Positions 1 to 64,000 of a stretch of 64,000 bases of DNA are shown here, piece by piece (position 1 is the first letter of the stretch; the number at the start of each line of letters is the position of its first letter). The notes beneath the pieces are model-generated. The model saw only the letters and a program-made list of their open reading frames with translations. It was not told the DNA's origin and searched no databases. The position numbers and the translations under genes were made by a program. Source of the DNA: Eudoraea chungangensis (GTDB taxonomy: Bacteria > Bacteroidota > Bacteroidia > Flavobacteriales > Flavobacteriaceae); the NCBI RefSeq assembly GCF_029360665.1, contig NZ_JARDUB010000003.1:186001-250000 (forward strand), read 5' to 3'.

Positions 1-433
1 TGCACCAAAAAAACATGACGAACTAAAACTACCAAAAAAAGAAAAACTACCCGAACAAGGAGCTATGTTTATTGGTGAAAAAGGAAGACTCCTTCTTCCC
101 CATTTTATGCAGTTACCGCAAAAAATAGTGGATGGAGCTTTTGTTAATATCGACGAAGAAATTGCCAGTATTACCAAGGAACACAATCTTACCCCTGTTA
201 GGGACTATAATACAGAAGGTACCAAGCACTACCATCAGTTTGTTGACGCCTGTTTAGGAAAGGATGAAAGTAGCGCTCCGTTTTCCTATGCTTCAAGATT
301 AACAGAAACCATTTTACTGGGGGTAATTGCAGGTAGGTTTCCAAATAAAACCCTGCATTGGGATACCGATACAGCCTCCTTTGCTGAAGAAGAAGCCAAT
401 GAATTCCTGGACGGAAAATATAGAGACTTTTAG
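1..433 (+). CDS. Gfo/Idh/MocA-type oxidoreductase, C-terminal part
   Basis: The reading frame is open from base 2 with no start in the window, so this is the 3' end of a longer gene; the methionine at base 65 is internal. The visible ~144 residues fit the C-terminal substrate domain of the Gfo/Idh/MocA family as found in Bacteroidota: a GAMFIGEKGRLLLPH-like beta-hairpin segment, then a helical stretch with HYHQFVDACLGKDES and a closing segment ending EFLDGKYRDF. Known members are NAD(P)-dependent sugar or cyclitol dehydrogenases. The Rossmann domain is outside the window, so the cofactor and substrate cannot be judged. The family call rests on the C-terminal pattern only. Confidence 0.75.
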   Translation, partial: APKKHDELKLPKKEKLPEQGAMFIGEKGRLLLPHFMQLPQKIVDGAFVNIDEEIASITKEHNLTPVRDYNTEGTKHYHQFVDACLGKDESSAPFSYASRLTETILLGVIAGRFPNKTLHWDTDTASFAEEEANEFLDGKYRDF

Positions 434-495
434 ATACTGTTTGCCGTAAACTAACCATCTGGCATCTCTTATTAACACCTTAAGTACTATTACAC

Positions 496-1005
496 ATGGA
501 AGAAATCAAATACCCAAGATCCTTTTCACATATTGGTATAACAGTGCCAGATATTCATCGAGCTGTTAAATTTTACAGCGATATAATGGGTTGGTATATA
601 ATTATGGCTCCTTCTCAGGTTAAAAAGGAAAGAGAAACTGCTATTGGCCAAATGTGTATCGATGTTTTTGGTGAAGACTGGGAAGAATTTCAGATAGCCC
701 ATATGGCTACCTCCGACGGTATTGGTATAGAATTGTTTTCTTTTGCAAATAGTGCAGATGAGGCACCAAAGTTTAATCCTTTCGAAACGGGCTTATTTCA
801 TTTCTGCGTACAAGACCCTAATATTGAGGCTCTCATTGAAAAAATTGTTAAGGCAGGAGGCAAACAAAGAATGCCCATACGCGAGTATTATCCAACGGAA
901 AAACCATACAAAATGTGTTATGTAGAAGATCCTTTTGGGATCGTTTTTGAAATATATACCCATAGCTATGAGCTTACTTATTCCTCTGGAGCTTATCAGA
1001 AGTAA
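496..1005 (+). CDS. VOC-family (glyoxalase/dioxygenase-fold) protein
   Basis: This 169-residue protein opens with the VOC signature SFSHIGITVPDIHRAVKFY. Candidate metal ligands lie at the expected places: His in SHIGI, Glu in GIGIELFSF, His in GLFHFCVQD and Glu in GIVFEIYTH. That is the two-betaalphabetabetabeta-module arrangement of glyoxalase I, extradiol dioxygenases and methylmalonyl-CoA epimerase. The length fits a single-chain VOC protein. It starts 62 bases after the oxidoreductase fragment. It is longer than usual methylmalonyl-CoA epimerases and lies over 50 kb from the mutase genes, so no specific reaction is assigned. Confidence 0.8.
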   Translation: MEEIKYPRSFSHIGITVPDIHRAVKFYSDIMGWYIIMAPSQVKKERETAIGQMCIDVFGEDWEEFQIAHMATSDGIGIELFSFANSADEAPKFNPFETGLFHFCVQDPNIEALIEKIVKAGGKQRMPIREYYPTEKPYKMCYVEDPFGIVFEIYTHSYELTYSSGAYQK

Positions 1006-1071
1006 TCCATCTGGTATGCTTTGTTAAATAGTAGCGAGCTCTATTCTTAATAGATACTTTAAAAAATCCTA

Positions 1072-1437
1072 ATGCAACCGATTAGTGAGTTTTATCTTAG
1101 ACAGACAGAACCCAATAGAAGTTGTTTATTGGCTCTTAGGCAGCTCATTCTGGAACAAGACTGTGAGGTTTCGGAAACCACCAAATATGGAATGCCATGT
1201 TTTTGTTTTAAGAATAAAATGTTTTGCTATCTCTGGGTAGATAAAAAAACTACTAATCCCTATGTCCTTTTTGTAGAAGGGAAACATTTAAAACATCCAA
1301 AACTAGAAAAAGGGGGACGCGCTAGGATGAAGACTTTTTTGATAGATCCAACCCGGGATCTACCTCATAATACTTTGGTATTACTTATTAGGGCAGCGAT
1401 AGATCTCTTTAAGACTGGTATTATTAAAATAAAATAG
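1072..1437 (+). CDS. DUF1801 (YdhG-like) domain protein
   Basis: A 121-residue cytosolic protein. The N-terminal part has the DUF1801 pattern: a helix followed by CEVSETTKYGMPCFCFKNKM, then a beta-strand with YLWVDKKT and an arginine-containing GRARMKTFLID segment near the C terminus. DUF1801 proteins have an alpha/beta fold and mostly unknown function; some relatives are called iron-chaperone- or frataxin-like from structure. It stands alone with 66 bases to the previous gene. No signal peptide or membrane segment is seen. Confidence 0.75.
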   Translation: MQPISEFYLRQTEPNRSCLLALRQLILEQDCEVSETTKYGMPCFCFKNKMFCYLWVDKKTTNPYVLFVEGKHLKHPKLEKGGRARMKTFLIDPTRDLPHNTLVLLIRAAIDLFKTGIIKIK

Positions 1438-1549
1438 GTGTCTTTTCTAAGACGATGCGTCTTAAAAAGATAAGCGAATTGGAAAAATTCTGTATATATT
1501 TCAGCGATCTTAGGTATAGTTTCTATAAAATGATAGCTCTTATGAGCTT

Positions 1550-3715
1550 ATGAAAAGTATATTCCGCATATTTTGTCTCTTGGCTTTATCTGCTGCCACA
1601 TGTTATGGGCAGGAAGAACTGAGACCTTCGCATATGGCTGGAGAACTTAGGGGGGAAATAATAATTGACGGCGTACTCAATGAAAGTGATTGGCAGAAGG
1701 CACCAATACTTGACGATTTTCTCACGACTGTTCCCGAAGAAAAAGGAACTCCCTCCTCCCCTACTTTAGTTCGTGTAATGGCTAATTCTCAAGTACTGGT
1801 CATAGGCATTGAATGTAAAAACCCAAATCCGGAGGATATTGTAAGGTTTTCAAAACTTAGGGATGCTGATATTTCAGAAGAAGATCATATTAAAATAGTC
1901 ATAGACCCATTTCTAGACGGACAGTCTGGGTATATTTTTGCAGTTAATGCACTGGCTGCCAGATACGATGCCCTAGTCTCTAATCGAGGGGAATCAGAAA
2001 ATGAAGATTGGGATGCCGTTTGGGAAGCCAGAGTGGCTGATCAATCGGACGGTTGGTCGGTAGAAATACTAATACCTATTCAGAGTATTTCTTATAAAAA
2101 AGGGCTGCGTAAATGGGGTTTTAATGTAGAGCGAAGAATTCAAGGAAAACAAGAAACTATCCGTTGGGCAAATGTGCAAAGAGACCAGTGGTTTATTCAA
2201 ACAAGTAAAGCCGGGTATTTAACCAACCTACCCGCATTTAATTTTGGACTGGGGCTAAATGTACGGCCTTCATTGGTAAACGAATTGAATAAAATAGGCC
2301 CGGATGGCGCCACTATTTATGATTTTGATGCCAGCTTAGATGCCAGTCAGCGTATTGGTCCAAACGTCTTGGCTACACTAACTGTTAACACCGACTTTGC
2401 CGAGACTGAGGTAGATACAAGACAAACAAACCTAACTCGTTTTCCTTTGTTTTTTCCAGAAAAACGAACATTTTTCTTAGAAGGCTCTGATATTTTTGAA
2501 TTTGGATTTGGGACAGGAACCAATACTGTCCTCCCCTTTTTTAGCAGGCGTATTGGATTAATTGATAATAATGAGGTTCCTATTGTTTTAGGGGGGAAAC
2601 TAAACGGCAGAATCGGCAAAACAGCTTTTGGAGGTTTAGGTGTCCGCACGGATGTTTTGCAAACTGCCGAACGCCGATATGAGGCTACCAATATGGGTGT
2701 ATTGCGCATTAGACAAAATATACTGAAAGAGAGTACGGTTGGGGTTATTGCTTCTGTAGGAGATCCATTAGATCGGCAGGGAAGTTGGATGTCTGGTGTT
2801 GATTTTACCTACCAGACTACGAGTTTTCAAGGGGATAAGAATTTTTTAATAGGCGGATGGGGACTATATACCGAGCGAGAAGATCTAACAGAAGACTCTT
2901 CTGCCTTTGGTATTAAGGTAGACTACCCCAACGACATTTGGGATGTTGCCGCCACCTATTCTAGAATTGGAAGACAGTTCGATCCTTCCTTAGGCTTTGT
3001 TCCAAGATTGGGGGTTCACTATTCTAGATTAGGCGGAACATTTGCCCCACGTCCTTCCTGGCCATTGGTAAGACAGATGTTCCATGAGGTATTTATGACG
3101 TATGTGAAAAACATTGATGGTCCGTGGCAGTCGTACAGTATTTTTACTGCTCCAGTAAATTGGAGGCTAGAAAGTGGCGACCGTATAGAATTTAATGTGC
3201 GGCCCGTTGGGGAAAATATCCTTGTCCCATTTGAAATTGCCGAGGGAGTTACTATTCCTATTGGCGAATATCATTTTATGAGGTACAGAGCCGAAATGGA
3301 ATTTGCGGCAAAAAGAAGACTTAGCGGTGAGGCCTCCTATTGGTTTGGTTCTTTTTACGACGGAACTCTACAAGAAATGGAAGTACAGGTTAACTGGAAT
3401 CCCCTGGCCCTATTAGGATTTGAACTTAACGCCCTAAGAAATACGGCCGAACTCCCATTTGGTAATTTTGAACAAACTCTGGCCGGACTTCGGGTTAGAT
3501 TTAATATTACTTCAGACCTCCAAATAAACAGTTATTTACAGTACGATACCGTTAGCAGAAATATGGGCCTAAATGCAAGAATACATTGGATTTTTTCTCC
3601 CTTGGGTGATGTGTTTTTGGTCATTAATCATAATACATTTAATGATTTAACAGAAAGTTGGGTGCTGCAAAATCAACAAATATTATTAAAAATAAGGTAT
3701 AATTTTAGACTCTAA
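1550..3715 (+). CDS. DUF5916 protein: CBM9-like domain plus outer-membrane barrel
   Basis: 721 residues with a signal peptide (MKSIFRIFCLLALSAATCYGQ). Residues ~30-230 resemble the family-9 carbohydrate-binding-like sandwich (IIIDGVLNESDWQKA, then WDAVWEARV and WSVEILIPIQSISY). The remainder is rich in alternating hydrophobic strands and ends in aromatic RYNFRL, as expected for a DUF5916 outer-membrane beta-barrel. PLFFPEKRTFFLEGSDIFEF is the recognisable DUF5916 segment. Such proteins are common in Bacteroidota; their substrate is not known. The gene is followed 22 bases later by a flavodoxin-like gene and may share its transcript. Confidence 0.85.
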   Translation: MKSIFRIFCLLALSAATCYGQEELRPSHMAGELRGEIIIDGVLNESDWQKAPILDDFLTTVPEEKGTPSSPTLVRVMANSQVLVIGIECKNPNPEDIVRFSKLRDADISEEDHIKIVIDPFLDGQSGYIFAVNALAARYDALVSNRGESENEDWDAVWEARVADQSDGWSVEILIPIQSISYKKGLRKWGFNVERRIQGKQETIRWANVQRDQWFIQTSKAGYLTNLPAFNFGLGLNVRPSLVNELNKIGPDGATIYDFDASLDASQRIGPNVLATLTVNTDFAETEVDTRQTNLTRFPLFFPEKRTFFLEGSDIFEFGFGTGTNTVLPFFSRRIGLIDNNEVPIVLGGKLNGRIGKTAFGGLGVRTDVLQTAERRYEATNMGVLRIRQNILKESTVGVIASVGDPLDRQGSWMSGVDFTYQTTSFQGDKNFLIGGWGLYTEREDLTEDSSAFGIKVDYPNDIWDVAATYSRIGRQFDPSLGFVPRLGVHYSRLGGTFAPRPSWPLVRQMFHEVFMTYVKNIDGPWQSYSIFTAPVNWRLESGDRIEFNVRPVGENILVPFEIAEGVTIPIGEYHFMRYRAEMEFAAKRRLSGEASYWFGSFYDGTLQEMEVQVNWNPLALLGFELNALRNTAELPFGNFEQTLAGLRVRFNITSDLQINSYLQYDTVSRNMGLNARIHWIFSPLGDVFLVINHNTFNDLTESWVLQNQQILLKIRYNFRL

Positions 3716-3737
3716 TAGAGTAGTATTATATAAAAAA

Positions 3738-4247
3738 ATGAAAACCATCATTATACAAGGAAGTGCCCGACACGACGGGAATACTAGCATAATTGGCAAT
3801 GTTCTGGCAAAAAACCTAAAGGCGGATGTAATCGACCTGTGTAAAAAAAATATCCATTCGTATAGTTATACCCATGAGCATATGGAAGACGATTTTTTCC
3901 CGCTTTTTAGATCTGTAGTGGAATATGACTTAATTGTATTTCTTAGCCCAGTCTATTGGTATACCATGAGCGGCCTTATGAAAAATTTTTTAGATAGGAT
4001 TACCGATTGTTTAAAAGTGGAGAAAGATACAGGGAGAAAACTCAGGGGAAAAGCTATGGCAGCCGTCTCTTGCGGCTCAGAACCTATCGCAACAGAAGGG
4101 TTCTTTATACCATTTACATTAAGCGCCTCCTATTTAGGAATGCGAAACCTTGGAAATTTGCATACGTATATAGACGAAAAAACACCAAACGAGCATGTAT
4201 TAAAAAGTCTTGAGCAGTTCTCAGAGAAACTAAAAAGAGAAGTCTAA
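3738..4247 (+). CDS. NAD(P)H-dependent FMN reductase / flavodoxin-fold protein
   Basis: This 169-residue protein begins MKTIIIQGSARHDGNTS, the phosphate-binding loop of the NADPH-dependent FMN reductase / iron-sulfur flavoprotein group. VFLSPVYWYTMSGLMKNFLD is the second FMN-contacting loop. It probably binds FMN non-covalently and reduces quinones, azo compounds or an unknown partner in the cytosol. The length is normal for the family. The substrate cannot be inferred from the neighbours. Confidence 0.85.
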   Translation: MKTIIIQGSARHDGNTSIIGNVLAKNLKADVIDLCKKNIHSYSYTHEHMEDDFFPLFRSVVEYDLIVFLSPVYWYTMSGLMKNFLDRITDCLKVEKDTGRKLRGKAMAAVSCGSEPIATEGFFIPFTLSASYLGMRNLGNLHTYIDEKTPNEHVLKSLEQFSEKLKREV

Positions 4248-4441
4248 AATAGTAAGGGACAGCTTTTTTTGATATTTGGCGTAACTTTATATGCATTCGC
4301 CCGTCTTATTTACATAAATTCACTACATATTCTGTATTGTTTTGATCATTTTTAAGATTCCATATGATTTTAAGTATCACTTCTCTTAGGTTACAATCTC
4401 CTTTTAAAATTTTTAAGGTCTATAAGTATTCTTATCGTGTA

Positions 4442-4711
4442 ATGAAGCAAATAAAGAAAAGTCCTTGTTTGGCTGTAAGGACAACGGGAAGCTGGTCCAA
4501 ACACTATACTATGACCCTATGGAGAAACGAGGAAGAAAAACTAGAATTTTACAAATCTGGCGCCCATCTAGATGCCATGAAGAATGCGAGTCGAATCGCT
4601 AAAGAAATTGCAAGCCTAAACTTAGAGGCGGATTCTTTTTTAGGTTGGAAGGATGCAAAAATGAAGTTAGAAGAGCAAGGAAAAAAATATACTTTGCGTG
4701 GCAGAACCTAG
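4442..4711 (+). CDS. Small DUF3291 / monooxygenase-fold-like protein
   Basis: The frame is open from an ATG at 4364, but the first 26 residues have no domain-like character. I prefer the ATG at 4442 (MKQIKKSPCLAVRTTG), giving 89 residues. The central YTMTLWRNEEEKLEFYKSGAH followed by DAMKNASRIAKEI resembles the dimeric alpha/beta-barrel pattern of DUF3291 and antibiotic-biosynthesis-monooxygenase proteins. A role in oxidation of a small molecule is possible, but no catalytic residue can be named. It lies 36 bases before the pseudouridine synthase gene. Confidence 0.6.
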   Translation: MKQIKKSPCLAVRTTGSWSKHYTMTLWRNEEEKLEFYKSGAHLDAMKNASRIAKEIASLNLEADSFLGWKDAKMKLEEQGKKYTLRGRT

Positions 4712-4747
4712 TAGAGTATTATAGCTTTACCAAGATTTAATATTACT

Positions 4748-5617
4748 ATGAGTTTTAAGCAAGTCCATACCGTTCCAAAACTCGCAGTTCCCATAAGACT
4801 TCAGGAGTATGGGCCAGGAATTTTTAATCTAATAGCTACCAAATCGGCCTTAAAGAAGGCTTTAAAAAAACAGTGCATTACCGTTAATGGTCTTACTGCA
4901 ACCACAGCAACCTATATAAAAGGAGGGGAAACCATAGAATTTCTCATTCCCGAGCAAAACATAAAGGGTAAAAGCTTTGTTTTTCCCTTAAAAGTGATTT
5001 TTGAGGACAATCACCTTGCAGTTATATCTAAACCGGCAGGTATTTTGGTAAGTGGAAATAGTTTTAAAACGATTGCTAATGCCTTAGCCCAAAATATAAA
5101 GACCAGTATACTAGAACCTCAGACGGTTGCACAACCCGTACATCGTTTAGACTATGGTACAACAGGTCTACTTCTTATTGGTAAAACAAGTACTGCCATA
5201 CGACGCCTGAATAAAATGTTTGAGGAAGGCACAATAAACAAGAGCTACTTCGCTGTAACTATCGGTGAGATTAAGGCCAACGGTCAAATTAATCTTCCTA
5301 TAGGAAAGAAAGTAGCGACCACATATTACAAGCTCATTCAATCTGTATCATCTAGAAGATATGGGCGCTTAAACTTAGTAGAACTATGGCCACAAACGGG
5401 GAGAAGACATCAACTAAGAAAACATTTATCTGCCATCAAAAGTCCCATCTTGGGAGATAAGGAATACGGGGAACATCCTATGGTTTTAAAAGGGAAAGGA
5501 ATTTATTTACATGCCCATAGTCTCCAATTTATTCATCCATTTACCAAAGAAACCATGGCCCTAAGGCAAGCGCTACCGGAGAAGTTTAGCAAGATTTTCC
5601 AAATAACAAATAATTAA
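4748..5617 (+). CDS. RluA-family RNA pseudouridine synthase
   Basis: 289 residues. The N-terminal ~75 residues have an S4-like RNA-binding pattern (ALKKALKKQCITVNG with YIKGGETIEF). The catalytic domain follows, with VHRLDYGTTGLLLI, where Asp135 is the expected catalytic aspartate of the HRLD motif. Further family elements are INKSYFAVTIG and WPQTGRRHQLRKHL. It isomerises specific uridines in rRNA or tRNA; the target position cannot be assigned from sequence alone. It is followed by ~235 bases without a gene. Confidence 0.9.
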   Translation: MSFKQVHTVPKLAVPIRLQEYGPGIFNLIATKSALKKALKKQCITVNGLTATTATYIKGGETIEFLIPEQNIKGKSFVFPLKVIFEDNHLAVISKPAGILVSGNSFKTIANALAQNIKTSILEPQTVAQPVHRLDYGTTGLLLIGKTSTAIRRLNKMFEEGTINKSYFAVTIGEIKANGQINLPIGKKVATTYYKLIQSVSSRRYGRLNLVELWPQTGRRHQLRKHLSAIKSPILGDKEYGEHPMVLKGKGIYLHAHSLQFIHPFTKETMALRQALPEKFSKIFQITNN

Positions 5618-5852
5618 TACACAAAGACCATAATTGATAGAAACCGATCCCAATTATTCACTTAACAATCTAACAATATAAAAACCAATAAATGTATGGC
5701 GCTGTGACCCCGCGGGTAATTATCACATATTTTTGTATTTTCGAAATGTAGTCGATTCCTGCACCGAAATACCCGCAGACTTTTTTTATGGACTCCATTA
5801 AGTAAGATCGAGCAATAAATCAGAATAATTAATTTGTGTCTGCTATCAGCAT

Positions 5853-6185
5853 ATGAAGGGAAAAACCAAAATATTGAGAATCTGGAAAGGCTGGACCTCC
5901 ATAAAAAACGCTGCTATATACGAAGATATGTTAGTAAGGGAAGTATTTCCAGCTGTTCAAAAGAAAGGAGTAACGGGATTAGAAAAAGTTAGTATTTCCA
6001 AAAAATCTGTGGAAGATGAAGTAGAATTCCTACTGCTTCTTCGATTTGATTGCTTAGAATCTGTAAAGACTTTCGCTGGAGAAGACTATGAGGCTGCATA
6101 TATCCCTGAGAATGCCAAACAAGTTTTACTTAGATATCAAGATCGTGCCACACACTATGAATTCAGAAAGGAATTAATCTTTTAG
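5853..6185 (+). CDS. Antibiotic-biosynthesis-monooxygenase-like small protein
   Basis: A 110-residue protein. The pattern (KILRIWKGWTSIKNAAIYEDML, a central VEDEVEFLLLLRFDCLESVKTF, and a terminal RYQDRATHYEF) suits a ferredoxin-like ABM-fold subunit. This assignment rests on general shape. No conserved catalytic residues are obvious, and many ABM-like proteins are not monooxygenases. A TATTTTTG box at 5728-5735 resembles the flavobacterial -7 element and could drive it. It is nine bases upstream of the lipoprotein hydrolase, so the two may be co-transcribed. Confidence 0.55.
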   Translation: MKGKTKILRIWKGWTSIKNAAIYEDMLVREVFPAVQKKGVTGLEKVSISKKSVEDEVEFLLLLRFDCLESVKTFAGEDYEAAYIPENAKQVLLRYQDRATHYEFRKELIF

Positions 6186-6194
6186 TTTACGTAG

Positions 6195-7187
6195 ATGAAG
6201 ACAAAACAAAAGCCCAATAACTTTTATAAAAAAGCAGACTTAAAGCTATTCCTCTTTTCGTATTTCCAGAAGTCAAACTTTCTTCAAAAAAGCCTTTTAT
6301 CTTCCTTAATCTTAATACTTCTTATTACCTCTTGCACCGATACCGAAGACCCAATAGTGGAGACAACTCCTGAAGTTCCTGAAGCTCCTGCCTTAATTCA
6401 GCCAACCGTCTTAGTTATAGATTCAACAGACCTAAAAGATCTCCCGGCCGATAAGGGTGGTAAGCATACAGCCTACCCATTAGCATCTACCAATTCCGTA
6501 TTTGGACATTTTGTATATACCCCGGATGGCTATACCGAAGATGGTCCGGAATATCCTTTATTGGTGTTTCTTCATGGTTGGGATATAACCGAATATACAG
6601 GTACGGATGAAGAGGAACTAAACGAACTTTTATTGGGAACAACTCCTCCAGGGCTTATACATTCTGGGAGATGGAAACCATCCACTCCATTTATAGTAGC
6701 TTCACCAAAACTTAAATCCGACTGGTATTGGAGGCATGATCAAATTCATGAATTTATCGAATATTTAATCGAAACTTATAGGGTAAATTCTCAAAGAATA
6801 TATCTTACAGGGCTAAGTCTAGGAGGGGGAGGTGCCTGGTATTATGTAGGAGAAAGAGGAGAAGACAATTATGTTGCCGCTATTGTACCAATTAGTGCCA
6901 GAGGAGAAGAGCGCATTGTTTCAAACCTAACCAAAACACCCATATGGGCATTTCATGGTGACTCGGACGCTACAGTACCGGCCTATGATAATTTCGGATC
7001 TTTCCCCTTGGTAACAGCCATAAATGCTCTTAATCCGGAGGTAAAGGCTAAGGTTACCGTTTTTGGTAATACCGGACATGATGCTTGGAGCAGGGTCTAT
7101 TCAAATCAGCTGGCATTTACACAAATCCAAGGAAGTACATTTGATGTATCTATTTATGACTGGCTATTGCAATTTAAAAAAGAATAA
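6195..7187 (+). CDS. Lipoprotein alpha/beta-hydrolase (esterase/peptidase-like)
   Basis: 330 residues. A long basic n-region precedes a hydrophobic stretch and a lipobox (LLITSC, Cys47), so the protein is probably an exported lipoprotein. The linker is Pro/Glu/Thr-rich. The hydrolase domain has the oxyanion region VFLHGWD and the nucleophile elbow GLSLGGGG (Ser208). It has HGDSD with the probable catalytic Asp and GNTGHDAW with the probable His295. It resembles the prolyl-oligopeptidase / LpqC-PHB-depolymerase-like groups often attached to polysaccharide-degrading systems. Whether it acts on esters or peptides is not visible. The unusually long n-region may mean the true start is an internal codon. 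Confidence 0.8.
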   Translation: MKTKQKPNNFYKKADLKLFLFSYFQKSNFLQKSLLSSLILILLITSCTDTEDPIVETTPEVPEAPALIQPTVLVIDSTDLKDLPADKGGKHTAYPLASTNSVFGHFVYTPDGYTEDGPEYPLLVFLHGWDITEYTGTDEEELNELLLGTTPPGLIHSGRWKPSTPFIVASPKLKSDWYWRHDQIHEFIEYLIETYRVNSQRIYLTGLSLGGGGAWYYVGERGEDNYVAAIVPISARGEERIVSNLTKTPIWAFHGDSDATVPAYDNFGSFPLVTAINALNPEVKAKVTVFGNTGHDAWSRVYSNQLAFTQIQGSTFDVSIYDWLLQFKKE

Positions 7188-7601
7188 ATATAGCCTAAGA
7201 ACTTAATGTGAACAGTACTAAATAAATGATTGGGAAGTAGTATTCTTTTGAATCTCCCGGACCTTATCACCTATAGTAGCACCATCTTCAGGCAGCGAAG
7301 TTAACCTATGTAATTACTAATTGCTCTGTAGTTTACCGCCTACTTCCACGTAGGCAATGAGAAGTTATTTTAAGAATACTGAAAAGGATAAAATACCTGG
7401 GTCATAAAAGGATTATGCTCCCGTAAAGCTATGCATCCTTATCCTATTTACTTAGACCTAAAAGTGGCCGAGGTCATTACACTGTTTAATAAAAATACCT
7501 ACATTGGGCCTAAATACTCACCAGAAGAATTTGATTATAACCTAACAGGGCTCAATCAAGTCAAGATTTTTTTGCCAAAATAAAAGATACCTAAATAACC
7601 A
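7188..7601. other. Gene-poor gap with possible decayed repeat copy
   Basis: No convincing gene is present. A 50-codon frame from ATG 7431 to TAA 7583 (MHPYPIYLDLKVAEV...) has no recognised similarity and is probably a remnant or chance. Bases 7318-7346 recall the repeat at 11027-11050 (TAATTGCT ... CGCCTACTTC) with a few inserted bases. GCCTAC (7338-7343) can pair with GTAGGC (7350-7355) around a six-base loop. This may be a degenerate member of the intergenic repeat family described at 11.0, 14.2, 15.05 and 16.0 kb. Confidence 0.4.
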
Positions 7602-8360
7602 ATGTTTAAATTCTTTCGTAAAATACGATACAAGCACATGAGTGAAAATAAAACAGCTAAATACCTAAAATACGCTTTTGGTGAGATTGTCCTGGTGGTT
7701 ATTGGGATTCTAATCGCATTAAGCATCAATAGCTGGAATCAAGACAGATTGGACCAACTGGATAAAAACGAAATTCTTTCTAAGCTCCACGTAGAATTTC
7801 AATTAAACAAAAAAATATTACAGGATTATACATTGACAATGGATGCTTCTATGAATGCCAATATTAAGCTCCTGAGCCTAATTGGGGAAAGTAGAGAAGT
7901 GCTTTCAAAGCAAAATTTAGACAGTCTTTTTTATGAAGCATACCAAGGGTTTGAACTTGCCTTTTCTGAAAATGCAGCAAAAAACATCGTGGAAGGAGGG
8001 CGTTTAAATCTTTTTAAAAATGAAGACATGACGACTTTACTAAATCAATGGAACTCGCTTTCTGAGATTAGAGAAAAACGTTTGAATAAACTAGATTCAT
8101 GGAATAACGAATATTCTATACCTTATCTCATACCCCATATATCCTTTAAAGAAATGGATGCCAATGCAAATTTCAGATGGTCAGGCAAGTCTAAAGTCAA
8201 ACCCGATTACTATCCATTATTTCAAAAAGTTGAATTCGAAAATTTATTAGAAAATACCTTGTGGTATCAGGAGAACCTAAATGTTAGACTTGAAGAAACG
8301 CAAGTACTAATTGATAAAGTTATCAATGCATCCAAACCAACTATAGACTCTAAAAAATAA
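7602..8360 (+). CDS. DUF6090 family membrane-anchored protein
   Basis: 252 residues with the hallmark DUF6090 N terminus: FFRKIR, then NKTAKYLKYAFGEIVLVV and IGILIALSINSWNQ, forming one membrane helix at residues ~27-46. A long, probably coiled-coil-rich soluble part follows. The family is common in Flavobacteriaceae, often in several copies, and its function is unknown. A second copy lies at 10223-10981. The two share the N-terminal anchor but differ strongly after it, so they are old paralogues rather than a recent duplication. Confidence 0.85.
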   Translation: MFKFFRKIRYKHMSENKTAKYLKYAFGEIVLVVIGILIALSINSWNQDRLDQLDKNEILSKLHVEFQLNKKILQDYTLTMDASMNANIKLLSLIGESREVLSKQNLDSLFYEAYQGFELAFSENAAKNIVEGGRLNLFKNEDMTTLLNQWNSLSEIREKRLNKLDSWNNEYSIPYLIPHISFKEMDANANFRWSGKSKVKPDYYPLFQKVEFENLLENTLWYQENLNVRLEETQVLIDKVINASKPTIDSKK

Positions 8361-8534
8361 TTTGGGATTCACTGTATAAAGAGCACAACCTAGGGTATTG
8401 GAAAATGCTGTATTATGGGCTAATTCAAAAAATACAGTTAATTTTTTTCCTACTCGTTCTGGATTACTATATTAGATGTTTAAGCACGTAAATGACCCAA
8501 CTTACTAACCTAGAAAGGAATTAAAAAAACACAC

Positions 8535-10160
8535 ATGAAACACCAAAATTTTCTCTTTGTCCCCCTAGTCCTCTTAATGGGATTGGGAACCATTTTCGCT
8601 CAAGAAAAAAGAATCTATAAACCTATTGATGAATCTGTACCAACAAATGAGTTTATAGATTCAAAAATTGGAAAACTCAAATTCCCATTGGGTTACCCTA
8701 CAGATAAAACAGCACAAATGTTAGAAGACGAAATGCTCTACATTAACGCTGTGAACAGTTATAACAACACTATTCAAGGAGCCTCGTTATGGGCTTTGCG
8801 TAAAGGTTTTGCCGAACTAGGTGTTAAAGACGGTGAGTTTATCATTTCACCCGAAATGGTAGATGGAAAAAGTCTTATGCTAACCGCTAACATGGACACC
8901 TATTATTTCTGGGGTAACTTAGACTTATCGGATGGGCCATTGGTAGTGGAAACTCCTCCCGACGTGCTGGGCATATTTGATGACTTTTGGTTTAACTGGA
9001 TTTCTGATTTTGGCTTAGCAGGGCCCGACAGAGGTAAAGGAGGCAGATTTTTACTTGTGCCGGAAGGTTATGAAGGCAACTTACCGGAAGGTGGTTATTA
9101 TATAAGATATTCAAAAACCAATCTTGTTACCATGCTAGGTCGAATGTTTTTGGTAGATAACTCCACAGAAACCAGTGACAAAATTATAAAGGAGTACATG
9201 AAAATTTATCCATACGTTGAAGGTGGGGAAGGCACAAGTGTGTCTAGCTATTTAAATGGCAACGGTAAATTGGCTCCACTTAGTAAACCAATACAGCCGA
9301 GGTTAGTAGATGTTTCTGGCAAAGATTTTAACACCTTACCTCCTGCTAACTACAGACACTTCATATATATTAATGAATTAATCCAAAGCCAGCCTGCCGG
9401 AGCTATCAGTCCAGAAATTGCAGGGCAATTAGCGGCAATTGGTATTGTGAAGGGAAAAGATTTCAACCCTGACGAAAGAACAAAGTTAATTCTTGATAAG
9501 GCCGTTAAAGTAGCAAACGCTTATTCAAGAACTGCGGCGGTAGGCGCCTTGCCAAGTAAAAAATTTAGATATTATGATGAAGGTTCATCGTGGTGGAACC
9601 CTCTTTTTGAAGGGGGCTATTTATTCAACACACCTCCACCAGAAATTGGAAAAGAGGGCGAAATAATACCTTATGAAAGTGATGGTGCAAGAAAAATAAC
9701 AGCGCGAACTTCTTTTTTCTACCTCGCGACTGGTATTACTCCTGCAATGTGCATGCGTTTAACCGGGATTGGCTCACAATATTTAGTGGGTAATATAGAT
9801 TCAGAAGGCAATGTTTTGGACGGTGGTAAGACATATAAACTTACTCTGCCAAAAGGTATTCCACAAGAAAGGTTTTGGTCTACAACGGTGTACGACAATC
9901 AGACACGTTCCATGATTCAAACGGACCAAAGGTATCCCCGGGCAGGTAGTCAGTCCTTCCCAACACCGGCTGCGGAAGAAAACCCTGATGGTTCCATTAC
10001 ATTGTATTATGGCCCCGATAAACCAAAAGGGGTAGCTGATGGCAATTACATTAAAACAAAGCCCAATAATGGTTGGTTCCAAATTATTAGATGTTACTCC
10101 CCTACCAGTGGATTCTTCGACAAGTCGTGGCAGCCGGGTGAGGTAGAACTTGTAAAATAG
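8535..10160 (+). CDS. DUF1254/DUF1214 domain exported protein
   Basis: 541 residues with a signal peptide (FLFVPLVLLMGLGTIFAQ). The DUF1254 part (~residues 60-200) includes NMDTYYFWGNLDL and PPDVLGIFDDFWF. The C-terminal DUF1214 part includes LPKGIPQERFWSTTVYDN and the closing WFQIIRCYSPTSGFFDKSW. The full DUF1254-DUF1214 pair of normal length is present. The biochemical function is unknown. It is flanked by the two DUF6090 genes and ends in a strong hairpin, so it is likely its own transcript. Confidence 0.88.
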   Translation: MKHQNFLFVPLVLLMGLGTIFAQEKRIYKPIDESVPTNEFIDSKIGKLKFPLGYPTDKTAQMLEDEMLYINAVNSYNNTIQGASLWALRKGFAELGVKDGEFIISPEMVDGKSLMLTANMDTYYFWGNLDLSDGPLVVETPPDVLGIFDDFWFNWISDFGLAGPDRGKGGRFLLVPEGYEGNLPEGGYYIRYSKTNLVTMLGRMFLVDNSTETSDKIIKEYMKIYPYVEGGEGTSVSSYLNGNGKLAPLSKPIQPRLVDVSGKDFNTLPPANYRHFIYINELIQSQPAGAISPEIAGQLAAIGIVKGKDFNPDERTKLILDKAVKVANAYSRTAAVGALPSKKFRYYDEGSSWWNPLFEGGYLFNTPPPEIGKEGEIIPYESDGARKITARTSFFYLATGITPAMCMRLTGIGSQYLVGNIDSEGNVLDGGKTYKLTLPKGIPQERFWSTTVYDNQTRSMIQTDQRYPRAGSQSFPTPAAEENPDGSITLYYGPDKPKGVADGNYIKTKPNNGWFQIIRCYSPTSGFFDKSWQPGEVELVK

Positions 10161-10187
10161 AAATAAAGAGCATTATGCTCTTTATTT
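10161..10187. terminator. Perfect 12-bp hairpin terminator after DUF1254 gene
   Basis: Starting directly after the TAG stop, AAATAAAGAGCA (10161-10172) pairs perfectly with TGCTCTTTATTT (10176-10187) around the loop TTA. The A-rich and T-rich flanks make it terminator-like on both strands. Confidence 0.75.
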
Positions 10188-10222
10188 CAGAGTTGTGTTT
10201 CATTATAACCAACCGCTAACTT

Positions 10223-10981
10223 ATGATAAAATTCTTTAGAAAAATTAGACAAGATTTACTTTCCAAAGGAAAAACAATAAAGTATTTCAAATATGCAATT
10301 GGAGAGATTTTTCTTGTCGTTATTGGGATTTTGATTGCGTTGTGGTTAAACAACCTTAATCAAGTGAGTAATAAAAACCAAGAAAGGCAAAAGTTAAAAA
10401 TATCGTTGATTAAAGAATTACGGGAAAATAGAAATTCATTCAGTAACTATAAAAATTATGTAAATGAGTGTAATAAGAAAAACATAATAATTTTAAATAT
10501 TTCCGCAGGAAAACAAACAGATTTACCCATTGATTCGATTAGAAAATATGTGGTAAATATGTTTCCTATTCGCACTTTGGGATTTAATGAATCAGTTCGT
10601 AAATCAACTAATTCTGCCGGTAAGTTAGATTTATTAACTATGAAAGAAGGTAAAGCAATAGCAGATTATGAATCGAGCGTTGAAAATTATAAAGAAGCAC
10701 GAAAAATAAATACGATTTGGAAAGAAAGTAATAGACAAATGTTTAGTTATTTATCAGTTTTCGAACAGAGAATTAACCAAAACTTAGAAATAAGACTTCC
10801 GAATATGACTTTAGTGAATCACTCTGACTATGACTTGTCAGATAAAGAGTTTATTGATTACTTACAAAACATAGAAACTTACACAAAACTCAAAGATATA
10901 TTTATTAGTACCACAGTTGATATTACCTGGTTAGAATCAATTATTGAAGATATTGATAAAACCATTGAAGTATTACAATAA
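10223..10981 (+). CDS. DUF6090 family membrane-anchored protein, second copy
   Basis: 252 residues, the same length as the copy at 7602. It has the same anchor layout: FFRKIRQDL, KYFKYAIGEIFLVV, IGILIALWLNNLNQ. The soluble part is Asn/Lys/Glu-rich and probably helical. The base composition is visibly more AT-rich than that of the DUF1254 gene before it, which would suit separate acquisition. Downstream lies the first clear copy of the intergenic repeat. Function unknown. Confidence 0.85.
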   Translation: MIKFFRKIRQDLLSKGKTIKYFKYAIGEIFLVVIGILIALWLNNLNQVSNKNQERQKLKISLIKELRENRNSFSNYKNYVNECNKKNIIILNISAGKQTDLPIDSIRKYVVNMFPIRTLGFNESVRKSTNSAGKLDLLTMKEGKAIADYESSVENYKEARKINTIWKESNRQMFSYLSVFEQRINQNLEIRLPNMTLVNHSDYDLSDKEFIDYLQNIETYTKLKDIFISTTVDITWLESIIEDIDKTIEVLQ

Positions 10982-11007
10982 TGGACTCATTAATTAAAAT
11001 AACGAAA

Positions 11008-11147
11008 GCGCAACAATGGCTATAATTAATTGCTTGTTCTCGCCTACTTCTGAAAATCCTCGCGGATTTTCTATTCGGTTTGCATTTGCTAAATTAGCGA
11101 CTTAAAACACCTAACTAAACCTATTCTAGACCGTTGGCATTAATTAT
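11008..11147. repeat. Intergenic hairpin repeat, copy A (best-preserved)
   Basis: This copy lies between the second DUF6090 gene and the sulfatase. ATAATTAAT (11022-11030) and its inverted partner ATTAATTAT (11139-11147) bound the inner part. Inside, GAAAATCC (11052-11059) and GGATTTTC (11064-11071) form a perfect 8-bp stem with loop TCGC. Bases 11027-11058 match 14220-14251 in 30 of 32. Bases 11011-11042 match 15053-15084 in 27 of 32. Bases 11061-11097 match 16051-16087 in 31 of 37. Function unknown. Confidence 0.8.
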
Positions 11148-11164
11148 TCAAATGAATTGAATAT

Positions 11165-12907
11165 ATGAAACAAATAATTTACACAATGATTGCGCTATTC
11201 CTATTAGTAAGTTGCAATCAATCGGAAAAAAAAGAAAATACAGCTCAAACAGAGAAACCATTAAATGTTCTCTTATTGGTTGGAGATGATATAGCTTTTG
11301 GAGATTTGGGTATATATGGATCTGAAATCAAAACTCCAAACTTCGATCGTTTAGCTGATGCAGGAATCCGATTCTCGAATTTTCATGCTTCTCCTGTTTG
11401 TTCTGTAACCCGTTCTATGCTGTTAACAGGATGTAATAATATTGAGATTGGACTGGGATCTTTTGATTACTCGTTTTATCCGGACTCAAAAGGTAAGCCT
11501 GGCTATGAAGGATATTTAACAGACAATGCTGTTGCTATTACACAACTTTTTAAAGACGAAGGTTACGAAGTGTGCAAAGTGGGTAAATGGCATCTAGGCG
11601 GCGAAGCCGCAGGTGGTAGAGGGCCTTTAGAGTGGGGCTTTACCAAAGAATTTGGAATTCTCTCAGGAGGTTCAAACCATTGGAATAACCTGCGGATGAC
11701 ACCAGACTTTAGCGACCCAGACTACATGAATAAAAAATTTGAGGAACATTGGACATTGAATGGAGAAAAATACGAGCGCCCAGAAGGCATTTATTCTGGT
11801 GAATTATACACCAACCAAATGTTAGAATTTATAAAAGCTGCGCAATCACAAGATAAACCATGGTTCTCATACATGGCGTTTACAACTGCCCACTTCCCAA
11901 TTCAGGCACCGCCTGAATTGATTGAAAAACACTATCAGTTTTACCTTGACAAAGGTTATGAAGGCTTGAAGCAATTCCGCTATGAGCGCTTAAAAATGAA
12001 TGGCCTTATTTCAGAGATGGCAGATCCTTCTCCCGAGAATGATCTTGTGAAAAAATGGGCAGAATTAAGTCAGGAGGAAAAAGAATATCAAGCGAAAGTA
12101 TTTGCAACCTATGCGGCAGAAATCGAGGATCAAGACAACAGAATCGGGCAGGTGCTCGATTATCTGAAAGAATCAGGACAGCTTGACAATACATTGATTG
12201 TATATGTTTCAGACAACGGTCCTGAAGGAATGGAAGCCGAAAATCCAAAGACAGGAAATCAAGATTTCGGCAAATGGATTGCAAACAACTATGACACTTC
12301 TTTTGAGGCCATCGGTACGGCAAATTCAAGTAATTACATTGGAACTTCATGGGCTAATGCAGCAACAGGCGGCTTGTCCTGGTGGAAATGGTTTATAGGA
12401 GAAGGTGGTGTTCGTGTTCCTATGGTAATTGTACCTCCAGGTGCCATGAACAACAAATATGAACGAGCCGGCGAGATCAGTAATGTAGTTATGTCTGTGA
12501 AAGACATCCCAATGACTATACTAGATTATGCGGGTATCGCTCATCCTGGAGCCAAGTACAACGGAAAAGATGTTGTGGCACCTACAGGTATAAGTGCTCG
12601 CTCTTTTTTAGATGGCAATACCGACCATGTTAGAACAGATGCAGACTGGTATGCCTTTGAGCTTTTTGGCAATGGGTATTTAATGAAGGGTAACTACAAG
12701 CTTATGAAAGTTCGCAAAGGGATGTTCGGAGACGGAGAATGGCATTTGTATAACGTTGTAGAAGATCCTTCAGAAAGCATACCTTTGGAGGAAGATTTTC
12801 CAGATATGTACAACGAAATGTTGGTATTATATAACGCATATGCAGCTAAACATCAATTGGTCGAAGTTGCCGAAGACTGGAATGCTTTCAAGGCAGCGAG
12901 CGAATAA
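11165..12907 (+). CDS. Arylsulfatase-like lipoprotein with variant CSVTR site
   Basis: 580 residues. Lipobox LLVSC (Cys17) suggests lipoprotein export. The sulfatase core is clear: LLVGDDIAFGDLGIYGSEI with metal-binding Asp residues, VGKWHLG with the catalytic Lys/His, and YVSDNGPEG with the second metal Asp-Asn. The formylglycine site reads CSVTRSMLLTG with Cys79 and Arg83, so Val81 replaces the usual Pro of CxPxR. The rest of the motif is intact, and formylglycine formation is plausible but unproven. It likely removes sulfate from algal polysaccharide or another sulfate ester. A second sulfatase at 26852 has the canonical motif. No anSME or FGE gene is in the window. Confidence 0.88.
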   Translation: MKQIIYTMIALFLLVSCNQSEKKENTAQTEKPLNVLLLVGDDIAFGDLGIYGSEIKTPNFDRLADAGIRFSNFHASPVCSVTRSMLLTGCNNIEIGLGSFDYSFYPDSKGKPGYEGYLTDNAVAITQLFKDEGYEVCKVGKWHLGGEAAGGRGPLEWGFTKEFGILSGGSNHWNNLRMTPDFSDPDYMNKKFEEHWTLNGEKYERPEGIYSGELYTNQMLEFIKAAQSQDKPWFSYMAFTTAHFPIQAPPELIEKHYQFYLDKGYEGLKQFRYERLKMNGLISEMADPSPENDLVKKWAELSQEEKEYQAKVFATYAAEIEDQDNRIGQVLDYLKESGQLDNTLIVYVSDNGPEGMEAENPKTGNQDFGKWIANNYDTSFEAIGTANSSNYIGTSWANAATGGLSWWKWFIGEGGVRVPMVIVPPGAMNNKYERAGEISNVVMSVKDIPMTILDYAGIAHPGAKYNGKDVVAPTGISARSFLDGNTDHVRTDADWYAFELFGNGYLMKGNYKLMKVRKGMFGDGEWHLYNVVEDPSESIPLEEDFPDMYNEMLVLYNAYAAKHQLVEVAEDWNAFKAASE

Positions 12908-13443
12908 ACCTTATTTGGGAAATAAAGAAAGTAGATTTAATAAGTGCGTTTTTTTGATTCTGACGGCTTGTGAAAATCATAATAAGGAAACTGAGAAAAG
13001 AAAAATCTGAAATAGATATGTCTCATTGGTACGTGTAGCAAACCCACATTGCTCTTTCAAATGCTAAAAAGGTCTGTGGTGAACTACAAATACACTATAC
13101 GCCTGCGGAACGTTTTGTAAACACTAATTACAATAAAAATGGGGTTAACGGAAAAAGGGTTAAACGCTTGTTTTTTATTGGCAACTGGATTTAAAGATAA
13201 TGAGGATGACTCCCAGAATTATAAAAAAGCTAAAACGAATCGACACAATATTTGAGAAGATAAACTAGTACTAGTAAAGAATATCTTCCTACAACAAGGT
13301 ATAAAAGCAATAGCGGTGTGGATAGACTTAAACTATTTTTTCTGTTAAATTACGTGTATTACATATCACTAATAAGTGCGTATAATAGGCTACTACTTTT
13401 ATACAAACCGCTATATACAAACACAAATGAATCGTATTAAAAG
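12908..13443 (+). pseudogene. Gap with decayed coding remnants
   Basis: No intact gene is seen. From ~12921 a frame reads NKCVFLILTACENHNKETEKRKI before a stop near 13010. That looks like the end of a lipoprotein signal peptide (LTAC lipobox) with no start and no mature domain. Further short open pieces follow at ~13040-13195 (including CGELQIHYTPAERFVNTN) and ~13195-13255. I read this as a graveyard of one or two genes, but the pieces are too short to name. Confidence 0.35.
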
Positions 13444-14187
13444 ATGAAAATTATGAAACTAAATTATTTTACCTTGAGCCTAATATTAATTCTTGGGTTT
13501 ACGTCGTGCAGTGATAGTGAAGATTCAACACCAGACCCCGTAACATCAGCGAACATTATTGGATCCGTAAATCTATATGATGAGGGTACTTCACAAATTG
13601 ACAACTCTGGAATGACTGTTAAATTAGAAGACACATCATTTTCAGCTACCACGGATGTTCAGGGCGATTTTACTTTGACAAATGTACCCTTTGGAACCTA
13701 TACAATCATTTATGAAAAAGCAGGATTTGGAACATATAAAAAATTTGATCTAAAACATTCGAATACAAGTTCGTCAACCATTATTACAGAAACGCCGTCA
13801 ATAGGACAAATGTCTTCGACAGAGATTACCAATATAGCAGTTACCTCAAATACAAGTAATATAATAATATCTGCAACTACAAATCCTGCAGGAAGTAATG
13901 GTAATACTCGTTATGTTAGATATTTTCTTTCCGAAAATGCAGACGTCAGTAATGAAAACTACAATTTTTATTCACAAGGGCTTATTTCCCAAATAAATCC
14001 TTACGATATTAACTTATCACAAGATGATTTGATTAGTGCTGGCTTTACAACTGGACAAACTATTCATATTAAAGTATATGGCGATTCCTTTTGGAGTAAT
14101 GAATATAACAACCCTAATTTGCAAATAAAAGTTTTTCCAAATTTGAATATGACTTCAACAAGTTCTGTTTCTTTTGTTGTACCTTAA
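13444..14187 (+). CDS. Lipoprotein with carboxypeptidase-regulatory-like domain
   Basis: 247 residues. The signal peptide ends in a lipobox (LGFTSC) and is followed by an acidic Ser/Asp/Glu/Thr linker, the usual surface-lipoprotein export context in Bacteroidota. Residues ~38-105 form a CarboxypepD_reg-like beta-sandwich: IIGSVNLYDEG, TTDVQGDFTLTNVPFGTYTI, EKAGFGTYKKF. The C-terminal half (~120-247) is beta-rich with Asn/Ser/Thr and could be a second sandwich domain. No enzyme motif is present. ATG 13453 is an equally possible start (three residues shorter). It sits as a single gene between a decayed gap and repeat copy B. Confidence 0.75.
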   Translation: MKIMKLNYFTLSLILILGFTSCSDSEDSTPDPVTSANIIGSVNLYDEGTSQIDNSGMTVKLEDTSFSATTDVQGDFTLTNVPFGTYTIIYEKAGFGTYKKFDLKHSNTSSSTIITETPSIGQMSSTEITNIAVTSNTSNIIISATTNPAGSNGNTRYVRYFLSENADVSNENYNFYSQGLISQINPYDINLSQDDLISAGFTTGQTIHIKVYGDSFWSNEYNNPNLQIKVFPNLNMTSTSSVSFVVP

Positions 14188-14204
14188 ATCAAATATCAGT
14201 AAAT

Positions 14205-14325
14205 AACACAGAATATATGTAATTGCTTGTTCTCTCCTACCTCTGAAAATCAACAAGGATTTCAGCTTGGTGTGTACGTGCAAGTTAACCACTAAATCAC
14301 GCAGCGAAGCATAACCAAACCATTC
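14205..14325. repeat. Intergenic hairpin repeat, copy B
   Basis: Bases 14220-14251 match copy A (11027-11058) in 30 of 32 positions, including TAATTGCTTGTTCTC and TCTGAAAATC. The internal hairpin is weaker here (TGAAAATC with GATTTCA). The 3' part is diverged. It lies between the lipoprotein gene and the DUF4345 gene. Confidence 0.75.
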
Positions 14326-14355
14326 CCCAAAAGCTGGACAAAACGATATAAGAAA

Positions 14356-14745
14356 ATGACTAATGAACGTTTACAGCGATTACTATTGTTCATAGCGGCT
14401 ATAGGATTAATTCCAATTGCTTTAGGCTATGGCTTTTTACCAGAAAAGACGCTAACACCAATTTATGGATTCGATGTTGATAATGTGAATCTAAAACATA
14501 TAATGAGGGCCGTAATGGGACTGTATATTGGTCATGTGATTATTTGGTTTCTCGGAATTTATAATCCTAAATTTAGAAGACCTGCAATGTACTGCTTGGT
14601 TGTATTTATGTTTGGCTTGGCTGGGGGTAGAATTTTAAGTCTTATTGTAGATGGAATTTCACATTGGTTGCTTCTTGTTTATTTACTTTTGGAATTAAGT
14701 ATTGGGCTCTTAGGATTAAAATTGATTATGAATGAAAAAAAATGA
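14356..14745 (+). CDS. DUF4345 family integral membrane protein
   Basis: 129 residues with four predicted membrane helices (approximately residues 8-26, 47-66, 76-94 and 100-122). The sequence matches the DUF4345 layout: ALGYGFLPEKTLTPIYGFDV, then IMRAVMGLYIGHVIIWFLG, and a glycine-rich VFMFGLAGGRILSL. Function unknown. It stands alone, with repeat B upstream and repeat C downstream. Confidence 0.8.
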   Translation: MTNERLQRLLLFIAAIGLIPIALGYGFLPEKTLTPIYGFDVDNVNLKHIMRAVMGLYIGHVIIWFLGIYNPKFRRPAMYCLVVFMFGLAGGRILSLIVDGISHWLLLVYLLLELSIGLLGLKLIMNEKK

Positions 14746-15266
14746 TAAGCCAATAGCTAAAAATGGCTATGCTTAATACGAGGCGTAAGGCCTTCTCAAG
14801 TGCCAGTTTATTCTTGAAACCCTAAACAGCTGCTATTAAAATTAAAGTTTTTATATGTGCATTGGTATTGTTTAAATTAGAATATAAAACACTAAAAACA
14901 GCCAATAAAAACCTTGTTAACTAAGGAAATATAGGACTTCCATCGAAAGGGGTTAAAGTATTCTATTAAGACATAAGGCTTAAATAGATTAAAAACAAAC
15001 CAGTAGAACTTGTAGTTGAAGAATAAAAAGCTTTTATAGAAAACACTTCTATCAACATTGGCCATAAGTAATTGCACGTTCTCGTCTTCCTTGTCTGTAC
15101 CTACAGAGTTAAGTCCTAATCCCCGTAACTTATTATAGCCGATAGCCTTGGTGGAAATATCTCATGTAAATCAAAGCTTTTCCATGCAGTAAGCTAAGTC
15201 GGAAACTGTAACAAATTTGTATTCGCTTTGTCTGTAATACATATCGCAACACTAAATTTCCAAAAT
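14746..15266. other. 521-bp gap containing repeat copy C
   Basis: No gene is supported. The short minus-strand frame at 14892-15077 is low-complexity and overlaps the repeat, so I do not accept it. Just after the DUF4345 stop, bases near 14755-14775 can form a weak hairpin (ATAGC with GGCTAT). The right-hand part near 15177-15208 shares CCATGCA followed by TAAG with 26764-26795. Confidence 0.5.
15052..15091. repeat. Intergenic hairpin repeat, copy C (5' part)
   Basis: Bases 15053-15084 match copy A 11011-11042 in 27 of 32 positions (CAACATTGGCCATAAGTAAT, then TGCACGTTCTCG). The similarity fades after ~15090, so the 3' part is lost or highly diverged. It lies between the DUF4345 and DUF1028 genes. 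Confidence 0.65.
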
Positions 15267-15977
15267 ATGAAGAAAATAGAAATCTCTGTTTTAATACTAC
15301 TAACTTCACTATTTTCTACACAATGCTATGCTACCTGGTCTATTATTGCCGTTGACAGAAAAACGGGAGAAATTGGAATTGCAGGTGCTTCATGTACTTT
15401 TGATGTATCCGGAATTGCGTCTATCGAACCTGAAAAAGGTGCCATTGTAGTGCAAGCAGCAAGTAATTATTTTGCTCGGATGAAAGGAGTCTCGCTTATG
15501 GAAAACAATGCTTCCGCACAAGAAATATTGAATGCTATGAAAGAAAAACGTTTCGAACCAGAACAGCAGCAATATGGTGTAATATTATTGAAAGAAGGTA
15601 CAAGCCCTTTGGTATATTCCGGAACTGAAATTGCGGATTGGAACGGTCAAATGATTGGGGAAGATTTTGCAGTTATGGGAAATATACTTTTGGGGGAACA
15701 GGTTGTTAAAAAAGCCTTTGATGCCTTTAATCAAAATAGGGATAAATCTTTAGCTGAGCGCTTAATGCTTGCACTCAAAGCTGGAGAAGAAAATGGCGGA
15801 GATAAAAGGTGCAAAACACAATATGCAAGATCCGCTTTTATAATGGTATACAAACCCGAAAATGGAGCTATTCTAAAGCTAGCGGTTCAAGGTTTAAAAA
15901 AGGGAGGTAAACCCGCTGTAACAATGCTAAATAAACAATTTGATTTTTGGCGCAAAGAAGAAAAAGGCAAAGGTTAA
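15267..15977 (+). CDS. DUF1028 exported Ntn-hydrolase-like protein
   Basis: The frame opens at 15228, but a signal peptide begins at the internal ATG 15267 (MKKIEISVLILLTSLFSTQ), so this start is preferred, giving 236 residues. After the predicted cleavage comes TWSIIAVDRKTGEIGIAGAS, the diagnostic DUF1028 N terminus. This family has an Ntn-hydrolase-like fold, with the residue after processing a possible nucleophile. VVQAASNYFARMKGVSLM and the terminal DFWRKEE region complete the domain. The substrate is unknown. The flanking gaps carry repeats C and D. Confidence 0.82.
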   Translation: MKKIEISVLILLTSLFSTQCYATWSIIAVDRKTGEIGIAGASCTFDVSGIASIEPEKGAIVVQAASNYFARMKGVSLMENNASAQEILNAMKEKRFEPEQQQYGVILLKEGTSPLVYSGTEIADWNGQMIGEDFAVMGNILLGEQVVKKAFDAFNQNRDKSLAERLMLALKAGEENGGDKRCKTQYARSAFIMVYKPENGAILKLAVQGLKKGGKPAVTMLNKQFDFWRKEEKGKG

Positions 15978-15985
15978 AAACTACC

Positions 15986-16115
15986 GCCAACACCCTGTAT
16001 ATTCATTACTACTACTCAATTACATACGTAACCCGATAGTTATCGTAACTCTCGGATTTTCCATTCGGTATGTATTTGGTAATTTAGTTCCCGAATCACC
16101 TAACGAAGTCAGATA
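15986..16115. repeat. Intergenic hairpin repeat, copy D
   Basis: Bases 16051-16087 match copy A 11061-11097 in 31 of 37 positions (CGGATTTTC then ATTCGGT). The following CACCTAACGAAG recalls CACCTAACTAAAC in copy A. The hairpin position holds CGATA/TATCG (16034-16045). Thus copy D preserves the 3' half where copies B and C preserve the 5' half. It lies between the DUF1028 and S9 peptidase genes. Confidence 0.7.
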
Positions 16116-16158
16116 CATGAGCTTTAGTGGTCATTATCAATTTCTAAATCATCACAAA

Positions 16159-18150
16159 ATGAAAAACCTAAAACTAACACCCCTACTAACATTTTGCGCT
16201 TTAATAATTTTTGTTGTTCCAAACTTCAATAAAGTTTTAGCCCAATCTTCTAATCTTACACTTGAACACTTTGACGTGGCAGTCAGTCTGAGTAGCCCGA
16301 GGATTAGTCCTGATGGAAAGAAAATATTACTTATCGTTAGAAAAGCTGACTTTGAAAAAAATGAATACATCAATACATTATGGATGGTTAATAAAAGTAC
16401 AAAAGAAGCTACGCCACTTACCTACAATAGACCTTCCGTAAATTTGCCAGAATGGTCTCAAAATGGCCAGCATATAACGTTCTTGGCTAAAGGGAACAAT
16501 GAGAAACGACAAATTTTTACGCTGCCAGTGCATGGGGGGGAAGCCCAACAGATAACGAATAGTAAAATGGGGGTCATTACCTACAAGTTGAGCCCAGATG
16601 GTCATTTATTTGCTTTTGTTCAAAAGGACTCTTTAGAAGAAAAAAAAGGAATTGAAAAGCACAACAAATCCTTCGAAGTTGGCAATGATTGGTATTTGGC
16701 GAAAGAGGCGGCAGTGGCATCGCACATTTGGATTTGTTCCAATGAAGGTAAAAATGAATATCAGTTAACATCAGGAGAAGTTGGATACAACAATTTTACT
16801 GGAAGCTTTAATTGGTCTTTTGATAGTAAAGAATTAGTTTATATCGAACAGCCCAAACCACATTCAGGTGCGTTTTTAAACAGTTCATTACAACTAATAA
16901 ATTTAGAATCTAAGAAAGCTATTACGCTAGACAAAGGTCCTGGCGTACCGACAAATCCCTCTTTTTCAAGAGATGGGTCTACTATTTTATATAGCAAATC
17001 CATGGGAAAAGAACCATTTTTTAATCCTCACGGACTATTTTCGGTTAGTGCTAATGGCGTTAAAAATGACAATATAATTCTCGATATCGATCGTGATATT
17101 TTCAGTCATCTCTCGTTTTCTGACCAGAGTTTCCTAGTCGGAGCTCCCGATAAAACTAAAGTAAGCTTATGGAAGGGGCAACTAGACGGCAATTATAAGA
17201 GTCTCAATACAAATGGAGTTATTCCATCACTTAACAATATGGATATAGGACAATCTGATGAAATTGTATTTATCGGTTCTACCTCAAGCGAAGCATCAGA
17301 ATTGTATTACATGAAAGATTATAGTAGCATTCCAGAAAAGATTACTTCATTTAATGATACTATTTCACAATTAAATTTAGGTAAAGTTAGTTCCGTAAAT
17401 TGGAAAGGTGAGGACGGCTTTTACGAAGATGGGGTAATCACCTATCCACCTGATTTTTCATCAAATAGAAAATACCCCTTGGTGTTATACATCCATGGAG
17501 GACCTATGGGCTCTTCGATAGAAAGCTTTAATTTCTTTGCTCAAGCTCTGGCCGCAAAGGGATGGATTGTTTTCCAGCCTAACTACAGAGGCAGTAACAA
17601 TCTGGGCAAAGCATATCAAAGTTCGGTTATTAACGATGCTGGTGAAGGACCAGGAAAAGATGTTATGGCGGGAGTTAAAGCGGTTAAGGAATTGGGTTTT
17701 ATTGATGAAAGTAAAATCGCCGTGTCTGGATGGTCTTATGGCGGCTTCATGACTGTTTGGCTTACCTCTCATTTTCAAGGATGGAAAGCAGCTGTTGCCG
17801 GAGCTGCTGTTACAGACTGGTTTGATTGGTATAATATGGCAGATTTGAATGTATGGTCTGGCTATGGTCTGGGTGGTTCACCATGGCTTAATGATAATGC
17901 TGAAAATTATCGCAGGCAATCACCAATAACCTATGCACACCAAATTAAAACCCCTACCTTGATTCTATCTAATACGTTGGATCAAAGAGTAACAGTTACG
18001 CAATCCTTTAAATTATTTCACAACTTAAAGGACAATGGCGTGGAAACAAAATTTATCGCCTATCCAATTCCAGGTCATTTTCCACAAGATCCGGTACATA
18101 GAAAAGATGTCTACAAGCAGTGGATATCATGGATAGCACATCATTTTTAA
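16159..18150 (+). CDS. S9 family (prolyl oligopeptidase-like) peptidase, exported
   Basis: The open frame reaches back to 15940, but the first 73 codons run through repeat D. The ATG at 16159 starts a signal peptide (MKNLKLTPLLTFCALIIFVV ... VLAQ), giving 663 residues. Residues ~30-400 are WD40/TolB-like propeller repeats (SPDGKKILLIV, LSPDGHLFAFV, FSRDGSTILYS). The C-terminal alpha/beta-hydrolase has LYIHGGP, nucleophile Ser526 in GWSYGGF, Asp608 in NTLDQRV and His640 in PGHFP. This is the dipeptidyl/acylaminoacyl peptidase type acting on small peptides in the periplasm. An imperfect hairpin follows the stop. Confidence 0.88.
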   Translation: MKNLKLTPLLTFCALIIFVVPNFNKVLAQSSNLTLEHFDVAVSLSSPRISPDGKKILLIVRKADFEKNEYINTLWMVNKSTKEATPLTYNRPSVNLPEWSQNGQHITFLAKGNNEKRQIFTLPVHGGEAQQITNSKMGVITYKLSPDGHLFAFVQKDSLEEKKGIEKHNKSFEVGNDWYLAKEAAVASHIWICSNEGKNEYQLTSGEVGYNNFTGSFNWSFDSKELVYIEQPKPHSGAFLNSSLQLINLESKKAITLDKGPGVPTNPSFSRDGSTILYSKSMGKEPFFNPHGLFSVSANGVKNDNIILDIDRDIFSHLSFSDQSFLVGAPDKTKVSLWKGQLDGNYKSLNTNGVIPSLNNMDIGQSDEIVFIGSTSSEASELYYMKDYSSIPEKITSFNDTISQLNLGKVSSVNWKGEDGFYEDGVITYPPDFSSNRKYPLVLYIHGGPMGSSIESFNFFAQALAAKGWIVFQPNYRGSNNLGKAYQSSVINDAGEGPGKDVMAGVKAVKELGFIDESKIAVSGWSYGGFMTVWLTSHFQGWKAAVAGAAVTDWFDWYNMADLNVWSGYGLGGSPWLNDNAENYRRQSPITYAHQIKTPTLILSNTLDQRVTVTQSFKLFHNLKDNGVETKFIAYPIPGHFPQDPVHRKDVYKQWISWIAHHF

Positions 18151-18194
18151 TAAAAAGACAATTTTTAAAACCATAAAACAGCTTCCCCTAAAAA

Positions 18195-18222
18195 AATAAA
18201 CGCCCTTAAAGAGGCATTTATT
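18195..18222 (+). terminator. Hairpin terminator after S9 peptidase gene
   Basis: AATAAACGCC (18195-18204) pairs with GGCATTTATT (18213-18222), with one mismatch, around an 8-base loop. The arm is followed by TC and no long T-run, so termination efficiency is uncertain. Confidence 0.5.
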
Positions 18223-18353
18223 CAAACCGTTGCGCTCCTTTAGACTAAACTCAAGTTAATTAATTGTTTTACCTTTCCATAAATCGAAATACCAACCAAA
18301 AACAAAAGATTAAATCCTTTAGAAAAATGCGTAATCCTAAATGCCTTAAAGAG

Positions 18354-19700
18354 ATGGTAATTATTACCAACAAGTCAAACTTTAAATACCCTTTAAAAAT
18401 GCTATCATTGTTCATCTTGATGCTTTATTCGACCTTAACTACAGCACAAATAAAAGATTATAGTGAAGTGGTCACTAAAAAAGCAGATAAGATTGAGCAG
18501 AAAGTCATCGATTGGCGACATGATATCCACCAAAATCCAGAATTGGGAAATCGTGAATTTCGCACAGCGGCCTTAATAGCCAAACATTTAGAATCAATTG
18601 GTATAGATGTACAAACAAAAGTAGGTGTGACAGGCGTTGTTGGAATTCTTAAAGGAGACCTGCCAGGTCCGGTTGTAGCACTTCGAGCAGACATGGATGC
18701 CCTGCCTGTTGAAGAAAAGAATGACTTAGCATTTGCCTCAAAGGTAAAAACCATGTACAATGGTAAAGAAACTTCTGTAATGCACGCCTGCGGACATGAT
18801 GGTCATGTGGCTATTTTAATGGGGGTTGCTGAAATACTTTCTGAGCTGAAAAGTGATTTAAAAGGAACCGTGAAATTCATTTTTCAACCCGCTGAAGAGG
18901 GTCCACCCAAAGGAGAAGAAGGCGGAGCCTATTTAATGGTAAAAGAGGGGGTGCTTGAAAATCCCAAAGTAGATGTCATTTTTGGACTACATATGGATGC
19001 TTTAACCGAAGTTGGACAAATCACCTATAAACCAGCTGGTATTATGGCAGGTGTCAACGATATGAAAATTACCGTTAAAGGAAAACCCGCACATGGTTCA
19101 TCTCCATGGTTTGGCATTGACCCTATAGCGGTTTCCGCCCAAATCATCACGAACCTGCAGACTATTGTAAGTCGTAATGTCGCATTGACGGACAATGCTG
19201 CGGTTGTAACCATAGGTGCCATCAATGGGGGAAATCGAAGCAATATCATTCCTGAACAGGTAGAAATGTTAGGTACAATCAGAACCTTGACTGACGCCGA
19301 TGAAGCTTTTGTACTAAGAAGAATAAGAGAAGTTGTGGAATTTACTGCAAAAGCTGCTGGAGCAAGTGTTACCCTAGAGCTTCCCTACTCTGTACGTTTT
19401 CCAGTAACCTACAACAATGAAAGTTTAACAAAAATGATGTTGCCCACTTTAGAAAAATCTGCCGGAAAGGATAATGTCTCTCTGATTCCTGCCATTACCG
19501 GTTCAGAGGATTTTTCATTCTTTGCTGAACAAGTGCCCGGATTGTATTTTTTCGTGGGTTCAACAACCAAAGGAGCAAATATGAAAACCATAGGGGATCA
19601 TCATACGCCACAATTTCTCATGGACGATAAATCGTTTAAGACAGGTGTCAAAGCAATGTGTAATTTGGTGTTTGATTATATGGAAAAAAATACGCAATAA
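18354..19700 (+). CDS. M20D family amidohydrolase, exported
   Basis: Possible starts in frame are 18264, 18327, 18354 and 18399. The 18354 start gives a basic n-region before LSLFILMLYSTLTTAQ and is chosen; that is 448 residues. The family motifs are HACGHDGH (metal-binding Cys and His), FQPAEEGPPKGEEGG (catalytic and metal Glu), FGLHMD and GSEDFSFFAEQVPGLYFF. The M20D group hydrolyses N-acyl or N-carbamoyl amino acids such as hippurate. The dimerisation lid domain is present (AHGSSPWFGIDP). Export distinguishes it from cytosolic relatives. Its neighbour is an exported S9 peptidase, so joint use of peptides is possible. Confidence 0.88.
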   Translation: MVIITNKSNFKYPLKMLSLFILMLYSTLTTAQIKDYSEVVTKKADKIEQKVIDWRHDIHQNPELGNREFRTAALIAKHLESIGIDVQTKVGVTGVVGILKGDLPGPVVALRADMDALPVEEKNDLAFASKVKTMYNGKETSVMHACGHDGHVAILMGVAEILSELKSDLKGTVKFIFQPAEEGPPKGEEGGAYLMVKEGVLENPKVDVIFGLHMDALTEVGQITYKPAGIMAGVNDMKITVKGKPAHGSSPWFGIDPIAVSAQIITNLQTIVSRNVALTDNAAVVTIGAINGGNRSNIIPEQVEMLGTIRTLTDADEAFVLRRIREVVEFTAKAAGASVTLELPYSVRFPVTYNNESLTKMMLPTLEKSAGKDNVSLIPAITGSEDFSFFAEQVPGLYFFVGSTTKGANMKTIGDHHTPQFLMDDKSFKTGVKAMCNLVFDYMEKNTQ

Positions 19701-20056
19701 AAGACAAGGCATTTATTCTAAAATAAAGAAGTAGTGAAAGTGCTCTTAACAAAGCGTAATAAGAAATTGAATAACGGGATTACAGCACTGAATAATTGTA
19801 ATTACGGCAGATTAGACTATCCTTCGACAAGCTAAGCACAAGCTAGAATCCCCTCGAAATTACTAAAGTCTGAGCCATACCGAAAACATGTGCTAATGTA
19901 ACCCGTGACTGATGGCTATACTAGAACTTTTTGTTCATTAAACAAAAATGATTATTCAGCTATTATTTTGATACCATTCAGTAAAAATTAGCCGTAAAGC
20001 CTCATTTTTATTGCATTATCATTTTTACTTCGTTTAAAATTAAAAACGATAAAAAA
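19701..20056. other. 356-bp gap, no gene; possible repeat trace
   Basis: No coding frame of interest was found. ATGGCTATA at 19912-19920, followed 10 bases later by TTGTTC, matches the start of repeat copy A (ATGGCTATA at 11016-11024) with spacing different by one base. This could be a decayed copy or chance. Confidence 0.3.
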
Positions 20057-20710
20057 ATGAATAAAGCATTTTTAAGCACGAAATTAACAGCGGTAATTGC
20101 AATAATTCTTTGTTGTGGTTTATATCTAACGGGGTATTTTCAAATCATCTTTGCTGCTTTAATAGTATTAATAGCAAGTGCTATAGAATACCGAAAAAAA
20201 CTTTTTAGCGCTTTGGGTTTTCAGCGTAAAAAAACAACTCTAAAAAGTCTTTTTATTCATGCCCCACTGATAGGTATTGCATTATTCTTATTCTACGGCT
20301 ATATAATGATACCAATTGTTACTTATCTTACAGGAAAACCTATGGATTTTTCTGTATTTGAACAATTTAAAGGCGACCTATCTGCAACGCTTAGTTTGTT
20401 ACTCTTTATTTGGATTTCAGCCGCATTTGGAGAGGAAATTGTATTCAGAGGGTATTTAATGAAACAGTTTACTAAGTTTTTTGGATCAGGTAAAATCAGC
20501 TTAGTAATTAATATTATTCTTTTTGGATTTCTCTTCGGCCTCATACATGCCTATCAAGGTATCAGTGGGCAGATTTTATCTGGTATCATAGGTATGCTTT
20601 TGGCTCTTATATTTCATATTAGAAAGAACGATTTATGGTTCAATATTGTTCTTCATGGTTGTTTTGACACTGTTGCAGTAGTATACATATACCATGGTTG
20701 GGCTTTATAA
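20057..20710 (+). CDS. CPBP family intramembrane glutamic endopeptidase
   Basis: 217 residues with about seven hydrophobic segments. The CPBP (Abi/CAAX-type) motifs are present: AAFGEEIVFRGYL with Glu126, Glu127 and Arg131, FGLIHA with His164, and NIVLHGCFDTV with His200. These residues form the active site of glutamate-dependent intramembrane proteases of the Rce1 type. Bacterial members have varied roles, including bacteriocin immunity and processing. It is a single gene with no bacteriocin-like partner seen nearby. Confidence 0.87.
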   Translation: MNKAFLSTKLTAVIAIILCCGLYLTGYFQIIFAALIVLIASAIEYRKKLFSALGFQRKKTTLKSLFIHAPLIGIALFLFYGYIMIPIVTYLTGKPMDFSVFEQFKGDLSATLSLLLFIWISAAFGEEIVFRGYLMKQFTKFFGSGKISLVINIILFGFLFGLIHAYQGISGQILSGIIGMLLALIFHIRKNDLWFNIVLHGCFDTVAVVYIYHGWAL

Positions 20711-20930
20711 TAAAAAACAAAGCCTATGTGTAACAATACATAAGAAAAGATATCGTGGTTTGGGACAGCTTTAAGATCTATGCTTATTTACAAAGTTTCC
20801 AATTATGAAACCTGGTATTTACAATAAAAATGATTAAAGCAAAACATTATATTAAGCTTAATATCAAACTGAAACGTAACGCTTATCACCTACCCTACGT
20901 TTCTTATACTGAACGTTGTGAAAAACAAAA

Positions 20931-20957
20931 AAAGTGATTTGCTTTACAAATCACTTT
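20931..20957 (-). terminator. Terminator of tRNA-Pro
   Basis: AAAGTGATTT (20931-20940) and AAATCACTTT (20948-20957) form a perfect 10-bp stem with a 7-base loop. Read on the minus strand, the stem is followed by a T-run, directly downstream of the tRNA. Confidence 0.8.
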
Positions 20958-20962
20958 TGGTT

Positions 20963-21039
<77 letters not shown>

Positions 21040-21194
21040 AAACGGATGCAAATATAAAACAATAGTTCAGAAATAATAGCGAAGCCTTTCATTAAAAATT
21101 AAGTTATCATTTTTCTGATAACCAGAGTGATTTTAATTTAATCTGCCATTAGGAAGCTATTTAAAATATGTATTCTTCCAGTTTTATAAGAAGA

Positions 21195-21641
21195 CTACCA
21201 TTCTTTAATCCAGACTAAATGCTTCCAGTTTTTGTATTCTTTTAATACCAAAATAATATTTGCCAGAAACAACCCTCCGGTTTGCATAAGTTCTTTCAGT
21301 TCGTCGCCCTCCAAAAACCAGTGAAAAAGGAATATATGTAAGGTAATTGGCAGTAAAAAAAGGGCGCCGATAAAGCTGCTTCCTTGCAAAAGTAGAAGTA
21401 GTCCAAAAAGTAACTCACAAATACCCAAAACTTGCCAAAAATAGCCTGTTTGTTTAGCTCCACTTATATAGAGAATTTTCTGAAGGGTATTTTCCTTTTC
21501 AGGTGCTGTAAACTTCTGGGCTTTTTCAACCACTTCCACAGGGCTAGGTAGGGGCTTACGAAACTTTTGTACGCCACCGTACAACATAAATCCGCCTAAA
21601 AAAAGGCGGATTAAAATATAAAATAGGACAGATGTTTTCAT
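21195..21641 (-). CDS. DoxX-like membrane protein of the heme locus
   Basis: The frame extends back to 21743, but those codons overlap the HmuY gene end. ATG at 21641 begins MKTSVLFYILIRLFLGGFML, a typical DoxX-like first helix, giving 148 residues. Four membrane helices are expected; GGVQKFRKPLPSP follows the first, and WQVLGICELLFGLLLLL forms the second. DoxX-like proteins are small four-helix membrane proteins of varied or unknown function. It starts 7 bases after the HmuY gene stop, so it is the third gene of a receptor-HmuY-DoxX operon. Confidence 0.8.
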   Translation of the reverse strand: MKTSVLFYILIRLFLGGFMLYGGVQKFRKPLPSPVEVVEKAQKFTAPEKENTLQKILYISGAKQTGYFWQVLGICELLFGLLLLLQGSSFIGALFLLPITLHIFLFHWFLEGDELKELMQTGGLFLANIILVLKEYKNWKHLVWIKEW

Positions 21642-21648
21642 AACTGTT

Positions 21649-22536
21649 TTATAATGAGGTTTCTCCTTGGTTTGGATTATAAACATAATTAAAGGTGTAC
21701 ACTCTGGATTCATCCATAAAAGCATCAGGTTGTGCCGGAGCATCCCGGTAATAACTCAATATTTCCACCTTAGCGTAATATCCATCGTGGGTGCGGATTA
21801 CCAATATTTTACCGGGAATGGGGGTCACGGTAAAAGTAGCCGGGTTGTAATTATACCATCCTTCATCACTGCCTTGAGGCACGGCAAAACTACCATCGGC
21901 ATCTTGAAGATAAGTGATTCCTGCAGCAGAAGTAAGATCGGAAAATATACCGTTCTCAATTGCTATTCCGGCATTTCCATTGCGTACTGGTTCTTCTGCT
22001 GTACCGGTAGCCACACCGCCATTTACAGCTATGGTAGTTCCCCTAAAAGCAATATCCCAGTCTGTTTCAGAATCTGTAACGGCCCCGGTTGCGAAACTAA
22101 ACTTGGTAAAAGGACCTCCTATGGGTTGGCCCTGTCCTCCGGTTTGTGGTGCTTCCAAATTCTGTACTGTATTAGCTACTAATTCGGATAATACCGTAAA
22201 ATTGGAGGGAGCTACCTTGGCAAAACCGTTGGCAACTACCTCTACTTCCCCCGAAGATCCTCCTTCTGGGACCGAGGTAATGATTTCCGTGCTACTGGCC
22301 GAAATAATGTTGGCCATGGTTCCTCCAAAACTTATGTCTATTGCAGAAGCCTCGGAAGGAAAATTACTTCCCGTAAGCGTAACCTGTGTTCCTACCATGC
22401 CTGTTTCCGGGTTAATAGAAGTGATATTAAACTCGGTAATGGTTTCACCAGAGTCATCACTACTACAGTTTATTAAACTTAAAGTGGCACATAAAATTCC
22501 TAAGATTCTAAGGGGTGTTTTTAAAATAGTTTTCAT
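21649..22536 (-). CDS. IPT/TIG-HmuY fusion heme-binding lipoprotein
   Basis: 295 residues. The lipobox ends at Cys24 (LSLINC) with the SSDDSGE export tail. Residues ~35-115 are an IPT/TIG immunoglobulin-like domain (ITSINPETGMVGTQVTLTGS, ...). Residues ~120-295 are HmuY-like: DWDIAFRGTTIAVNGG, GKILVIRTHDGYYAKVEILS and a terminal beta-strand FNYVY. HmuY of Porphyromonas is a surface lipoprotein that takes heme from host proteins and hands it to a TonB receptor. Here the receptor gene is 11 bases upstream. The heme-ligating residues cannot be fixed by eye. The extra IPT domain is likely a spacer or protein-binding part. Confidence 0.85.
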   Translation of the reverse strand: MKTILKTPLRILGILCATLSLINCSSDDSGETITEFNITSINPETGMVGTQVTLTGSNFPSEASAIDISFGGTMANIISASSTEIITSVPEGGSSGEVEVVANGFAKVAPSNFTVLSELVANTVQNLEAPQTGGQGQPIGGPFTKFSFATGAVTDSETDWDIAFRGTTIAVNGGVATGTAEEPVRNGNAGIAIENGIFSDLTSAAGITYLQDADGSFAVPQGSDEGWYNYNPATFTVTPIPGKILVIRTHDGYYAKVEILSYYRDAPAQPDAFMDESRVYTFNYVYNPNQGETSL

Positions 22537-22547
22537 TGTTATTAAGG

Positions 22548-24653
22548 TTAAAATTGAATATTAATTTTTGTGAATAATTGTATTCCAGGGTTTATTATTG
22601 TATTAGTATCTGCTGCTCCCAAAGGATTAGTACCTTGAAAGTTCAAAAGGTTATTGGCACCAATTTGTATCTGATAATGTTTAAAAAACGTTTTACCTAA
22701 AGCAAGGTTTACCAGTGCATAACCTTCTACAAAGGAGTTATCATAGGTATCCAATACGTCGTTTCCGTTGCTGTCTGTTAAACCAAACTTACTTCTGTAG
22801 GTAAGCCGTAAATTGGCATAACTATTCCATTTCGGAATTTCATAAAAGGCTTTAAAATTGACAGTATGCCTAGAGCGATTTTCTAAGCCAAAATAGTCTT
22901 CCCTTGTAATCCGGATAGTTTCAAATGTCTCGGGATCTCGGGCAAAAACTTCTCCATTATCAATGGCTTGTAGTTTATCTTTGTCATAGGCATACAATAG
23001 CTGATACCCTGCCGAAACATCCAGGTTGGGAAGGAGTTTATACTTTAAATCAAGTTCTATTCCTTGCGTATAAACTCTTTCCCGATTTATATAGCCAAAT
23101 ACATTCTGCCCATTGGTTTTGGCGGCAAGAATTCTGGTATCAATAAGGTTTCTAAAGTCATTTCTAAATAAATTTAACTCCGAGGATAGTTTATTTTGTC
23201 TGTAGACCAGTCCAAAATTGTAGCCCACAGAACTCTCTGCTTCTAGAGGCTCTCCAAGGTCTGAAAGTTCAACCTGAAGAGATGCAATTTCATCGTTGGC
23301 CTGAAGCCGTTGTATTCCGGCAAGTTCTACTTCTTTTCCAAAGACACTATACCCGCCACCGGCAACATTGGAAAAATCCAGATACAATTGCCTAAAATCC
23401 GGAGCTTTAAAGCCACTACCCACAGAAGCCTTTAAAGAAAACTGGGGATTAATATCGTATTTGGCGGAAACTTTTGGACTTAGCTGGGAATTGTAAACGC
23501 TATGATTGTCAAATCGAGCTCCTAGAATAAGATTTAACTTTTCTAATGGCTTAAAGTCGTACTGCGTAAAGAGGTATTGCGAATTAAAGCTTACCCTTTC
23601 TGCAAAAAGGGAGCGGTCTAAACTTTCAAAATTACTTCCTGCGCCAGCAGTGAGGGTGTTTTTTGGCTGAAAGGCGTAATTAAAGCGAATTTCTGGTCGT
23701 AACAACTGTTGATCGAAGTTGTTTTCTATAAATAATTCGTCATCAATAGGATCTGAAATACGTTCGTCGGTTTTGTAGTTGGTGTAATAAAATTCATATT
23801 GAAAGGAAGCCTTTTCGGAAGCCTGATGGTTAATTTGTATTTGGACATTAGCATCTTCCTCCTCGCTCATATCAGCATCTAGTTGAAACTCTTGTGTAAA
23901 GTATCTGCCACTAACAAAAGCGTCCAAAGCCTGTGTAATATCCAAATAAAGACGGGCATTTAAGGTATAGTTTTCGAAAGGATTAACCGTCTGTCCTGCT
24001 GTGGATGGTGTTAGGTCGTACCCATCCGTACTTAGGCGGTCAAAAAAAAGAGAATAGCCCACTTTATCAAGACGTTGCTCCAGACTTATATTCGTATTCT
24101 GGTTATTGAAGCTCGCAAATCGATGCGATATCTGTCCAGAAATTTTATCTGATGATGGTTTCTCGGTAATAATATTAATAACGCCACCGAGGGCCTCAGA
24201 ACCAAAAAGGCTTGAAGAAGGCCCTTTAACTATTTCCACTTGCTTAATATTTCCAACAGCGAGCCTACTTAGGTCTAAATTCCCTGAACTTCTGCCAACT
24301 ACCGGGACACCATCAATTAAAACAAGTACATAGTCAGATGAAATACCCTGTATTTGTACTCCTTCTCCTCCCCCAATGGTAGCATCAGGGGTCATAATTA
24401 TCCCCGTTTGTTCATTGAGTATCTCATCTAAACGGGTTACTCCGGTTTGCTGAATTTGCGTTTTGCTTATTAGAGTCACAGGCAAGGGTAGTGAAGATAA
24501 TTGTCTAAGTGTTCGCGTAGCGGTTACAACTACTTCGTCCAGATCTTGAGGCAGAATACTGTCATTTTCTTGCTCATAAGATTGCTGTGCAAAGGCCTGT
24601 TGCAAAAAAAATATTAAAAAATAATTTAAAATATTATTTTTATTTAGACTCAT
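22548..24653 (-). CDS. TonB-dependent outer-membrane receptor, heme/iron type
   Basis: 701 residues. A signal peptide (NYFLIFFLQQAFAQ) precedes a TonB-box-like DEVVVTATRT. The plug domain has LISKTQIQQTG, GGGEGVQIQGISSDYVLVLI, DGVPVVGR and VEIVKGPSSSLFGSEALGGV. A 22-strand barrel ends in aromatic FTKINIQF. There is no N-terminal CarboxypepD/SusC domain, so it is the BtuB/HmuR-like class. With HmuY directly downstream, heme is the likely substrate. The promoter region contains a 17-bp near-palindrome consistent with iron control. Confidence 0.9.
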   Translation of the reverse strand: MSLNKNNILNYFLIFFLQQAFAQQSYEQENDSILPQDLDEVVVTATRTLRQLSSLPLPVTLISKTQIQQTGVTRLDEILNEQTGIIMTPDATIGGGEGVQIQGISSDYVLVLIDGVPVVGRSSGNLDLSRLAVGNIKQVEIVKGPSSSLFGSEALGGVINIITEKPSSDKISGQISHRFASFNNQNTNISLEQRLDKVGYSLFFDRLSTDGYDLTPSTAGQTVNPFENYTLNARLYLDITQALDAFVSGRYFTQEFQLDADMSEEEDANVQIQINHQASEKASFQYEFYYTNYKTDERISDPIDDELFIENNFDQQLLRPEIRFNYAFQPKNTLTAGAGSNFESLDRSLFAERVSFNSQYLFTQYDFKPLEKLNLILGARFDNHSVYNSQLSPKVSAKYDINPQFSLKASVGSGFKAPDFRQLYLDFSNVAGGGYSVFGKEVELAGIQRLQANDEIASLQVELSDLGEPLEAESSVGYNFGLVYRQNKLSSELNLFRNDFRNLIDTRILAAKTNGQNVFGYINRERVYTQGIELDLKYKLLPNLDVSAGYQLLYAYDKDKLQAIDNGEVFARDPETFETIRITREDYFGLENRSRHTVNFKAFYEIPKWNSYANLRLTYRSKFGLTDSNGNDVLDTYDNSFVEGYALVNLALGKTFFKHYQIQIGANNLLNFQGTNPLGAADTNTIINPGIQLFTKINIQF

Positions 24654-24688
24654 TCTATATAAATTTGTCGCAAATATATAAGTTATTT

Positions 24689-24705
24689 TTATTCAGTCTA
24701 AATAA
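24689..24705. promoter_or_regulatory. Near-palindromic operator, probable iron (Fur-type) site
   Basis: TTATTCAGTCTAAATAA is symmetric around 24697 except for one base pair (C24694 against A24700). It sits in the ~100-base divergent promoter region of the TonB receptor and DUF6607 genes. The half AGTCTAAATAA recurs on the opposite strand in the first codons of the receptor gene (around 24643-24653). Assignment to Fur is inferred from the gene context, not from a match to a proven box. Confidence 0.5.
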
Positions 24706-24754
24706 TAATAAATAAATTTTAATTTTTTTTATTCCAATTACAAACACCTTTAAA

Positions 24755-25681
24755 ATGAAAACAAAAACGATTTTTTTTGCCCTCAGTATTCTTTTTACTA
24801 TTGGGACAAATGCACAAAACAAAAAAGAACTAGATAAAAAAGCGATCAAAGCTATGTGCGGTTGCTACGATGTTTCTTTTAAGTACACAGAAACTTTTGC
24901 GCCAGAAATAGACTATGAAAAAAAACTAGATTATACCGCCTCTGCCTTGGAATTGGCCCTACCCATTTTAGATGAGGAAAACAAGATTTCCATTCAACAT
25001 TTGTTGGTTGTAAACGATACCATGGTTATAAAACACTGGCGTCAAGACTGGGAATTCGAGAACCAAAACGTATTTACCTATGACAAGGACAACAATTGGA
25101 TATTTAAAACCTTACCTGAAGAACAGGTAGAAGGACAATGGACACAAAAGGTGTTCCAAGTAGATGACAGTCCTCGGTATTCTGGTTCGGCCACCTGGGT
25201 GCATGTTGACGGCAAAAGTTATTGGGAAAACAAAGCCTCTTCTCCTCTTCCTAGAAGAGAATACACCAAAAGAAAAGACTACAATGTAATGAAACGAGGA
25301 AACCGACAAGAAATAACATCCTACGGATGGTTACATGAACAAGACAATGATAAAATAATCCGCAAAGACGGGGAAAATGATGTTTTACTTGCACAGGAAA
25401 AAGGAATGAACATCTATACTAAAGTAGCTGATAAAAAATGTGCGCTTGCCGTGGAATGGTGGAAAGAGCATAACGAATTCTGGGCATTAGTTAGAGATTC
25501 TTGGTCTGAAGTGTACACTAGAGAAGGTGATCTCACCTTAGCGAAAAAAGTGGAAGAGAAACCTCTCTTTATGCATCTTGCTCCCCTAGAGATGAATAAT
25601 AGTGATAAGGCTAAAATTGATGTAGTACTAAATAAATTTGTGGAAGAGAAAGACCTTCCTCAGAAACTAGAAGGCAAATAA
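24755..25681 (+). CDS. DUF6607 family exported protein
   Basis: 308 residues with a signal peptide (TIFFALSILFTIGTNAQ). The mature part has DUF6607 features: MCGCYDVSFKYTETFAPE, HWRQDWEF, WTQKVFQVDDSPRYSGSATW and RREYTKRKDYNV. The family is found in Bacteroidota and Proteobacteria and its function is unknown. The presence of many Trp/Tyr residues suggests a lipocalin-like beta-barrel, which would suit binding of a hydrophobic ligand such as heme, but this is inference. It begins an operon divergent from the heme receptor. Confidence 0.8.
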   Translation: MKTKTIFFALSILFTIGTNAQNKKELDKKAIKAMCGCYDVSFKYTETFAPEIDYEKKLDYTASALELALPILDEENKISIQHLLVVNDTMVIKHWRQDWEFENQNVFTYDKDNNWIFKTLPEEQVEGQWTQKVFQVDDSPRYSGSATWVHVDGKSYWENKASSPLPRREYTKRKDYNVMKRGNRQEITSYGWLHEQDNDKIIRKDGENDVLLAQEKGMNIYTKVADKKCALAVEWWKEHNEFWALVRDSWSEVYTREGDLTLAKKVEEKPLFMHLAPLEMNNSDKAKIDVVLNKFVEEKDLPQKLEGK

Positions 25682-25682
25682 T

Positions 25683-26219
25683 ATGTACTTAAAGTTTTTG
25701 GCCATGCTATGCATGGCCTTTTTGCTCTTTGGAACAATATCCGATAAAATTTCACCCAGGTTGGAACAAAAGTTTTATGCGGCTATCAAGACCTCCTATA
25801 CAATTGAAGAATTTGCCCTAGAGGCGGTATTGCCAGATTCTGAAACCAATAGTATCACCCCTTCTTCACTAGGAGAAGATAATTTATTCAAAGTATTTCA
25901 TAAAGACAGCCTCATTGGATTTGCGTATTTGGGACAGGCACCTAGTATGAAAAATGTTTTTGATTATGTGGTACTATTTAATTCGGACTTTAGCATAAAA
26001 AAATCCAAAGTTTTGATTTATAGAGAAGACTATGGCCGGCAGATTGGCAGCCAAAGATGGTTAAAACAGTTTGTTGGTCTAGCACCGCAGCATGAGATAA
26101 TCTATGGTGAAACCATTGATGCTATTTCCGGGGCAACTATTTCTGCCAAATCGATGACCAAAGCCATAAGCGAAATTTTATTTAGTGTAGAAATACTTCA
26201 AGAAAGAAAATTCTTATGA
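25683..26219 (+). CDS. FMN-binding domain protein, predicted covalently flavinylated
   Basis: 178 residues with an N-terminal hydrophobic signal or anchor (FLAMLCMAFLLFGTI). The C-terminal half has the FMN_bind pattern with DAISGAT at residues 146-152. This matches the ApbE flavinylation consensus Dxx(S/T)GAT, with Thr152 as the expected covalent FMN attachment site. Such proteins carry electrons outside the cytoplasmic membrane. It starts one base after the DUF6607 stop and overlaps the next gene by four bases, so the three genes are one operon. No ApbE gene is in the window. Confidence 0.85.
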   Translation: MYLKFLAMLCMAFLLFGTISDKISPRLEQKFYAAIKTSYTIEEFALEAVLPDSETNSITPSSLGEDNLFKVFHKDSLIGFAYLGQAPSMKNVFDYVVLFNSDFSIKKSKVLIYREDYGRQIGSQRWLKQFVGLAPQHEIIYGETIDAISGATISAKSMTKAISEILFSVEILQERKFL

Positions 26220-26710
26220 TTGAAACGCGCGCTACGATCACCTCTTTTTCAAAGGAGATGAAAACCTTAATTCTTATTTACTTACTAATAACAAGTCTCG
26301 GATTCTTATCTGCCTTGCAGTTCGTTAACCTAACCACAGAGGGAAATCCTACCGGGATTGAGGAAAACTATTTAGGCAATGAGCAAGATTTAGAGGCCGC
26401 AGAAATGAAATTTGCCAAAAGTGAAAAACAAATTTTAAATATCGTACATGCGCATATGTTATCCCTTTCCATGCTTTTTCTAATCCTGGGAATTTTAGTG
26501 TCCTGCACGCCCCTTGGCGGCTCACTGCGAACTATTTTAATATTAGAACCTATGGTTTCTGTTGCAATGACCTTTGGTGGCATCTATCTGTTAACTAAGG
26601 GAGTCATGTGGATGAAATACTTAATACTCTTTTCAGGTATAGCTATGGTAATATCCTATATTCTATCTGTTGCTATTGTAGTTTATTGGATCTTAAGAAA
26701 GAGCAATTAA
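26216..26710 (+). CDS. Small integral membrane protein linked to FMN-binding protein
   Basis: 164 residues with four predicted membrane helices (~residues 15-38, 76-98, 106-126 and 132-158). His77 and His79 (NIVHAHM) sit at the outer edge of helix 2 and might bind heme or metal. The family is not recognised. It overlaps the FMN-binding gene by ATGA, implying translational coupling and a shared complex. A membrane electron-transfer subunit is a reasonable guess; evidence is limited to context. Confidence 0.65.
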   Translation: MIETRATITSFSKEMKTLILIYLLITSLGFLSALQFVNLTTEGNPTGIEENYLGNEQDLEAAEMKFAKSEKQILNIVHAHMLSLSMLFLILGILVSCTPLGGSLRTILILEPMVSVAMTFGGIYLLTKGVMWMKYLILFSGIAMVISYILSVAIVVYWILRKSN

Positions 26711-26851
26711 TTAGTTCTTAAAAACATCTGAACCATGTTTATTGTGAGTTAAATAAATCCTTATCTTTCCATGCAATAAGTAAATTTGGAATTTAAGCGG
26801 GGGGATGTTCTAATCGCTGAAGAAGACTAAAAAGAAATATACTAAAAACAA

Positions 26852-29290
26852 ATGAAAGAACCACAAACACTATCGAGCTTATTTAAGCTAATTGGGATAT
26901 CAACGATCTTAATTGGATTCGTGAGCTGTAATCAAGGTAAAGAAGAAAAAGAAAATAATTCTTCCTTAAAAAACTTTAAAGGAGAAATAAGTCTTGATGT
27001 AAGAGATTCTAAATCCGATTGGTCGGCATACACGCCAAAATCGGCACCTGAGGGTGCCCCCAACGTTTTGTTCATCCTCTATGATGATACTGGATTAGGG
27101 GCTTGGTCTCCTTATGGAGGAGCAATCAATATGCCTACCATGGAAAAGTTAGCCGCCAATGGGTTAACTTATTCGCAATGGCATACAACGGCCTTGTGCT
27201 CTCCTACCCGATCTACTATACAAACGGGTAGAAACCATCATCTTAATGGGATGGCAAGCATCACCGAGACGGCGGATGGATTTCCTGGTGCTAATGGACG
27301 AATGGGACCAGAAGTAACACCTTTTTCTAAGATTTTACAAGACAATGGTTACAGTACGTTTTGGATTGGAAAAAACCATAACGTTCCTGAACAAGATGTG
27401 GCTTCAGGAGGCAGTAAAAAACAATGGCCGCTTCAAATGGGTTGGGATCGATTTTATGGCTTTATTGGGGGAGAAACTAACCAGTGGTATCCCGATTTAA
27501 TTGAAGACAACCATTTTGTAGAACAGGAGTACGGCCCGGAAGATGGTTATCACCTCTCCAAAGACCTTGCTGACCACGCATTAGAAATTTTACGCGATCA
27601 ACAGGCTACAAACCCTTCCAAACCTTGGTATATGTGGTATAATCCTGGAGCGAACCACGCCCCGCATCATGCTCCAGAGGAATACATTGAGAAGTATAAA
27701 GGTAAATTTGATGGCGGGTACGATGAATATAGGGAGTGGGTTACGAAAAGAATGATTGAAAAGGGAATATTACCGGAAGGAACGGTAAATACTCCAATGA
27801 ATCCTATGCGTGAAGATATGGCGCAGCCCATCGATAACGTTAGACCTTGGGATACCTTAAATGACGATGAAAAGAAATTATTTGCAAAAATGGCGGAGGT
27901 ATATGCAGGATTCTCTGAATATACGGATGCCCAGGTAGGGCGTGTTATTGCTTATTTAGAGGAAAGTGGGCAACTAGAGAACACCATTGTAATGTACGCA
28001 GCTGATAATGGTGCTTCTGGTGAAGGCTCTCCAAACGGCTCTGTTAATGAGAATAAATTCTTCAATAACTTTCCAGATGAATTGTCTGAAAATATGAAAT
28101 ACATAGACGTTCTCGGAGGTCCGGAAACCTACGAACATTACCCAACTGGTTGGGCGTCTGCGTTTTCAGCACCCTTTAAAATGTTTAAGCGTTATTCACA
28201 ATATGCAGGTGGCACAAACGATCCTTTGGTAATATCCTGGCCAAAAGGTATAAAGGCAAAAGGTGAAATTCGACATCAATATCACCATTCTGTGGATATT
28301 GTTCCTACACTTTTAGAACTAATTGGATTGGAAATGCCGGAAGTCTACAACGGGGTTAAACAGGTACCTCTTTCTGGAGTTTCTATGGCTTATACTTTCG
28401 ATGCCAAGCCTAATGATCCAACACAAAAGAAAGTACAATATTATTCCATGTTAGGATCTCGAGGTATTTGGAAAGAAGGGTGGAAAGCAGCCGCAGTGCA
28501 TGCTCCTTTATCCGGCGATGGTAATTTCGACCAGGACGATTGGGAATTATACCATGTGGCAGAAGACAGATCGGAATCCAAAGATCTCGCGAAAGAGAAT
28601 CCAGAAAAATTACAAGAACTTGTGGATGCCTGGTTTGTGGAAGCTGATAAGAATAATGTATTGCCTTTAGACGATAGAAGTGCCGCAGAAATTTTAACCA
28701 TCGAAAGACCTTCACAGGAACCTGCGCGTGACAGATATATTTACTATCCTTTTGCAGCACCCGTCCCTGAGGGTAACGCTGTAAATATTAGAGGTCGTTC
28801 TTATAAGATATTGGCTAATGTTGAAATTACTAAGGAAGCATCCGGTGTTCTATTCGCACATGGTTCTCGTTTTGGGGGGCATTCCTTATTTATTAAAGAC
28901 AGCAAGCTCTATTATGTCTATAATTTTTTAGGCATAAGTCCCGAACAGGTCTTTGAATCATCTATAAAACTAAAACCAGGAAAATACACCCTAGGAGTAG
29001 AATTCATCAGAGAAAGCGCAGGGGACAAAGGAGAGTCGTTTGGTACCACCAAATTGTATATCGATGAGCAGTTGGTCGCAGAGGGACCCATGAGAACACA
29101 ACCTGCCAAATTTACCTTATCTGGTGATGGGCTGTGCGTTGGCTATGACAGTGGCGACGGCGTAAGCGAATTCTATCCCAGTCCCAGCAGGTTTAGTGGA
29201 GGTAAAATTGGCTTCGTAGGAGTTACGGTTGAGGGAACCCCTTATATTGATTTAGAAGCAGAAGCAAAGCGAATTATGATGAGCCATTAG
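26852..29290 (+). CDS. Arylsulfatase, canonical CSPTR, lipoprotein
   Basis: 812 residues. The lipobox is at Cys26 (GFVSC). The sulfatase domain has NVLFILYDDTGLGAWSPYGG with metal Asp residues, HTTALCSPTRSTIQTGRNHH with formylglycine Cys116 and Arg120, FWIGKNHNVPE in place of the usual GKWHLG, and YAADNGASGEGSPNG. The C-terminal ~160 residues (RGRSYKILANVEI ... VGYDSGDGVSEFYPSPS) form a sandwich-like accessory domain typical of long arylsulfatases. The family hydrolyses sulfate or phosphonate esters. It is immediately followed by an MFS gene, which could import the product. Confidence 0.88.
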   Translation: MKEPQTLSSLFKLIGISTILIGFVSCNQGKEEKENNSSLKNFKGEISLDVRDSKSDWSAYTPKSAPEGAPNVLFILYDDTGLGAWSPYGGAINMPTMEKLAANGLTYSQWHTTALCSPTRSTIQTGRNHHLNGMASITETADGFPGANGRMGPEVTPFSKILQDNGYSTFWIGKNHNVPEQDVASGGSKKQWPLQMGWDRFYGFIGGETNQWYPDLIEDNHFVEQEYGPEDGYHLSKDLADHALEILRDQQATNPSKPWYMWYNPGANHAPHHAPEEYIEKYKGKFDGGYDEYREWVTKRMIEKGILPEGTVNTPMNPMREDMAQPIDNVRPWDTLNDDEKKLFAKMAEVYAGFSEYTDAQVGRVIAYLEESGQLENTIVMYAADNGASGEGSPNGSVNENKFFNNFPDELSENMKYIDVLGGPETYEHYPTGWASAFSAPFKMFKRYSQYAGGTNDPLVISWPKGIKAKGEIRHQYHHSVDIVPTLLELIGLEMPEVYNGVKQVPLSGVSMAYTFDAKPNDPTQKKVQYYSMLGSRGIWKEGWKAAAVHAPLSGDGNFDQDDWELYHVAEDRSESKDLAKENPEKLQELVDAWFVEADKNNVLPLDDRSAAEILTIERPSQEPARDRYIYYPFAAPVPEGNAVNIRGRSYKILANVEITKEASGVLFAHGSRFGGHSLFIKDSKLYYVYNFLGISPEQVFESSIKLKPGKYTLGVEFIRESAGDKGESFGTTKLYIDEQLVAEGPMRTQPAKFTLSGDGLCVGYDSGDGVSEFYPSPSRFSGGKIGFVGVTVEGTPYIDLEAEAKRIMMSH

Positions 29291-29481
29291 GATGATTAAT
29301 TGAATTTAGTTTTAGGGAAGAACAACACAGAAGTTTTACGGAATACCAAGGATATAGGTCTTTCACAAAAAGACGGGATGTTCGCTACGGACTTTTCCAG
29401 GTACGCTTTTTATATTGTTAGATTTCTATTTAGTATTCCAATACTTAATTCCACCTTCTAGGCAAATGAATAAAGGTTTGG

Positions 29482-30657
29482 ATGAAATATCTTAGGTTTA
29501 TACTTCCTATCATCGTAATTGCACAGTTCTGTTGTACGTCTATTTGGTTTGCGGGGAATGCTGTGATGGGAGACCTAGTGGGAAATTATGGGCTGCCTGA
29601 AAATGTTTTAGGGCATCTCACCTCAGCAGTACAGATGGGGTTTATAATTGGAACCTTGGTATTTGCCATCTTAACAATTGCGGACCGTTTTTCCCCCTCC
29701 AAAGTTTTTTTTACGAGTGCCTTTCTGGCATCCCTTTGTAATCTTGGGATATTGTTGGAGGTTAATAGTCTGCTTAGTATTCTTTTACTTCGCTTTTTTA
29801 CGGGTTTCTTTCTGGCCGGTATCTATCCAGTTGGAATGAAAATTGCTGCCGATTATTATGATAAAGGATTAGGCAAATCCTTGGGTTTTTTAGTAGGCGC
29901 CTTGGTTTTGGGTACTGCGTTTCCACATTTGGCGAAAGAATTAATGGCCGGGCATCCATGGAAATTTGTATTGGTATTAACCTCAACTCTAGCGGTCCTT
30001 GGCGGTTTTTTAATGTTCCTGTTGGTTCCAAATGGCCCCTTTAGGGAAGCAGGAAATGGACTAGAACTATCTGCTTTTATAAGGGTTTTCAGAAATCGAA
30101 AATTCCGATCCGCCGCCTTCGGCTACTTTGGCCATATGTGGGAATTGTACGCATTTTGGGCATTTGTACCCATTATTCTTAAAACCTATAGTTTTAGTCA
30201 TTCCGAGGCAATCTTTAATATTCCTCTCTGGTCTTTCCTTACCATAGCAATGGGTGGCTTGGCTTGTGTAATAGGAGGATATTTAGCTCAGATTGCCGGC
30301 ACCAAACGTATAGCTTTGTTAGCACTACTATTGTCCGCTCTCTGCTGCTTGCTATCTCCCTGGATGTTTACCTTAGCATCGGAAGGTCTATTTCTTGCTT
30401 TCCTTCTTTTTTGGGGAATGGTAGTAGTTGCAGACTCTCCTTTGTTTTCAACCCTGGTGGCCAAAAATGCAATGGCAGAAATACAAGGTACAGCACTTAC
30501 TATTGTAAATTGCATAGGCTTTTCGATAACAATAATCAGTATACAGTTATTAAACCATCTGTATGCAATTACAAATCCCGTGTATATTTATACCATCCTA
30601 GCCTTTGGTCCTATTTTAGGTATTTTGGCGTCCTTTGAAAAAAGAAATGTAACTTAA
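29482..30657 (+). CDS. MFS transporter
   Basis: 391 residues with about 12 hydrophobic segments. The first half contains VMGDLVGNYGLPENVLGHLT, then RFFTGFFLAGIYPVGMKI, an MFS helix-4/5 type element with Arg and Gly/Pro packing residues. The second half repeats the six-helix pattern. The substrate is unknown. It follows the large sulfatase by 191 bases with no obvious promoter, so the two may be functionally linked. Confidence 0.85.
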   Translation: MKYLRFILPIIVIAQFCCTSIWFAGNAVMGDLVGNYGLPENVLGHLTSAVQMGFIIGTLVFAILTIADRFSPSKVFFTSAFLASLCNLGILLEVNSLLSILLLRFFTGFFLAGIYPVGMKIAADYYDKGLGKSLGFLVGALVLGTAFPHLAKELMAGHPWKFVLVLTSTLAVLGGFLMFLLVPNGPFREAGNGLELSAFIRVFRNRKFRSAAFGYFGHMWELYAFWAFVPIILKTYSFSHSEAIFNIPLWSFLTIAMGGLACVIGGYLAQIAGTKRIALLALLLSALCCLLSPWMFTLASEGLFLAFLLFWGMVVVADSPLFSTLVAKNAMAEIQGTALTIVNCIGFSITIISIQLLNHLYAITNPVYIYTILAFGPILGILASFEKRNVT

Positions 30658-30696
30658 TGGCTATGAAGTTTATAGCTTAGTCATCTCACAGGTAAT

Positions 30697-31278
30697 ATGA
30701 ATAAACTACTCGAAGAAATAAGACAATGTTCTGTCTGTGCCCCTTATCTTTTAAACGGGGTGAATCCAGTTGTTTCTGTAAATGCAAAGAGTAAAATTGC
30801 AGTTATTGGTCAGGCCCCAGGAAGTATTGTTCATAAGACAGGGATTCCCTGGGATGATAAAAGCGGTGCACGTCTAAGAGAATGGTTGGGAGTAAATAAA
30901 GAAGAATTCTATAATGAAAATCTCTTTGCCTTAGTACCTATGGGCTTTTGCTATCCGGGCAAAGGGAAAAACGGTGATTTACCCCCAAGAGAAGAATGCG
31001 CTCCTAAATGGCACCAACTTCTATTCCGGCAAATGAATCAAATAGAATTGGTTTTGCTTATAGGAACTTACGCACAGAAATACTATTTAGAAGAATCGAT
31101 TAAAAAAACCCTCACGGAAACCGTAAAAAACTACCGAGAATATTTACCTCATCAATTACCCCTACCCCATCCTTCTCCTCGAAATAATATTTGGTTAAAG
31201 AAGAACCCCTGGTTTGTAGATTCCTTGGTGCCCGAGCTTAGAATAAGAATAAAAGACATTGTAAATAAGGTAGAATAA
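30697..31278 (+). CDS. Uracil-DNA glycosylase family protein
   Basis: 193 residues. Motif 1, VIGQAPGSIVHKTGIPWDD, corresponds to GxxPG of family-4/5-like uracil-DNA glycosylases. LPHPSPRNN is the motif 2 loop with the catalytic-side His. Cys11 and Cys14 (CSVC) are an N-terminal pair, and two further Cys lie at FCYPG and EECAP. They could bind an iron-sulfur cluster, but the spacing should be compared before asserting that. It removes uracil or a related lesion from DNA in the cytosol. It starts 39 bases after the MFS gene. Confidence 0.82.
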   Translation: MNKLLEEIRQCSVCAPYLLNGVNPVVSVNAKSKIAVIGQAPGSIVHKTGIPWDDKSGARLREWLGVNKEEFYNENLFALVPMGFCYPGKGKNGDLPPREECAPKWHQLLFRQMNQIELVLLIGTYAQKYYLEESIKKTLTETVKNYREYLPHQLPLPHPSPRNNIWLKKNPWFVDSLVPELRIRIKDIVNKVE

Positions 31279-31492
31279 GAAAGTCTATTAAAAAACCGCT
31301 GCAGGCAGAGAAAAGGGTACGACCTTTTTTAAAAGACTAATAGATTTTTTTTTAAATTAGTGAAAGGAAATCTATAGGAGAAGGATTTCAAAGCCGTCTC
31401 AAATTCTGGCGCATTAGAGATTAATCATGGTAAGGTAATAATAACGATTAGCAGGAGGGCTGTAATTTAAGTAGGTATTAAAAAATTGAAGT

Positions 31493-31717
31493 ATGGAAAA
31501 AACGTGGATAATACTTATCGCTCTAGGGGTTTTTTTACTCTCTGTTTTTGTTTTTTGGAGAATGACAAATACCTATGCCCAAAAAGGATATGGTACAAAA
31601 ATGTGGAAGCATTGGTCTACAAGGTTATATTACTGGCAGGCTGCCATTTTTTATAGTATTGGATTTACAACCATAACTATGTATGTTTTAAAATGGTCCA
31701 AAATACTAAGCTTTTAG
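31493..31717 (+). CDS. Small two-helix membrane protein, unknown
   Basis: 74 residues with two hydrophobic helices (~3-22 and 48-68) joined by a basic/aromatic loop (KGYGTKMWKHWSTRLYYWQ). The family is not recognised. Gene-like features are an ATG, no overlap, and biased hydrophobic composition. Its role cannot be inferred. Confidence 0.5.
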   Translation: MEKTWIILIALGVFLLSVFVFWRMTNTYAQKGYGTKMWKHWSTRLYYWQAAIFYSIGFTTITMYVLKWSKILSF

Positions 31718-31930
31718 TAATTTACCGCAAGAAAAATACTCCCTTTAATAGAATTTGCCTGCGCCAATCACTGATTATAAATGTACTTCATAATATAGTG
31801 GAATGGGCAATGAAGAGGCGAATATCAGAATAGTAAGGCAATAGAATTTGCACAACTGATTTAATGTGCTCTTCCTTTTTTGTAACAGTACAATTTTTCA
31901 TCCGCCTTTAGGTATAGCAATAAGCTTACG

Positions 31931-32278
31931 ATGAAAAAAACAACCTTGACTCTTTTTTTGTTCTCATTACAACCAATATTCTTGCACAAGCCATAAACCC
32001 AAAACCGATTAAGTAACGAGAGACTATACCCCACCTAAATTCATCCCACCAGATGATAATCATTTTTTTCTTCTAATCCTATAGATTATATAGGGTCTGG
32101 AGGCGCAGAGGCCTTTATAAGAGTGTTAAAGGAAGAGCTTATCCCTTTTTGGAATACTTACATATCGCTTTTTCCTGAAAATGTGACTATACGGGTATTT
32201 GTTAGCGCAAATATGGTAATGGTAGGTGTTTTTTCTTACTTGAGTCTTAATAACCCGCAAAACCTAAACATCGGCTAA
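31931..32278 (+). pseudogene. Decayed esterase family (alpha/beta-hydrolase) gene
   Basis: Three pieces line up with the N-terminal part of a putative-esterase family protein. First comes a signal peptide from ATG 31931, with one frame change giving TLTLFFVLITTNILAQ. Then RDYTPPKFIPPDDNHFF follows around 32018-32072. After another frame change come DYIGSGGAEAFIRVLKEELI and PFWNTYISLFPENVTIRVF at ~32090-32200. In intact relatives these segments are spaced through ~180 residues and followed by a GHSLGG nucleophile elbow; here large parts and the elbow are missing. I conclude that the gene is dead. Confidence 0.7.
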
Positions 32279-32469
32279 TGCGTTCATCTGTTGACCTCAA
32301 AGCTTTGAGAGCTACCAAAAAGCAAATCTTAACAGAACCTGTAATTGCAACTTTGGCGGCCGGACTTGCCTTTATTGATGTTGACTATTGGGACCTTGCC
32401 TTTATACTTGTTCCCCTTTTATTCGTCTTAAGAAAAAAGTTAACTACCATTAAGTACTTAAGTTTTTAG
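32278..32469 (+). CDS. Short hypothetical ORF, doubtful
   Basis: 63 codons, starting within the TAATG that closes the esterase remnant. It has one hydrophobic helix (~residues 38-55) and a basic C terminus. No family is recognised. It may be part of the same decayed locus. Confidence 0.25.
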   Translation: MRSSVDLKALRATKKQILTEPVIATLAAGLAFIDVDYWDLAFILVPLLFVLRKKLTTIKYLSF

Positions 32470-32509
32470 GAATAAAAAATGTGTGGGAAAAACAGAATTC
32501 AATAAATAA

Positions 32510-32535
32510 GGGGTCGTAGTTTTACCTACAACCCC
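32510..32535. terminator. Terminator at end of SprB-like gene
   Basis: GGGGTCGTAG (32510-32519) and CTACAACCCC (32526-32535) form a 10-bp stem with one mismatch and a six-base loop. It lies just past the minus-strand giant gene, and on the minus strand it runs into an AT-rich tail. Confidence 0.65.
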
Positions 32536-32565
32536 CCTGCCATAACATATCCATTAAAATATGCT

Positions 32566-35500
32566 TTATCTATATAAGGTAAAATGTCCTACGTATTGCT
32601 GTTTTTCCAAATCATTGGCATTTACTACATACCAGTAATCTCCTGTAGGTAGTTCCATTCCGTCATATTTACCATCCCAGGCAGAGACTTGATCTAGAAC
32701 AGCAACGACTCTACCATAACGATCGTATATTTTTACCTCCAGGTTAGGGAAAAACTCTCTATTTCGTGGGAACCAAACTTCATTCATATTATCCCCATCC
32801 GGAGTAAAGAAATTAGGTATCTCAAGCATTCCAGTAAAATCAAATGGTATAGTGATAATAGCCTCACAGCCGCCTTCGTCTATTACTCTAACTGTAACCA
32901 TAGCATCTTCATTGGTTTCATAAACATTTACGTCACCATAGGCTTCATCCTGGAAAAAGAATTCGTAACCACCATAACCACCAGTTGCCGTAGCTGTAAT
33001 TTCGTTTGGTCCGGATTTTACAGCATTAAGCGTTAAAGGTTCATAAGACTCCGTAGTAAATTCAACGAAAGTGGTACATCCATTGGAATGGTAGATATAA
33101 ACCGTATAATCTCCCGCAGGTAAATCACCCCAAGTTCTTTCCGTAGTTGCCAGAGAAGTTACCGCATCTGTTGGGTCCACTGGATCCAGTGCGAATAGTA
33201 AGTCAGAATACTGACTAGTATCTGCCATTTCAATGGTCACGGTACTATTTGGAAATATACCATCACAACCGTATTGTATAATAGGCGTTGGTATTAATTC
33301 TACTCCTATACCTACCGGAACAATGACATTGGTTTCACATCCATTGGCATCCCTTACAAAAATAACATAGGTCTCTCCTCCGGAGAGGGTATCCCAATAC
33401 TGTGATGGGTTTGGCGCAAAATCAGCATCATCTGACGAATTCAGAGCAAATTCATATGGCGCTGTACCACCAACCACATCGAGGGTAACAGTACCGTCAC
33501 TATCTCCTAAACAGGTTTCAGGGGTAGAGTTTGCTATCCCAGCAACCAATTCCTGCGGTTGTGTAATTGTTATTGTCTGGGTAATAGTACAACCTAATTC
33601 ATCCTGAATAATAACTTCATAAGACCTCGGACTTAAATCTGTAAATGTTTTTCTATTTGGATTTAAGGGATCATCTCCTTCAAAAAATTCACTTAACTGA
33701 TCTGCAATAGAATAACGTATAATTCCAGTTCCTCCACTAGCTTCTATTATTAATTGGCCATCTGTATCACCAAAACAACTTACAGGGACTGCTTCTATAT
33801 AGTCTAATACCAATGGTGGCGGATCTACAATTGTAATTGGGGTAGAAATTGTTGTACAACCACCACTTTCTGCATAAACCCAATACGTACCAGGACCCAA
33901 GTCTCTAAAAATCCCTGAAGCCTGTGCTCCTCTTTCAACGTTTCCACCTGATGGGAAAGCAGGAACATCAGAATTTAATAAGGTATAAACGTAGTTTCCT
34001 ATTCCTCCAAAGGCCTCTGATCTAATAATTCCTGTTGCCTCTCCTGCACAATTAATAGTAGCATTGGCTAAGTCTAATGCAATAACCAAAGGAGCTGCAG
34101 GGTCTAGAGATATTTGGTTTGATCTTTCGAAAGGACATCCATTGGAATTTTGAACATCGTATTGAAATGGTCCGGGATCTAGTGTAATATCCTCAGTTAT
34201 TTGTGTTGATATTGCCGTAGGATCTAATGGATCTAATGGTAAAAAGGGATCTGTGGTATTAGATCGTCTATAAAAATAACTTACACCAGGTTCTGGATTT
34301 GTGACTGTTAATTCCATAACCCCTATATCACCACATCCGGGAGGCGACAATTCTACAAGTTCTGTAATAACCACTTCAGGATCTTGAATGGTTATAGGTA
34401 CAGTAGTATAACTACAGTCCCACCCATCAAATACAGTAATGGTATAATCCCCAGCGGCAAGGTTGGCAAAGCTAGTAGTAGTTTGCAACCCACTATTGGT
34501 ACCTTCGGTAACCCTATTTAATTGGTATAAATAATTTCCAGGACCTTGACCCCCACTTACATTAAAGGCTTCTATGATACCGTCGTTGTCATTATTACAC
34601 TGTAAAGGCTGAGTTATTTGTATATCCGCGTAAATTGGTGCTGGCAATGCCAGGTTAATAGTATTGGTTGCAATACAGCCTTCCACATCGCGGACATTTA
34701 CGGTATATAGGCCATCTGAGAGACCATTTAAGCTATTATTATTATCAGGATAATCCTGAATAACTGTAATCCCATCTGGAGCAATCACCTGATACTCGTA
34801 TGTACCCCAACCTCCGTCTCCGGTAATGAAAATCTCACCCAATCCGGGGATAGCACAGGTAACTTCGGCAGTCTGATCAATAGCTACCGTTAGCGCTCTA
34901 TCAGGTTGTCTTACCGTTGCTGCATTACTCACTACATCACAAAAAGGAATATTCAAGGCTTCTACGTATACTACTAGGTTACCGGCTGGGAGGCCTGTAA
35001 TTGTTCCCGGATTCTGCCCAACTAAATTGGTATCAAAACTTCCTGTGACTCCTGTGGTAGTTTCCACCCCAGTATTGTCACGTGAAAATACCTCGTAGTT
35101 ATAGGCGCCAGAATAGTTATTAATCTGAATGCTCATCTCACCATCGCTACCATTAAAACAGGTAACTGGTTCGGTTTCGGCGATTAATGCTTCAATAGTA
35201 TTATAGTCAGGTACATTTATGATCGGAGTTAGATATGTACATCCTGCATTTCCTACATCTGTTACGGCAAAAATATAGTCTCCTGGAGTACTGATAGGCC
35301 AGTTTACGGTATTGGTTCCTCCTGAGGTACGAACTGGCTCTGAGCCCAGGGGCAAAATTTCCACTTCGTAATTCCCGGGGCCTTGATCTATTATAATATC
35401 AATAGACCCGGGACTAACACCTGTTCCTGAAGCATCACAGCTAATTGAGTTTACATTAAAAGTAAAGGTAAGTCCTACCGGTGCATTGATATTTACAGTT

Positions 35501-38500
35501 TCTACAACCTCACAACCATTTTGATCCTGTGCGGTAATGATAATGCTCTGGTTAGTACCATTATCAATTACTTCAAAAACATTACTCGTTTGAAAATTAG
35601 TCCCATCAAAAGCCGGAGTACCATCATTCATACTGTAGGTATAGGTTGGTGTACCTGTATCACTTCCGGTTCCGTCTCCATTGGTATCTGTAAATACTGT
35701 AATAGTTGCCGTATTAAATCGATTGCTGTTCGGATCACAGGTAAATTCTGTGTTGGTGGTATTTATTACTAATGGTGTGGGTTCTAGAATTGTTACATCG
35801 CCAGAACGGAAGGTACATCCTCTATCAGAAATAACCTCAACCTGATACGTACCCTGACTTAGATTATCGAAAATTGCCGTTGGCTGCGGCCCTGCTAACA
35901 CTGTGGCAGTACCTCCATCGTATAAAATATAGGAAAAAGGGCTATCTGTATCCGTACCAGGTTGCAATTCTACCGATATATTTCCATCATTAGCACCGTT
36001 ACAGGTAATATCATTCTTGGGAGTTGCTGAAATTACAGGACTATTGACCACGGTTACATTTACGGTTACTAAATCTGTACATAAGGGCACAGTATTGGAA
36101 TCCAAATCGGTAACCAAAATGGTATAATTTGCCGGGAATAAATTCGTAAATACGGGATTGTTTGTTTGTGTAATTGTAGGATTTATTCCATCGTCTAAAT
36201 CGAATCTAAAATTTCCACTTCCTCCCGAAGTATTCACGGTTATAACACCGTCTCCGGCATTACAAGTTGGTTCTGTTGTAGCATTTGCTGTTATAGCAAA
36301 GTAGTCGAATACCCTTGCTAAAACCGTATTGGTACAACCGTTCCCATCTCTGACAATTATGGTATAATCCCCTGGATTAGCAACGGTAAAATTAGGACTG
36401 GTCTGAAATCCGCCACCTATATCGTATTCAAAGGTTTCATCAGGTAAACCAGATCCCGTACTAAGAGGAGCCGTCATATTGATGGTATAGTTCGAAACAG
36501 CGGTACATTGGTTTATAACATCCACAGTTGGAGTAGGTACCCCCGGATCTTCCGTAACGGTTACGGTTGTAAAACTAATACAACCGCTTGCGTCTTGTAC
36601 ATAAAAATCATAATCTGCAGGAAAAGGTCCGGTTATTTCATAAGTAGATTGCGAATTAAATGTGGATGGTGCAGCTGCTCCTGTTGGAACATAGGCAAAA
36701 GAATAAGCTGCGGTACCGCCTGTACCTCTTACAGTGACCAAGGCACCAACATTACAATTAGCAGGCTCATTATTATCCACCACGAGGGTTGGAATATCCG
36801 TAATAACGTCTACCAGAGCACTTGCGTCACAACTGGTATTGTCGTCTTGCACTAAAATTTGATAATTTCCAGGCGGTAGAGCGTTAAAAGAACCACTATA
36901 GGGAATTGGCTCATTAGTAAGTACTAATGGAGCGCCAACGATAGCACCTGTATTAGTATCTTGAATTTGAATAGTAATATCCGCTGGAGAACCAATACCA
37001 GACACTTCATAATCTATTTGTCCGTTTCCACCTGGAGTACATGAGGCAGTAGTTGAAGTTGCAGCAATTGCGATAGGAGATGGTCCTAGTATAGGATCAA
37101 TTTGTTCTATATATCTACATCCAAGTGCGTCAACCACTTCCACAAAATAGGTTACCCCATAGGCTATTTGCCCTGTAAAGTCGTGCGTATCAGCATCTAC
37201 ATTTGGTGCGCCTAAAGGCGTTCCCACTAGACCAATTTGATAGGGAGCTGTTCCTCCCACAATATCTACAATATAGGTAAATGTTGTGGTACAATCTGGA
37301 GGTGTTGTAGTAGAAACAGGAACTAAGTCTATCTGATTCTGAGTTATAGTAACCGTATCTCTATCTTCACAACCACTGGCATCTGTTGTTATAACCGTAT
37401 AAGTGCCAGGCACCAAATTTGGAATGTTTACAGCTGTGCTGGGAGTTGGCCCAACCGAGGCCACGGTAGTTCCAGAAATGTCTATAATAGAATAGGTATA
37501 ATTAGCTGTCCCATTAATTACTGCTGTAATATCGATAGATCCCTCAACCGTACCAGCTGCGCAAATGGCATTATTGGCAACGACCGTGGCATCAACAGGG
37601 GTGCTAGCACTTATAGTTGCAGACAATACGGGTGTAGTACAGCCTCTACTATCTCTAATTACAAAAGTATTATAGGTGCCCGCTGCGAATCCGGAGAAAA
37701 TATTCTGTGTACTAAAAGTTGCTCCATTATCATCACTATATTCATAGGGGGGTACACCAAAATTGGTATCGGGTACCAATTCAATAAGTCCATTGTTGTC
37801 CCCACAGCTTGTATCGGTTGGTAAAGCTGAACCAACAATGCTTTCTGGAGGGATTATGGTTATGGTATTTGTCTGGGTAGTACATCCCTCACTATCACTA
37901 ACCATAAATTGGAAAGTGGTTGGCGTAATGATACTACCGTCGTTAGGAATATCATAAATGAAATTGGTTCCTGTAATTGGATTTGAGTCGGACGTAAAAG
38001 GAGCACCATTTATACTTACCTCATAGATGTCATAATTTCCCCCAGAAGGATATCCATCCGCTATATTAACTCTTATTTGGGCGGAAGGACCTCCACAGCT
38101 AAGCTCTCGAATAATAGCACCACTAGCGCTTATTTGAGGTTCAATAGTAAAACTTAAGTCATCTCTACAATCGTTAGCGTCAACTACTTCAATGGTATAG
38201 TTTCCCGGAGTAAGATTATTAAAAACATTTCCTCCCACCAGAGCACCTCCATTTATTCTGTATTGATATGGAGCCAGACCACCTGCGGCAGTTACCCCCA
38301 AGGTAGCCGCATCTATATTATCATAACAAAAATCAGAAAGCGCAGCATCTAAGCTTAAGGTAGGGGATGTTAAGGACGTAAGGGTAAAACTATCCGTGAC
38401 CGTACATCCGTTTGCATCTGTAACGCTAACCTGGTACAAACCATCTTGGGTAAGGTTACTAAATGTTCTACCGTTTTTAGGCCCTCTAGTAGAACCATTG

Positions 38501-40899
38501 GGCTGTGTAAGAGTATATCTATTACCTCCCCAACCACCTACGGTATTTATAACAACTCTACCCACATTGTTATTCTGACAACTCATTGCCGTAACATTAA
38601 GACTACTAATGGCAAAGGCTGTTCCAGGCTCCTGAATCACCAAATTAGCGGTATCGCTACAATTGGTATCCTCATCTGTCACGGTAATGGTATAGGTACC
38701 GGCAGATAAACCCGTTAATGGAATAATGGCTGCATTTTCTCCTGTATTTAGCGGCCCTGCATCTATCTGATAGCTGTAAGTAGAGGAGAATCCATCTACC
38801 AAAAATCGGCCAGCACCATCGCTATCTCCTACACAGGTAACTACTGTTGTAGCCTGTGCCTGCACTCCTATAGAGCTTATATCGGTAATAGCAAAAGACT
38901 CGTCATAACTACATCCGGCACTATCCGTAACTCTAAAACTATAGGTTCCTAAGCCCAATCCCGTAAAAACCGGATTATTTAAATTATTTACCGCACTACC
39001 TGCAGGTGCTATAATTTCATAAGTATATGGGGCAATACCATCAGTTACGGAAACTGTAACAGAAGCAGTACTGCTTAAACAATTAATACTTGAAATGGCA
39101 AAATCCATGTCCGTAGGCTTGTCTAAAGCATTAAATACAATTGGTGCCAGTGTCTCTACACAACCATTGGCATCCCTTATTTGAGGTGTGTAAGTGCCTA
39201 CACCAAGATTGGTAAATACCGTAGTTGGACTAAATCCTGCACCGATACTGTAGTCATAAGGACCAGTACCTCCAGCGGCTCCAGAAATGCTAATTTGACC
39301 TCCAGTTTCATTTAAACAACTGGGAATAATATCGGCTGTAGCCGTAGCAGTGATAGTAGACGGGGTACCAACGGTTTCTGCCGAGGCCGGCGTTGTACAA
39401 ACAAAAGAACCTTGTTGGTATCGTATTACGACGTCATATCCACCAGGCGTAAGGCCATTAAATACATTACTGTTTTGAAAGTTAGAGCCATTATCTATGC
39501 TAAATTCCAAATTATAGCCGAACCCATTAGTAACATTAACAGTAATTCGACCATCATTTATTCCTCCACAGTTAGCATCTTCTGTAGTAACAGTAAATAC
39601 TGGGGGAGGTAAATCTTCTACATCAATATTGGCAGTTCTAGTACAGCCATTTGTATCTTCAATAAGTATGTTGTAAGTCCCTGCAGCGGTTACAGTAAAA
39701 ACAGCATTCGCGGCAAAGGTGCCGCTGAAATTTGCACCTCCATCCAAACTATACCTATATGGGGCCGTTCCTCCGGTAGTATTTATGGTGACATCTACCG
39801 AGGCGGCACCACAACCAAAACTATCCGAGGCAGAGGCAGAAACCGCTAAAGGACTAATTCCACTACCAATTGCAATTGGATCTCCACTCGTATCCAGAGT
39901 AATCAGTTCATTACACTTATTAGTTTCTACACGAACGCTATAATCTCCCGGACTAACATTAGCAAATGTATAGTTACTGGCCGAATTAGGACCAAAAGTA
40001 TCTACGGTAACTCCAGATTTAAGAAGTCTATAGGTATAGAACCCTGGTACTCCGCTTACCTGAACGTCTATACTTCCTAATTCTCCGGGACATAGAATAT
40101 CATTGGCGGTAACTTCCACGGTTATATCCAAATCATCCACGATTACCGTATTTGATGGAAAAAGACAGGCGCTAGTGGAAACGTTTTTTAAACGAACCCA
40201 AACATTATAATTACCTGAAGAGGTAATATCAAAAAAGGGATCGTCTTGGTATGGACCCGCAGAATTATTTAAACTGTATTCATATCCGGCAGGTACGTTA
40301 GTAACCTCCACCCTTCCAGGATTTCCACAAATGATATCTTCCTTTATTAATTGTGGATCCAAAGGATTCAGAGAAGATTTAAAATAAAAATATTGTCCTC
40401 CATCTACTCTAACGCGAAACTCCCCAGAGGAATCTAGATTGTAAGTAGCTCCGCTGCCTACGGTATCATAACAGGTATTAGTTGGGTTGGCACAATCGTC
40501 TATCACGGACAGCGCACACCTATTTGGGTCTAATTTCTGCCACTGGTACGTACTCCCTGTTTGGCTTAAAGAAATTGTTCTAATATCACTAGTACCACAG
40601 AGAAAAAACTTAGCTAGGGTACTACCATCGTTTGGGCATACCACCTGCTCATTCGAACCTTGAATAATGGTCATGAACATTGGAGGAGTAAAAGCCTTAG
40701 AATTAGTTACAACATTAGATGGGCTTATCCTTTCGCTTTCTATCAAAGAGGAATCCTCTATTGGGGTAGCGGTATTCAAAGAAGATATATCCGAAATAAG
40801 CTCGTAAACTTTTGACTTTGCTATAGCCGAGGAACCCACAATAAATAGCGCTAACAATAGCACGGCATACGTAAGTTGCCTTGTTTTCTTTGGGAGCAT
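32566..40899 (-). CDS. Giant SprB-like repeat surface protein with T9SS type B sorting domain
   Basis: 2777 residues. The signal peptide is MLPKKTRQLTYAVLLLALFI ... SAIAKS. After a ~250-residue N-terminal region with several Cys (NRCALSVIDDCANPTNTCYD), I count about 27 modules of roughly 90 residues. Most open with a Cys-Gly-Asp-like element (SCFGDTDGQLIIEASGG, TCNGANDGNISVEL) and close with a GxYxVxVxDxxGC-like strand; these are SprB-type repeats. The C-terminal ~85 residues (PNFFTPDGDNMNEVWFP, EVKIYDRYGRVV, DGKYDGMELPTGDYWYVV) are the gliding-motility-associated type B sorting domain. The protein is expected to be displayed on the surface by T9SS as an adhesin or gliding protein. No PorP/SprF-type partner gene is adjacent. 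Confidence 0.93.
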   Translation of the reverse strand: MLPKKTRQLTYAVLLLALFIVGSSAIAKSKVYELISDISSLNTATPIEDSSLIESERISPSNVVTNSKAFTPPMFMTIIQGSNEQVVCPNDGSTLAKFFLCGTSDIRTISLSQTGSTYQWQKLDPNRCALSVIDDCANPTNTCYDTVGSGATYNLDSSGEFRVRVDGGQYFYFKSSLNPLDPQLIKEDIICGNPGRVEVTNVPAGYEYSLNNSAGPYQDDPFFDITSSGNYNVWVRLKNVSTSACLFPSNTVIVDDLDITVEVTANDILCPGELGSIDVQVSGVPGFYTYRLLKSGVTVDTFGPNSASNYTFANVSPGDYSVRVETNKCNELITLDTSGDPIAIGSGISPLAVSASASDSFGCGAASVDVTINTTGGTAPYRYSLDGGANFSGTFAANAVFTVTAAGTYNILIEDTNGCTRTANIDVEDLPPPVFTVTTEDANCGGINDGRITVNVTNGFGYNLEFSIDNGSNFQNSNVFNGLTPGGYDVVIRYQQGSFVCTTPASAETVGTPSTITATATADIIPSCLNETGGQISISGAAGGTGPYDYSIGAGFSPTTVFTNLGVGTYTPQIRDANGCVETLAPIVFNALDKPTDMDFAISSINCLSSTASVTVSVTDGIAPYTYEIIAPAGSAVNNLNNPVFTGLGLGTYSFRVTDSAGCSYDESFAITDISSIGVQAQATTVVTCVGDSDGAGRFLVDGFSSTYSYQIDAGPLNTGENAAIIPLTGLSAGTYTITVTDEDTNCSDTANLVIQEPGTAFAISSLNVTAMSCQNNNVGRVVINTVGGWGGNRYTLTQPNGSTRGPKNGRTFSNLTQDGLYQVSVTDANGCTVTDSFTLTSLTSPTLSLDAALSDFCYDNIDAATLGVTAAGGLAPYQYRINGGALVGGNVFNNLTPGNYTIEVVDANDCRDDLSFTIEPQISASGAIIRELSCGGPSAQIRVNIADGYPSGGNYDIYEVSINGAPFTSDSNPITGTNFIYDIPNDGSIITPTTFQFMVSDSEGCTTQTNTITIIPPESIVGSALPTDTSCGDNNGLIELVPDTNFGVPPYEYSDDNGATFSTQNIFSGFAAGTYNTFVIRDSRGCTTPVLSATISASTPVDATVVANNAICAAGTVEGSIDITAVINGTANYTYSIIDISGTTVASVGPTPSTAVNIPNLVPGTYTVITTDASGCEDRDTVTITQNQIDLVPVSTTTPPDCTTTFTYIVDIVGGTAPYQIGLVGTPLGAPNVDADTHDFTGQIAYGVTYFVEVVDALGCRYIEQIDPILGPSPIAIAATSTTASCTPGGNGQIDYEVSGIGSPADITIQIQDTNTGAIVGAPLVLTNEPIPYSGSFNALPPGNYQILVQDDNTSCDASALVDVITDIPTLVVDNNEPANCNVGALVTVRGTGGTAAYSFAYVPTGAAAPSTFNSQSTYEITGPFPADYDFYVQDASGCISFTTVTVTEDPGVPTPTVDVINQCTAVSNYTINMTAPLSTGSGLPDETFEYDIGGGFQTSPNFTVANPGDYTIIVRDGNGCTNTVLARVFDYFAITANATTEPTCNAGDGVITVNTSGGSGNFRFDLDDGINPTITQTNNPVFTNLFPANYTILVTDLDSNTVPLCTDLVTVNVTVVNSPVISATPKNDITCNGANDGNISVELQPGTDTDSPFSYILYDGGTATVLAGPQPTAIFDNLSQGTYQVEVISDRGCTFRSGDVTILEPTPLVINTTNTEFTCDPNSNRFNTATITVFTDTNGDGTGSDTGTPTYTYSMNDGTPAFDGTNFQTSNVFEVIDNGTNQSIIITAQDQNGCEVVETVNINAPVGLTFTFNVNSISCDASGTGVSPGSIDIIIDQGPGNYEVEILPLGSEPVRTSGGTNTVNWPISTPGDYIFAVTDVGNAGCTYLTPIINVPDYNTIEALIAETEPVTCFNGSDGEMSIQINNYSGAYNYEVFSRDNTGVETTTGVTGSFDTNLVGQNPGTITGLPAGNLVVYVEALNIPFCDVVSNAATVRQPDRALTVAIDQTAEVTCAIPGLGEIFITGDGGWGTYEYQVIAPDGITVIQDYPDNNNSLNGLSDGLYTVNVRDVEGCIATNTINLALPAPIYADIQITQPLQCNNDNDGIIEAFNVSGGQGPGNYLYQLNRVTEGTNSGLQTTTSFANLAAGDYTITVFDGWDCSYTTVPITIQDPEVVITELVELSPPGCGDIGVMELTVTNPEPGVSYFYRRSNTTDPFLPLDPLDPTAISTQITEDITLDPGPFQYDVQNSNGCPFERSNQISLDPAAPLVIALDLANATINCAGEATGIIRSEAFGGIGNYVYTLLNSDVPAFPSGGNVERGAQASGIFRDLGPGTYWVYAESGGCTTISTPITIVDPPPLVLDYIEAVPVSCFGDTDGQLIIEASGGTGIIRYSIADQLSEFFEGDDPLNPNRKTFTDLSPRSYEVIIQDELGCTITQTITITQPQELVAGIANSTPETCLGDSDGTVTLDVVGGTAPYEFALNSSDDADFAPNPSQYWDTLSGGETYVIFVRDANGCETNVIVPVGIGVELIPTPIIQYGCDGIFPNSTVTIEMADTSQYSDLLFALDPVDPTDAVTSLATTERTWGDLPAGDYTVYIYHSNGCTTFVEFTTESYEPLTLNAVKSGPNEITATATGGYGGYEFFFQDEAYGDVNVYETNEDAMVTVRVIDEGGCEAIITIPFDFTGMLEIPNFFTPDGDNMNEVWFPRNREFFPNLEVKIYDRYGRVVAVLDQVSAWDGKYDGMELPTGDYWYVVNANDLEKQQYVGHFTLYR

Positions 40900-41037
40900 A
40901 GGTTAATTCGTGTTATGGCAAGAATATGCTAGATTTGGGATCAGGATATTCTACAGCGTAATTGTTTATACTTATATTTTCTCTTTATCTTTAGGCTTTA
41001 ACGGCCCTTGCTTATTATTAATTTTTAACGCCAGATA

Positions 41038-42156
41038 ATGAAAAATAGTATATTTCTATTGTATATATTCGTTGTAATGAACAATATTTCTTGCGGACAA
41101 AACACAGATAATGACGTTCAATTACCGAAAGAAAACACCTTTTCAGCCGATTTATTAATTGCAGATTTAGAGATTCCATGGGGCATGGCTTTCCTCCCAG
41201 ATGGAGGTATTTTGGTTACCGAAAAAGCCGGGGAATTAATCCTGTTTAAAAATGGAATTAAAACAAATATCCAAAATCTTCCAGAAATCTATCTAAGAGG
41301 ACAGGGTGGCCTTTTGGATATTGCATTACACCCAGATTATGAAGACAATGGCTGGGTCTATTTTACTTATGCCTCCGAGGAAGGAGAAGAAAAGGGAGGA
41401 CACACCGCCTTAATGAGGGCAAAAATTGAAAATAATTCATTGATTAATAGAGAGTTATTATACAAAGCCTCACCTAATACTACAAAAGGTCAACACTTCG
41501 GTTCTCGAATAGAATTTGATGATCAAGGCTTCCTTTATTTTTCTATTGGGGAGCGGGGAGAACGGGATATAAATCCGCAAAACATTAAATTGGACGGTGG
41601 CAAAATCTATCGCTTAAGTGACGATGGGAGCGTTCCTGCAGACAATCCATTCGTATCCGATTCGGAAGCAAAAAGTGCTATTTACACCTTTGGAAACAGA
41701 AATCCTCAAGGAATGAGTAAACACCCGGAAACAGGGGAAATTTGGATTCATGAACACGGGCCACAAGGAGGTGATGAGATCAATATAATTAAAAAAGGTG
41801 CAAATTATGGTTGGCCACTAGTTACCTATGGAATAAACTATAGTGGCACCCCAATAACGGATAAGACTGAAATGGAAGGAATGGAACAACCACTGCATTA
41901 TTGGGATCCTTCAATTGCTCCAAGTGGATTGGCATTTGTTACTTCAGACAAATACCCCTCATGGAAAGGAAATATATTAGTAGGTTCCCTGGCTTTCCAA
42001 TACTTAGAGCGATTAGTACTGGAGGGAAACAAGGTGGTTTATCGTGAAAAATTAATGGAAGATATCGGAAGGGTTAGAAATGTAAAACAAGGACCGGACG
42101 GCTTTATTTATGTTGCAGTTGAAGGTAAGGGCATTTATAAACTAATTCCAAATTAG
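41038..42156 (+). CDS. PQQ-dependent sugar dehydrogenase-like (glucose/sorbosone) protein
   Basis: 372 residues with a signal sequence; the Cys in MNNISCGQN may be a lipobox. The six-bladed propeller of the GSDH family is recognised from LEIPWGMAFLPDGGILVTEK, GQGGLLDIALHPDYEDNGWV, GQHFGSRIEFDDQGFLYFSI, GNRNPQGMSKHPETGEIW, and EHGPQGGDEIN. His and Arg residues in GQHFGSR and RNPQG occupy the positions of the active site in known soluble glucose dehydrogenases. Substrate sugar or aldose unknown. The cytochrome c gene follows 30 bases later, a natural electron acceptor. Confidence 0.87.
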   Translation: MKNSIFLLYIFVVMNNISCGQNTDNDVQLPKENTFSADLLIADLEIPWGMAFLPDGGILVTEKAGELILFKNGIKTNIQNLPEIYLRGQGGLLDIALHPDYEDNGWVYFTYASEEGEEKGGHTALMRAKIENNSLINRELLYKASPNTTKGQHFGSRIEFDDQGFLYFSIGERGERDINPQNIKLDGGKIYRLSDDGSVPADNPFVSDSEAKSAIYTFGNRNPQGMSKHPETGEIWIHEHGPQGGDEINIIKKGANYGWPLVTYGINYSGTPITDKTEMEGMEQPLHYWDPSIAPSGLAFVTSDKYPSWKGNILVGSLAFQYLERLVLEGNKVVYREKLMEDIGRVRNVKQGPDGFIYVAVEGKGIYKLIPN

Positions 42157-42186
42157 AATTTTCGCTTTAGTGGGTAAGACAATGCT

Positions 42187-42588
42187 ATGAGACAGTTCGC
42201 GGGTACTTATTTGTTTTTATTTTTTTCTTTAACCAAATTAGGTGCGCAGGAGACCCTTTTGGAAGAGAGTATTATAAATGGGAAAACCATTTATTCTAGT
42301 TTTTGCGCAAGCTGCCATATGGATGATGGTATGGGTGTTGGGAGAACCTTCCCGCCTGTAGCCAAAACCGATTTTTTAATAAATCAAAGAACGGAAAGCA
42401 TAAAGGCTATTAAGTACGGAATACAGGGGCCTATAATAGTAAATGGCATAACTTATAATAGTAGTATGATGTCTATGGGACTAAAAGATCAGGAAATAGC
42501 CGATGTGATGAACTACATGCTAAATTCTTGGGGCAACAAAGACGACGATATGGTTTCTGCCAAAGAAGTTGCTGCCATTAAGAAATAA
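42187..42588 (+). CDS. Periplasmic c-type cytochrome, monoheme
   Basis: 133 residues with a signal peptide (LFLFFSLTKLGAQ). The heme attachment motif is CASCH (Cys40, Cys43, His44). A Met in the NSSMMSMG segment (residues ~91-98) is the probable sixth ligand. The layout matches class I cytochromes of the cytochrome_CBB3/Cyc type. It is 30 bases after the sugar dehydrogenase gene and probably accepts its electrons. It converges with murQ with only four bases between. Confidence 0.87.
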   Translation: MRQFAGTYLFLFFSLTKLGAQETLLEESIINGKTIYSSFCASCHMDDGMGVGRTFPPVAKTDFLINQRTESIKAIKYGIQGPIIVNGITYNSSMMSMGLKDQEIADVMNYMLNSWGNKDDDMVSAKEVAAIKK

Positions 42589-42592
42589 TCTA

Positions 42593-43405
42593 CTATTTAA
42601 GCGCGTCCATAGCTTTTTTTACGGAGCCATACTGCAATAGTAGCTTTTCTGCTTCTTTATATGGTAGCTTAAGACCTTCCATCAGATATCGAGTACCCCG
42701 ATCTACCAACTTAGTGTTACTAAGCTGCATATTAACCATCTTATTCCCTTTTACCCTTCCTATTCTAATCATCCAAGCGGTAGTTATCATATTCAGAACA
42801 AGCTTTTGAGAAGTACCGCTTTTCATTCGTGTACTCCCCGTTAAGAATTCCGGACCCACGTCTACGGCTATTGGAATATCAGCTAATTGTGCCAATGGAG
42901 ATCCCGGGTTATTAGTAATACCTGCTGTAAGAACTCCATTTTTTCTGGCTTCTCCCAAGCCTCCTAAGACATAGGGTGTAGTTCCCGAAGCCGCAATACC
43001 TACCAAGACATCCTTGTCATTTATTTTATGCTCCAAAAGATCTTTCCAAGCCTGCGAGCGATCGTCTTCTGCAAATTCCACAGCCTTGCGAATAGCAGAA
43101 TCCCCGCCGGCAATTAATCCTACAACTCTCTCATGGGGCATCCCAAAAGTAGGAGGGATTTCGGATGCATCCAAAATCCCTAAACGGCCACTGGTTCCAG
43201 CACCAATATAGAATAAACGTCCGCCGTGAAGAAAACGTTCTTCTAACCCATCAACAAGAAGTTCAATTTCTGGAATGACTCTTTTTACTGCTAGAGCAAC
43301 CTTTTGGTCCTCCTTGTTTATATTAAGTAAGATATCCTTCGTATCTAACATTTCTAAATCATTATAAAGCGAAGGAGTTTCAGTAATTTTAATGTATTCA
43401 GACAT
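42593..43405 (-). CDS. murQ: N-acetylmuramic acid 6-phosphate etherase
   Basis: 270 residues. The SIS-fold motifs are IGAGTSGRLGILDASEIPPT and GLIAGGDSAIRKAVEFAEDD, with GIAASGTTPYVLGGLGEARK later and GSTRMKSGTSQKLVLNMITT near the end. The etherase converts MurNAc-6-P to GlcNAc-6-P and D-lactate in the cytosol, the last specific step of peptidoglycan aminosugar recycling. It is slightly shorter than the ~300-residue E. coli enzyme, lacking the C-terminal extension. It starts one base after the DeoR-type regulator and is surely co-transcribed with it. Confidence 0.93.
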   Translation of the reverse strand: MSEYIKITETPSLYNDLEMLDTKDILLNINKEDQKVALAVKRVIPEIELLVDGLEERFLHGGRLFYIGAGTSGRLGILDASEIPPTFGMPHERVVGLIAGGDSAIRKAVEFAEDDRSQAWKDLLEHKINDKDVLVGIAASGTTPYVLGGLGEARKNGVLTAGITNNPGSPLAQLADIPIAVDVGPEFLTGSTRMKSGTSQKLVLNMITTAWMIRIGRVKGNKMVNMQLSNTKLVDRGTRYLMEGLKLPYKEAEKLLLQYGSVKKAMDALK

Positions 43406-43406
43406 A

Positions 43407-44156
43407 TTACAATAAGTATATTTCTTGATTTCGATAAGGGTTGAGTAGATTGTTATTTGGTTCTAACTCTGTAATCATTGTATTTATAGCGTTAATATCG
43501 CATGTTTTGTACTGATGCTGTGAGTTCAATTTTTCAGAAATACACAAAAGTACTGTCTTTTTAGAAGCATTAATAACTGCTTTCTTAATTTGAACTATCT
43601 CCCAGTCAAAATCGGTTAATCCATGTAGAGAATCTACATAGCCAGTCCCGATAAAACTGTAATCGAATCGCACTTGGGCTAACTGATGTACGGTGTAAGA
43701 ACCAACAGATATTTGGGATTCTCTAGAAATTTCTCCCCCAATAAAAATAACTTTGACGTTAGGGTATTCTAATAACTGCCAAGCCACGGGAAGACTAAAA
43801 GTAAAAATACTCAGCGTTAAGGCAGGAGGAATTAGTTTTACAAGTTCTAGACAAGTGGTTCCCCCATCAATAAATATAACACTATCCTTTTTTATTAGCT
43901 TAACCGCCTTTTCGGCAATAAGGACTTTTTCTTGTCTCGCATAAATATTGGTAGTATTATTCGGTAGGCTTGTGAATCCAAGAGAAACTGCCCCGCCATG
44001 TACTTTCTTAAGCTTATGATCTGCATCTAACTCCTTCACATCTCTTCTCGCAGTGTCTATAGACACATCCAGTTTTTCCGCAATATGCGTAAGTAGAATT
44101 CTGTTATGTCTTTCTACCTCCTTTAAAATTGCCCTCTGACGCTCTTCTTTTAACAT
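43407..44156 (-). CDS. DeoR/GlpR family transcriptional regulator of the recycling cluster
   Basis: 249 residues. The N-terminal winged helix (RQRAILKEVERHNRILLTHI, AEKLDVSIDTARRDVKEL, KVHGGA) is the DeoR/GlpR DNA-binding domain. The C-terminal ~160 residues form the sugar-phosphate-sensing domain with IFIDGGTTCLELVKLI. Such regulators sense phosphorylated sugars. It lies in operon with murQ and faces the NagB-LmbE gene; six TTATGC-like elements phased by ~10 bp lie in the divergent promoter region. It is inferred to repress or control both arms, with GlcNAc-6-P or MurNAc-6-P a reasonable effector. Confidence 0.88.
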   Translation of the reverse strand: MLKEERQRAILKEVERHNRILLTHIAEKLDVSIDTARRDVKELDADHKLKKVHGGAVSLGFTSLPNNTTNIYARQEKVLIAEKAVKLIKKDSVIFIDGGTTCLELVKLIPPALTLSIFTFSLPVAWQLLEYPNVKVIFIGGEISRESQISVGSYTVHQLAQVRFDYSFIGTGYVDSLHGLTDFDWEIVQIKKAVINASKKTVLLCISEKLNSQHQYKTCDINAINTMITELEPNNNLLNPYRNQEIYLL

Positions 44157-44196
44157 TACAAATTACTTTATTAAGCCAAAGATAATACTTTTTTAA

Positions 44197-44276
44197 TTAT
44201 GCCGTTTTATGCCGTTTTTGAAACTATTATAGTATTTTTATGCTTTTTTATGCTTTTTTTATTGCTTTTATATGCT
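44197..44276. promoter_or_regulatory. Phased direct-repeat operator for DeoR-type regulator
   Basis: Six TTATGC-like units occur at ~10-11 bp steps: 44197 and 44207 (TTATGCCGTT), then 44238, 44248 (TTATGCTTTT), 44259 (TTATTGC) and 44270 (ATATGC). The two groups are 31 bp apart, so all units face roughly the same side of the helix. DeoR-family operators are typically direct repeats. The site lies between the regulator gene and the NagB-LmbE gene. Confidence 0.6.
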
Positions 44277-44294
44277 GTTTTTAAGAATTATTAC

Positions 44295-44302
44295 TATATT
44301 TG
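44295..44302 (+). promoter_or_regulatory. Flavobacterial -7 promoter box before NagB-LmbE gene
   Basis: TATATTTG matches the Bacteroidota -7 consensus TAnnTTTG exactly. It is 30 bases before the ATG at 44333 and directly after the operator repeats. No clear TTG -33 box is at the proper distance, so an activator could be needed. Confidence 0.5.
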
Positions 44303-44332
44303 CAGCTCAATTAGTCTTTAATACATATTAAA

Positions 44333-46279
44333 ATGGCGGAAACACTTACAAAACCAAGTCCTATGACTTATGCGATAGACGAAGAGTCTCGCAAATTTGA
44401 AAAAATTAACACCCTAATTCACGAAAGTTCTGAAGAAGCTTCATTTTTTGTGGCAACAGAAATTGCAGAGCTAATAAAGCAGAGACAAAAGCAAGGAAAG
44501 CATGTTGTTCTTGGTTTAGCTACAGGCTCTACTCCTACCAAGATGTACGAGTTTTTAGTAAAATTTCACCAGGAAGAAGGATTGAGTTTTAAAAATGTCA
44601 TCACCTTTAATTTAGATGAATACTTCCCAATGGAACCAGATTCCATTCATTCTTATGTGCGTTTTATGAACGAACATTTATTCGATCATATAGACATCAA
44701 AAAAAGCAATATAAATATCCCTGATGGTACTTTAGACAGAGAAGATGTGCGGGAGTTCTGCTTAGACTACGAGCGAAAAATTGAGGCAGCCGGCGGAATA
44801 GATATTCAGGTTTTGGGAATAGGTAGAACCGGACATATCGGTTTTAATGAACCGGGATCTTCTATTAACAGTAAAACTAGAATTGTAAGACTAGACCGAG
44901 TTACCCGTTTAGACGCAGCAAGTGACTTTTTTGGACTTGAAAACGTGCCAATTAAAGCTCTAACTATGGGTGTTGGCAGTATAATGGCCGCAAAGCGTAT
45001 CATTTTAATGGCTTGGGGTGAAGGAAAAGCAGGAATAGTAAACCAGGCCGTAGAAGGAGCTATTCGGGAATCTGTTCCAGCAACTTTTTTGCAAAATCAT
45101 CCAAATTGCGACTTTATCATAGATAATGCAGCAGCTTCTGCTTTAACAAGGGCCAAAACACCTTGGTTGGTTACGGAGTGTAATTGGAATGACAACCTAA
45201 TAAAAAGAGCTACCATTTGGCTATCAGAGAAGTTAAATAAAGCCATTCTAAAACTTACAAATGAAGACTACAATGAATATGGGATGGGTAATCTTATTGC
45301 AGAAATAGGTTCTGCAGAGCATATCAACCTAAGGGTATTTAATCAGTTACAACGAACTATCACAGGTTGGCCTGGAGGCAAACCAAACGCTGACGATAGT
45401 CAAAGACCAGAAAGAAACGAGCCCTATCCTAAAACCTCATTAATATTTAGTCCACACCCCGATGATGATGTTATTTCTATGGGAGGTACTTTATTACGTC
45501 TGGTAGATCAGGGGCATGATGTTCATGTAGCCTACCAAACCTCTGGAAACATTGCTGTTTTTGACGATGAAGTAATACGGTTTTTAGACTTTGCTTCGGA
45601 CGCCGCCAAAGGTAATTCTGAACTTTCTGAGCAGGTGATTAAAGTAAGATCATTTCTAAAAGAAAAAAAACCTGGACAGGTAGATAGTCCTGAAATTCAA
45701 AGATTTAAGGGACTAATCAGAAAAGGAGAAGCTCTTGCAGCCTGTAGATACTGTAGGGTAGACGAAGACAACGCACATTTTCAAAACCTGCCTTTTTACG
45801 AAACTGGAACCGTTAAAAAGAAGCCTTTTTCTGAGGCGGATGTACAACTAACTTACGACCTATTGAATAAGGTAAAACCTCATCAGATTTTCGCCGCAGG
45901 GGACTTATCGGACCCACATGGCACACACAGAGTTTGTTTAGATATCATTTATGCCGCTTTAGATAAATGTGTTGAAGAAGGTGTTAAATGGATTGATGAT
46001 TGTTATGTTTGGCTATATAGAGGTGCTTGGCAAGAATGGGATATTGCAGACATGGAAATGACCGTTCCAATTGGCCCAATGGATATGGAACGTAAAAAGA
46101 ATGCTATTTTTAAACACCAATCGCAAAAAGATGCTGCCATGTTCCCTGGTAACGATGAAAGAGAATTTTGGCAGAGAGCTGAGCAACGAAATACAGAGAC
46201 CGCAAGAAAATACAATGCCCTTGGTATGGCAGAATACGAAGCCATGGAAGGCTTTGTACGGTACAAGTTTAACGCCTAA
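44333..46279 (+). CDS. nagB: NagB-like glucosamine-6-P deaminase fused to LmbE/PIG-L deacetylase domain
   Basis: 648 residues. Residues ~20-290 are NagB-like: GLATGSTPTKMYEFL, FNLDEYFPM (Asp95), GIGRTGHIGFNEPGSS with His168 and Glu173. The residue corresponding to E. coli Asp141 appears to be Thr166. From ~365 an LmbE/PIG-L domain follows: SLIFSPHPDDDVISMGGTL with His375, Asp377, Asp378 and Asp379, and later DLSDPHGTHRVC with a His pair. NagB converts GlcN-6-P to fructose-6-P and ammonia; PIG-L enzymes deacetylate GlcNAc groups. The fusion heads the + arm of the recycling cluster, where no separate nagA is found. Confidence 0.88.
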   Translation: MAETLTKPSPMTYAIDEESRKFEKINTLIHESSEEASFFVATEIAELIKQRQKQGKHVVLGLATGSTPTKMYEFLVKFHQEEGLSFKNVITFNLDEYFPMEPDSIHSYVRFMNEHLFDHIDIKKSNINIPDGTLDREDVREFCLDYERKIEAAGGIDIQVLGIGRTGHIGFNEPGSSINSKTRIVRLDRVTRLDAASDFFGLENVPIKALTMGVGSIMAAKRIILMAWGEGKAGIVNQAVEGAIRESVPATFLQNHPNCDFIIDNAAASALTRAKTPWLVTECNWNDNLIKRATIWLSEKLNKAILKLTNEDYNEYGMGNLIAEIGSAEHINLRVFNQLQRTITGWPGGKPNADDSQRPERNEPYPKTSLIFSPHPDDDVISMGGTLLRLVDQGHDVHVAYQTSGNIAVFDDEVIRFLDFASDAAKGNSELSEQVIKVRSFLKEKKPGQVDSPEIQRFKGLIRKGEALAACRYCRVDEDNAHFQNLPFYETGTVKKKPFSEADVQLTYDLLNKVKPHQIFAAGDLSDPHGTHRVCLDIIYAALDKCVEEGVKWIDDCYVWLYRGAWQEWDIADMEMTVPIGPMDMERKKNAIFKHQSQKDAAMFPGNDEREFWQRAEQRNTETARKYNALGMAEYEAMEGFVRYKFNA

Positions 46280-46293
46280 ACAATGAATATAAA

Positions 46294-46324
46294 TTCCTCA
46301 GGCGGTCTTAGATCGTCTGAGGAA
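46294..46324 (+). terminator. Strong hairpin between NagB-LmbE and GH10-like genes, without T-run
   Basis: TTCCTCAGGCG (46294-46304) pairs with CGTCTGAGGAA (46314-46324) over 11 bp with a single G-T wobble, around a 9-base loop. No T-tract follows, so it may be a partial terminator, an mRNA stabiliser or a processing site that sets the dose of the downstream genes. Confidence 0.5.
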
Positions 46325-46336
46325 CTATAGCTAATA

Positions 46337-47875
46337 ATGCTCAAAAAGACATGCTTCCTTTTCTTGGTATTTATAATTTCCTGTCAGGCACAACGACTTA
46401 GGAAAGATTTGCCAAAGAAAGAGTTTAGAGGAGTATGGATTGCTACGGTCGCAAATATCGACTGGCCAAAACAAAAGGAAGAATCCTGGGAAGTTAAAAA
46501 GAAGGACTTCCAGGAATTCTTAAAGTTCTACAAAGAACTAAACTTCAACTCGGTAATTGTACAGATTCGCACAGCCGGAGATGCCCTGTATCCAACTGAC
46601 TTGGCACCCTGGTCGCGCTATTTAACGGGTCAAGAAGGTATTGCACCATCTTCCACAGAAAATCCATTGTCTTGGATGATCAAAGAAGCACATAGTTGGG
46701 GATTTGAATTTCATGCTTGGTTTAACCCCTACAGGGCTACCATAAATCTGAATACCTCCATTTTATCTCCTGAGCACGATTTTTTCAAACATCCGACATG
46801 GATGGTACCGTATGGAAAAAAATACTATTACAATCCGGGTATTCCTGAAGTACGAAAGAAACTTGTTGAAATTATTGACGAAGTAGTCGCTAACTATCCT
46901 ATTGATGGCGTACATTTTGATGATTACTTTTACCCCTATAGAGTGCGGAATGCCAGTTTCAATGATTCACTCACTTTTAAAACCCATGCCAAGGAAGGAA
47001 TAAGTCTTGATGATTGGCGAAGAGCTAACATTGATTCTCTTGTAAAAAATACCTACGAGATCATAAAAAAAAGAAAACCTTGGGTACAATTCGGAATTAG
47101 TCCTTTTGGTGTTTGGAAAAACAACACCACCGACCCCAAAGGTTCGGCAACTCTTGCAGGTCAAACCACCTATGATGATCTATATGCCGATCCCATCTTG
47201 TGGATGAATGAAGGATGGTTAGATTACATTGTACCACAATTATACTGGAGTCTTAAACTTTCTGTAGCCTCGCATAAAATTTTAGCAAATTGGTGGGTTA
47301 AAAATAGTATCAACACCAACTTATACATAGGCAATGGAGCCTATAAAGTATATAACAATAGTGATTCTAACTGGGATAAAACAATGGAATTACCCAGGCA
47401 AATAGTCTTAGGACGTAGATTAGACAAAATCCAAGGCAATGTATTTTTTAGTGCCAAATCATTAATTAGTGAACGGGAAGACCTAGTTCGCTATCTTAAA
47501 AGCAATACCTACCCCTACCCTAGTTTAACCCCAGAATCTCCCCATCGACCGATGACCTTGCAGGCCAAACCTGAAATTAAAAAAATAATTGATTGGGGTA
47601 GCTTTCTACAAATTCACTTTATATCAGATTCTACAACACCTCTGCGCTTCGCTAATGTTTATAAAACTAAGAGCGCAGAGAGAAAACCTAAGCTAAGGTC
47701 CATAGATTTATTAGCCAAAGTCTCCGTAGTACAAAAGGAATCTTTTACCGTCGGAAAGGGACTTTTCGGTAAAAAAGGAATCCTTGCCATCACTTTTACC
47801 GATGCCTATCGTAGGGAAAGTGAAGGAATTATCATAAATTTAAACCAAACACAACAAAATGGTACAAAAAAATAA
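46337..47875 (+). CDS. GH10-like (DUF187) glycosyl hydrolase lipoprotein
   Basis: 512 residues. The lipobox is FIISC (Cys16). The DUF187/GHL10 domain starts KEFRGVWIATVANIDWP and has FNSVIVQIRTAGDALYPT, the paired WFNPYRA and GVHFDDYFYPYR, and YIVPQLYWSL. Relatives are predicted glycosidases that act on peptidoglycan or related glycans. Acidic residues in HFDDYFYP are probable catalytic candidates. It lies between the NagB fusion and the AmpG-like gene, so a role in generating or trimming exported muropeptides is likely. It overlaps the permease gene by 17 bases. Confidence 0.85.
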   Translation: MLKKTCFLFLVFIISCQAQRLRKDLPKKEFRGVWIATVANIDWPKQKEESWEVKKKDFQEFLKFYKELNFNSVIVQIRTAGDALYPTDLAPWSRYLTGQEGIAPSSTENPLSWMIKEAHSWGFEFHAWFNPYRATINLNTSILSPEHDFFKHPTWMVPYGKKYYYNPGIPEVRKKLVEIIDEVVANYPIDGVHFDDYFYPYRVRNASFNDSLTFKTHAKEGISLDDWRRANIDSLVKNTYEIIKKRKPWVQFGISPFGVWKNNTTDPKGSATLAGQTTYDDLYADPILWMNEGWLDYIVPQLYWSLKLSVASHKILANWWVKNSINTNLYIGNGAYKVYNNSDSNWDKTMELPRQIVLGRRLDKIQGNVFFSAKSLISEREDLVRYLKSNTYPYPSLTPESPHRPMTLQAKPEIKKIIDWGSFLQIHFISDSTTPLRFANVYKTKSAERKPKLRSIDLLAKVSVVQKESFTVGKGLFGKKGILAITFTDAYRRESEGIIINLNQTQQNGTKK

Positions 47876-49133
47876 GCGAGCTTGGGTCTGGATTCCCTTT
47901 CTTTATTTTACCCAAGGTTTGCCTTTTGTCATGGTTGTTACGGTTTCAGTAATTATGTACAAAAAGTTAGGAATTAGTAATGCAGATATTGGCCTTTATA
48001 CAAGCTGGTTGTACTTGCCTTGGGTAATAAAACCTCTATGGAGCCCTTATGTAGACCTTATCAGTACTAAACGTAATTGGTTTCTGCTAATGCAACTATT
48101 AGTCTCTCTAGCCCTTTTGGGAATTGGTTTAAGCTTGCCAACCAATATATTTTTCGTTACAACTTTAGCGTGCTTTTGGATGGCAGCTTTTGCTTCTGCA
48201 ACGAACGACGTTGCCTCAGATGGTTATTATATGATTGGACTTACCCAGGACAAACAATCATTTTTTGTAGGAATACGAAGTACTTTCTACAAACTAGCCA
48301 ATGTAACAGGCCAGGGGCTGCTCGTAATACTAGCCGGGTTTTTAGAGAATTACTACGGGGATAACACAAAAGCTTGGTCTATTACCATGATCTGCGCAGC
48401 TGTATTAATGTTGTCTCTTACCATTACCAACTTTTTTGTTACTCCCAAATATGAATCATCTGAAGCAATTCAGGTACAAAAACCCAAAGGTTTTTTTGAA
48501 GTATTCTCTACCTTTTTTAATAAAAAAGGAATGGGTATTGCGCTTGCATTTATTCTATTTTTTCGCTTAGGAGAATCCCAGTTAGTTAAAATGGCTGCTC
48601 CCTTTTTTCTAGATAGCGTAGAAGAAGGCGGACTTGGATATTCCACTGCCGAGGTAGGCACCATCTATGGTACCGTTGGGGTTATTATGTTAACTATTGG
48701 AGGAATTCTTGGAGGGGTATTAATTTCTAGAGATGGACTAAAAAAATGGATGCTACCTATGGTTTTATCCATTAACATTCCAAACGCATTTTACGCCTTA
48801 TTAGCCATAACCAAAACCACCAATATTGTTGCAGTTGTAAGCACCGTAGTTTTGGAACAATTTGGCTACGGATTTGGTATAGCTGGTTTTATGGTCTACC
48901 TCATTTATATAGCTGAAGGAGCCTCTAAAACATCTCATTATGCCTTGGCTACTGGTTTTATGGCATTGGGTATGATGCTGCCCGGATTTATTAGCGGCTA
49001 CGTTCAAGAATGGCTTGGATACGACGGCTTCTTCATTTGGGTAGTGTTAGGAGCATTACCGGCATTGTTTATTTTACGATATTTGGATTACCCTGCAGAC
49101 TATGGTAAAAAAGGAGCTAATTTCGAGAGTTGA
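47859..49133 (+). CDS. ampG: AmpG-like MFS muropeptide permease
   Basis: 424 residues with about 12 membrane helices. The first segment WIPFLYFTQGLPFVMVVTVS and AFASATNDVASDGYYM are AmpG-like; the latter corresponds to the TQDIATDAY element of E. coli AmpG helix 4. It would import GlcNAc-anhMurNAc peptides into the cytosol for recycling. It overlaps the previous gene by 17 bases and runs up to the NagZ-type gene. The start at 47859 is chosen because the next Met would cut into the first helix. Confidence 0.85.
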   Translation: MVQKNKRAWVWIPFLYFTQGLPFVMVVTVSVIMYKKLGISNADIGLYTSWLYLPWVIKPLWSPYVDLISTKRNWFLLMQLLVSLALLGIGLSLPTNIFFVTTLACFWMAAFASATNDVASDGYYMIGLTQDKQSFFVGIRSTFYKLANVTGQGLLVILAGFLENYYGDNTKAWSITMICAAVLMLSLTITNFFVTPKYESSEAIQVQKPKGFFEVFSTFFNKKGMGIALAFILFFRLGESQLVKMAAPFFLDSVEEGGLGYSTAEVGTIYGTVGVIMLTIGGILGGVLISRDGLKKWMLPMVLSINIPNAFYALLAITKTTNIVAVVSTVVLEQFGYGFGIAGFMVYLIYIAEGASKTSHYALATGFMALGMMLPGFISGYVQEWLGYDGFFIWVVLGALPALFILRYLDYPADYGKKGANFES

Positions 49134-49134
49134 T

Positions 49135-50727
49135 ATGACAAAATATTCTGAGGCGACCTTGAGCTTAACTCTTGAGGAAAAAGTAGGACAACTTTTTATG
49201 CCAGCAGCCTTCATTAATGATGGGGAAGAAGAAATACAAAAGCTTGAAAAATTAATAAAGGAATTTGCTATAGGAGGTATCTGCTTTTTTCATTCACGCG
49301 CAAGTGCGGCTACTAATTATGAAGGCAAAAAAGAAGTTCTCTATAACAAGGAAAGTCTCAGCTTGCTTAAAAAGCTTATTAAAAGATATCAAGAGGCTTC
49401 AAAGTTCCCATTATTAATCAGTATTGATGCGGAATGGGGCCTGGCAATGCGAGTTGAAAATACCCCCCAATATCCATATTGCCTAACCTTAGGAGCTTTG
49501 GATGGACATAATAGTCTTATTTTTGAACAAGGTAGGCATATTGGGCATGATTGCAGAGAAACAGGTATTCATTGGAACTTTGCTCCCGTTTCAGATATCA
49601 ATAGTAACCCAAACAACCCGGTAATTAGTTATAGGTCCTTTGGAAGCAACAAGGCAAAGGTTGCTGAAAAAGCGGTCGCTATGAGCGCAGGCTTGGCGGA
49701 AGGGGGCGTATTAAACAGTGCCAAACACTTCCCCGGACATGGAGATACAGCAACCGATTCTCATTTAGGACTCCCCTGTATCGAAAAATCAAAAGATGAG
49801 TTATGGAATAATGAATTATTACCCTTTAGAGTTTTGATAGAACAGGGTATTGATTCTATTATGGTTGGACACTTATCGGTTCCGTCCTTAGCCAATGGCT
49901 CAACACAACCATCCTCTCTTTCAAAAGACATCATTAAAGGCCTGCTGCGAGGCGAGCTCGGTTTTAAGGGAACTGTTGTCTCTGATGCACTAAATATGCA
50001 TGCAGTTTCCAAACTATATCCAACCAAGGGCGAATTGGAGTGGCTTGCTTTTGATGCTGGAAACGATGTCTTATGCTTTGCGGAAAATGTGAAGGAAGGT
50101 ATAGCAATGATCTTGAATAAAGCTATTGATTCTCAAATTGAAGAGAGCTTTAGACGTATATGGCATTTAAAGGAAAAAGCATTAGGGTTTCAGACGAAAA
50201 ATTTTAGGAAGAAACTATCAATCCCCGAAAAACTAAACCGTCAGATTGCCCTACAAGCCATTACCTATCTGGGTGATGATGAGACAGATTTAGAAAGGTT
50301 TTGGGCGGCAGATACCCTGTGCCTTACTGCAGGAAACAAGGAGGTAAGTAGATTTTTAAAAAAGTGTAAGGAAAAAAAAGAAATACCATCTTATAGTCTT
50401 TTTGATATATCAAACCCTAAAGAAAAAGACAAAATAGAAAGAGCAGAAAAAATAGTCTTCACTATCTTCCCCCCTAGTGTTAAACCTCAGAATAATTTTG
50501 GTTTTAGTTTTGAAGAAATGGAGATAATTAAAGATATTTTGGCTACGAAAGAAGTGGTTCTATATCTCTTTGGCAACCCATATTTTTTAAATCTTTTACG
50601 ATCTATAGAGATAAAACACAAGGTGATAATCTATCAGGATTTTGAAGTATTTCAAGAAGTTGCAGCAGAACACTTTTTTGGTAAAATTAAAGCAAATGGG
50701 AGCATCCCTATAACTCTTGACCTCTAA
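49135..50727 (+). CDS. nagZ: GH3 beta-N-acetylglucosaminidase, NagZ-like
   Basis: The frame starts at 49102, but ATG 49135 directly after the permease stop gives a natural N terminus (MTKYSEATLSLTLEEKVGQL) and is preferred; 530 residues. GH3 motifs: VGQLFMPAAF, SIDAEWGLAMRV, FAPVSDINSNPNNPVI, then KHFPGHGDTATDSHLGLP with the Asp-His dyad used as general acid/base in NagZ. FKGTVVSDALNMHAVS carries the nucleophile Asp. A ~170-residue C-terminal domain makes it longer than E. coli NagZ. It cleaves GlcNAc from GlcNAc-anhMurNAc. No signal peptide, so cytosolic action is expected, fitting its place after AmpG. Confidence 0.88.
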   Translation: MTKYSEATLSLTLEEKVGQLFMPAAFINDGEEEIQKLEKLIKEFAIGGICFFHSRASAATNYEGKKEVLYNKESLSLLKKLIKRYQEASKFPLLISIDAEWGLAMRVENTPQYPYCLTLGALDGHNSLIFEQGRHIGHDCRETGIHWNFAPVSDINSNPNNPVISYRSFGSNKAKVAEKAVAMSAGLAEGGVLNSAKHFPGHGDTATDSHLGLPCIEKSKDELWNNELLPFRVLIEQGIDSIMVGHLSVPSLANGSTQPSSLSKDIIKGLLRGELGFKGTVVSDALNMHAVSKLYPTKGELEWLAFDAGNDVLCFAENVKEGIAMILNKAIDSQIEESFRRIWHLKEKALGFQTKNFRKKLSIPEKLNRQIALQAITYLGDDETDLERFWAADTLCLTAGNKEVSRFLKKCKEKKEIPSYSLFDISNPKEKDKIERAEKIVFTIFPPSVKPQNNFGFSFEEMEIIKDILATKEVVLYLFGNPYFLNLLRSIEIKHKVIIYQDFEVFQEVAAEHFFGKIKANGSIPITLDL

Positions 50728-50731
50728 ATAA

Positions 50732-51808
50732 ATGAAAGTATACGATGTCTTAGGTTTAATGAGCGGCACGTCCTTGGATGGACTGGATATGGCCTATTGC
50801 CAGATATGGAAGAAATTAGACCGATGGGACTTTAAAATTTTAGAAGCAACTACCATCACTTATGACGAATCGCTAAAACAACAATTAAAGGATAGCATCT
50901 ATCTCGAAGCCCACGAACTATTGTCCCTAAACAATACCTACGGCAGTTGGCTGGGAGAAAAAGCAAAGAGCTTTATCTTGGAAAACAATCTGGATATCGA
51001 CTTTATTTCGAGTCACGGACATACAACGCATCACAAGCCGGAAATTGGACTAACATATCAAATAGGCTCCGGACAACATTTGGCTAATGCTAGTGGCGAA
51101 AAGGTTATCTGTGATTTTAGAACCAACGACGTAGCATTAGGCGGTGAAGGAGCTCCCTTGGTTCCTATAGGAGATCAATTACTTTTTGGAGCTTACAACT
51201 TCTGTTTAAATCTGGGAGGCATCGCAAACATGTCTTTTGAAAAAGAAAACAAAAGAATCGCTTATGATATTGGCCTCGCGAACATGCCTTTAAACTATCT
51301 AACACAAAAAGTTGGACTACCATTTGACGAGGGAGGAAAAATGGCGAAAAAGGGGAAGCTTAATAATGCCCTATTAAAAGACCTTAATGAGCTTCAATTT
51401 TACAAAGAACCGTATCCAAAATCTACAGGTTATGAGTGGTTTACAGAAAAAGTGTGTCCGATATTGGAAAGACATAAAGATACGCTAGAGAACCAATTAC
51501 ATACCATTATAAAACATATTTGTCAACAAATCGCTATACAGCTAGAAGCCAACCTTACGGATGAAAAGGCCTCTTTATGGGTAACAGGAGGTGGCGCTAT
51601 GAATACACATATGATGGATATGCTTCGCGAAGAACTTCAAGAAAATATAGAACTTGTCATCCCGGCTAAACAATTAATAGCCTTTAAAGAAGCGGTTGTA
51701 TTTGCGCTTATGGGAGTCCTCAGAGCTGAGCAAGAAATAAATATTCTAAAAAGCGTTACAGGGGCTAAAAAAAATTCATCAAGTGGAGTAGTTTATCTAC
51801 CTACATAA
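50732..51808 (+). CDS. anmK: Anhydro-N-acetylmuramic acid kinase
   Basis: 358 residues. The N-terminal phosphate loop is DVLGLMSGTSLDGLDMAYC, followed by ISSHGHTTHHKPEIGLTYQI and CDFRTNDVALGGEGAPLVP. LNLGGIANMSFE and WVTGGGAMNTHMMDML complete the ASKHA fold. AnmK hydrolyses and phosphorylates 1,6-anhydroMurNAc to MurNAc-6-P using ATP. Its product is the substrate of MurQ encoded divergently at 42593. It starts four bases after the NagZ-like gene. Confidence 0.93.
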   Translation: MKVYDVLGLMSGTSLDGLDMAYCQIWKKLDRWDFKILEATTITYDESLKQQLKDSIYLEAHELLSLNNTYGSWLGEKAKSFILENNLDIDFISSHGHTTHHKPEIGLTYQIGSGQHLANASGEKVICDFRTNDVALGGEGAPLVPIGDQLLFGAYNFCLNLGGIANMSFEKENKRIAYDIGLANMPLNYLTQKVGLPFDEGGKMAKKGKLNNALLKDLNELQFYKEPYPKSTGYEWFTEKVCPILERHKDTLENQLHTIIKHICQQIAIQLEANLTDEKASLWVTGGGAMNTHMMDMLREELQENIELVIPAKQLIAFKEAVVFALMGVLRAEQEINILKSVTGAKKNSSSGVVYLPT

Positions 51809-51994
51809 TTGCTTAAAGAATAGCTTTAAGTTACAATGGTTAAGGCCTCATATTTAAGTATTTGCGTAAAAGCTAAGATGCCAACCAGATATTTATGCTT
51901 TAAGTATTAAGGAATATCCGATAGAATAATAATAAAGGGATTCTCCTTTTTTCAGTAGCTTCAGACCTATTACCTATTGTAGCCGAATAGACTG

Positions 51995-53533
51995 CTATAG
52001 GGGAATGTTTCCATGTTTTTTCTGAGGAGGATTAACTATCTTATTCTCTAACATACTAAATGCCTTAATTAGTTTACGTCTGGTGTTTTTGGGTAAGATT
52101 ACCTCATCGATAAAACCACGACTTGCTGCTCTAAAAGGATTTGCGAACTTTTCGGCATATTCTGCTTCTTTCTCTTTAAGTACCTTCTCTGGGTCATCCG
52201 AATTCCCAATCTCCCGCCTAAAAATTATTTCACTGGCACCTTTGGCTCCCATAACTGCAATTTCTGCAGTTGGCCATGCAAAATTAAAATCGGCACCGAT
52301 ATGTTTAGAATTCATCACGTCGTAGGCTCCCCCATATGCTTTACGTGTAATTACCGTTACTCTTGGAACTGTAGCCTCACTAAAGGCAAACAACAGTTTT
52401 GCTCCATGCATTATAATCCCGTTCCACTCTTGATCGGTTCCTGGCAAAAAACCGGGTACATCCTCAAGTACTAACAAGGGTATATTAAAGCTATCACAGA
52501 AACGCACAAACCTTGCAGCTTTTACGGAACTCTTTACGCCCAACACACCTGCTAAAAACATAGGTTGATTTGCAACAATACCAATACTTCGGCCAGCCAA
52601 CCTAGCAAATCCTACAATGATATTCTCTGCATAGTCTTTATGGATTTCGTAAAAAGAACCTGCGTCGATTATCCCTTCAACAACCTCATGCATATCGTAG
52701 GGTTTATTAGTATTGTCAGGTATAATAGTCGACAAGACTTCTCTTATCTCATCATCTAATTCATAAGTAAGCTGCTTTGGCTTTTCTCTATTACTTTGTG
52801 GTAAATAACGCAAAAGTGTTTTAATGTCTTCCAGACAAACTATATCGTTTGCCGATTTCTTATGAGCTACTCCAGATTTTGTTGCATGCGTACTTGCCCC
52901 TCCAAGTTCTTCAGAGGTAACCTCTTCATTCGTAACTGTTTTTACCACGTTGGGTCCAGTGACAAACATATAGCTAGTTTGCTCTACCATTATGGTAAAG
53001 TCTGTCATAGCAGGCGAGTAAACTGCCCCACCGGCACACGGACCCATAATGGCTGAAATCTGAGGTACCACTCCAGAAGCCTGAACATTTCTATAAAATA
53101 TATCTGCATATCCACCTAAAGACCTGACCCCCTCTTGTATTCTGGCTCCACCAGAATCATTTAAACCGATTATTGGTGCCCCAACTTTCATTGCCAAATC
53201 CATAACCTTGCAAATTTTCTCTGCATGTGTCTCGGATAATGCCCCACCAAAAACAGTAAAATCCTGGGCATAGACGTAGACCAGTCTATCGTTAATTGTC
53301 CCATAACCGGTAACCACCCCATCGCCATAATAAATCTCCTTGTCCATACCAAAATCAGTGGTTCTGTGTGTAACAAGAATTCCCATCTCTTCGAAAGAAC
53401 CCTCATCCAAAAGATAGGTTATTCTTTCTCTGGCGGTTAGTTTATGTTTTTTATGCTGTTTGTCTATTCTTTTTTGTCCGCCTCCAAGATGGGCAAGCGC
53501 TATTCGCTCGTTAAGTTTATTTAAATTATCCAT
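51995..53533 (-). CDS. pccB: Acyl-CoA carboxylase carboxyltransferase subunit (propionyl-CoA carboxylase beta type)
   Basis: 512 residues of the ClpP/crotonase-fold carboxyltransferase family. N-terminal elements: [23 protein letters not shown]. Biotin/acyl-CoA oxyanion segments are [26 protein letters not shown] and [18 protein letters not shown]; the C-terminal half has [16 protein letters not shown] and [19 protein letters not shown]. Together with the two genes upstream it would carboxylate propionyl-CoA (or another acyl-CoA) to methylmalonyl-CoA. The mutase genes nearby support propionyl-CoA. Gap to the biotin carboxylase gene is three bases. Confidence 0.9.
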
Positions 53534-53536
53534 AGT

Positions 53537-54979
53537 CTAAGCTGTTGGTATTCTTAATTTTTTTTGATCTTCTTCATACTTCCGTATTGCCATTAAAGCG
53601 GCCAAACGGGCCTCTATCTCTGCTTTATTCCGCAACATCTCAGGAGAATAATAGTCTTTTACAAAATGTGTGTCAAAGTTTCCCGAGCGAAAAGACTCAT
53701 GCTCAAAAACAAATTTACCAAAGGGCAGTGTTGTTTCCACCCCTGCAATATGATAATCATCAATGGCCTTAATCATTAATTGCATGGCCTCTTCTCTGTC
53801 CTTTCCATGGGTAATGAGTTTAGACAACATAGGATCATAGTAAATTGGTACCTCCATGCCTTCTTCAAATCCATTATCCACTCTTATCCCTTCTCCCTGA
53901 GGTAGCTTATATACTTCCAATGTCCCCACACTTGGAAGAAAGTCATTCAAAGGATCTTCTGCATAAACTCTAAGTTCCAGCGCATGCCCATTAATTCTCA
54001 AATCCTCTTGTTTCATCTCCAGAGTCTCTCCTCTGGCTACCTTAATTTGTAATTCCACCAAATCAACTCCTGATATTAACTCGGAAACAGGATGCTCTAC
54101 TTGTAGTCTTGTATTCATTTCCAGAAAATAGAAATTTAGATCTGCATCCATTAGAAACTCTACTGTACCGGCACCAACATAATTACAGGATTCGGCTACT
54201 TTTGTGGCAGCAATTCCCATTTTCTTCCTGAGTTCCGGATTTAGTATAGCGGATGGGGCTTCTTCCACTACTTTTTGATGCCTCCTTTGTATACTGCATT
54301 CTCGCTCGAAAAAATAAAGGATATTTCCAAAGACATCAGCCATTATTTGTATTTCAATATGCCTGGGAGAGGTAACATATTTTTCAATAAAAACAGAGCC
54401 GTCCCCAAAGGCAGAGGTAGCCTCGCTTATTGCTCTCTTCATTTGCGACTCTAAATCGCCCTCTTTTTCTACAATTCGCATTCCCTTTCCACCTCCCCCA
54501 GCAGAAGCTTTTATTAGAATAGGAAAGCCAATTTCTTTGGCTATTGCCTTTGCTTTTGCCAAATCTGTTATGGCCTCATCAATTCCGGGAACCATGGGTA
54601 TATTATAGGTTTTAACAGCTTCTTTTGCAGCCAGTTTACTCCCCATAACTCTTATAGCATCAGACTTGGGGCCGATAAAAACTATATTGTTTTTTTCTAC
54701 CTCCTCCGCAAAATCTGCATTCTCGCTGAGAAAGCCATAACCCGGATGTATGCCGTCAACATTTAGACGTTTAGCTTCTGCAATAATCTTTGAACCCAAT
54801 AAATAGGACTTATTGGAAGGTGCTTCTCCAATACATACCGCTTCATCTGCAAATTTTACATGCGGAGCATTCCTGTCTGCAGTAGAATATATGGCTACTG
54901 TTTTAATCCCCATCTTCTGTGCAGTCTTCATCACACGAATGGCTATCTCACCCCTATTGGCAACTAAAATTTTCTTCAT
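53537..54979 (-). CDS. pccA: Biotin carboxylase subunit of acyl-CoA carboxylase
   Basis: ATG 54979 (MKKILVANRGEIAIRVMKTA) is chosen over 55000 because it fits the conserved N terminus and removes the overlap with the BCCP gene; 480 residues. ATP-grasp motifs: KASAGGGGKGMRIV, SPRHIEIQIMADVFGN, ECSIQRRHQKVVEEAPS, EMNTRLQVEHPVSELI. It carboxylates biotin with ATP and bicarbonate. It is a stand-alone subunit here, with the biotinyl domain encoded separately just upstream, as in many Bacteroidota. Confidence 0.92.
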   Translation of the reverse strand: MKKILVANRGEIAIRVMKTAQKMGIKTVAIYSTADRNAPHVKFADEAVCIGEAPSNKSYLLGSKIIAEAKRLNVDGIHPGYGFLSENADFAEEVEKNNIVFIGPKSDAIRVMGSKLAAKEAVKTYNIPMVPGIDEAITDLAKAKAIAKEIGFPILIKASAGGGGKGMRIVEKEGDLESQMKRAISEATSAFGDGSVFIEKYVTSPRHIEIQIMADVFGNILYFFERECSIQRRHQKVVEEAPSAILNPELRKKMGIAATKVAESCNYVGAGTVEFLMDADLNFYFLEMNTRLQVEHPVSELISGVDLVELQIKVARGETLEMKQEDLRINGHALELRVYAEDPLNDFLPSVGTLEVYKLPQGEGIRVDNGFEEGMEVPIYYDPMLSKLITHGKDREEAMQLMIKAIDDYHIAGVETTLPFGKFVFEHESFRSGNFDTHFVKDYYSPEMLRNKAEIEARLAALMAIRKYEEDQKKLRIPTA

Positions 54980-54986
54980 AATGCTC

Positions 54987-55472
54987 TTATTCAAATTCAA
55001 TTAAAAGGTGATTCTTATCTACAGCATCACCCTTTTTAACGGCAATACTTTTAATTATCCCATCCCGGGGAGAGCAAATAAGGTTTTCCATTTTCATGGC
55101 CTCCAGAATAAGTAGGGGATCATCCGTCTTCACTTCCTGCCCCTGTGCCACATTAATTTCCAAAATAAGTCCGGGCATGGGTGCCTCTATCGAAACAATT
55201 TCCTTTGCAGAGGCAAGTTCAAATCCCATATCGGCAATCAGCCTATCTAATTCATCTGATATTACAACCTCATAGGTACTATGGTTAATACTTATGGTGT
55301 AGGTTTTGTTGTAAAAATCTTGTTTCAAGATTTGGGCAACATAGGGCTTGTTTCCCTCTAAAATATGATAGTTGTCTTTAGAGATAGATAAGGCGTCTAG
55401 CTTGGAAGCTTCCTTACTACTTATCTCAAAATCCAAACTATTATTTACGACAATCTTAAATAATTTGTCCAT
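54987..55472 (-). CDS. Biotin carboxyl carrier protein
   Basis: 161 residues. The C-terminal ~75 residues form the biotinyl domain with EAPMPGLILEINVAQGQEV and EAMKMENL, where Lys127 is the biotinylation site. The N-terminal half (~1-90) resembles the biotin-transport linker of PccA-type enzymes. First gene of the BCCP-carboxylase-carboxyltransferase operon, seven bases before the pccA start. Read divergently from udk across a 245-base region. Confidence 0.9.
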   Translation of the reverse strand: MDKLFKIVVNNSLDFEISSKEASKLDALSISKDNYHILEGNKPYVAQILKQDFYNKTYTISINHSTYEVVISDELDRLIADMGFELASAKEIVSIEAPMPGLILEINVAQGQEVKTDDPLLILEAMKMENLICSPRDGIIKSIAVKKGDAVDKNHLLIEFE

Positions 55473-55665
55473 GGAATCGTGGCTTATTGGTGGTATATAA
55501 AATTCTGGATAAGATACTTAAATTTTGGCATTCTAGTTCAGCAGCAACAGGAGCATTAGCATTTTATTTGTCAAATTTATTCCCTTAAAATTTATGGAAA
55601 TATGAATATTATCATATATTAAATTATTTTCTTAGCGTAACTATGCTATTGGAAAAGAAGACGGT

Positions 55666-55700
55666 TTGTCTCTTAATTTATATCCAATAATGTATTTTTG
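55666..55700 (+). promoter_or_regulatory. Flavobacterial-type promoter of udk operon
   Basis: TTG (55666-55668, within TTTG) and TATTTTTG (55693-55700) fit the Bacteroidota -33 TTG and -7 TAnnTTTG elements with a 24-base spacer. The start of transcription would be about ten bases before the udk ATG at 55718, giving a very short leader. Confidence 0.55.
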
Positions 55701-55717
55701 GAAGAAATAGATAGGAC

Positions 55718-56326
55718 ATGCTAATAATCGGAATAGCGGGAGGTACGGGATGTGGAAAAACCACAGTGGTAAATCAGATAATTAACCAGTTCCCGGATAA
55801 AGAAGTGGGTGTTATTTCCCAGGATTCTTATTATAGTGATTTATCGCATTTGAGCTATGAAGAACGAACGAAAATAAATTTTGATCATCCGAGAGCTATC
55901 GATTTTGAATTGTTGGGGAGGCATATAAAAGCCCTAAAAAATGGAGACACAATTGAACAACCCGTTTACTCTTTTTCTAAACACAACAGAACTAACGACT
56001 TTATAAAAGTACACCCCAGAAAGGTGATGATAATTGAGGGCATATTAATAATGACAAATCCTGAAATAAGGGATATGTTTGATATAAAAATATATGTACA
56101 TGCCGATTCTGATGAACGACTTATAAGAAGATTAAGGAGAGACATTAATGAACGTGGCAGAGATTTAAACGAAGTGCTAAATCGATACCAATCTACTCTG
56201 AAACCTATGCATAGTCAGTTTATTGAGCCTACAAAAGAATACGCGGATTTAATTATTCCAAATAACAAATACAATACAGTAGCTATTGATATCGTGCGCA
56301 CAATTATTAACGAAAAACTTAATTAA
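55718..56326 (+). CDS. udk: Uridine kinase
   Basis: 202 residues with a Walker A P-loop GGTGCGKT (residues 8-15). SQDSYYSDLSHLSYEERTKI and NFDHPRAIDFELL are the nucleoside-binding parts, and RRLRRDINERGRDLNEVLNR is the lid. It phosphorylates uridine and cytidine for pyrimidine salvage. The length is normal (E. coli 213). It is the first gene of an operon with divIC and the mutase genes; stop and start of the next gene share one base. Confidence 0.93.
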   Translation: MLIIGIAGGTGCGKTTVVNQIINQFPDKEVGVISQDSYYSDLSHLSYEERTKINFDHPRAIDFELLGRHIKALKNGDTIEQPVYSFSKHNRTNDFIKVHPRKVMIIEGILIMTNPEIRDMFDIKIYVHADSDERLIRRLRRDINERGRDLNEVLNRYQSTLKPMHSQFIEPTKEYADLIIPNNKYNTVAIDIVRTIINEKLN

Positions 56327-56658
56327 TGGGATTTAAAAAGCTACGACAGAAAAAATGGTTTGGCATTGCAACCAATCTTTATGTTTTAGTATTAACAGCC
56401 TTTTTGATTTGGATGGTTTTTTTTGACACTAATTCCCTTTTGATACATTTAGAGCTGCGGAAGGAAATTAAGAAGTTAGAAAAGACCCAAGAGTTTTTAA
56501 AAAAGGAAATTGCCAAAGACAAACTAATTATCGAAAAACTTTCAGATCCCAAAGAACTGGAAAAATTTGCCAGAGAAAATTATTACCTCAAAAAAAAGAA
56601 TGAGGAAATATATCTGATTGAATACGAGGATAGTACAATTCAAAACAATGATAGATAA
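56326..56658 (+). CDS. Septum formation initiator (DivIC/FtsB family) protein
   Basis: 110 residues: short cytosolic N terminus, one membrane helix (~residues 16-34, LYVLVLTAFLIWMVFF) and an extracytoplasmic coiled coil (LELRKEIKKLEKTQEFLKKE). The C-terminal FARENYYLKKKNEEIYLIEY is a DivIC/FtsB-like stub. The family works with FtsQ/L in the divisome. It overlaps the mutA gene (ATG 56648) by 11 bases, so expression of cell-division and mutase genes is coupled. Confidence 0.85.
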   Translation: MGFKKLRQKKWFGIATNLYVLVLTAFLIWMVFFDTNSLLIHLELRKEIKKLEKTQEFLKKEIAKDKLIIEKLSDPKELEKFARENYYLKKKNEEIYLIEYEDSTIQNNDR

Positions 56659-58033
56659 AAAAGACTTGTTTTCGGAATTCGATACGGTTTCCAAGAAAGC
56701 TTGGAAACAGAAGATACAAGTAGATTTAAAAGGTGCCGATTATAATAACACACTTGTGTGGGAATCACCGGAAGGCATTAATGTAAAGCCCTTTTACAAT
56801 GCAGAAGATTTAGAGAATCTTTCGGACAACCTTTTCCAAAGAAATAATAAATGGCAGGCAGCCGAACTTATTGTGGTTAACAATACTGCAGATACTAATA
56901 TTAGAATTGAGAAAGCCCTGCAAGGAGGTGCAGAATGCCTTGTGGTGAAAATTGATAAACCACTATCAGGAATCTCGGAATTTATGCAGGGGTTAAACCT
57001 AGGTAAAATACCTATGCACATAGTTCTTCCAATACGTCATACATCTGTCCTTGAAGAAGTATCAGATTTCAACAAAGCATCTGGCAATAAGATTCAATTT
57101 TATTCGGATATAGTAGGAAGTTTTGCAGCATCTGGCAAATGGTTTAATTCTGAAGAGGAAGACTTTGCAATTTTTGAAAAACTTAAGAAGAATCCTAACT
57201 TCCCCTTTTCCATAACAATTAATAGTAATCTATACCAAAATGCAGGAGCCAATATAGTTCAACAACTTGCATATAGCCTTGCCCATGCCAACGAATACTT
57301 GCATTATTTGGATGTGAAAGAATCCTTAAAAAGAATAAAGGAAGTCACCTTTTTCGTTTCAGAAGGGGGAAATTACTTTTTTGAAATTGCCAAAATAAGA
57401 GCGCTTAGACTTCTTTGGAATGTATTAGCAGATGCCTATGGGGTAGAATTAAATTGTAAAATTATTGCCTCTCCAAGTAAAAGAAACAAAACTATCTATG
57501 ATTACAATACAAATCTATTGCGCAGCACCATGGAAACCATGTCGGCAATTCTAGGAGGAGCAGATATTGTTTATAATAGACCTTATGATTTTTTATATCA
57601 TAATTCAAATGACTTCGCCGAGCGAATAGCGAGGAACCAATTACTAATTCTAAAAGAAGAGAGCTATTTTGATCTTGTTAACAACCCTGCAGACGGATCT
57701 TATTATATTGAATCTTTGACCAATGAAATGGCCGAAAAAGCCCTAGTATTATTTAAACAGATAGAAAAAGGAGGTGGTTTTATAAAAGGTCTTAAAACAC
57801 ATCAAATACAAAAGAAAATAAAGGAGAGTGATAAAAAAGAGAAAGAGTTAGTTTCGTCTGGCAAGGAAGTCTTGGTTGGATCTAATAAGTATCCCAATCC
57901 TTTGGATAAAATGAAAATGAGTTTAGACAAAAATCCATTTCCGATTAGAAATCCAAGACAAACGCGCGTAGAACCAATTATCCCATCTAGGTTAACAGAA
58001 GTCATGGAACAAAAAAGATTGAATCATGAATAG
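56648..58033 (+). CDS. mutA: Methylmalonyl-CoA mutase small subunit
   Basis: ATG 56648 ([20 protein letters not shown]) is preferred to 56618; 461 residues. The TIM-barrel portion of the MutA-type subunit is recognised from [20 protein letters not shown] and the barrel end with [24 protein letters not shown], then [18 protein letters not shown]. It lacks the B12-binding C-terminal domain and is shorter than Propionibacterium MutA; this is usual in flavobacteria. It partners ScpA, which carries the cobalamin. Overlaps scpA by 8 bases. Confidence 0.88.
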
Positions 58034-60173
58034 AAAAAATCTTAGTGGCTTAAATCTTGCGTTAAAGCCTAAATCGCATCACACTCATATTGGGGATAAA
58101 AGGTCGACCACCGCCGAGGATATTGCAATTAAAACGTCCTATTCTAAAAAAGATATAGAACATGTAGATCATTTAAACTTTGCTGCAGGAATAGCTCCAA
58201 ATTTAAGAGGCCCGTATTCTACTATGTATGTCCGCAGACCATGGACCATCAGGCAGTATGCCGGATTCTCCACTGCCCAGGAAAGTAATGCTTTCTACCG
58301 ACGAAATTTAGAGGCAGGTCAGAAAGGACTGTCCGTAGCCTTCGATTTACCAACCCACAGAGGCTACGACAGTGATCATGAACGAGTAATTGGGGATGTT
58401 GGAAAAGCAGGAGTGGCCATTGATTCTGTAGAAGACATGAAAGTTTTATTTGATGGCATCCCTCTGGATAAAATGTCTGTTTCTATGACCATGAATGGAG
58501 CTGTTCTGCCTATTATGGCATTTTATATAGCCGCAGCAGAAGAACAAGGCGTTTCCCTGGAACAATTGTCCGGAACCATCCAAAATGATATTTTAAAGGA
58601 ATTTATGGTTCGGAACACCTATATATATCCCCCAACTCCGTCCATGCAAATTATTGCCGACATCTTCGAGTATACGAGCAAAAACATGCCCAAATTTAAT
58701 AGTATTAGTATTTCTGGTTACCATATGCAAGAAGCTGGCGCCACTGCTGATATTGAATTGGCTTACACACTTGCTGATGGCTTAGAATATATCAGAACAG
58801 GCTTAAAGGCAGGTTTAGAGATAGATAAGTTTGCTCCTAGGCTATCATTTTTCTGGGCTATTGGTATGAACCATTTTATGGAAATTGCTAAAATGAGAGC
58901 CGGACGAATGTTATGGGCAAAATTAGTAAAGCAGTTTAAGCCTAAAAATCAAAAGTCATTGGCGCTACGCACCCACTGCCAGACAAGCGGATGGAGTTTA
59001 ACCGAGCAAGACCCTTTTAATAACGTTGCGAGAACCGTTGTTGAAGCTTCTGCAGCTGCCTTTGGCGGAACACAAAGCTTACACACAAATGCGCTAGATG
59101 AAGCCATAGCCTTACCCACAGATTTTTCTGCACGTATTGCTAGAAACACCCAAATTTACCTTCAGGAAGAAACCAAAATAACTAAAACTGTAGACCCCTG
59201 GGGCGGAAGTTATTACGTTGAATACCTGACACACGAAATAGCCAATAAAGCCTGGGAACTCATTCGGGAAGTAGAAGAACATGGCGGTATGACCAAGGCC
59301 ATAGAGGCTGGTATTCCAAAGATGAGGATTGAACAGGCAGCAGCAAAAAAACAGGCCCGTATTGATAGTGGAACCGATACAATTGTTGGTGTTAATAAAT
59401 ATTCTTTGGAGGAAGAAGACGATTTACAAATCCTTGAGGTTGATAATGCCAAAGTACGGATGGGTCAGTTAGAACGTCTTAAAGAACTAAAAAGTAAAAG
59501 AGACTCAAAAAAGTTAGCCAATACGCTAAGGCGTCTTACCGAGGCAGCAGAAAAAAGTAATTCCGGAAAATCAGGGGATCGAGATAATTTACTAGCTTTA
59601 GCAGTAAAAGCTGCAAAGGACAGAGCAACCCTAGGGGAAATTAGTGCTGCCTTAGAAGTGGCTTTTGGAAGATATAAAGCTAAAATTCAATCGTTTACAG
59701 GAGTGTACGCAAAAGAAATAAAAGAAGACGCAAGTTTTAAAAAAGCCAGAGAACTAGCAGATAAATTCTCCGAATTGGAAGGAAGAAGGCCTCGTATCAT
59801 GATTGCCAAGATGGGGCAAGACGGACACGACAGGGGCGCCAAGGTTGTAGCTACTGCTTATGCGGATTTAGGTTTTGATGTAGATATTGGTCCCTTATTT
59901 CAGACTCCTGAAGAGGCAGCAAAACAAGCGGTTGAAAATGATGTTCATATTCTTGGCGTATCTTCCTTAGCGGCAGGACATAAAACTTTAGTTCCAAAGG
60001 TCTTAGAGGAGTTAAAGAAATACGAACGAGAAGATATTATGGTAATTGTGGGTGGGGTGATACCCAAACAAGATTACCCCTTTCTGTTTGATGCCGGTGC
60101 GGCAGCTGTTTTTGGCCCGGGTACGAAAATAACCGAGGCTGCAATACAAATCTTAGAAATATTAATTGACTAG
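58026..60173 (+). CDS. scpA: Methylmalonyl-CoA mutase large subunit
   Basis: 715 residues, normal for the catalytic subunit. The substrate barrel contains [60 protein letters not shown] and [19 protein letters not shown]. The C-terminal B12 domain carries [20 protein letters not shown] (DxHxxG, base-off His), GVSSLAAGH and VGGVIP. It isomerises (R)-methylmalonyl-CoA to succinyl-CoA with adenosylcobalamin. No methylmalonyl-CoA epimerase is adjacent. A bulged hairpin follows the gene. Confidence 0.95.
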
Positions 60174-60189
60174 AAGCCGATTAAAACAG

Positions 60190-60218
60190 AAACAAGGCAA
60201 CATATAAAAGCCTGTTTT
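60190..60218 (+). terminator. Bulged hairpin terminator after scpA
   Basis: AAACAAGGC (60190-60198) and GCCTGTTTT (60210-60218) pair with one bulged base around an 11-base AT-rich loop. No long T-run beyond TTTT, so this is a moderate candidate. Confidence 0.45.
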
Positions 60219-60318
60219 AGTATATCCAAAGCTGCGTAAGTTATTCACTTGATGTTAACAAAATTCATTTTTTGGCACGGTAAATAATCGTATTTTTAAC
60301 CCCTAACTTACTACAATT

Positions 60319-61092
60319 ATGGGCAAAGTAATTGCTATTGCAAATCAAAAGGGAGGTGTTGGCAAAACCACTACCACTGTTAATCTCGCGGCATCGCTTG
60401 GGGTACTTGAAAAGAAAGTTCTTTTAATTGATGGTGACCCCCAGGCAAATGCTACTTCCGGTTTAGGTATTAATGTAGATGAAATTGAAATAGGGACTTA
60501 TCAATTACTGGAACATACCGCCAACGCAGTAGATACAATTGTAAAAACTGCTTCTCCAAATGTCGATTTAATTCCCGCCCATATAGATTTAGTGGCTATA
60601 GAAATTGAATTGGTAGATAAGGACAATAGGGAGTCAATGTTAAAAATAGCAATTGAAAACCTAAGAGAGGCCTATGACTATATCCTTATAGACTGTGCCC
60701 CTTCTCTTGGTTTACTTACACTAAATGCGCTGACTGCGGCAGACTCCGTAATAATTCCCATTCAGTGTGAATACTTCGCCTTAGAGGGGTTGGGCAAACT
60801 ACTCAACACAATTAAAAGTATTCAGCGTATACACAATCCAGACCTGGATATTGAAGGAATGTTACTAACCATGTACGATTCTCGATTACGCTTAAGTAAT
60901 CAGGTTGTAGAGGAAGTAAAAAAACATTTCTCGGACATGGTTTTCGAGACTATTATTCAAAGAAATGTACGACTGGGTGAGGCTCCTAGTTATGGTGAGA
61001 GTATAATTAAATACGATGCAAGCAGCAAAGGAGCTACCAACTATCTTAATATGGCAAGCGAATTGTTGAAAAAAAACAAGGAAAAGGTATAA
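60319..61092 (+). CDS. parA: Chromosome partitioning ATPase ParA/Soj
   Basis: 257 residues with the deviant Walker A KGGVGKTTTTVNLAASLG, Walker B-like YDYILIDCAPSLGLLTLNAL and the helix-turn PIQCEYFALEGLGKL. ParA ATPases dimerise on DNA with ATP and move ParB-parS complexes. It is followed one base later by parB. TTG (60272-60274) and TATTTTTA (60291-60298) upstream may be the promoter. The length and the parB neighbour point to the chromosomal type rather than a plasmid-type ParA. Confidence 0.94.
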   Translation: MGKVIAIANQKGGVGKTTTTVNLAASLGVLEKKVLLIDGDPQANATSGLGINVDEIEIGTYQLLEHTANAVDTIVKTASPNVDLIPAHIDLVAIEIELVDKDNRESMLKIAIENLREAYDYILIDCAPSLGLLTLNALTAADSVIIPIQCEYFALEGLGKLLNTIKSIQRIHNPDLDIEGMLLTMYDSRLRLSNQVVEEVKKHFSDMVFETIIQRNVRLGEAPSYGESIIKYDASSKGATNYLNMASELLKKNKEKV

Positions 61093-61093
61093 A

Positions 61094-61996
61094 ATGGCGA
61101 AGGCAACAAAAAAGCAAGCACTTGGTAGAGGATTATCGGCCTTATTGAAAGACCCCAATAATGATATTAATACTATTTCGGATCGCAATGCGGATCAGGT
61201 AATTGGGAATATCGTAGAATTAGAATTAGAGAGTATTGAGGTAAATCCTTTTCAACCTCGAACGCATTTCAATGATGAAACCTTAAGCGAATTAGCTTCA
61301 TCTATAGGAGAATTAGGTGTTATTCAGCCTATTACGGTTAGAAAACTAGATTTTAATCAATTTCAGTTGGTATCTGGTGAAAGAAGGTATAGGGCCTCGA
61401 AGCTAATAGGTTTAAAAACTATTCCGGCCTATATCAGAATAGCAAACGATCAGGAGTCCCTGGAAATGGCCCTGGTTGAAAATATCCAAAGACAAGACCT
61501 AGACCCTATTGAAATTGCACTGTCCTACCAGCGTTTATTAGAAGAAATTGGCCTAACCCAGGAAAAGTTAAGTGATCGTGTTGGTAAAAAAAGGTCTACA
61601 GTGGCAAACTACCTGCGCCTATTAAGATTAGATCCCATTATACAAACTGGGATGCGCGATGGTTTTATTAGTATGGGACACGGGCGAACTCTGGTAAATA
61701 TTGAACATAAGGAAGACCAAATTGCCCTTTATGAAGAAATTGTTAAAAATGGCCTTTCAGTCCGGGATACAGAGTTATTGGTAAATACGTACAAGACGAA
61801 ACCAAAGTCTTCAAAGCAGAGAACAGATACCCCCGCAGTACCAAGATTTATTCTTCAAGGTAAAAAAGAGTTGAATCAGTACTTAGAGGTTAATATTACG
61901 GTTAAAAACTCGGGCAAGAATAAGGGAACTATTAATATTCCATTTTCTTCTGAAGAAGAGTTTAAACGACTGAAAAACTTAATTACTAGTGAATAA
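61094..61996 (+). CDS. parB: Chromosome partitioning protein ParB/Spo0J
   Basis: 300 residues. N-terminal ALGRGLSALL, then the ParB/Srx CTPase domain with PFQPRTHFND, SIGELGVIQPITVRKL and GERRYRASKLIGLKTIPAYI (GERRxRA CTP-binding motif). ENIQRQDLDPIEIALSYQRL and the HTH GLTQEKLSDRVGKKRSTVAN form the parS-binding domain. It binds parS and spreads with CTP. A clear parS was not found near the genes. Confidence 0.94.
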   Translation: MAKATKKQALGRGLSALLKDPNNDINTISDRNADQVIGNIVELELESIEVNPFQPRTHFNDETLSELASSIGELGVIQPITVRKLDFNQFQLVSGERRYRASKLIGLKTIPAYIRIANDQESLEMALVENIQRQDLDPIEIALSYQRLLEEIGLTQEKLSDRVGKKRSTVANYLRLLRLDPIIQTGMRDGFISMGHGRTLVNIEHKEDQIALYEEIVKNGLSVRDTELLVNTYKTKPKSSKQRTDTPAVPRFILQGKKELNQYLEVNITVKNSGKNKGTINIPFSSEEEFKRLKNLITSE

Positions 61997-62639
61997 TACC
62001 CTATTCCTATTTGTTTTTTTTCTTTTCTGTTTGTTGAGTGTTGTGGCACAAGAAAAACAGAATGCGGTAAGCTCCGATAGTCTTGTACCAGCTGAGGCCA
62101 ACTTAGAAACAGAAGAAATAGTGGTTAAAGGGAAAAAAGAAAAATCCAAGGAAATAAACCCTCTTGCCCCAAGTAAAGCTGCGTTTTATTCGGCCATTCT
62201 GCCTGGATTAGGCCAAATCTATAATAAGCGGTATTGGAAAGTACCAATTGTTTATGCTGCCATTGGCACTGGCGTTTATGCTTATATCTATAACGACGAT
62301 TTATACGATAGGTTCCGAACCGCATTTAAAAGAAGGCGAGCAGGTTTTACAGATGATGAATTCTACGACCTAAACGGCTCTGGGATTATACCAGGCAGCC
62401 CCGATTTTTCCGATGAGGCTCTCCAAGATGCCCAAGAAAGATACCAACGGGATAGAGATCTTGCACTTTTTATTACTTTAGGCCTATACGCCCTAAACAT
62501 TATCGATGCCAATGTTGATTCACATCTCAAACAGTTTAACGTTGATGACGATTTAAGTATGGATATTCAACCCTATTTAGATTACCATCCGGTTTTCGCT
62601 GATCCGTCTTACGGAGTGGCATTTACTATAAAATTTTAA
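61989..62639 (+). CDS. DUF5683 domain protein, GTG start
   Basis: 216 residues. The start is GTG at 61989, overlapping the parB stop by 8 bases. It gives a signal peptide MNNTLFLFVFFLFCLLSVVA, which decides the choice. The DUF5683 domain has APSKAAFYSAILPGLGQIYN, KRYWKVPIVYAAIGTGVYAY and DANVDSHLKQFNVDDDLSM, with hydrophobic helices. It is known in Bacteroidota between parB and dapB with unknown function, perhaps a cell-envelope protein linked to division. Six bases precede dapB (ATG at 62642). Confidence 0.85.
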   Translation: MNNTLFLFVFFLFCLLSVVAQEKQNAVSSDSLVPAEANLETEEIVVKGKKEKSKEINPLAPSKAAFYSAILPGLGQIYNKRYWKVPIVYAAIGTGVYAYIYNDDLYDRFRTAFKRRRAGFTDDEFYDLNGSGIIPGSPDFSDEALQDAQERYQRDRDLALFITLGLYALNIIDANVDSHLKQFNVDDDLSMDIQPYLDYHPVFADPSYGVAFTIKF

Positions 62640-62641
62640 TT

Positions 62642-63343
62642 ATGAGAATAGCATTATTCGGATATGGTAAAATGGGAAAAAAAATTGAAAAGATAGCTTT
62701 AGAGCGTAACCATACCGTAGTAGCAAAAATAGACATCGACACCAAAAATATAGACTACAATACGATGGATATTGCCATCGACTTTAGTAAGCCTGAAGCC
62801 GCCTTTGAAAATATTAAATCCTGTCTAACACATAAGGTTCCCGTAATTTCAGGCACCACAGGTTGGCTCGAAAATTATACTGAAGCCGTTGAACTGTGTA
62901 AAAAAAATGATGGCGCTTTTATTTATGCTTCTAATTTTAGCCTTGGAGTGAATATTTTTTTCGAATTAAATCGGTATTTGGCAAAACTTATGGCAGGGCA
63001 AGAAGAATATAAGGTTTCCATAGAGGAAACGCATCATATTCATAAATTAGACGCCCCAAGTGGCACGGCTATTAGCCTTGCGGAAGACGTAATAGATAAT
63101 TCGGCATATAAAGACTGGAAACTTGGAAAATCTGCCAATAATGCCCTGCAAATAGAATCCTTCAGGGAAGGCGAGGATTTCGGAACACATGAAGTAAAAT
63201 ACCAGGCAAAAGTGGATGAAATTACCATTAAGCATAAAGCACATAACCGCGACGGATTTGCCCTTGGAGCTGTAATTGCAGCAGAGTGGTTGCTAACTAA
63301 GAAAGGCGTATTTACAATGAAAGACGTGTTAAATCTGGGTTAA
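62642..63343 (+). CDS. dapB: 4-hydroxy-tetrahydrodipicolinate reductase
   Basis: 233 residues. N-terminal Rossmann GYGKMGKKIEKIALERNHTV, IDFSKPEAAFENIKSCL, then ISGTTGW. The C-terminal substrate domain has SIEETHHIHKLDAPSGTAIS with the two catalytic His and Lys residues and the terminal RDGFALGAVIAAEWLLTKKG. It makes tetrahydrodipicolinate with NAD(P)H in the lysine/meso-diaminopimelate pathway. It lies between DUF5683 and lepB in the usual flavobacterial order. Confidence 0.95.
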   Translation: MRIALFGYGKMGKKIEKIALERNHTVVAKIDIDTKNIDYNTMDIAIDFSKPEAAFENIKSCLTHKVPVISGTTGWLENYTEAVELCKKNDGAFIYASNFSLGVNIFFELNRYLAKLMAGQEEYKVSIEETHHIHKLDAPSGTAISLAEDVIDNSAYKDWKLGKSANNALQIESFREGEDFGTHEVKYQAKVDEITIKHKAHNRDGFALGAVIAAEWLLTKKGVFTMKDVLNLG

Positions 63344-63395
63344 TTTCAGTAACATAGCAGATTAGAATGCGACTCAACAAAGAAATAACAACATA

Positions 63396-64000
63396 TGAAT
63401 AGTACAAATTGGATCCTTTTTATACTCTTAATACAGCTTATCCATTTTCTTGGGACTTGGAAATTGTATATTAAAGCGGGAAGAAAACCATGGGAGGCGG
63501 CCATTCCTATTTACAATGCCATCGTCTTAATGCAAATAATTAAGAGACCAAAATGGTGGGTGATTTTATTATTTATTCCAATTATTAACCTTCTCATGTT
63601 CCCGGTAGTTTGGGTAGAAACCATTAGAAGTTTTGGCAGAAATAGCCTAATGGATACTTGGCTTGTAATTCTCACTCTCGGCTTTTACATATATTACGTA
63701 AACTATTTTGTAGAGGTTAGCTATGTCCCTGATAGAAGTCTGCACCCAAAAAGTGCTATCGGAGAATGGGTAAGTTCCATTGTATTTGCCGTTGTAGCAG
63801 CCACCCTTGTGCATACATATTTTATACAACCTTATGTTATACCAACAGGTTCCTTAGAAAGAACGCTGAGGATTGGGGATCTCCTCTTTGTGAGTAAATT
63901 TCATTTTGGCGCAAGGGCACCGATGACTACCGTTGCAGCGCCAATGGTTCATGATACAATTCCTGTTTTAGGGATAAGATCCTATCTAAAAAAACCACAA
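63396..64000 (+). CDS. lepB: Signal peptidase I, N-terminal part
   Basis: The gene starts with ATG 63396 and runs off the window after 201 codons. The first helices (NWILFILLIQLIHFLGTW, and WWVILLFIPIINLLMFPVVW) belong to an N-terminal membrane extension typical of Bacteroidota LepB. The third membrane segment is SIVFAVVAATLVHTYFIQPY, followed directly by PTGSLERTLRIGDLLFVSKF, where the Ser is the catalytic nucleophile. The Lys region and later boxes lie outside. It cleaves signal peptides from exported preproteins. It follows dapB by 52 bases. Confidence 0.92.

Follow-up and report, generated by a model that had tools for sequence, protein, structure and literature searches.

The window, a 64-kb stretch of the Eudoraea chungangensis genome, contains a run of genes on the + strand whose intergenic gaps carry copies of one imperfect repeat (Table 1). 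The initial annotation had described four such copies, A to D, and compared them with the joints of a cassette array. All four are real, and the identity counts given for them were exact when recounted (A/B 30/32, A/C 27/32, A/D 31/37); elsewhere in the window, neither strand matches copy A at 24/32 or more ungapped positions. A fifth copy, however, had been missed. We searched with a covariance model, R1, of 77 sites that came from relatives and, for seven, from the genome's other array; no window site entered the model, and a single intragenic false positive among its 77 rows was retained. On the window, R1 gave five sites at E<1, all in the same orientation, and the next match had E=5, E-values that are rough because the calibration was short.

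Table 1. Genes, repeat sites and putative cassette boundary in the window
Feature	Position	Strand	Remarks
Perfect hairpin, 14-bp arms, just before first putative cassette start	10161..10189	.	Upstream gene's terminator or attI-like palindrome
Putative start of first window cassette, GTTGTGTTTCAT	10192..10203	+	Fits GTTNNNNNN[AC]AT
ORF, 252 aa, possible cassette gene	10223..10981	+	No Pfam hit
Site A	11003..11144	- (bottom strand, the modelled strand)	R1 63.6 bits, E=2.8e-11; AAC 11012, GTT 11133
Sulfatase gene (PF00884)	11165..12907	+	Pfam match
Fifth site, between sulfatase and lipoprotein genes	13284..13421	-	R1 55.8 bits, E=1.1e-9; AAC 13293
Lipoprotein-like gene, carboxypeptidase-regulatory domain	13444..14187	+	Cassette start and end boxes match 5/6
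Site B, degraded right end	14196..14333	-	R1 30.8 bits, E=1.7e-4
DUF4345 gene	14356..14745	+	
Site C, degraded	15045..15158	-	R1 27.4 bits, E=8.4e-4
DUF1028 gene	15267..15977	+	
Site D, degraded right end	15980..16134	-	R1 29.8 bits, E=2.7e-4
S9 peptidase gene, after last site	16159..18150	+	

Copy A does contain the 8-bp hairpin GAAAATCC/GGATTTTC and the inverted pair ATAATTAAT/ATTAATTAT. However, the hairpin and AT-rich terminal repeats stressed at first are incidental, and the conserved parts lie elsewhere, namely in a terminal AAC...GTT, the asymmetric spacers and the TATA-bearing long arm. A BLAST search of the genome with copy A returned five places at E<0.01, copy A itself included, which would suggest a low-copy element; this was rejected, as a structure-aware search of the same genome gave 24 sites at E<=1. 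A left end like that of the fifth site recurs in the genome's main array. Rfam returned no match to the sites on the window stretch, only three chance eukaryotic hits, all below cut-offs.

The window array is a decayed outlier that lacks an integrase; PF00589 was unmatched in the 64 kb, in agreement with the initial annotation. Most of our counts are restricted to sites within 112-128 bp (210 of 256), or of 114-126 bp with a score of at least 10.5 (191 or 193). A sequence-free hairpin scan, which does recover the sites of relatives, gave none of the five window sites in the size class applied, owing to damage in their arms; outside the main array, 144 kb of the window genome (both strands of the window, L029 and L034-L036) yielded five hits of such size, and the window sites are not among these. 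The hairpin upstream of the first putative cassette lies 3 nt from the GTT, compared with 5-6 nt at the clear attI-like sites of relatives, and the six nucleotides of the start box agree with those closing the cassette at site A at only 4 of 6 positions, so that this start is decayed or doubtful. Box matching in the window reaches 5/6 in one step and 4, 1, 1 and 4 of 6 in the others; the single 5/6 step, at 5.9% per unrelated pair, would not be telling alone. Synteny of the window array, probed with three flanking proteins in the two closest genomes, gave nothing usable.

Cassette units in relatives and in the main array

In relatives, arrays of sites follow an integrase, and the anticipated pattern of mostly single genes in one orientation is borne out: 154 of 185 cassettes hold a single co-oriented ORF, and among 193 cassettes the longest ORF runs along the cassette in 182 and against it in 3, with none of 40 aa in 8. 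The proposed proximity to a tyrosine recombinase was also found. In an R1 neighbourhood test of 30 named loci out of 80, 14 loci had hits, all 61 on one strand and 60 of them downstream; R1 found nothing at the other 16 loci, which have related recombinases and include 11 from Bacteroidota. A further count placed 41 of 41 near sites downstream of the recombinase. The window genome's main array likewise lies directly downstream of a tyrosine recombinase, about 500 kb from the window.

The cassettes themselves are marked by paired boxes. A cassette starts with GTT and six variable nucleotides and ends with their complement and AAC, with at least 5/6 complementary in 159 of 175 cassettes, compared with 129 of 2194 unrelated pairs (5.9%); of 17 steps in the main array, seven match perfectly and two reach 5/6. 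Such complementarity is expected if the cassette was once a circle with a complete site. Cassettes repeat within arrays, with unit edges at GTT, and a few are common to different genomes. Most of their cargo is of unknown function and some genes are defence-like, in a scan of 143 of 169 ORFs from relatives, the window genome's own ORFs being excluded; seven of the first 150 were dropped by hand (short, duplicate or antisense), as were the last 19.

These units weigh on two other explanations. Repeated imperfect palindromes in intergenic gaps are also what a non-autonomous mobile element (MITE or REP-like) inserting between genes would leave, but here the ends vary with the gene between two sites and not with the site, in place of constant terminal repeats; orientation is strict and not blind; and the repeated unit is gene plus site with edges at GTT. 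The probability that such an element accounts for the repeats is very low. The sites also fold and sit close behind stop codons (median 134 bp from stop codon to site end, the sites being ~121 bp), as a regulatory RNA, attenuator or terminator at the genes' 3' end might. We consider this extremely improbable, because the best-folding strand is opposite to the genes, Rfam found no site in three array loci (60 kb in total; one tRNA only), and the cassette-linked boxes would be left unexplained.

From these sequence patterns, the repeats are very probably attC-like recombination sites belonging to a gene-cassette system of integron-like type in Bacteroidota. Those in the window look like decayed joints of this system, which is common in relatives and whose recombinase and sites differ from those of known integrons. 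Orientation, linkage and cassette units thus uphold the cassette interpretation first proposed, although the system is not a canonical integron, the genome's integrase is interrupted and lies 500 kb from the window, and the array in the window has decayed.

Site folding and proposed mechanism

The sites of relatives are ~121-bp imperfect inverted repeats whose predicted folding is better on the bottom strand in 177 of 193 cases; the predicted bottom-strand fold leaves a spacer unpaired between the box and the stem, as in integrons. A wobble asymmetry of 597 to 59, together with compensatory pairs, points to one folded strand. This evidence argues against a cassette system whose sites recombine as double-stranded DNA, like dif, rather than as folded single strands. 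Such a variant is unlikely, even though the integrase is nearest XerA by sequence and nearest XerA, IntI4 and XerH by structure, and the attI-like palindrome resembles a double-stranded site. Of 193 sites, 98 have an extra base on the R' arm and 21 on the R'' arm. Canonical attC sites are described as having extra-helical bases on the R''-L'' arm, and in a V. cholerae site moving these bases to the opposite arm changed strand choice (PMC2727003), a difference that counts against our reading of the sites.

In 17 of 26 arrays of the clade, the integrase has an attI-like GTT with a matching barcode next to it; no barcode-matched attI was found in the other nine, two of which have no site on the contig. 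The palindrome before this GTT is strong in 12 of the 17 and weak or absent in five, as it is in three arrays of other integrase groups, and could partly be a terminator. By eye, it is mostly without a GC-rich stem or T run.

By sequence, the layout is an integrase, followed on its 3' side in most traceable arrays by an attI-like palindrome and GTT, and then tandem cassettes, each mostly one ORF with an imperfect inverted repeat and closed by complementary boxes. With folded-strand recombination as the preferred reading, we infer that the integrase would recognise the bottom strand of a site folded as single-stranded DNA, cut at GTT and excise cassettes as circles, which may be inserted either at the attI-like site or at another one; genes would therefore be shuffled, duplicated and traded. 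The window genome holds one integrase of the clade, that of the main array, ~510 kb off, with a stop codon at the position of the catalytic Tyr, a residue present in 29 of 29 copies from relatives. Its integrase gene is thus interrupted at the catalytic codon, and the window array is a decaying cluster with no integrase nearby.

Relation to integrons and Xer recombinases

The system resembles sedentary chromosomal integrons (IntI, attI and attC, as in the Vibrio superintegron) in its attI-like site beside the integrase, its tandem co-oriented one-gene cassettes, its attC-like bottom-strand fold with an AAC/GTT core and a G after the bottom-strand AAC, and its cargo. In integrons, too, start and end boxes are complementary within a cassette. 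This shared logic could suggest a canonical integron whose members have merely diverged; NCBIfam TIGR02249 does align to ten array-type integrases, with scores of 179-219 bits over one or two segments, and a true IntI array (Pseudoalteromonas, L166) has two box-closed pairs in the identical test. Nevertheless, all ten scores lie below the cut-off of 265, compared with 404 and 373 bits for two IntI controls, and no IntI exceeded the cut-off in 199 genomes. The KGxKxR-HxLRH stretch spans 64-70 residues in 13 Bacteroidota integrases (that of L125, not measurable, is not among them) against 87 and 106 in two IntI, and the insertion stretch has 19 residues against 62 in IntI4. The IntI-specific insertion is therefore absent from the measured integrases. 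Integron R boxes have the consensus RYYYAAC/GTTRRRY; both together occur in 0 of 191 sites, with GTTRRRY alone in 4 and RYYYAAC in 5. Insertion, TIGR02249 score and R boxes refute canonical membership, leaving mere divergence very improbable. The system is integron-like in its working, yet lies outside the canonical class.

Integron integrases are distinguished by this insertion (PMC9668308), although one classification describes it as not fully conserved within its integron-like subgroup (PMC8138268). Other differences concern the boxes (GTT, six variable nucleotides and [AC]AT), the arm carrying the extra unpaired base, and gene direction. The integrase gene reads towards the array, whereas in integrons it usually reads the opposite way. 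With its five sites, the window array corresponds to a CALIN, an attC cluster lacking an integrase (at least two attC-like sites, no integrase nearby), but its sites are not canonical attC. The integrase is a Xer-like tyrosine recombinase; unlike XerA and XerH, it has an extra N-terminal part and is linked to arrays and an attI-like site, not dif. A tree of 47 recombinases did not resolve the backbone and is compatible with a common as well as with a separate origin from IntI.

Distribution and significance

Sites were found in 223 of 249 genomes of the window's family, in a survey that scored only 10-12 candidates per genome, so that sites per genome are lower bounds; among 20 genomes outside Bacteroidota, none had sites. 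A close integrase of the clade is present in 43 of the 249, and thus many of the genomes with sites must be served by other integrase groups, unless their sites are relics. For Bacteroidetes proper, a survey of complete genomes lists a single complete integron, that of Salinibacter ruber, and calls the absence of integrons from some clades intriguing (PMC9024848). The cassette system may have been overlooked, plausibly because search tools require the IntI-specific domain (PMC9668308) and canonical attC.

We tentatively raise the possibility, which we hold at somewhat less than even confidence, of a second, independently built integron in Bacteroidota, in which a Xer-like recombinase that lacks the IntI domain arrived by convergence at hairpin-guided cassette capture with its own attI/attC grammar, near-universal in the window's family and perhaps among the commonest bacterial cassette platforms. 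The system is also a natural test case for identifying the integrase parts that recombination of hairpin sites requires. If it works as we infer, a major gene-shuffling engine of Bacteroidota would have been overlooked.

Repeat sites in the window and across the genome

The initial annotation had described four repeat copies in the window, with copy A matching B, C and D at 30/32, 27/32 and 31/37 positions. These identities are exactly as stated, as are the intervening genes (sulfatase, lipoprotein-like, DUF4345, DUF1028 and S9 peptidase). All four copies are real; their number requires correction, because R1, a covariance model built from 77 sites with none from the window, recovers five co-oriented sites spanning about 5 kb. 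A BLAST search of the 3.73-Mb genome with copy A gives five places at E<0.01, copy A itself counted. Two places on C3 (704387 and 705082) show the full site anatomy, in the order AAC, short spacer, long arm, variable middle, complementary arm, longer spacer and GTT. At E<=1, R1 finds 24 places genome-wide: 18 within C3:669-707 kb, where the main array lies, four of the five window sites (site C is absent) and two solitary sites on other contigs, which look as if single cassettes had been inserted or left behind elsewhere. The cassette logic of the initial annotation is right, and the system is larger than it had supposed.

Features of the proposed cassette system outside the window array
Feature	Location	Strand	R1 E-value	Remark
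Tyrosine recombinase	C3:708716-709195	-		PF00589 match, directly upstream of the C3 site cluster
Solitary site	C1:733557-733697		3.7e-5	Far from both arrays
Solitary site	C2:181645-181784		0.08	Far from both arrays

Cassette boundaries and the fold of the site

A hairpin scan, in which both wobble directions were scored alike, covered 402 kb downstream of 20 related integrases and in this genome's own array. It returned 256 sites, 1 to 26 per region and 210 of them 112-128 bp long, compared with 35 sites (5 of that length) in a first-order Markov control of equal length. The GTT is followed by six variable bases and then usually [AC]AT, and six bases complementary to this box precede the AAC with which the following site begins. 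When a small shift in register is allowed, neighbouring boxes match at >=5/6 positions in 159/175 pairs (149 perfect), compared with 14/210 for the box pair within a single site and 129/2194 for unrelated boxes within an array; without the shift, 133/175 neighbouring pairs are perfect, against 7/210 and 36/2194. Since neighbouring pairs lie so far above both controls, the box sequences indicate that a box goes with its cassette rather than with the site, as would be the case had every cassette once been a circle with one whole site. The initial annotation had pictured single genes in one orientation, and this largely holds: the longest ORF is co-directional in 182 of 193 box-closed cassettes and opposed in three, 154/185 cassettes carry exactly one forward ORF of at least 60 aa, and 8/193 have no ORF of 40 aa. 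The median distance from GTT to start codon is 28.5 bp.

Arm mismatches in the 210 sites comprise 597 bottom-strand G.T wobbles versus 59 on the top strand. Among 77 aligned non-redundant sites, 13 of 19 pairs show compensatory changes (e.g., UA 58/GC 19; GC 34/AU 25/CG 16), and fold predictions made with DNA parameters favour the bottom strand in 177/193 sites (top 14, ties 2). The site is therefore modelled as folding on the bottom strand. A G directly follows the bottom-strand AAC in 73/77 rows, as it does in most canonical attC sites (PMC2727003). In contrast to the canonical extra-helical bases, which that source places on the R''-L'' arm, the extra unpaired base here lies mostly on the R' arm (98/193 sites; R'' arm, 21/193). 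A short site class of about 41-64 bp, found in a Rufibacter locus (L101) and on C3, carries boxes of this kind too, which suggests that a site can do without its middle part.

Integrases, attI-like sites and distribution

A PF00589 search of the genome found seven tyrosine recombinases. The frame of the C3 integrase stops with TAA, known from one assembly and possibly an error, at the codon of the catalytic Tyr, a residue kept in 29/29 relatives' copies. The main array retains 7/17 perfect box steps and two more at 5/6. In the window array, steps counted from a putative start at 10192 match at 4, 1, 5, 1 and 4 of 6 bases; only the lipoprotein cassette closes at 5/6, which alone could be chance. 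Because the only integrase of its clade in the genome is interrupted, the window array is interpreted here as an outlying part of the system that is in decay. It may stem from insertion at secondary sites, from the break-up of a single array or from another process. The stretch of about 375 bp that separates the sulfatase from the fifth site (12908-13283) lacks an ORF of 80 aa and is perhaps a lost cassette.

An attI-like GTT, followed by six bases that match an early cassette's end, occurs 39-107 bp past the integrase stop in 16/21 family-set arrays and 1/5 named arrays of the same integrase clade; in this genome it lies 91 bp past the early stop. An inverted repeat with 9-12-bp arms ends 5-6 nt before the GTT in 12 of these 17 sites, matched by 0/200 shuffles in each, and is weak or absent in the other five, including that of this genome. 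Other integrase groups have such a GTT at 95-300 bp in 3/5 loci tried, with the inverted repeat weak or absent in all three.

The initial annotation had suggested searching this genome and its relatives with a profile, and looking for a nearby tyrosine recombinase. In 30 of 80 named loci around related recombinases, R1 at E<=0.1 gave 61 hits in 14 loci. Every hit is on the bottom strand, and all but one of the 61 lie downstream of the recombinase. The 14 loci include Winogradskyella ursingii, Seonamhaeicola aphaedonensis, Algibacter onchidii, Flavobacterium enshiense, F. aciduliphilum, Algoriphagus ornithinivorans, Aquiflexum, Rufibacter and Pontibacter; the 16 loci with no hit at this threshold include 11 from Bacteroidota, several on short contigs. 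At E<=0.001, hits occur in 223/249 genomes of the window's family, which the nearest named relatives suggest is Flavobacteriaceae (195/210 good ones; 16 of the 20 listed genomes without hits are <2 Mb), in 118/296 genomes of the phylum, and in 0/20 genomes of other phyla in a test that found 3/3 Bacteroidota positives. Fifty-seven sites share a contig with a listed integrase, 16 of them more than 60 kb away; all 41 within 60 kb are downstream and on the bottom strand, beside 24 integrases of two subfamilies. Six draft contigs (L038, L040, L043, L046, L060 and L066) stop about 200-260 bp past the integrase match, as if array repeats had broken their assembly, and further arrays may be hidden in draft genomes. 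Integrase relatives with 39-48% identity occur on plasmids of Chryseobacterium, Flagellimonas and Arenibacter (records H4, H7, H10 and H11).

Shared cassettes, cargo and relation to integrons

Fifteen near-full-length cassette pairs were found. Twelve are repeated within an array, nine of them at 99.7-100% identity; these come from single assemblies and may include assembly errors. Three are common to different genomes (96, 88 and 87% identity). In the 12 pairs whose edges were inspected, similarity ends at GTT wherever neighbours differ; it runs on across the inner edge of two-cassette block repeats, and the alike flanks of the L069 and L085 pairs make their edges uninformative. The L069 array (G168:C1) holds a 2380-bp unit in two 100% identical box-closed copies, and a 103-bp hairpin is present there five times with the same arms. 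The 88% identical cassette is common to arrays beside two different integrase subfamilies (L068/L109), hinting that both read the same site.

The 143 cassette proteins scanned contain 53 Pfam families; among the 25 listed, most occur once, with DUF6090 recurring six times and DMP19 and DUF6843 three times each. Defence-like Pfam families, such as AbiEii, a CAP12/Pycsar TIR and SLATT_5, appear once each, in agreement with single PADLOC hits.

A full-text literature search, with preprints and most subscription papers outside its reach, found no description of such a system, and a word search found "Bacteroid-" and "Flavobacter-" absent from the main texts of PMC8352920 and PMC7370490. By the tests run, the system falls outside the canonical integron family. 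As no recombination was observed, its mechanism is read from anatomy: it works like an integron, and each cassette would once have been a circle holding one complete site.
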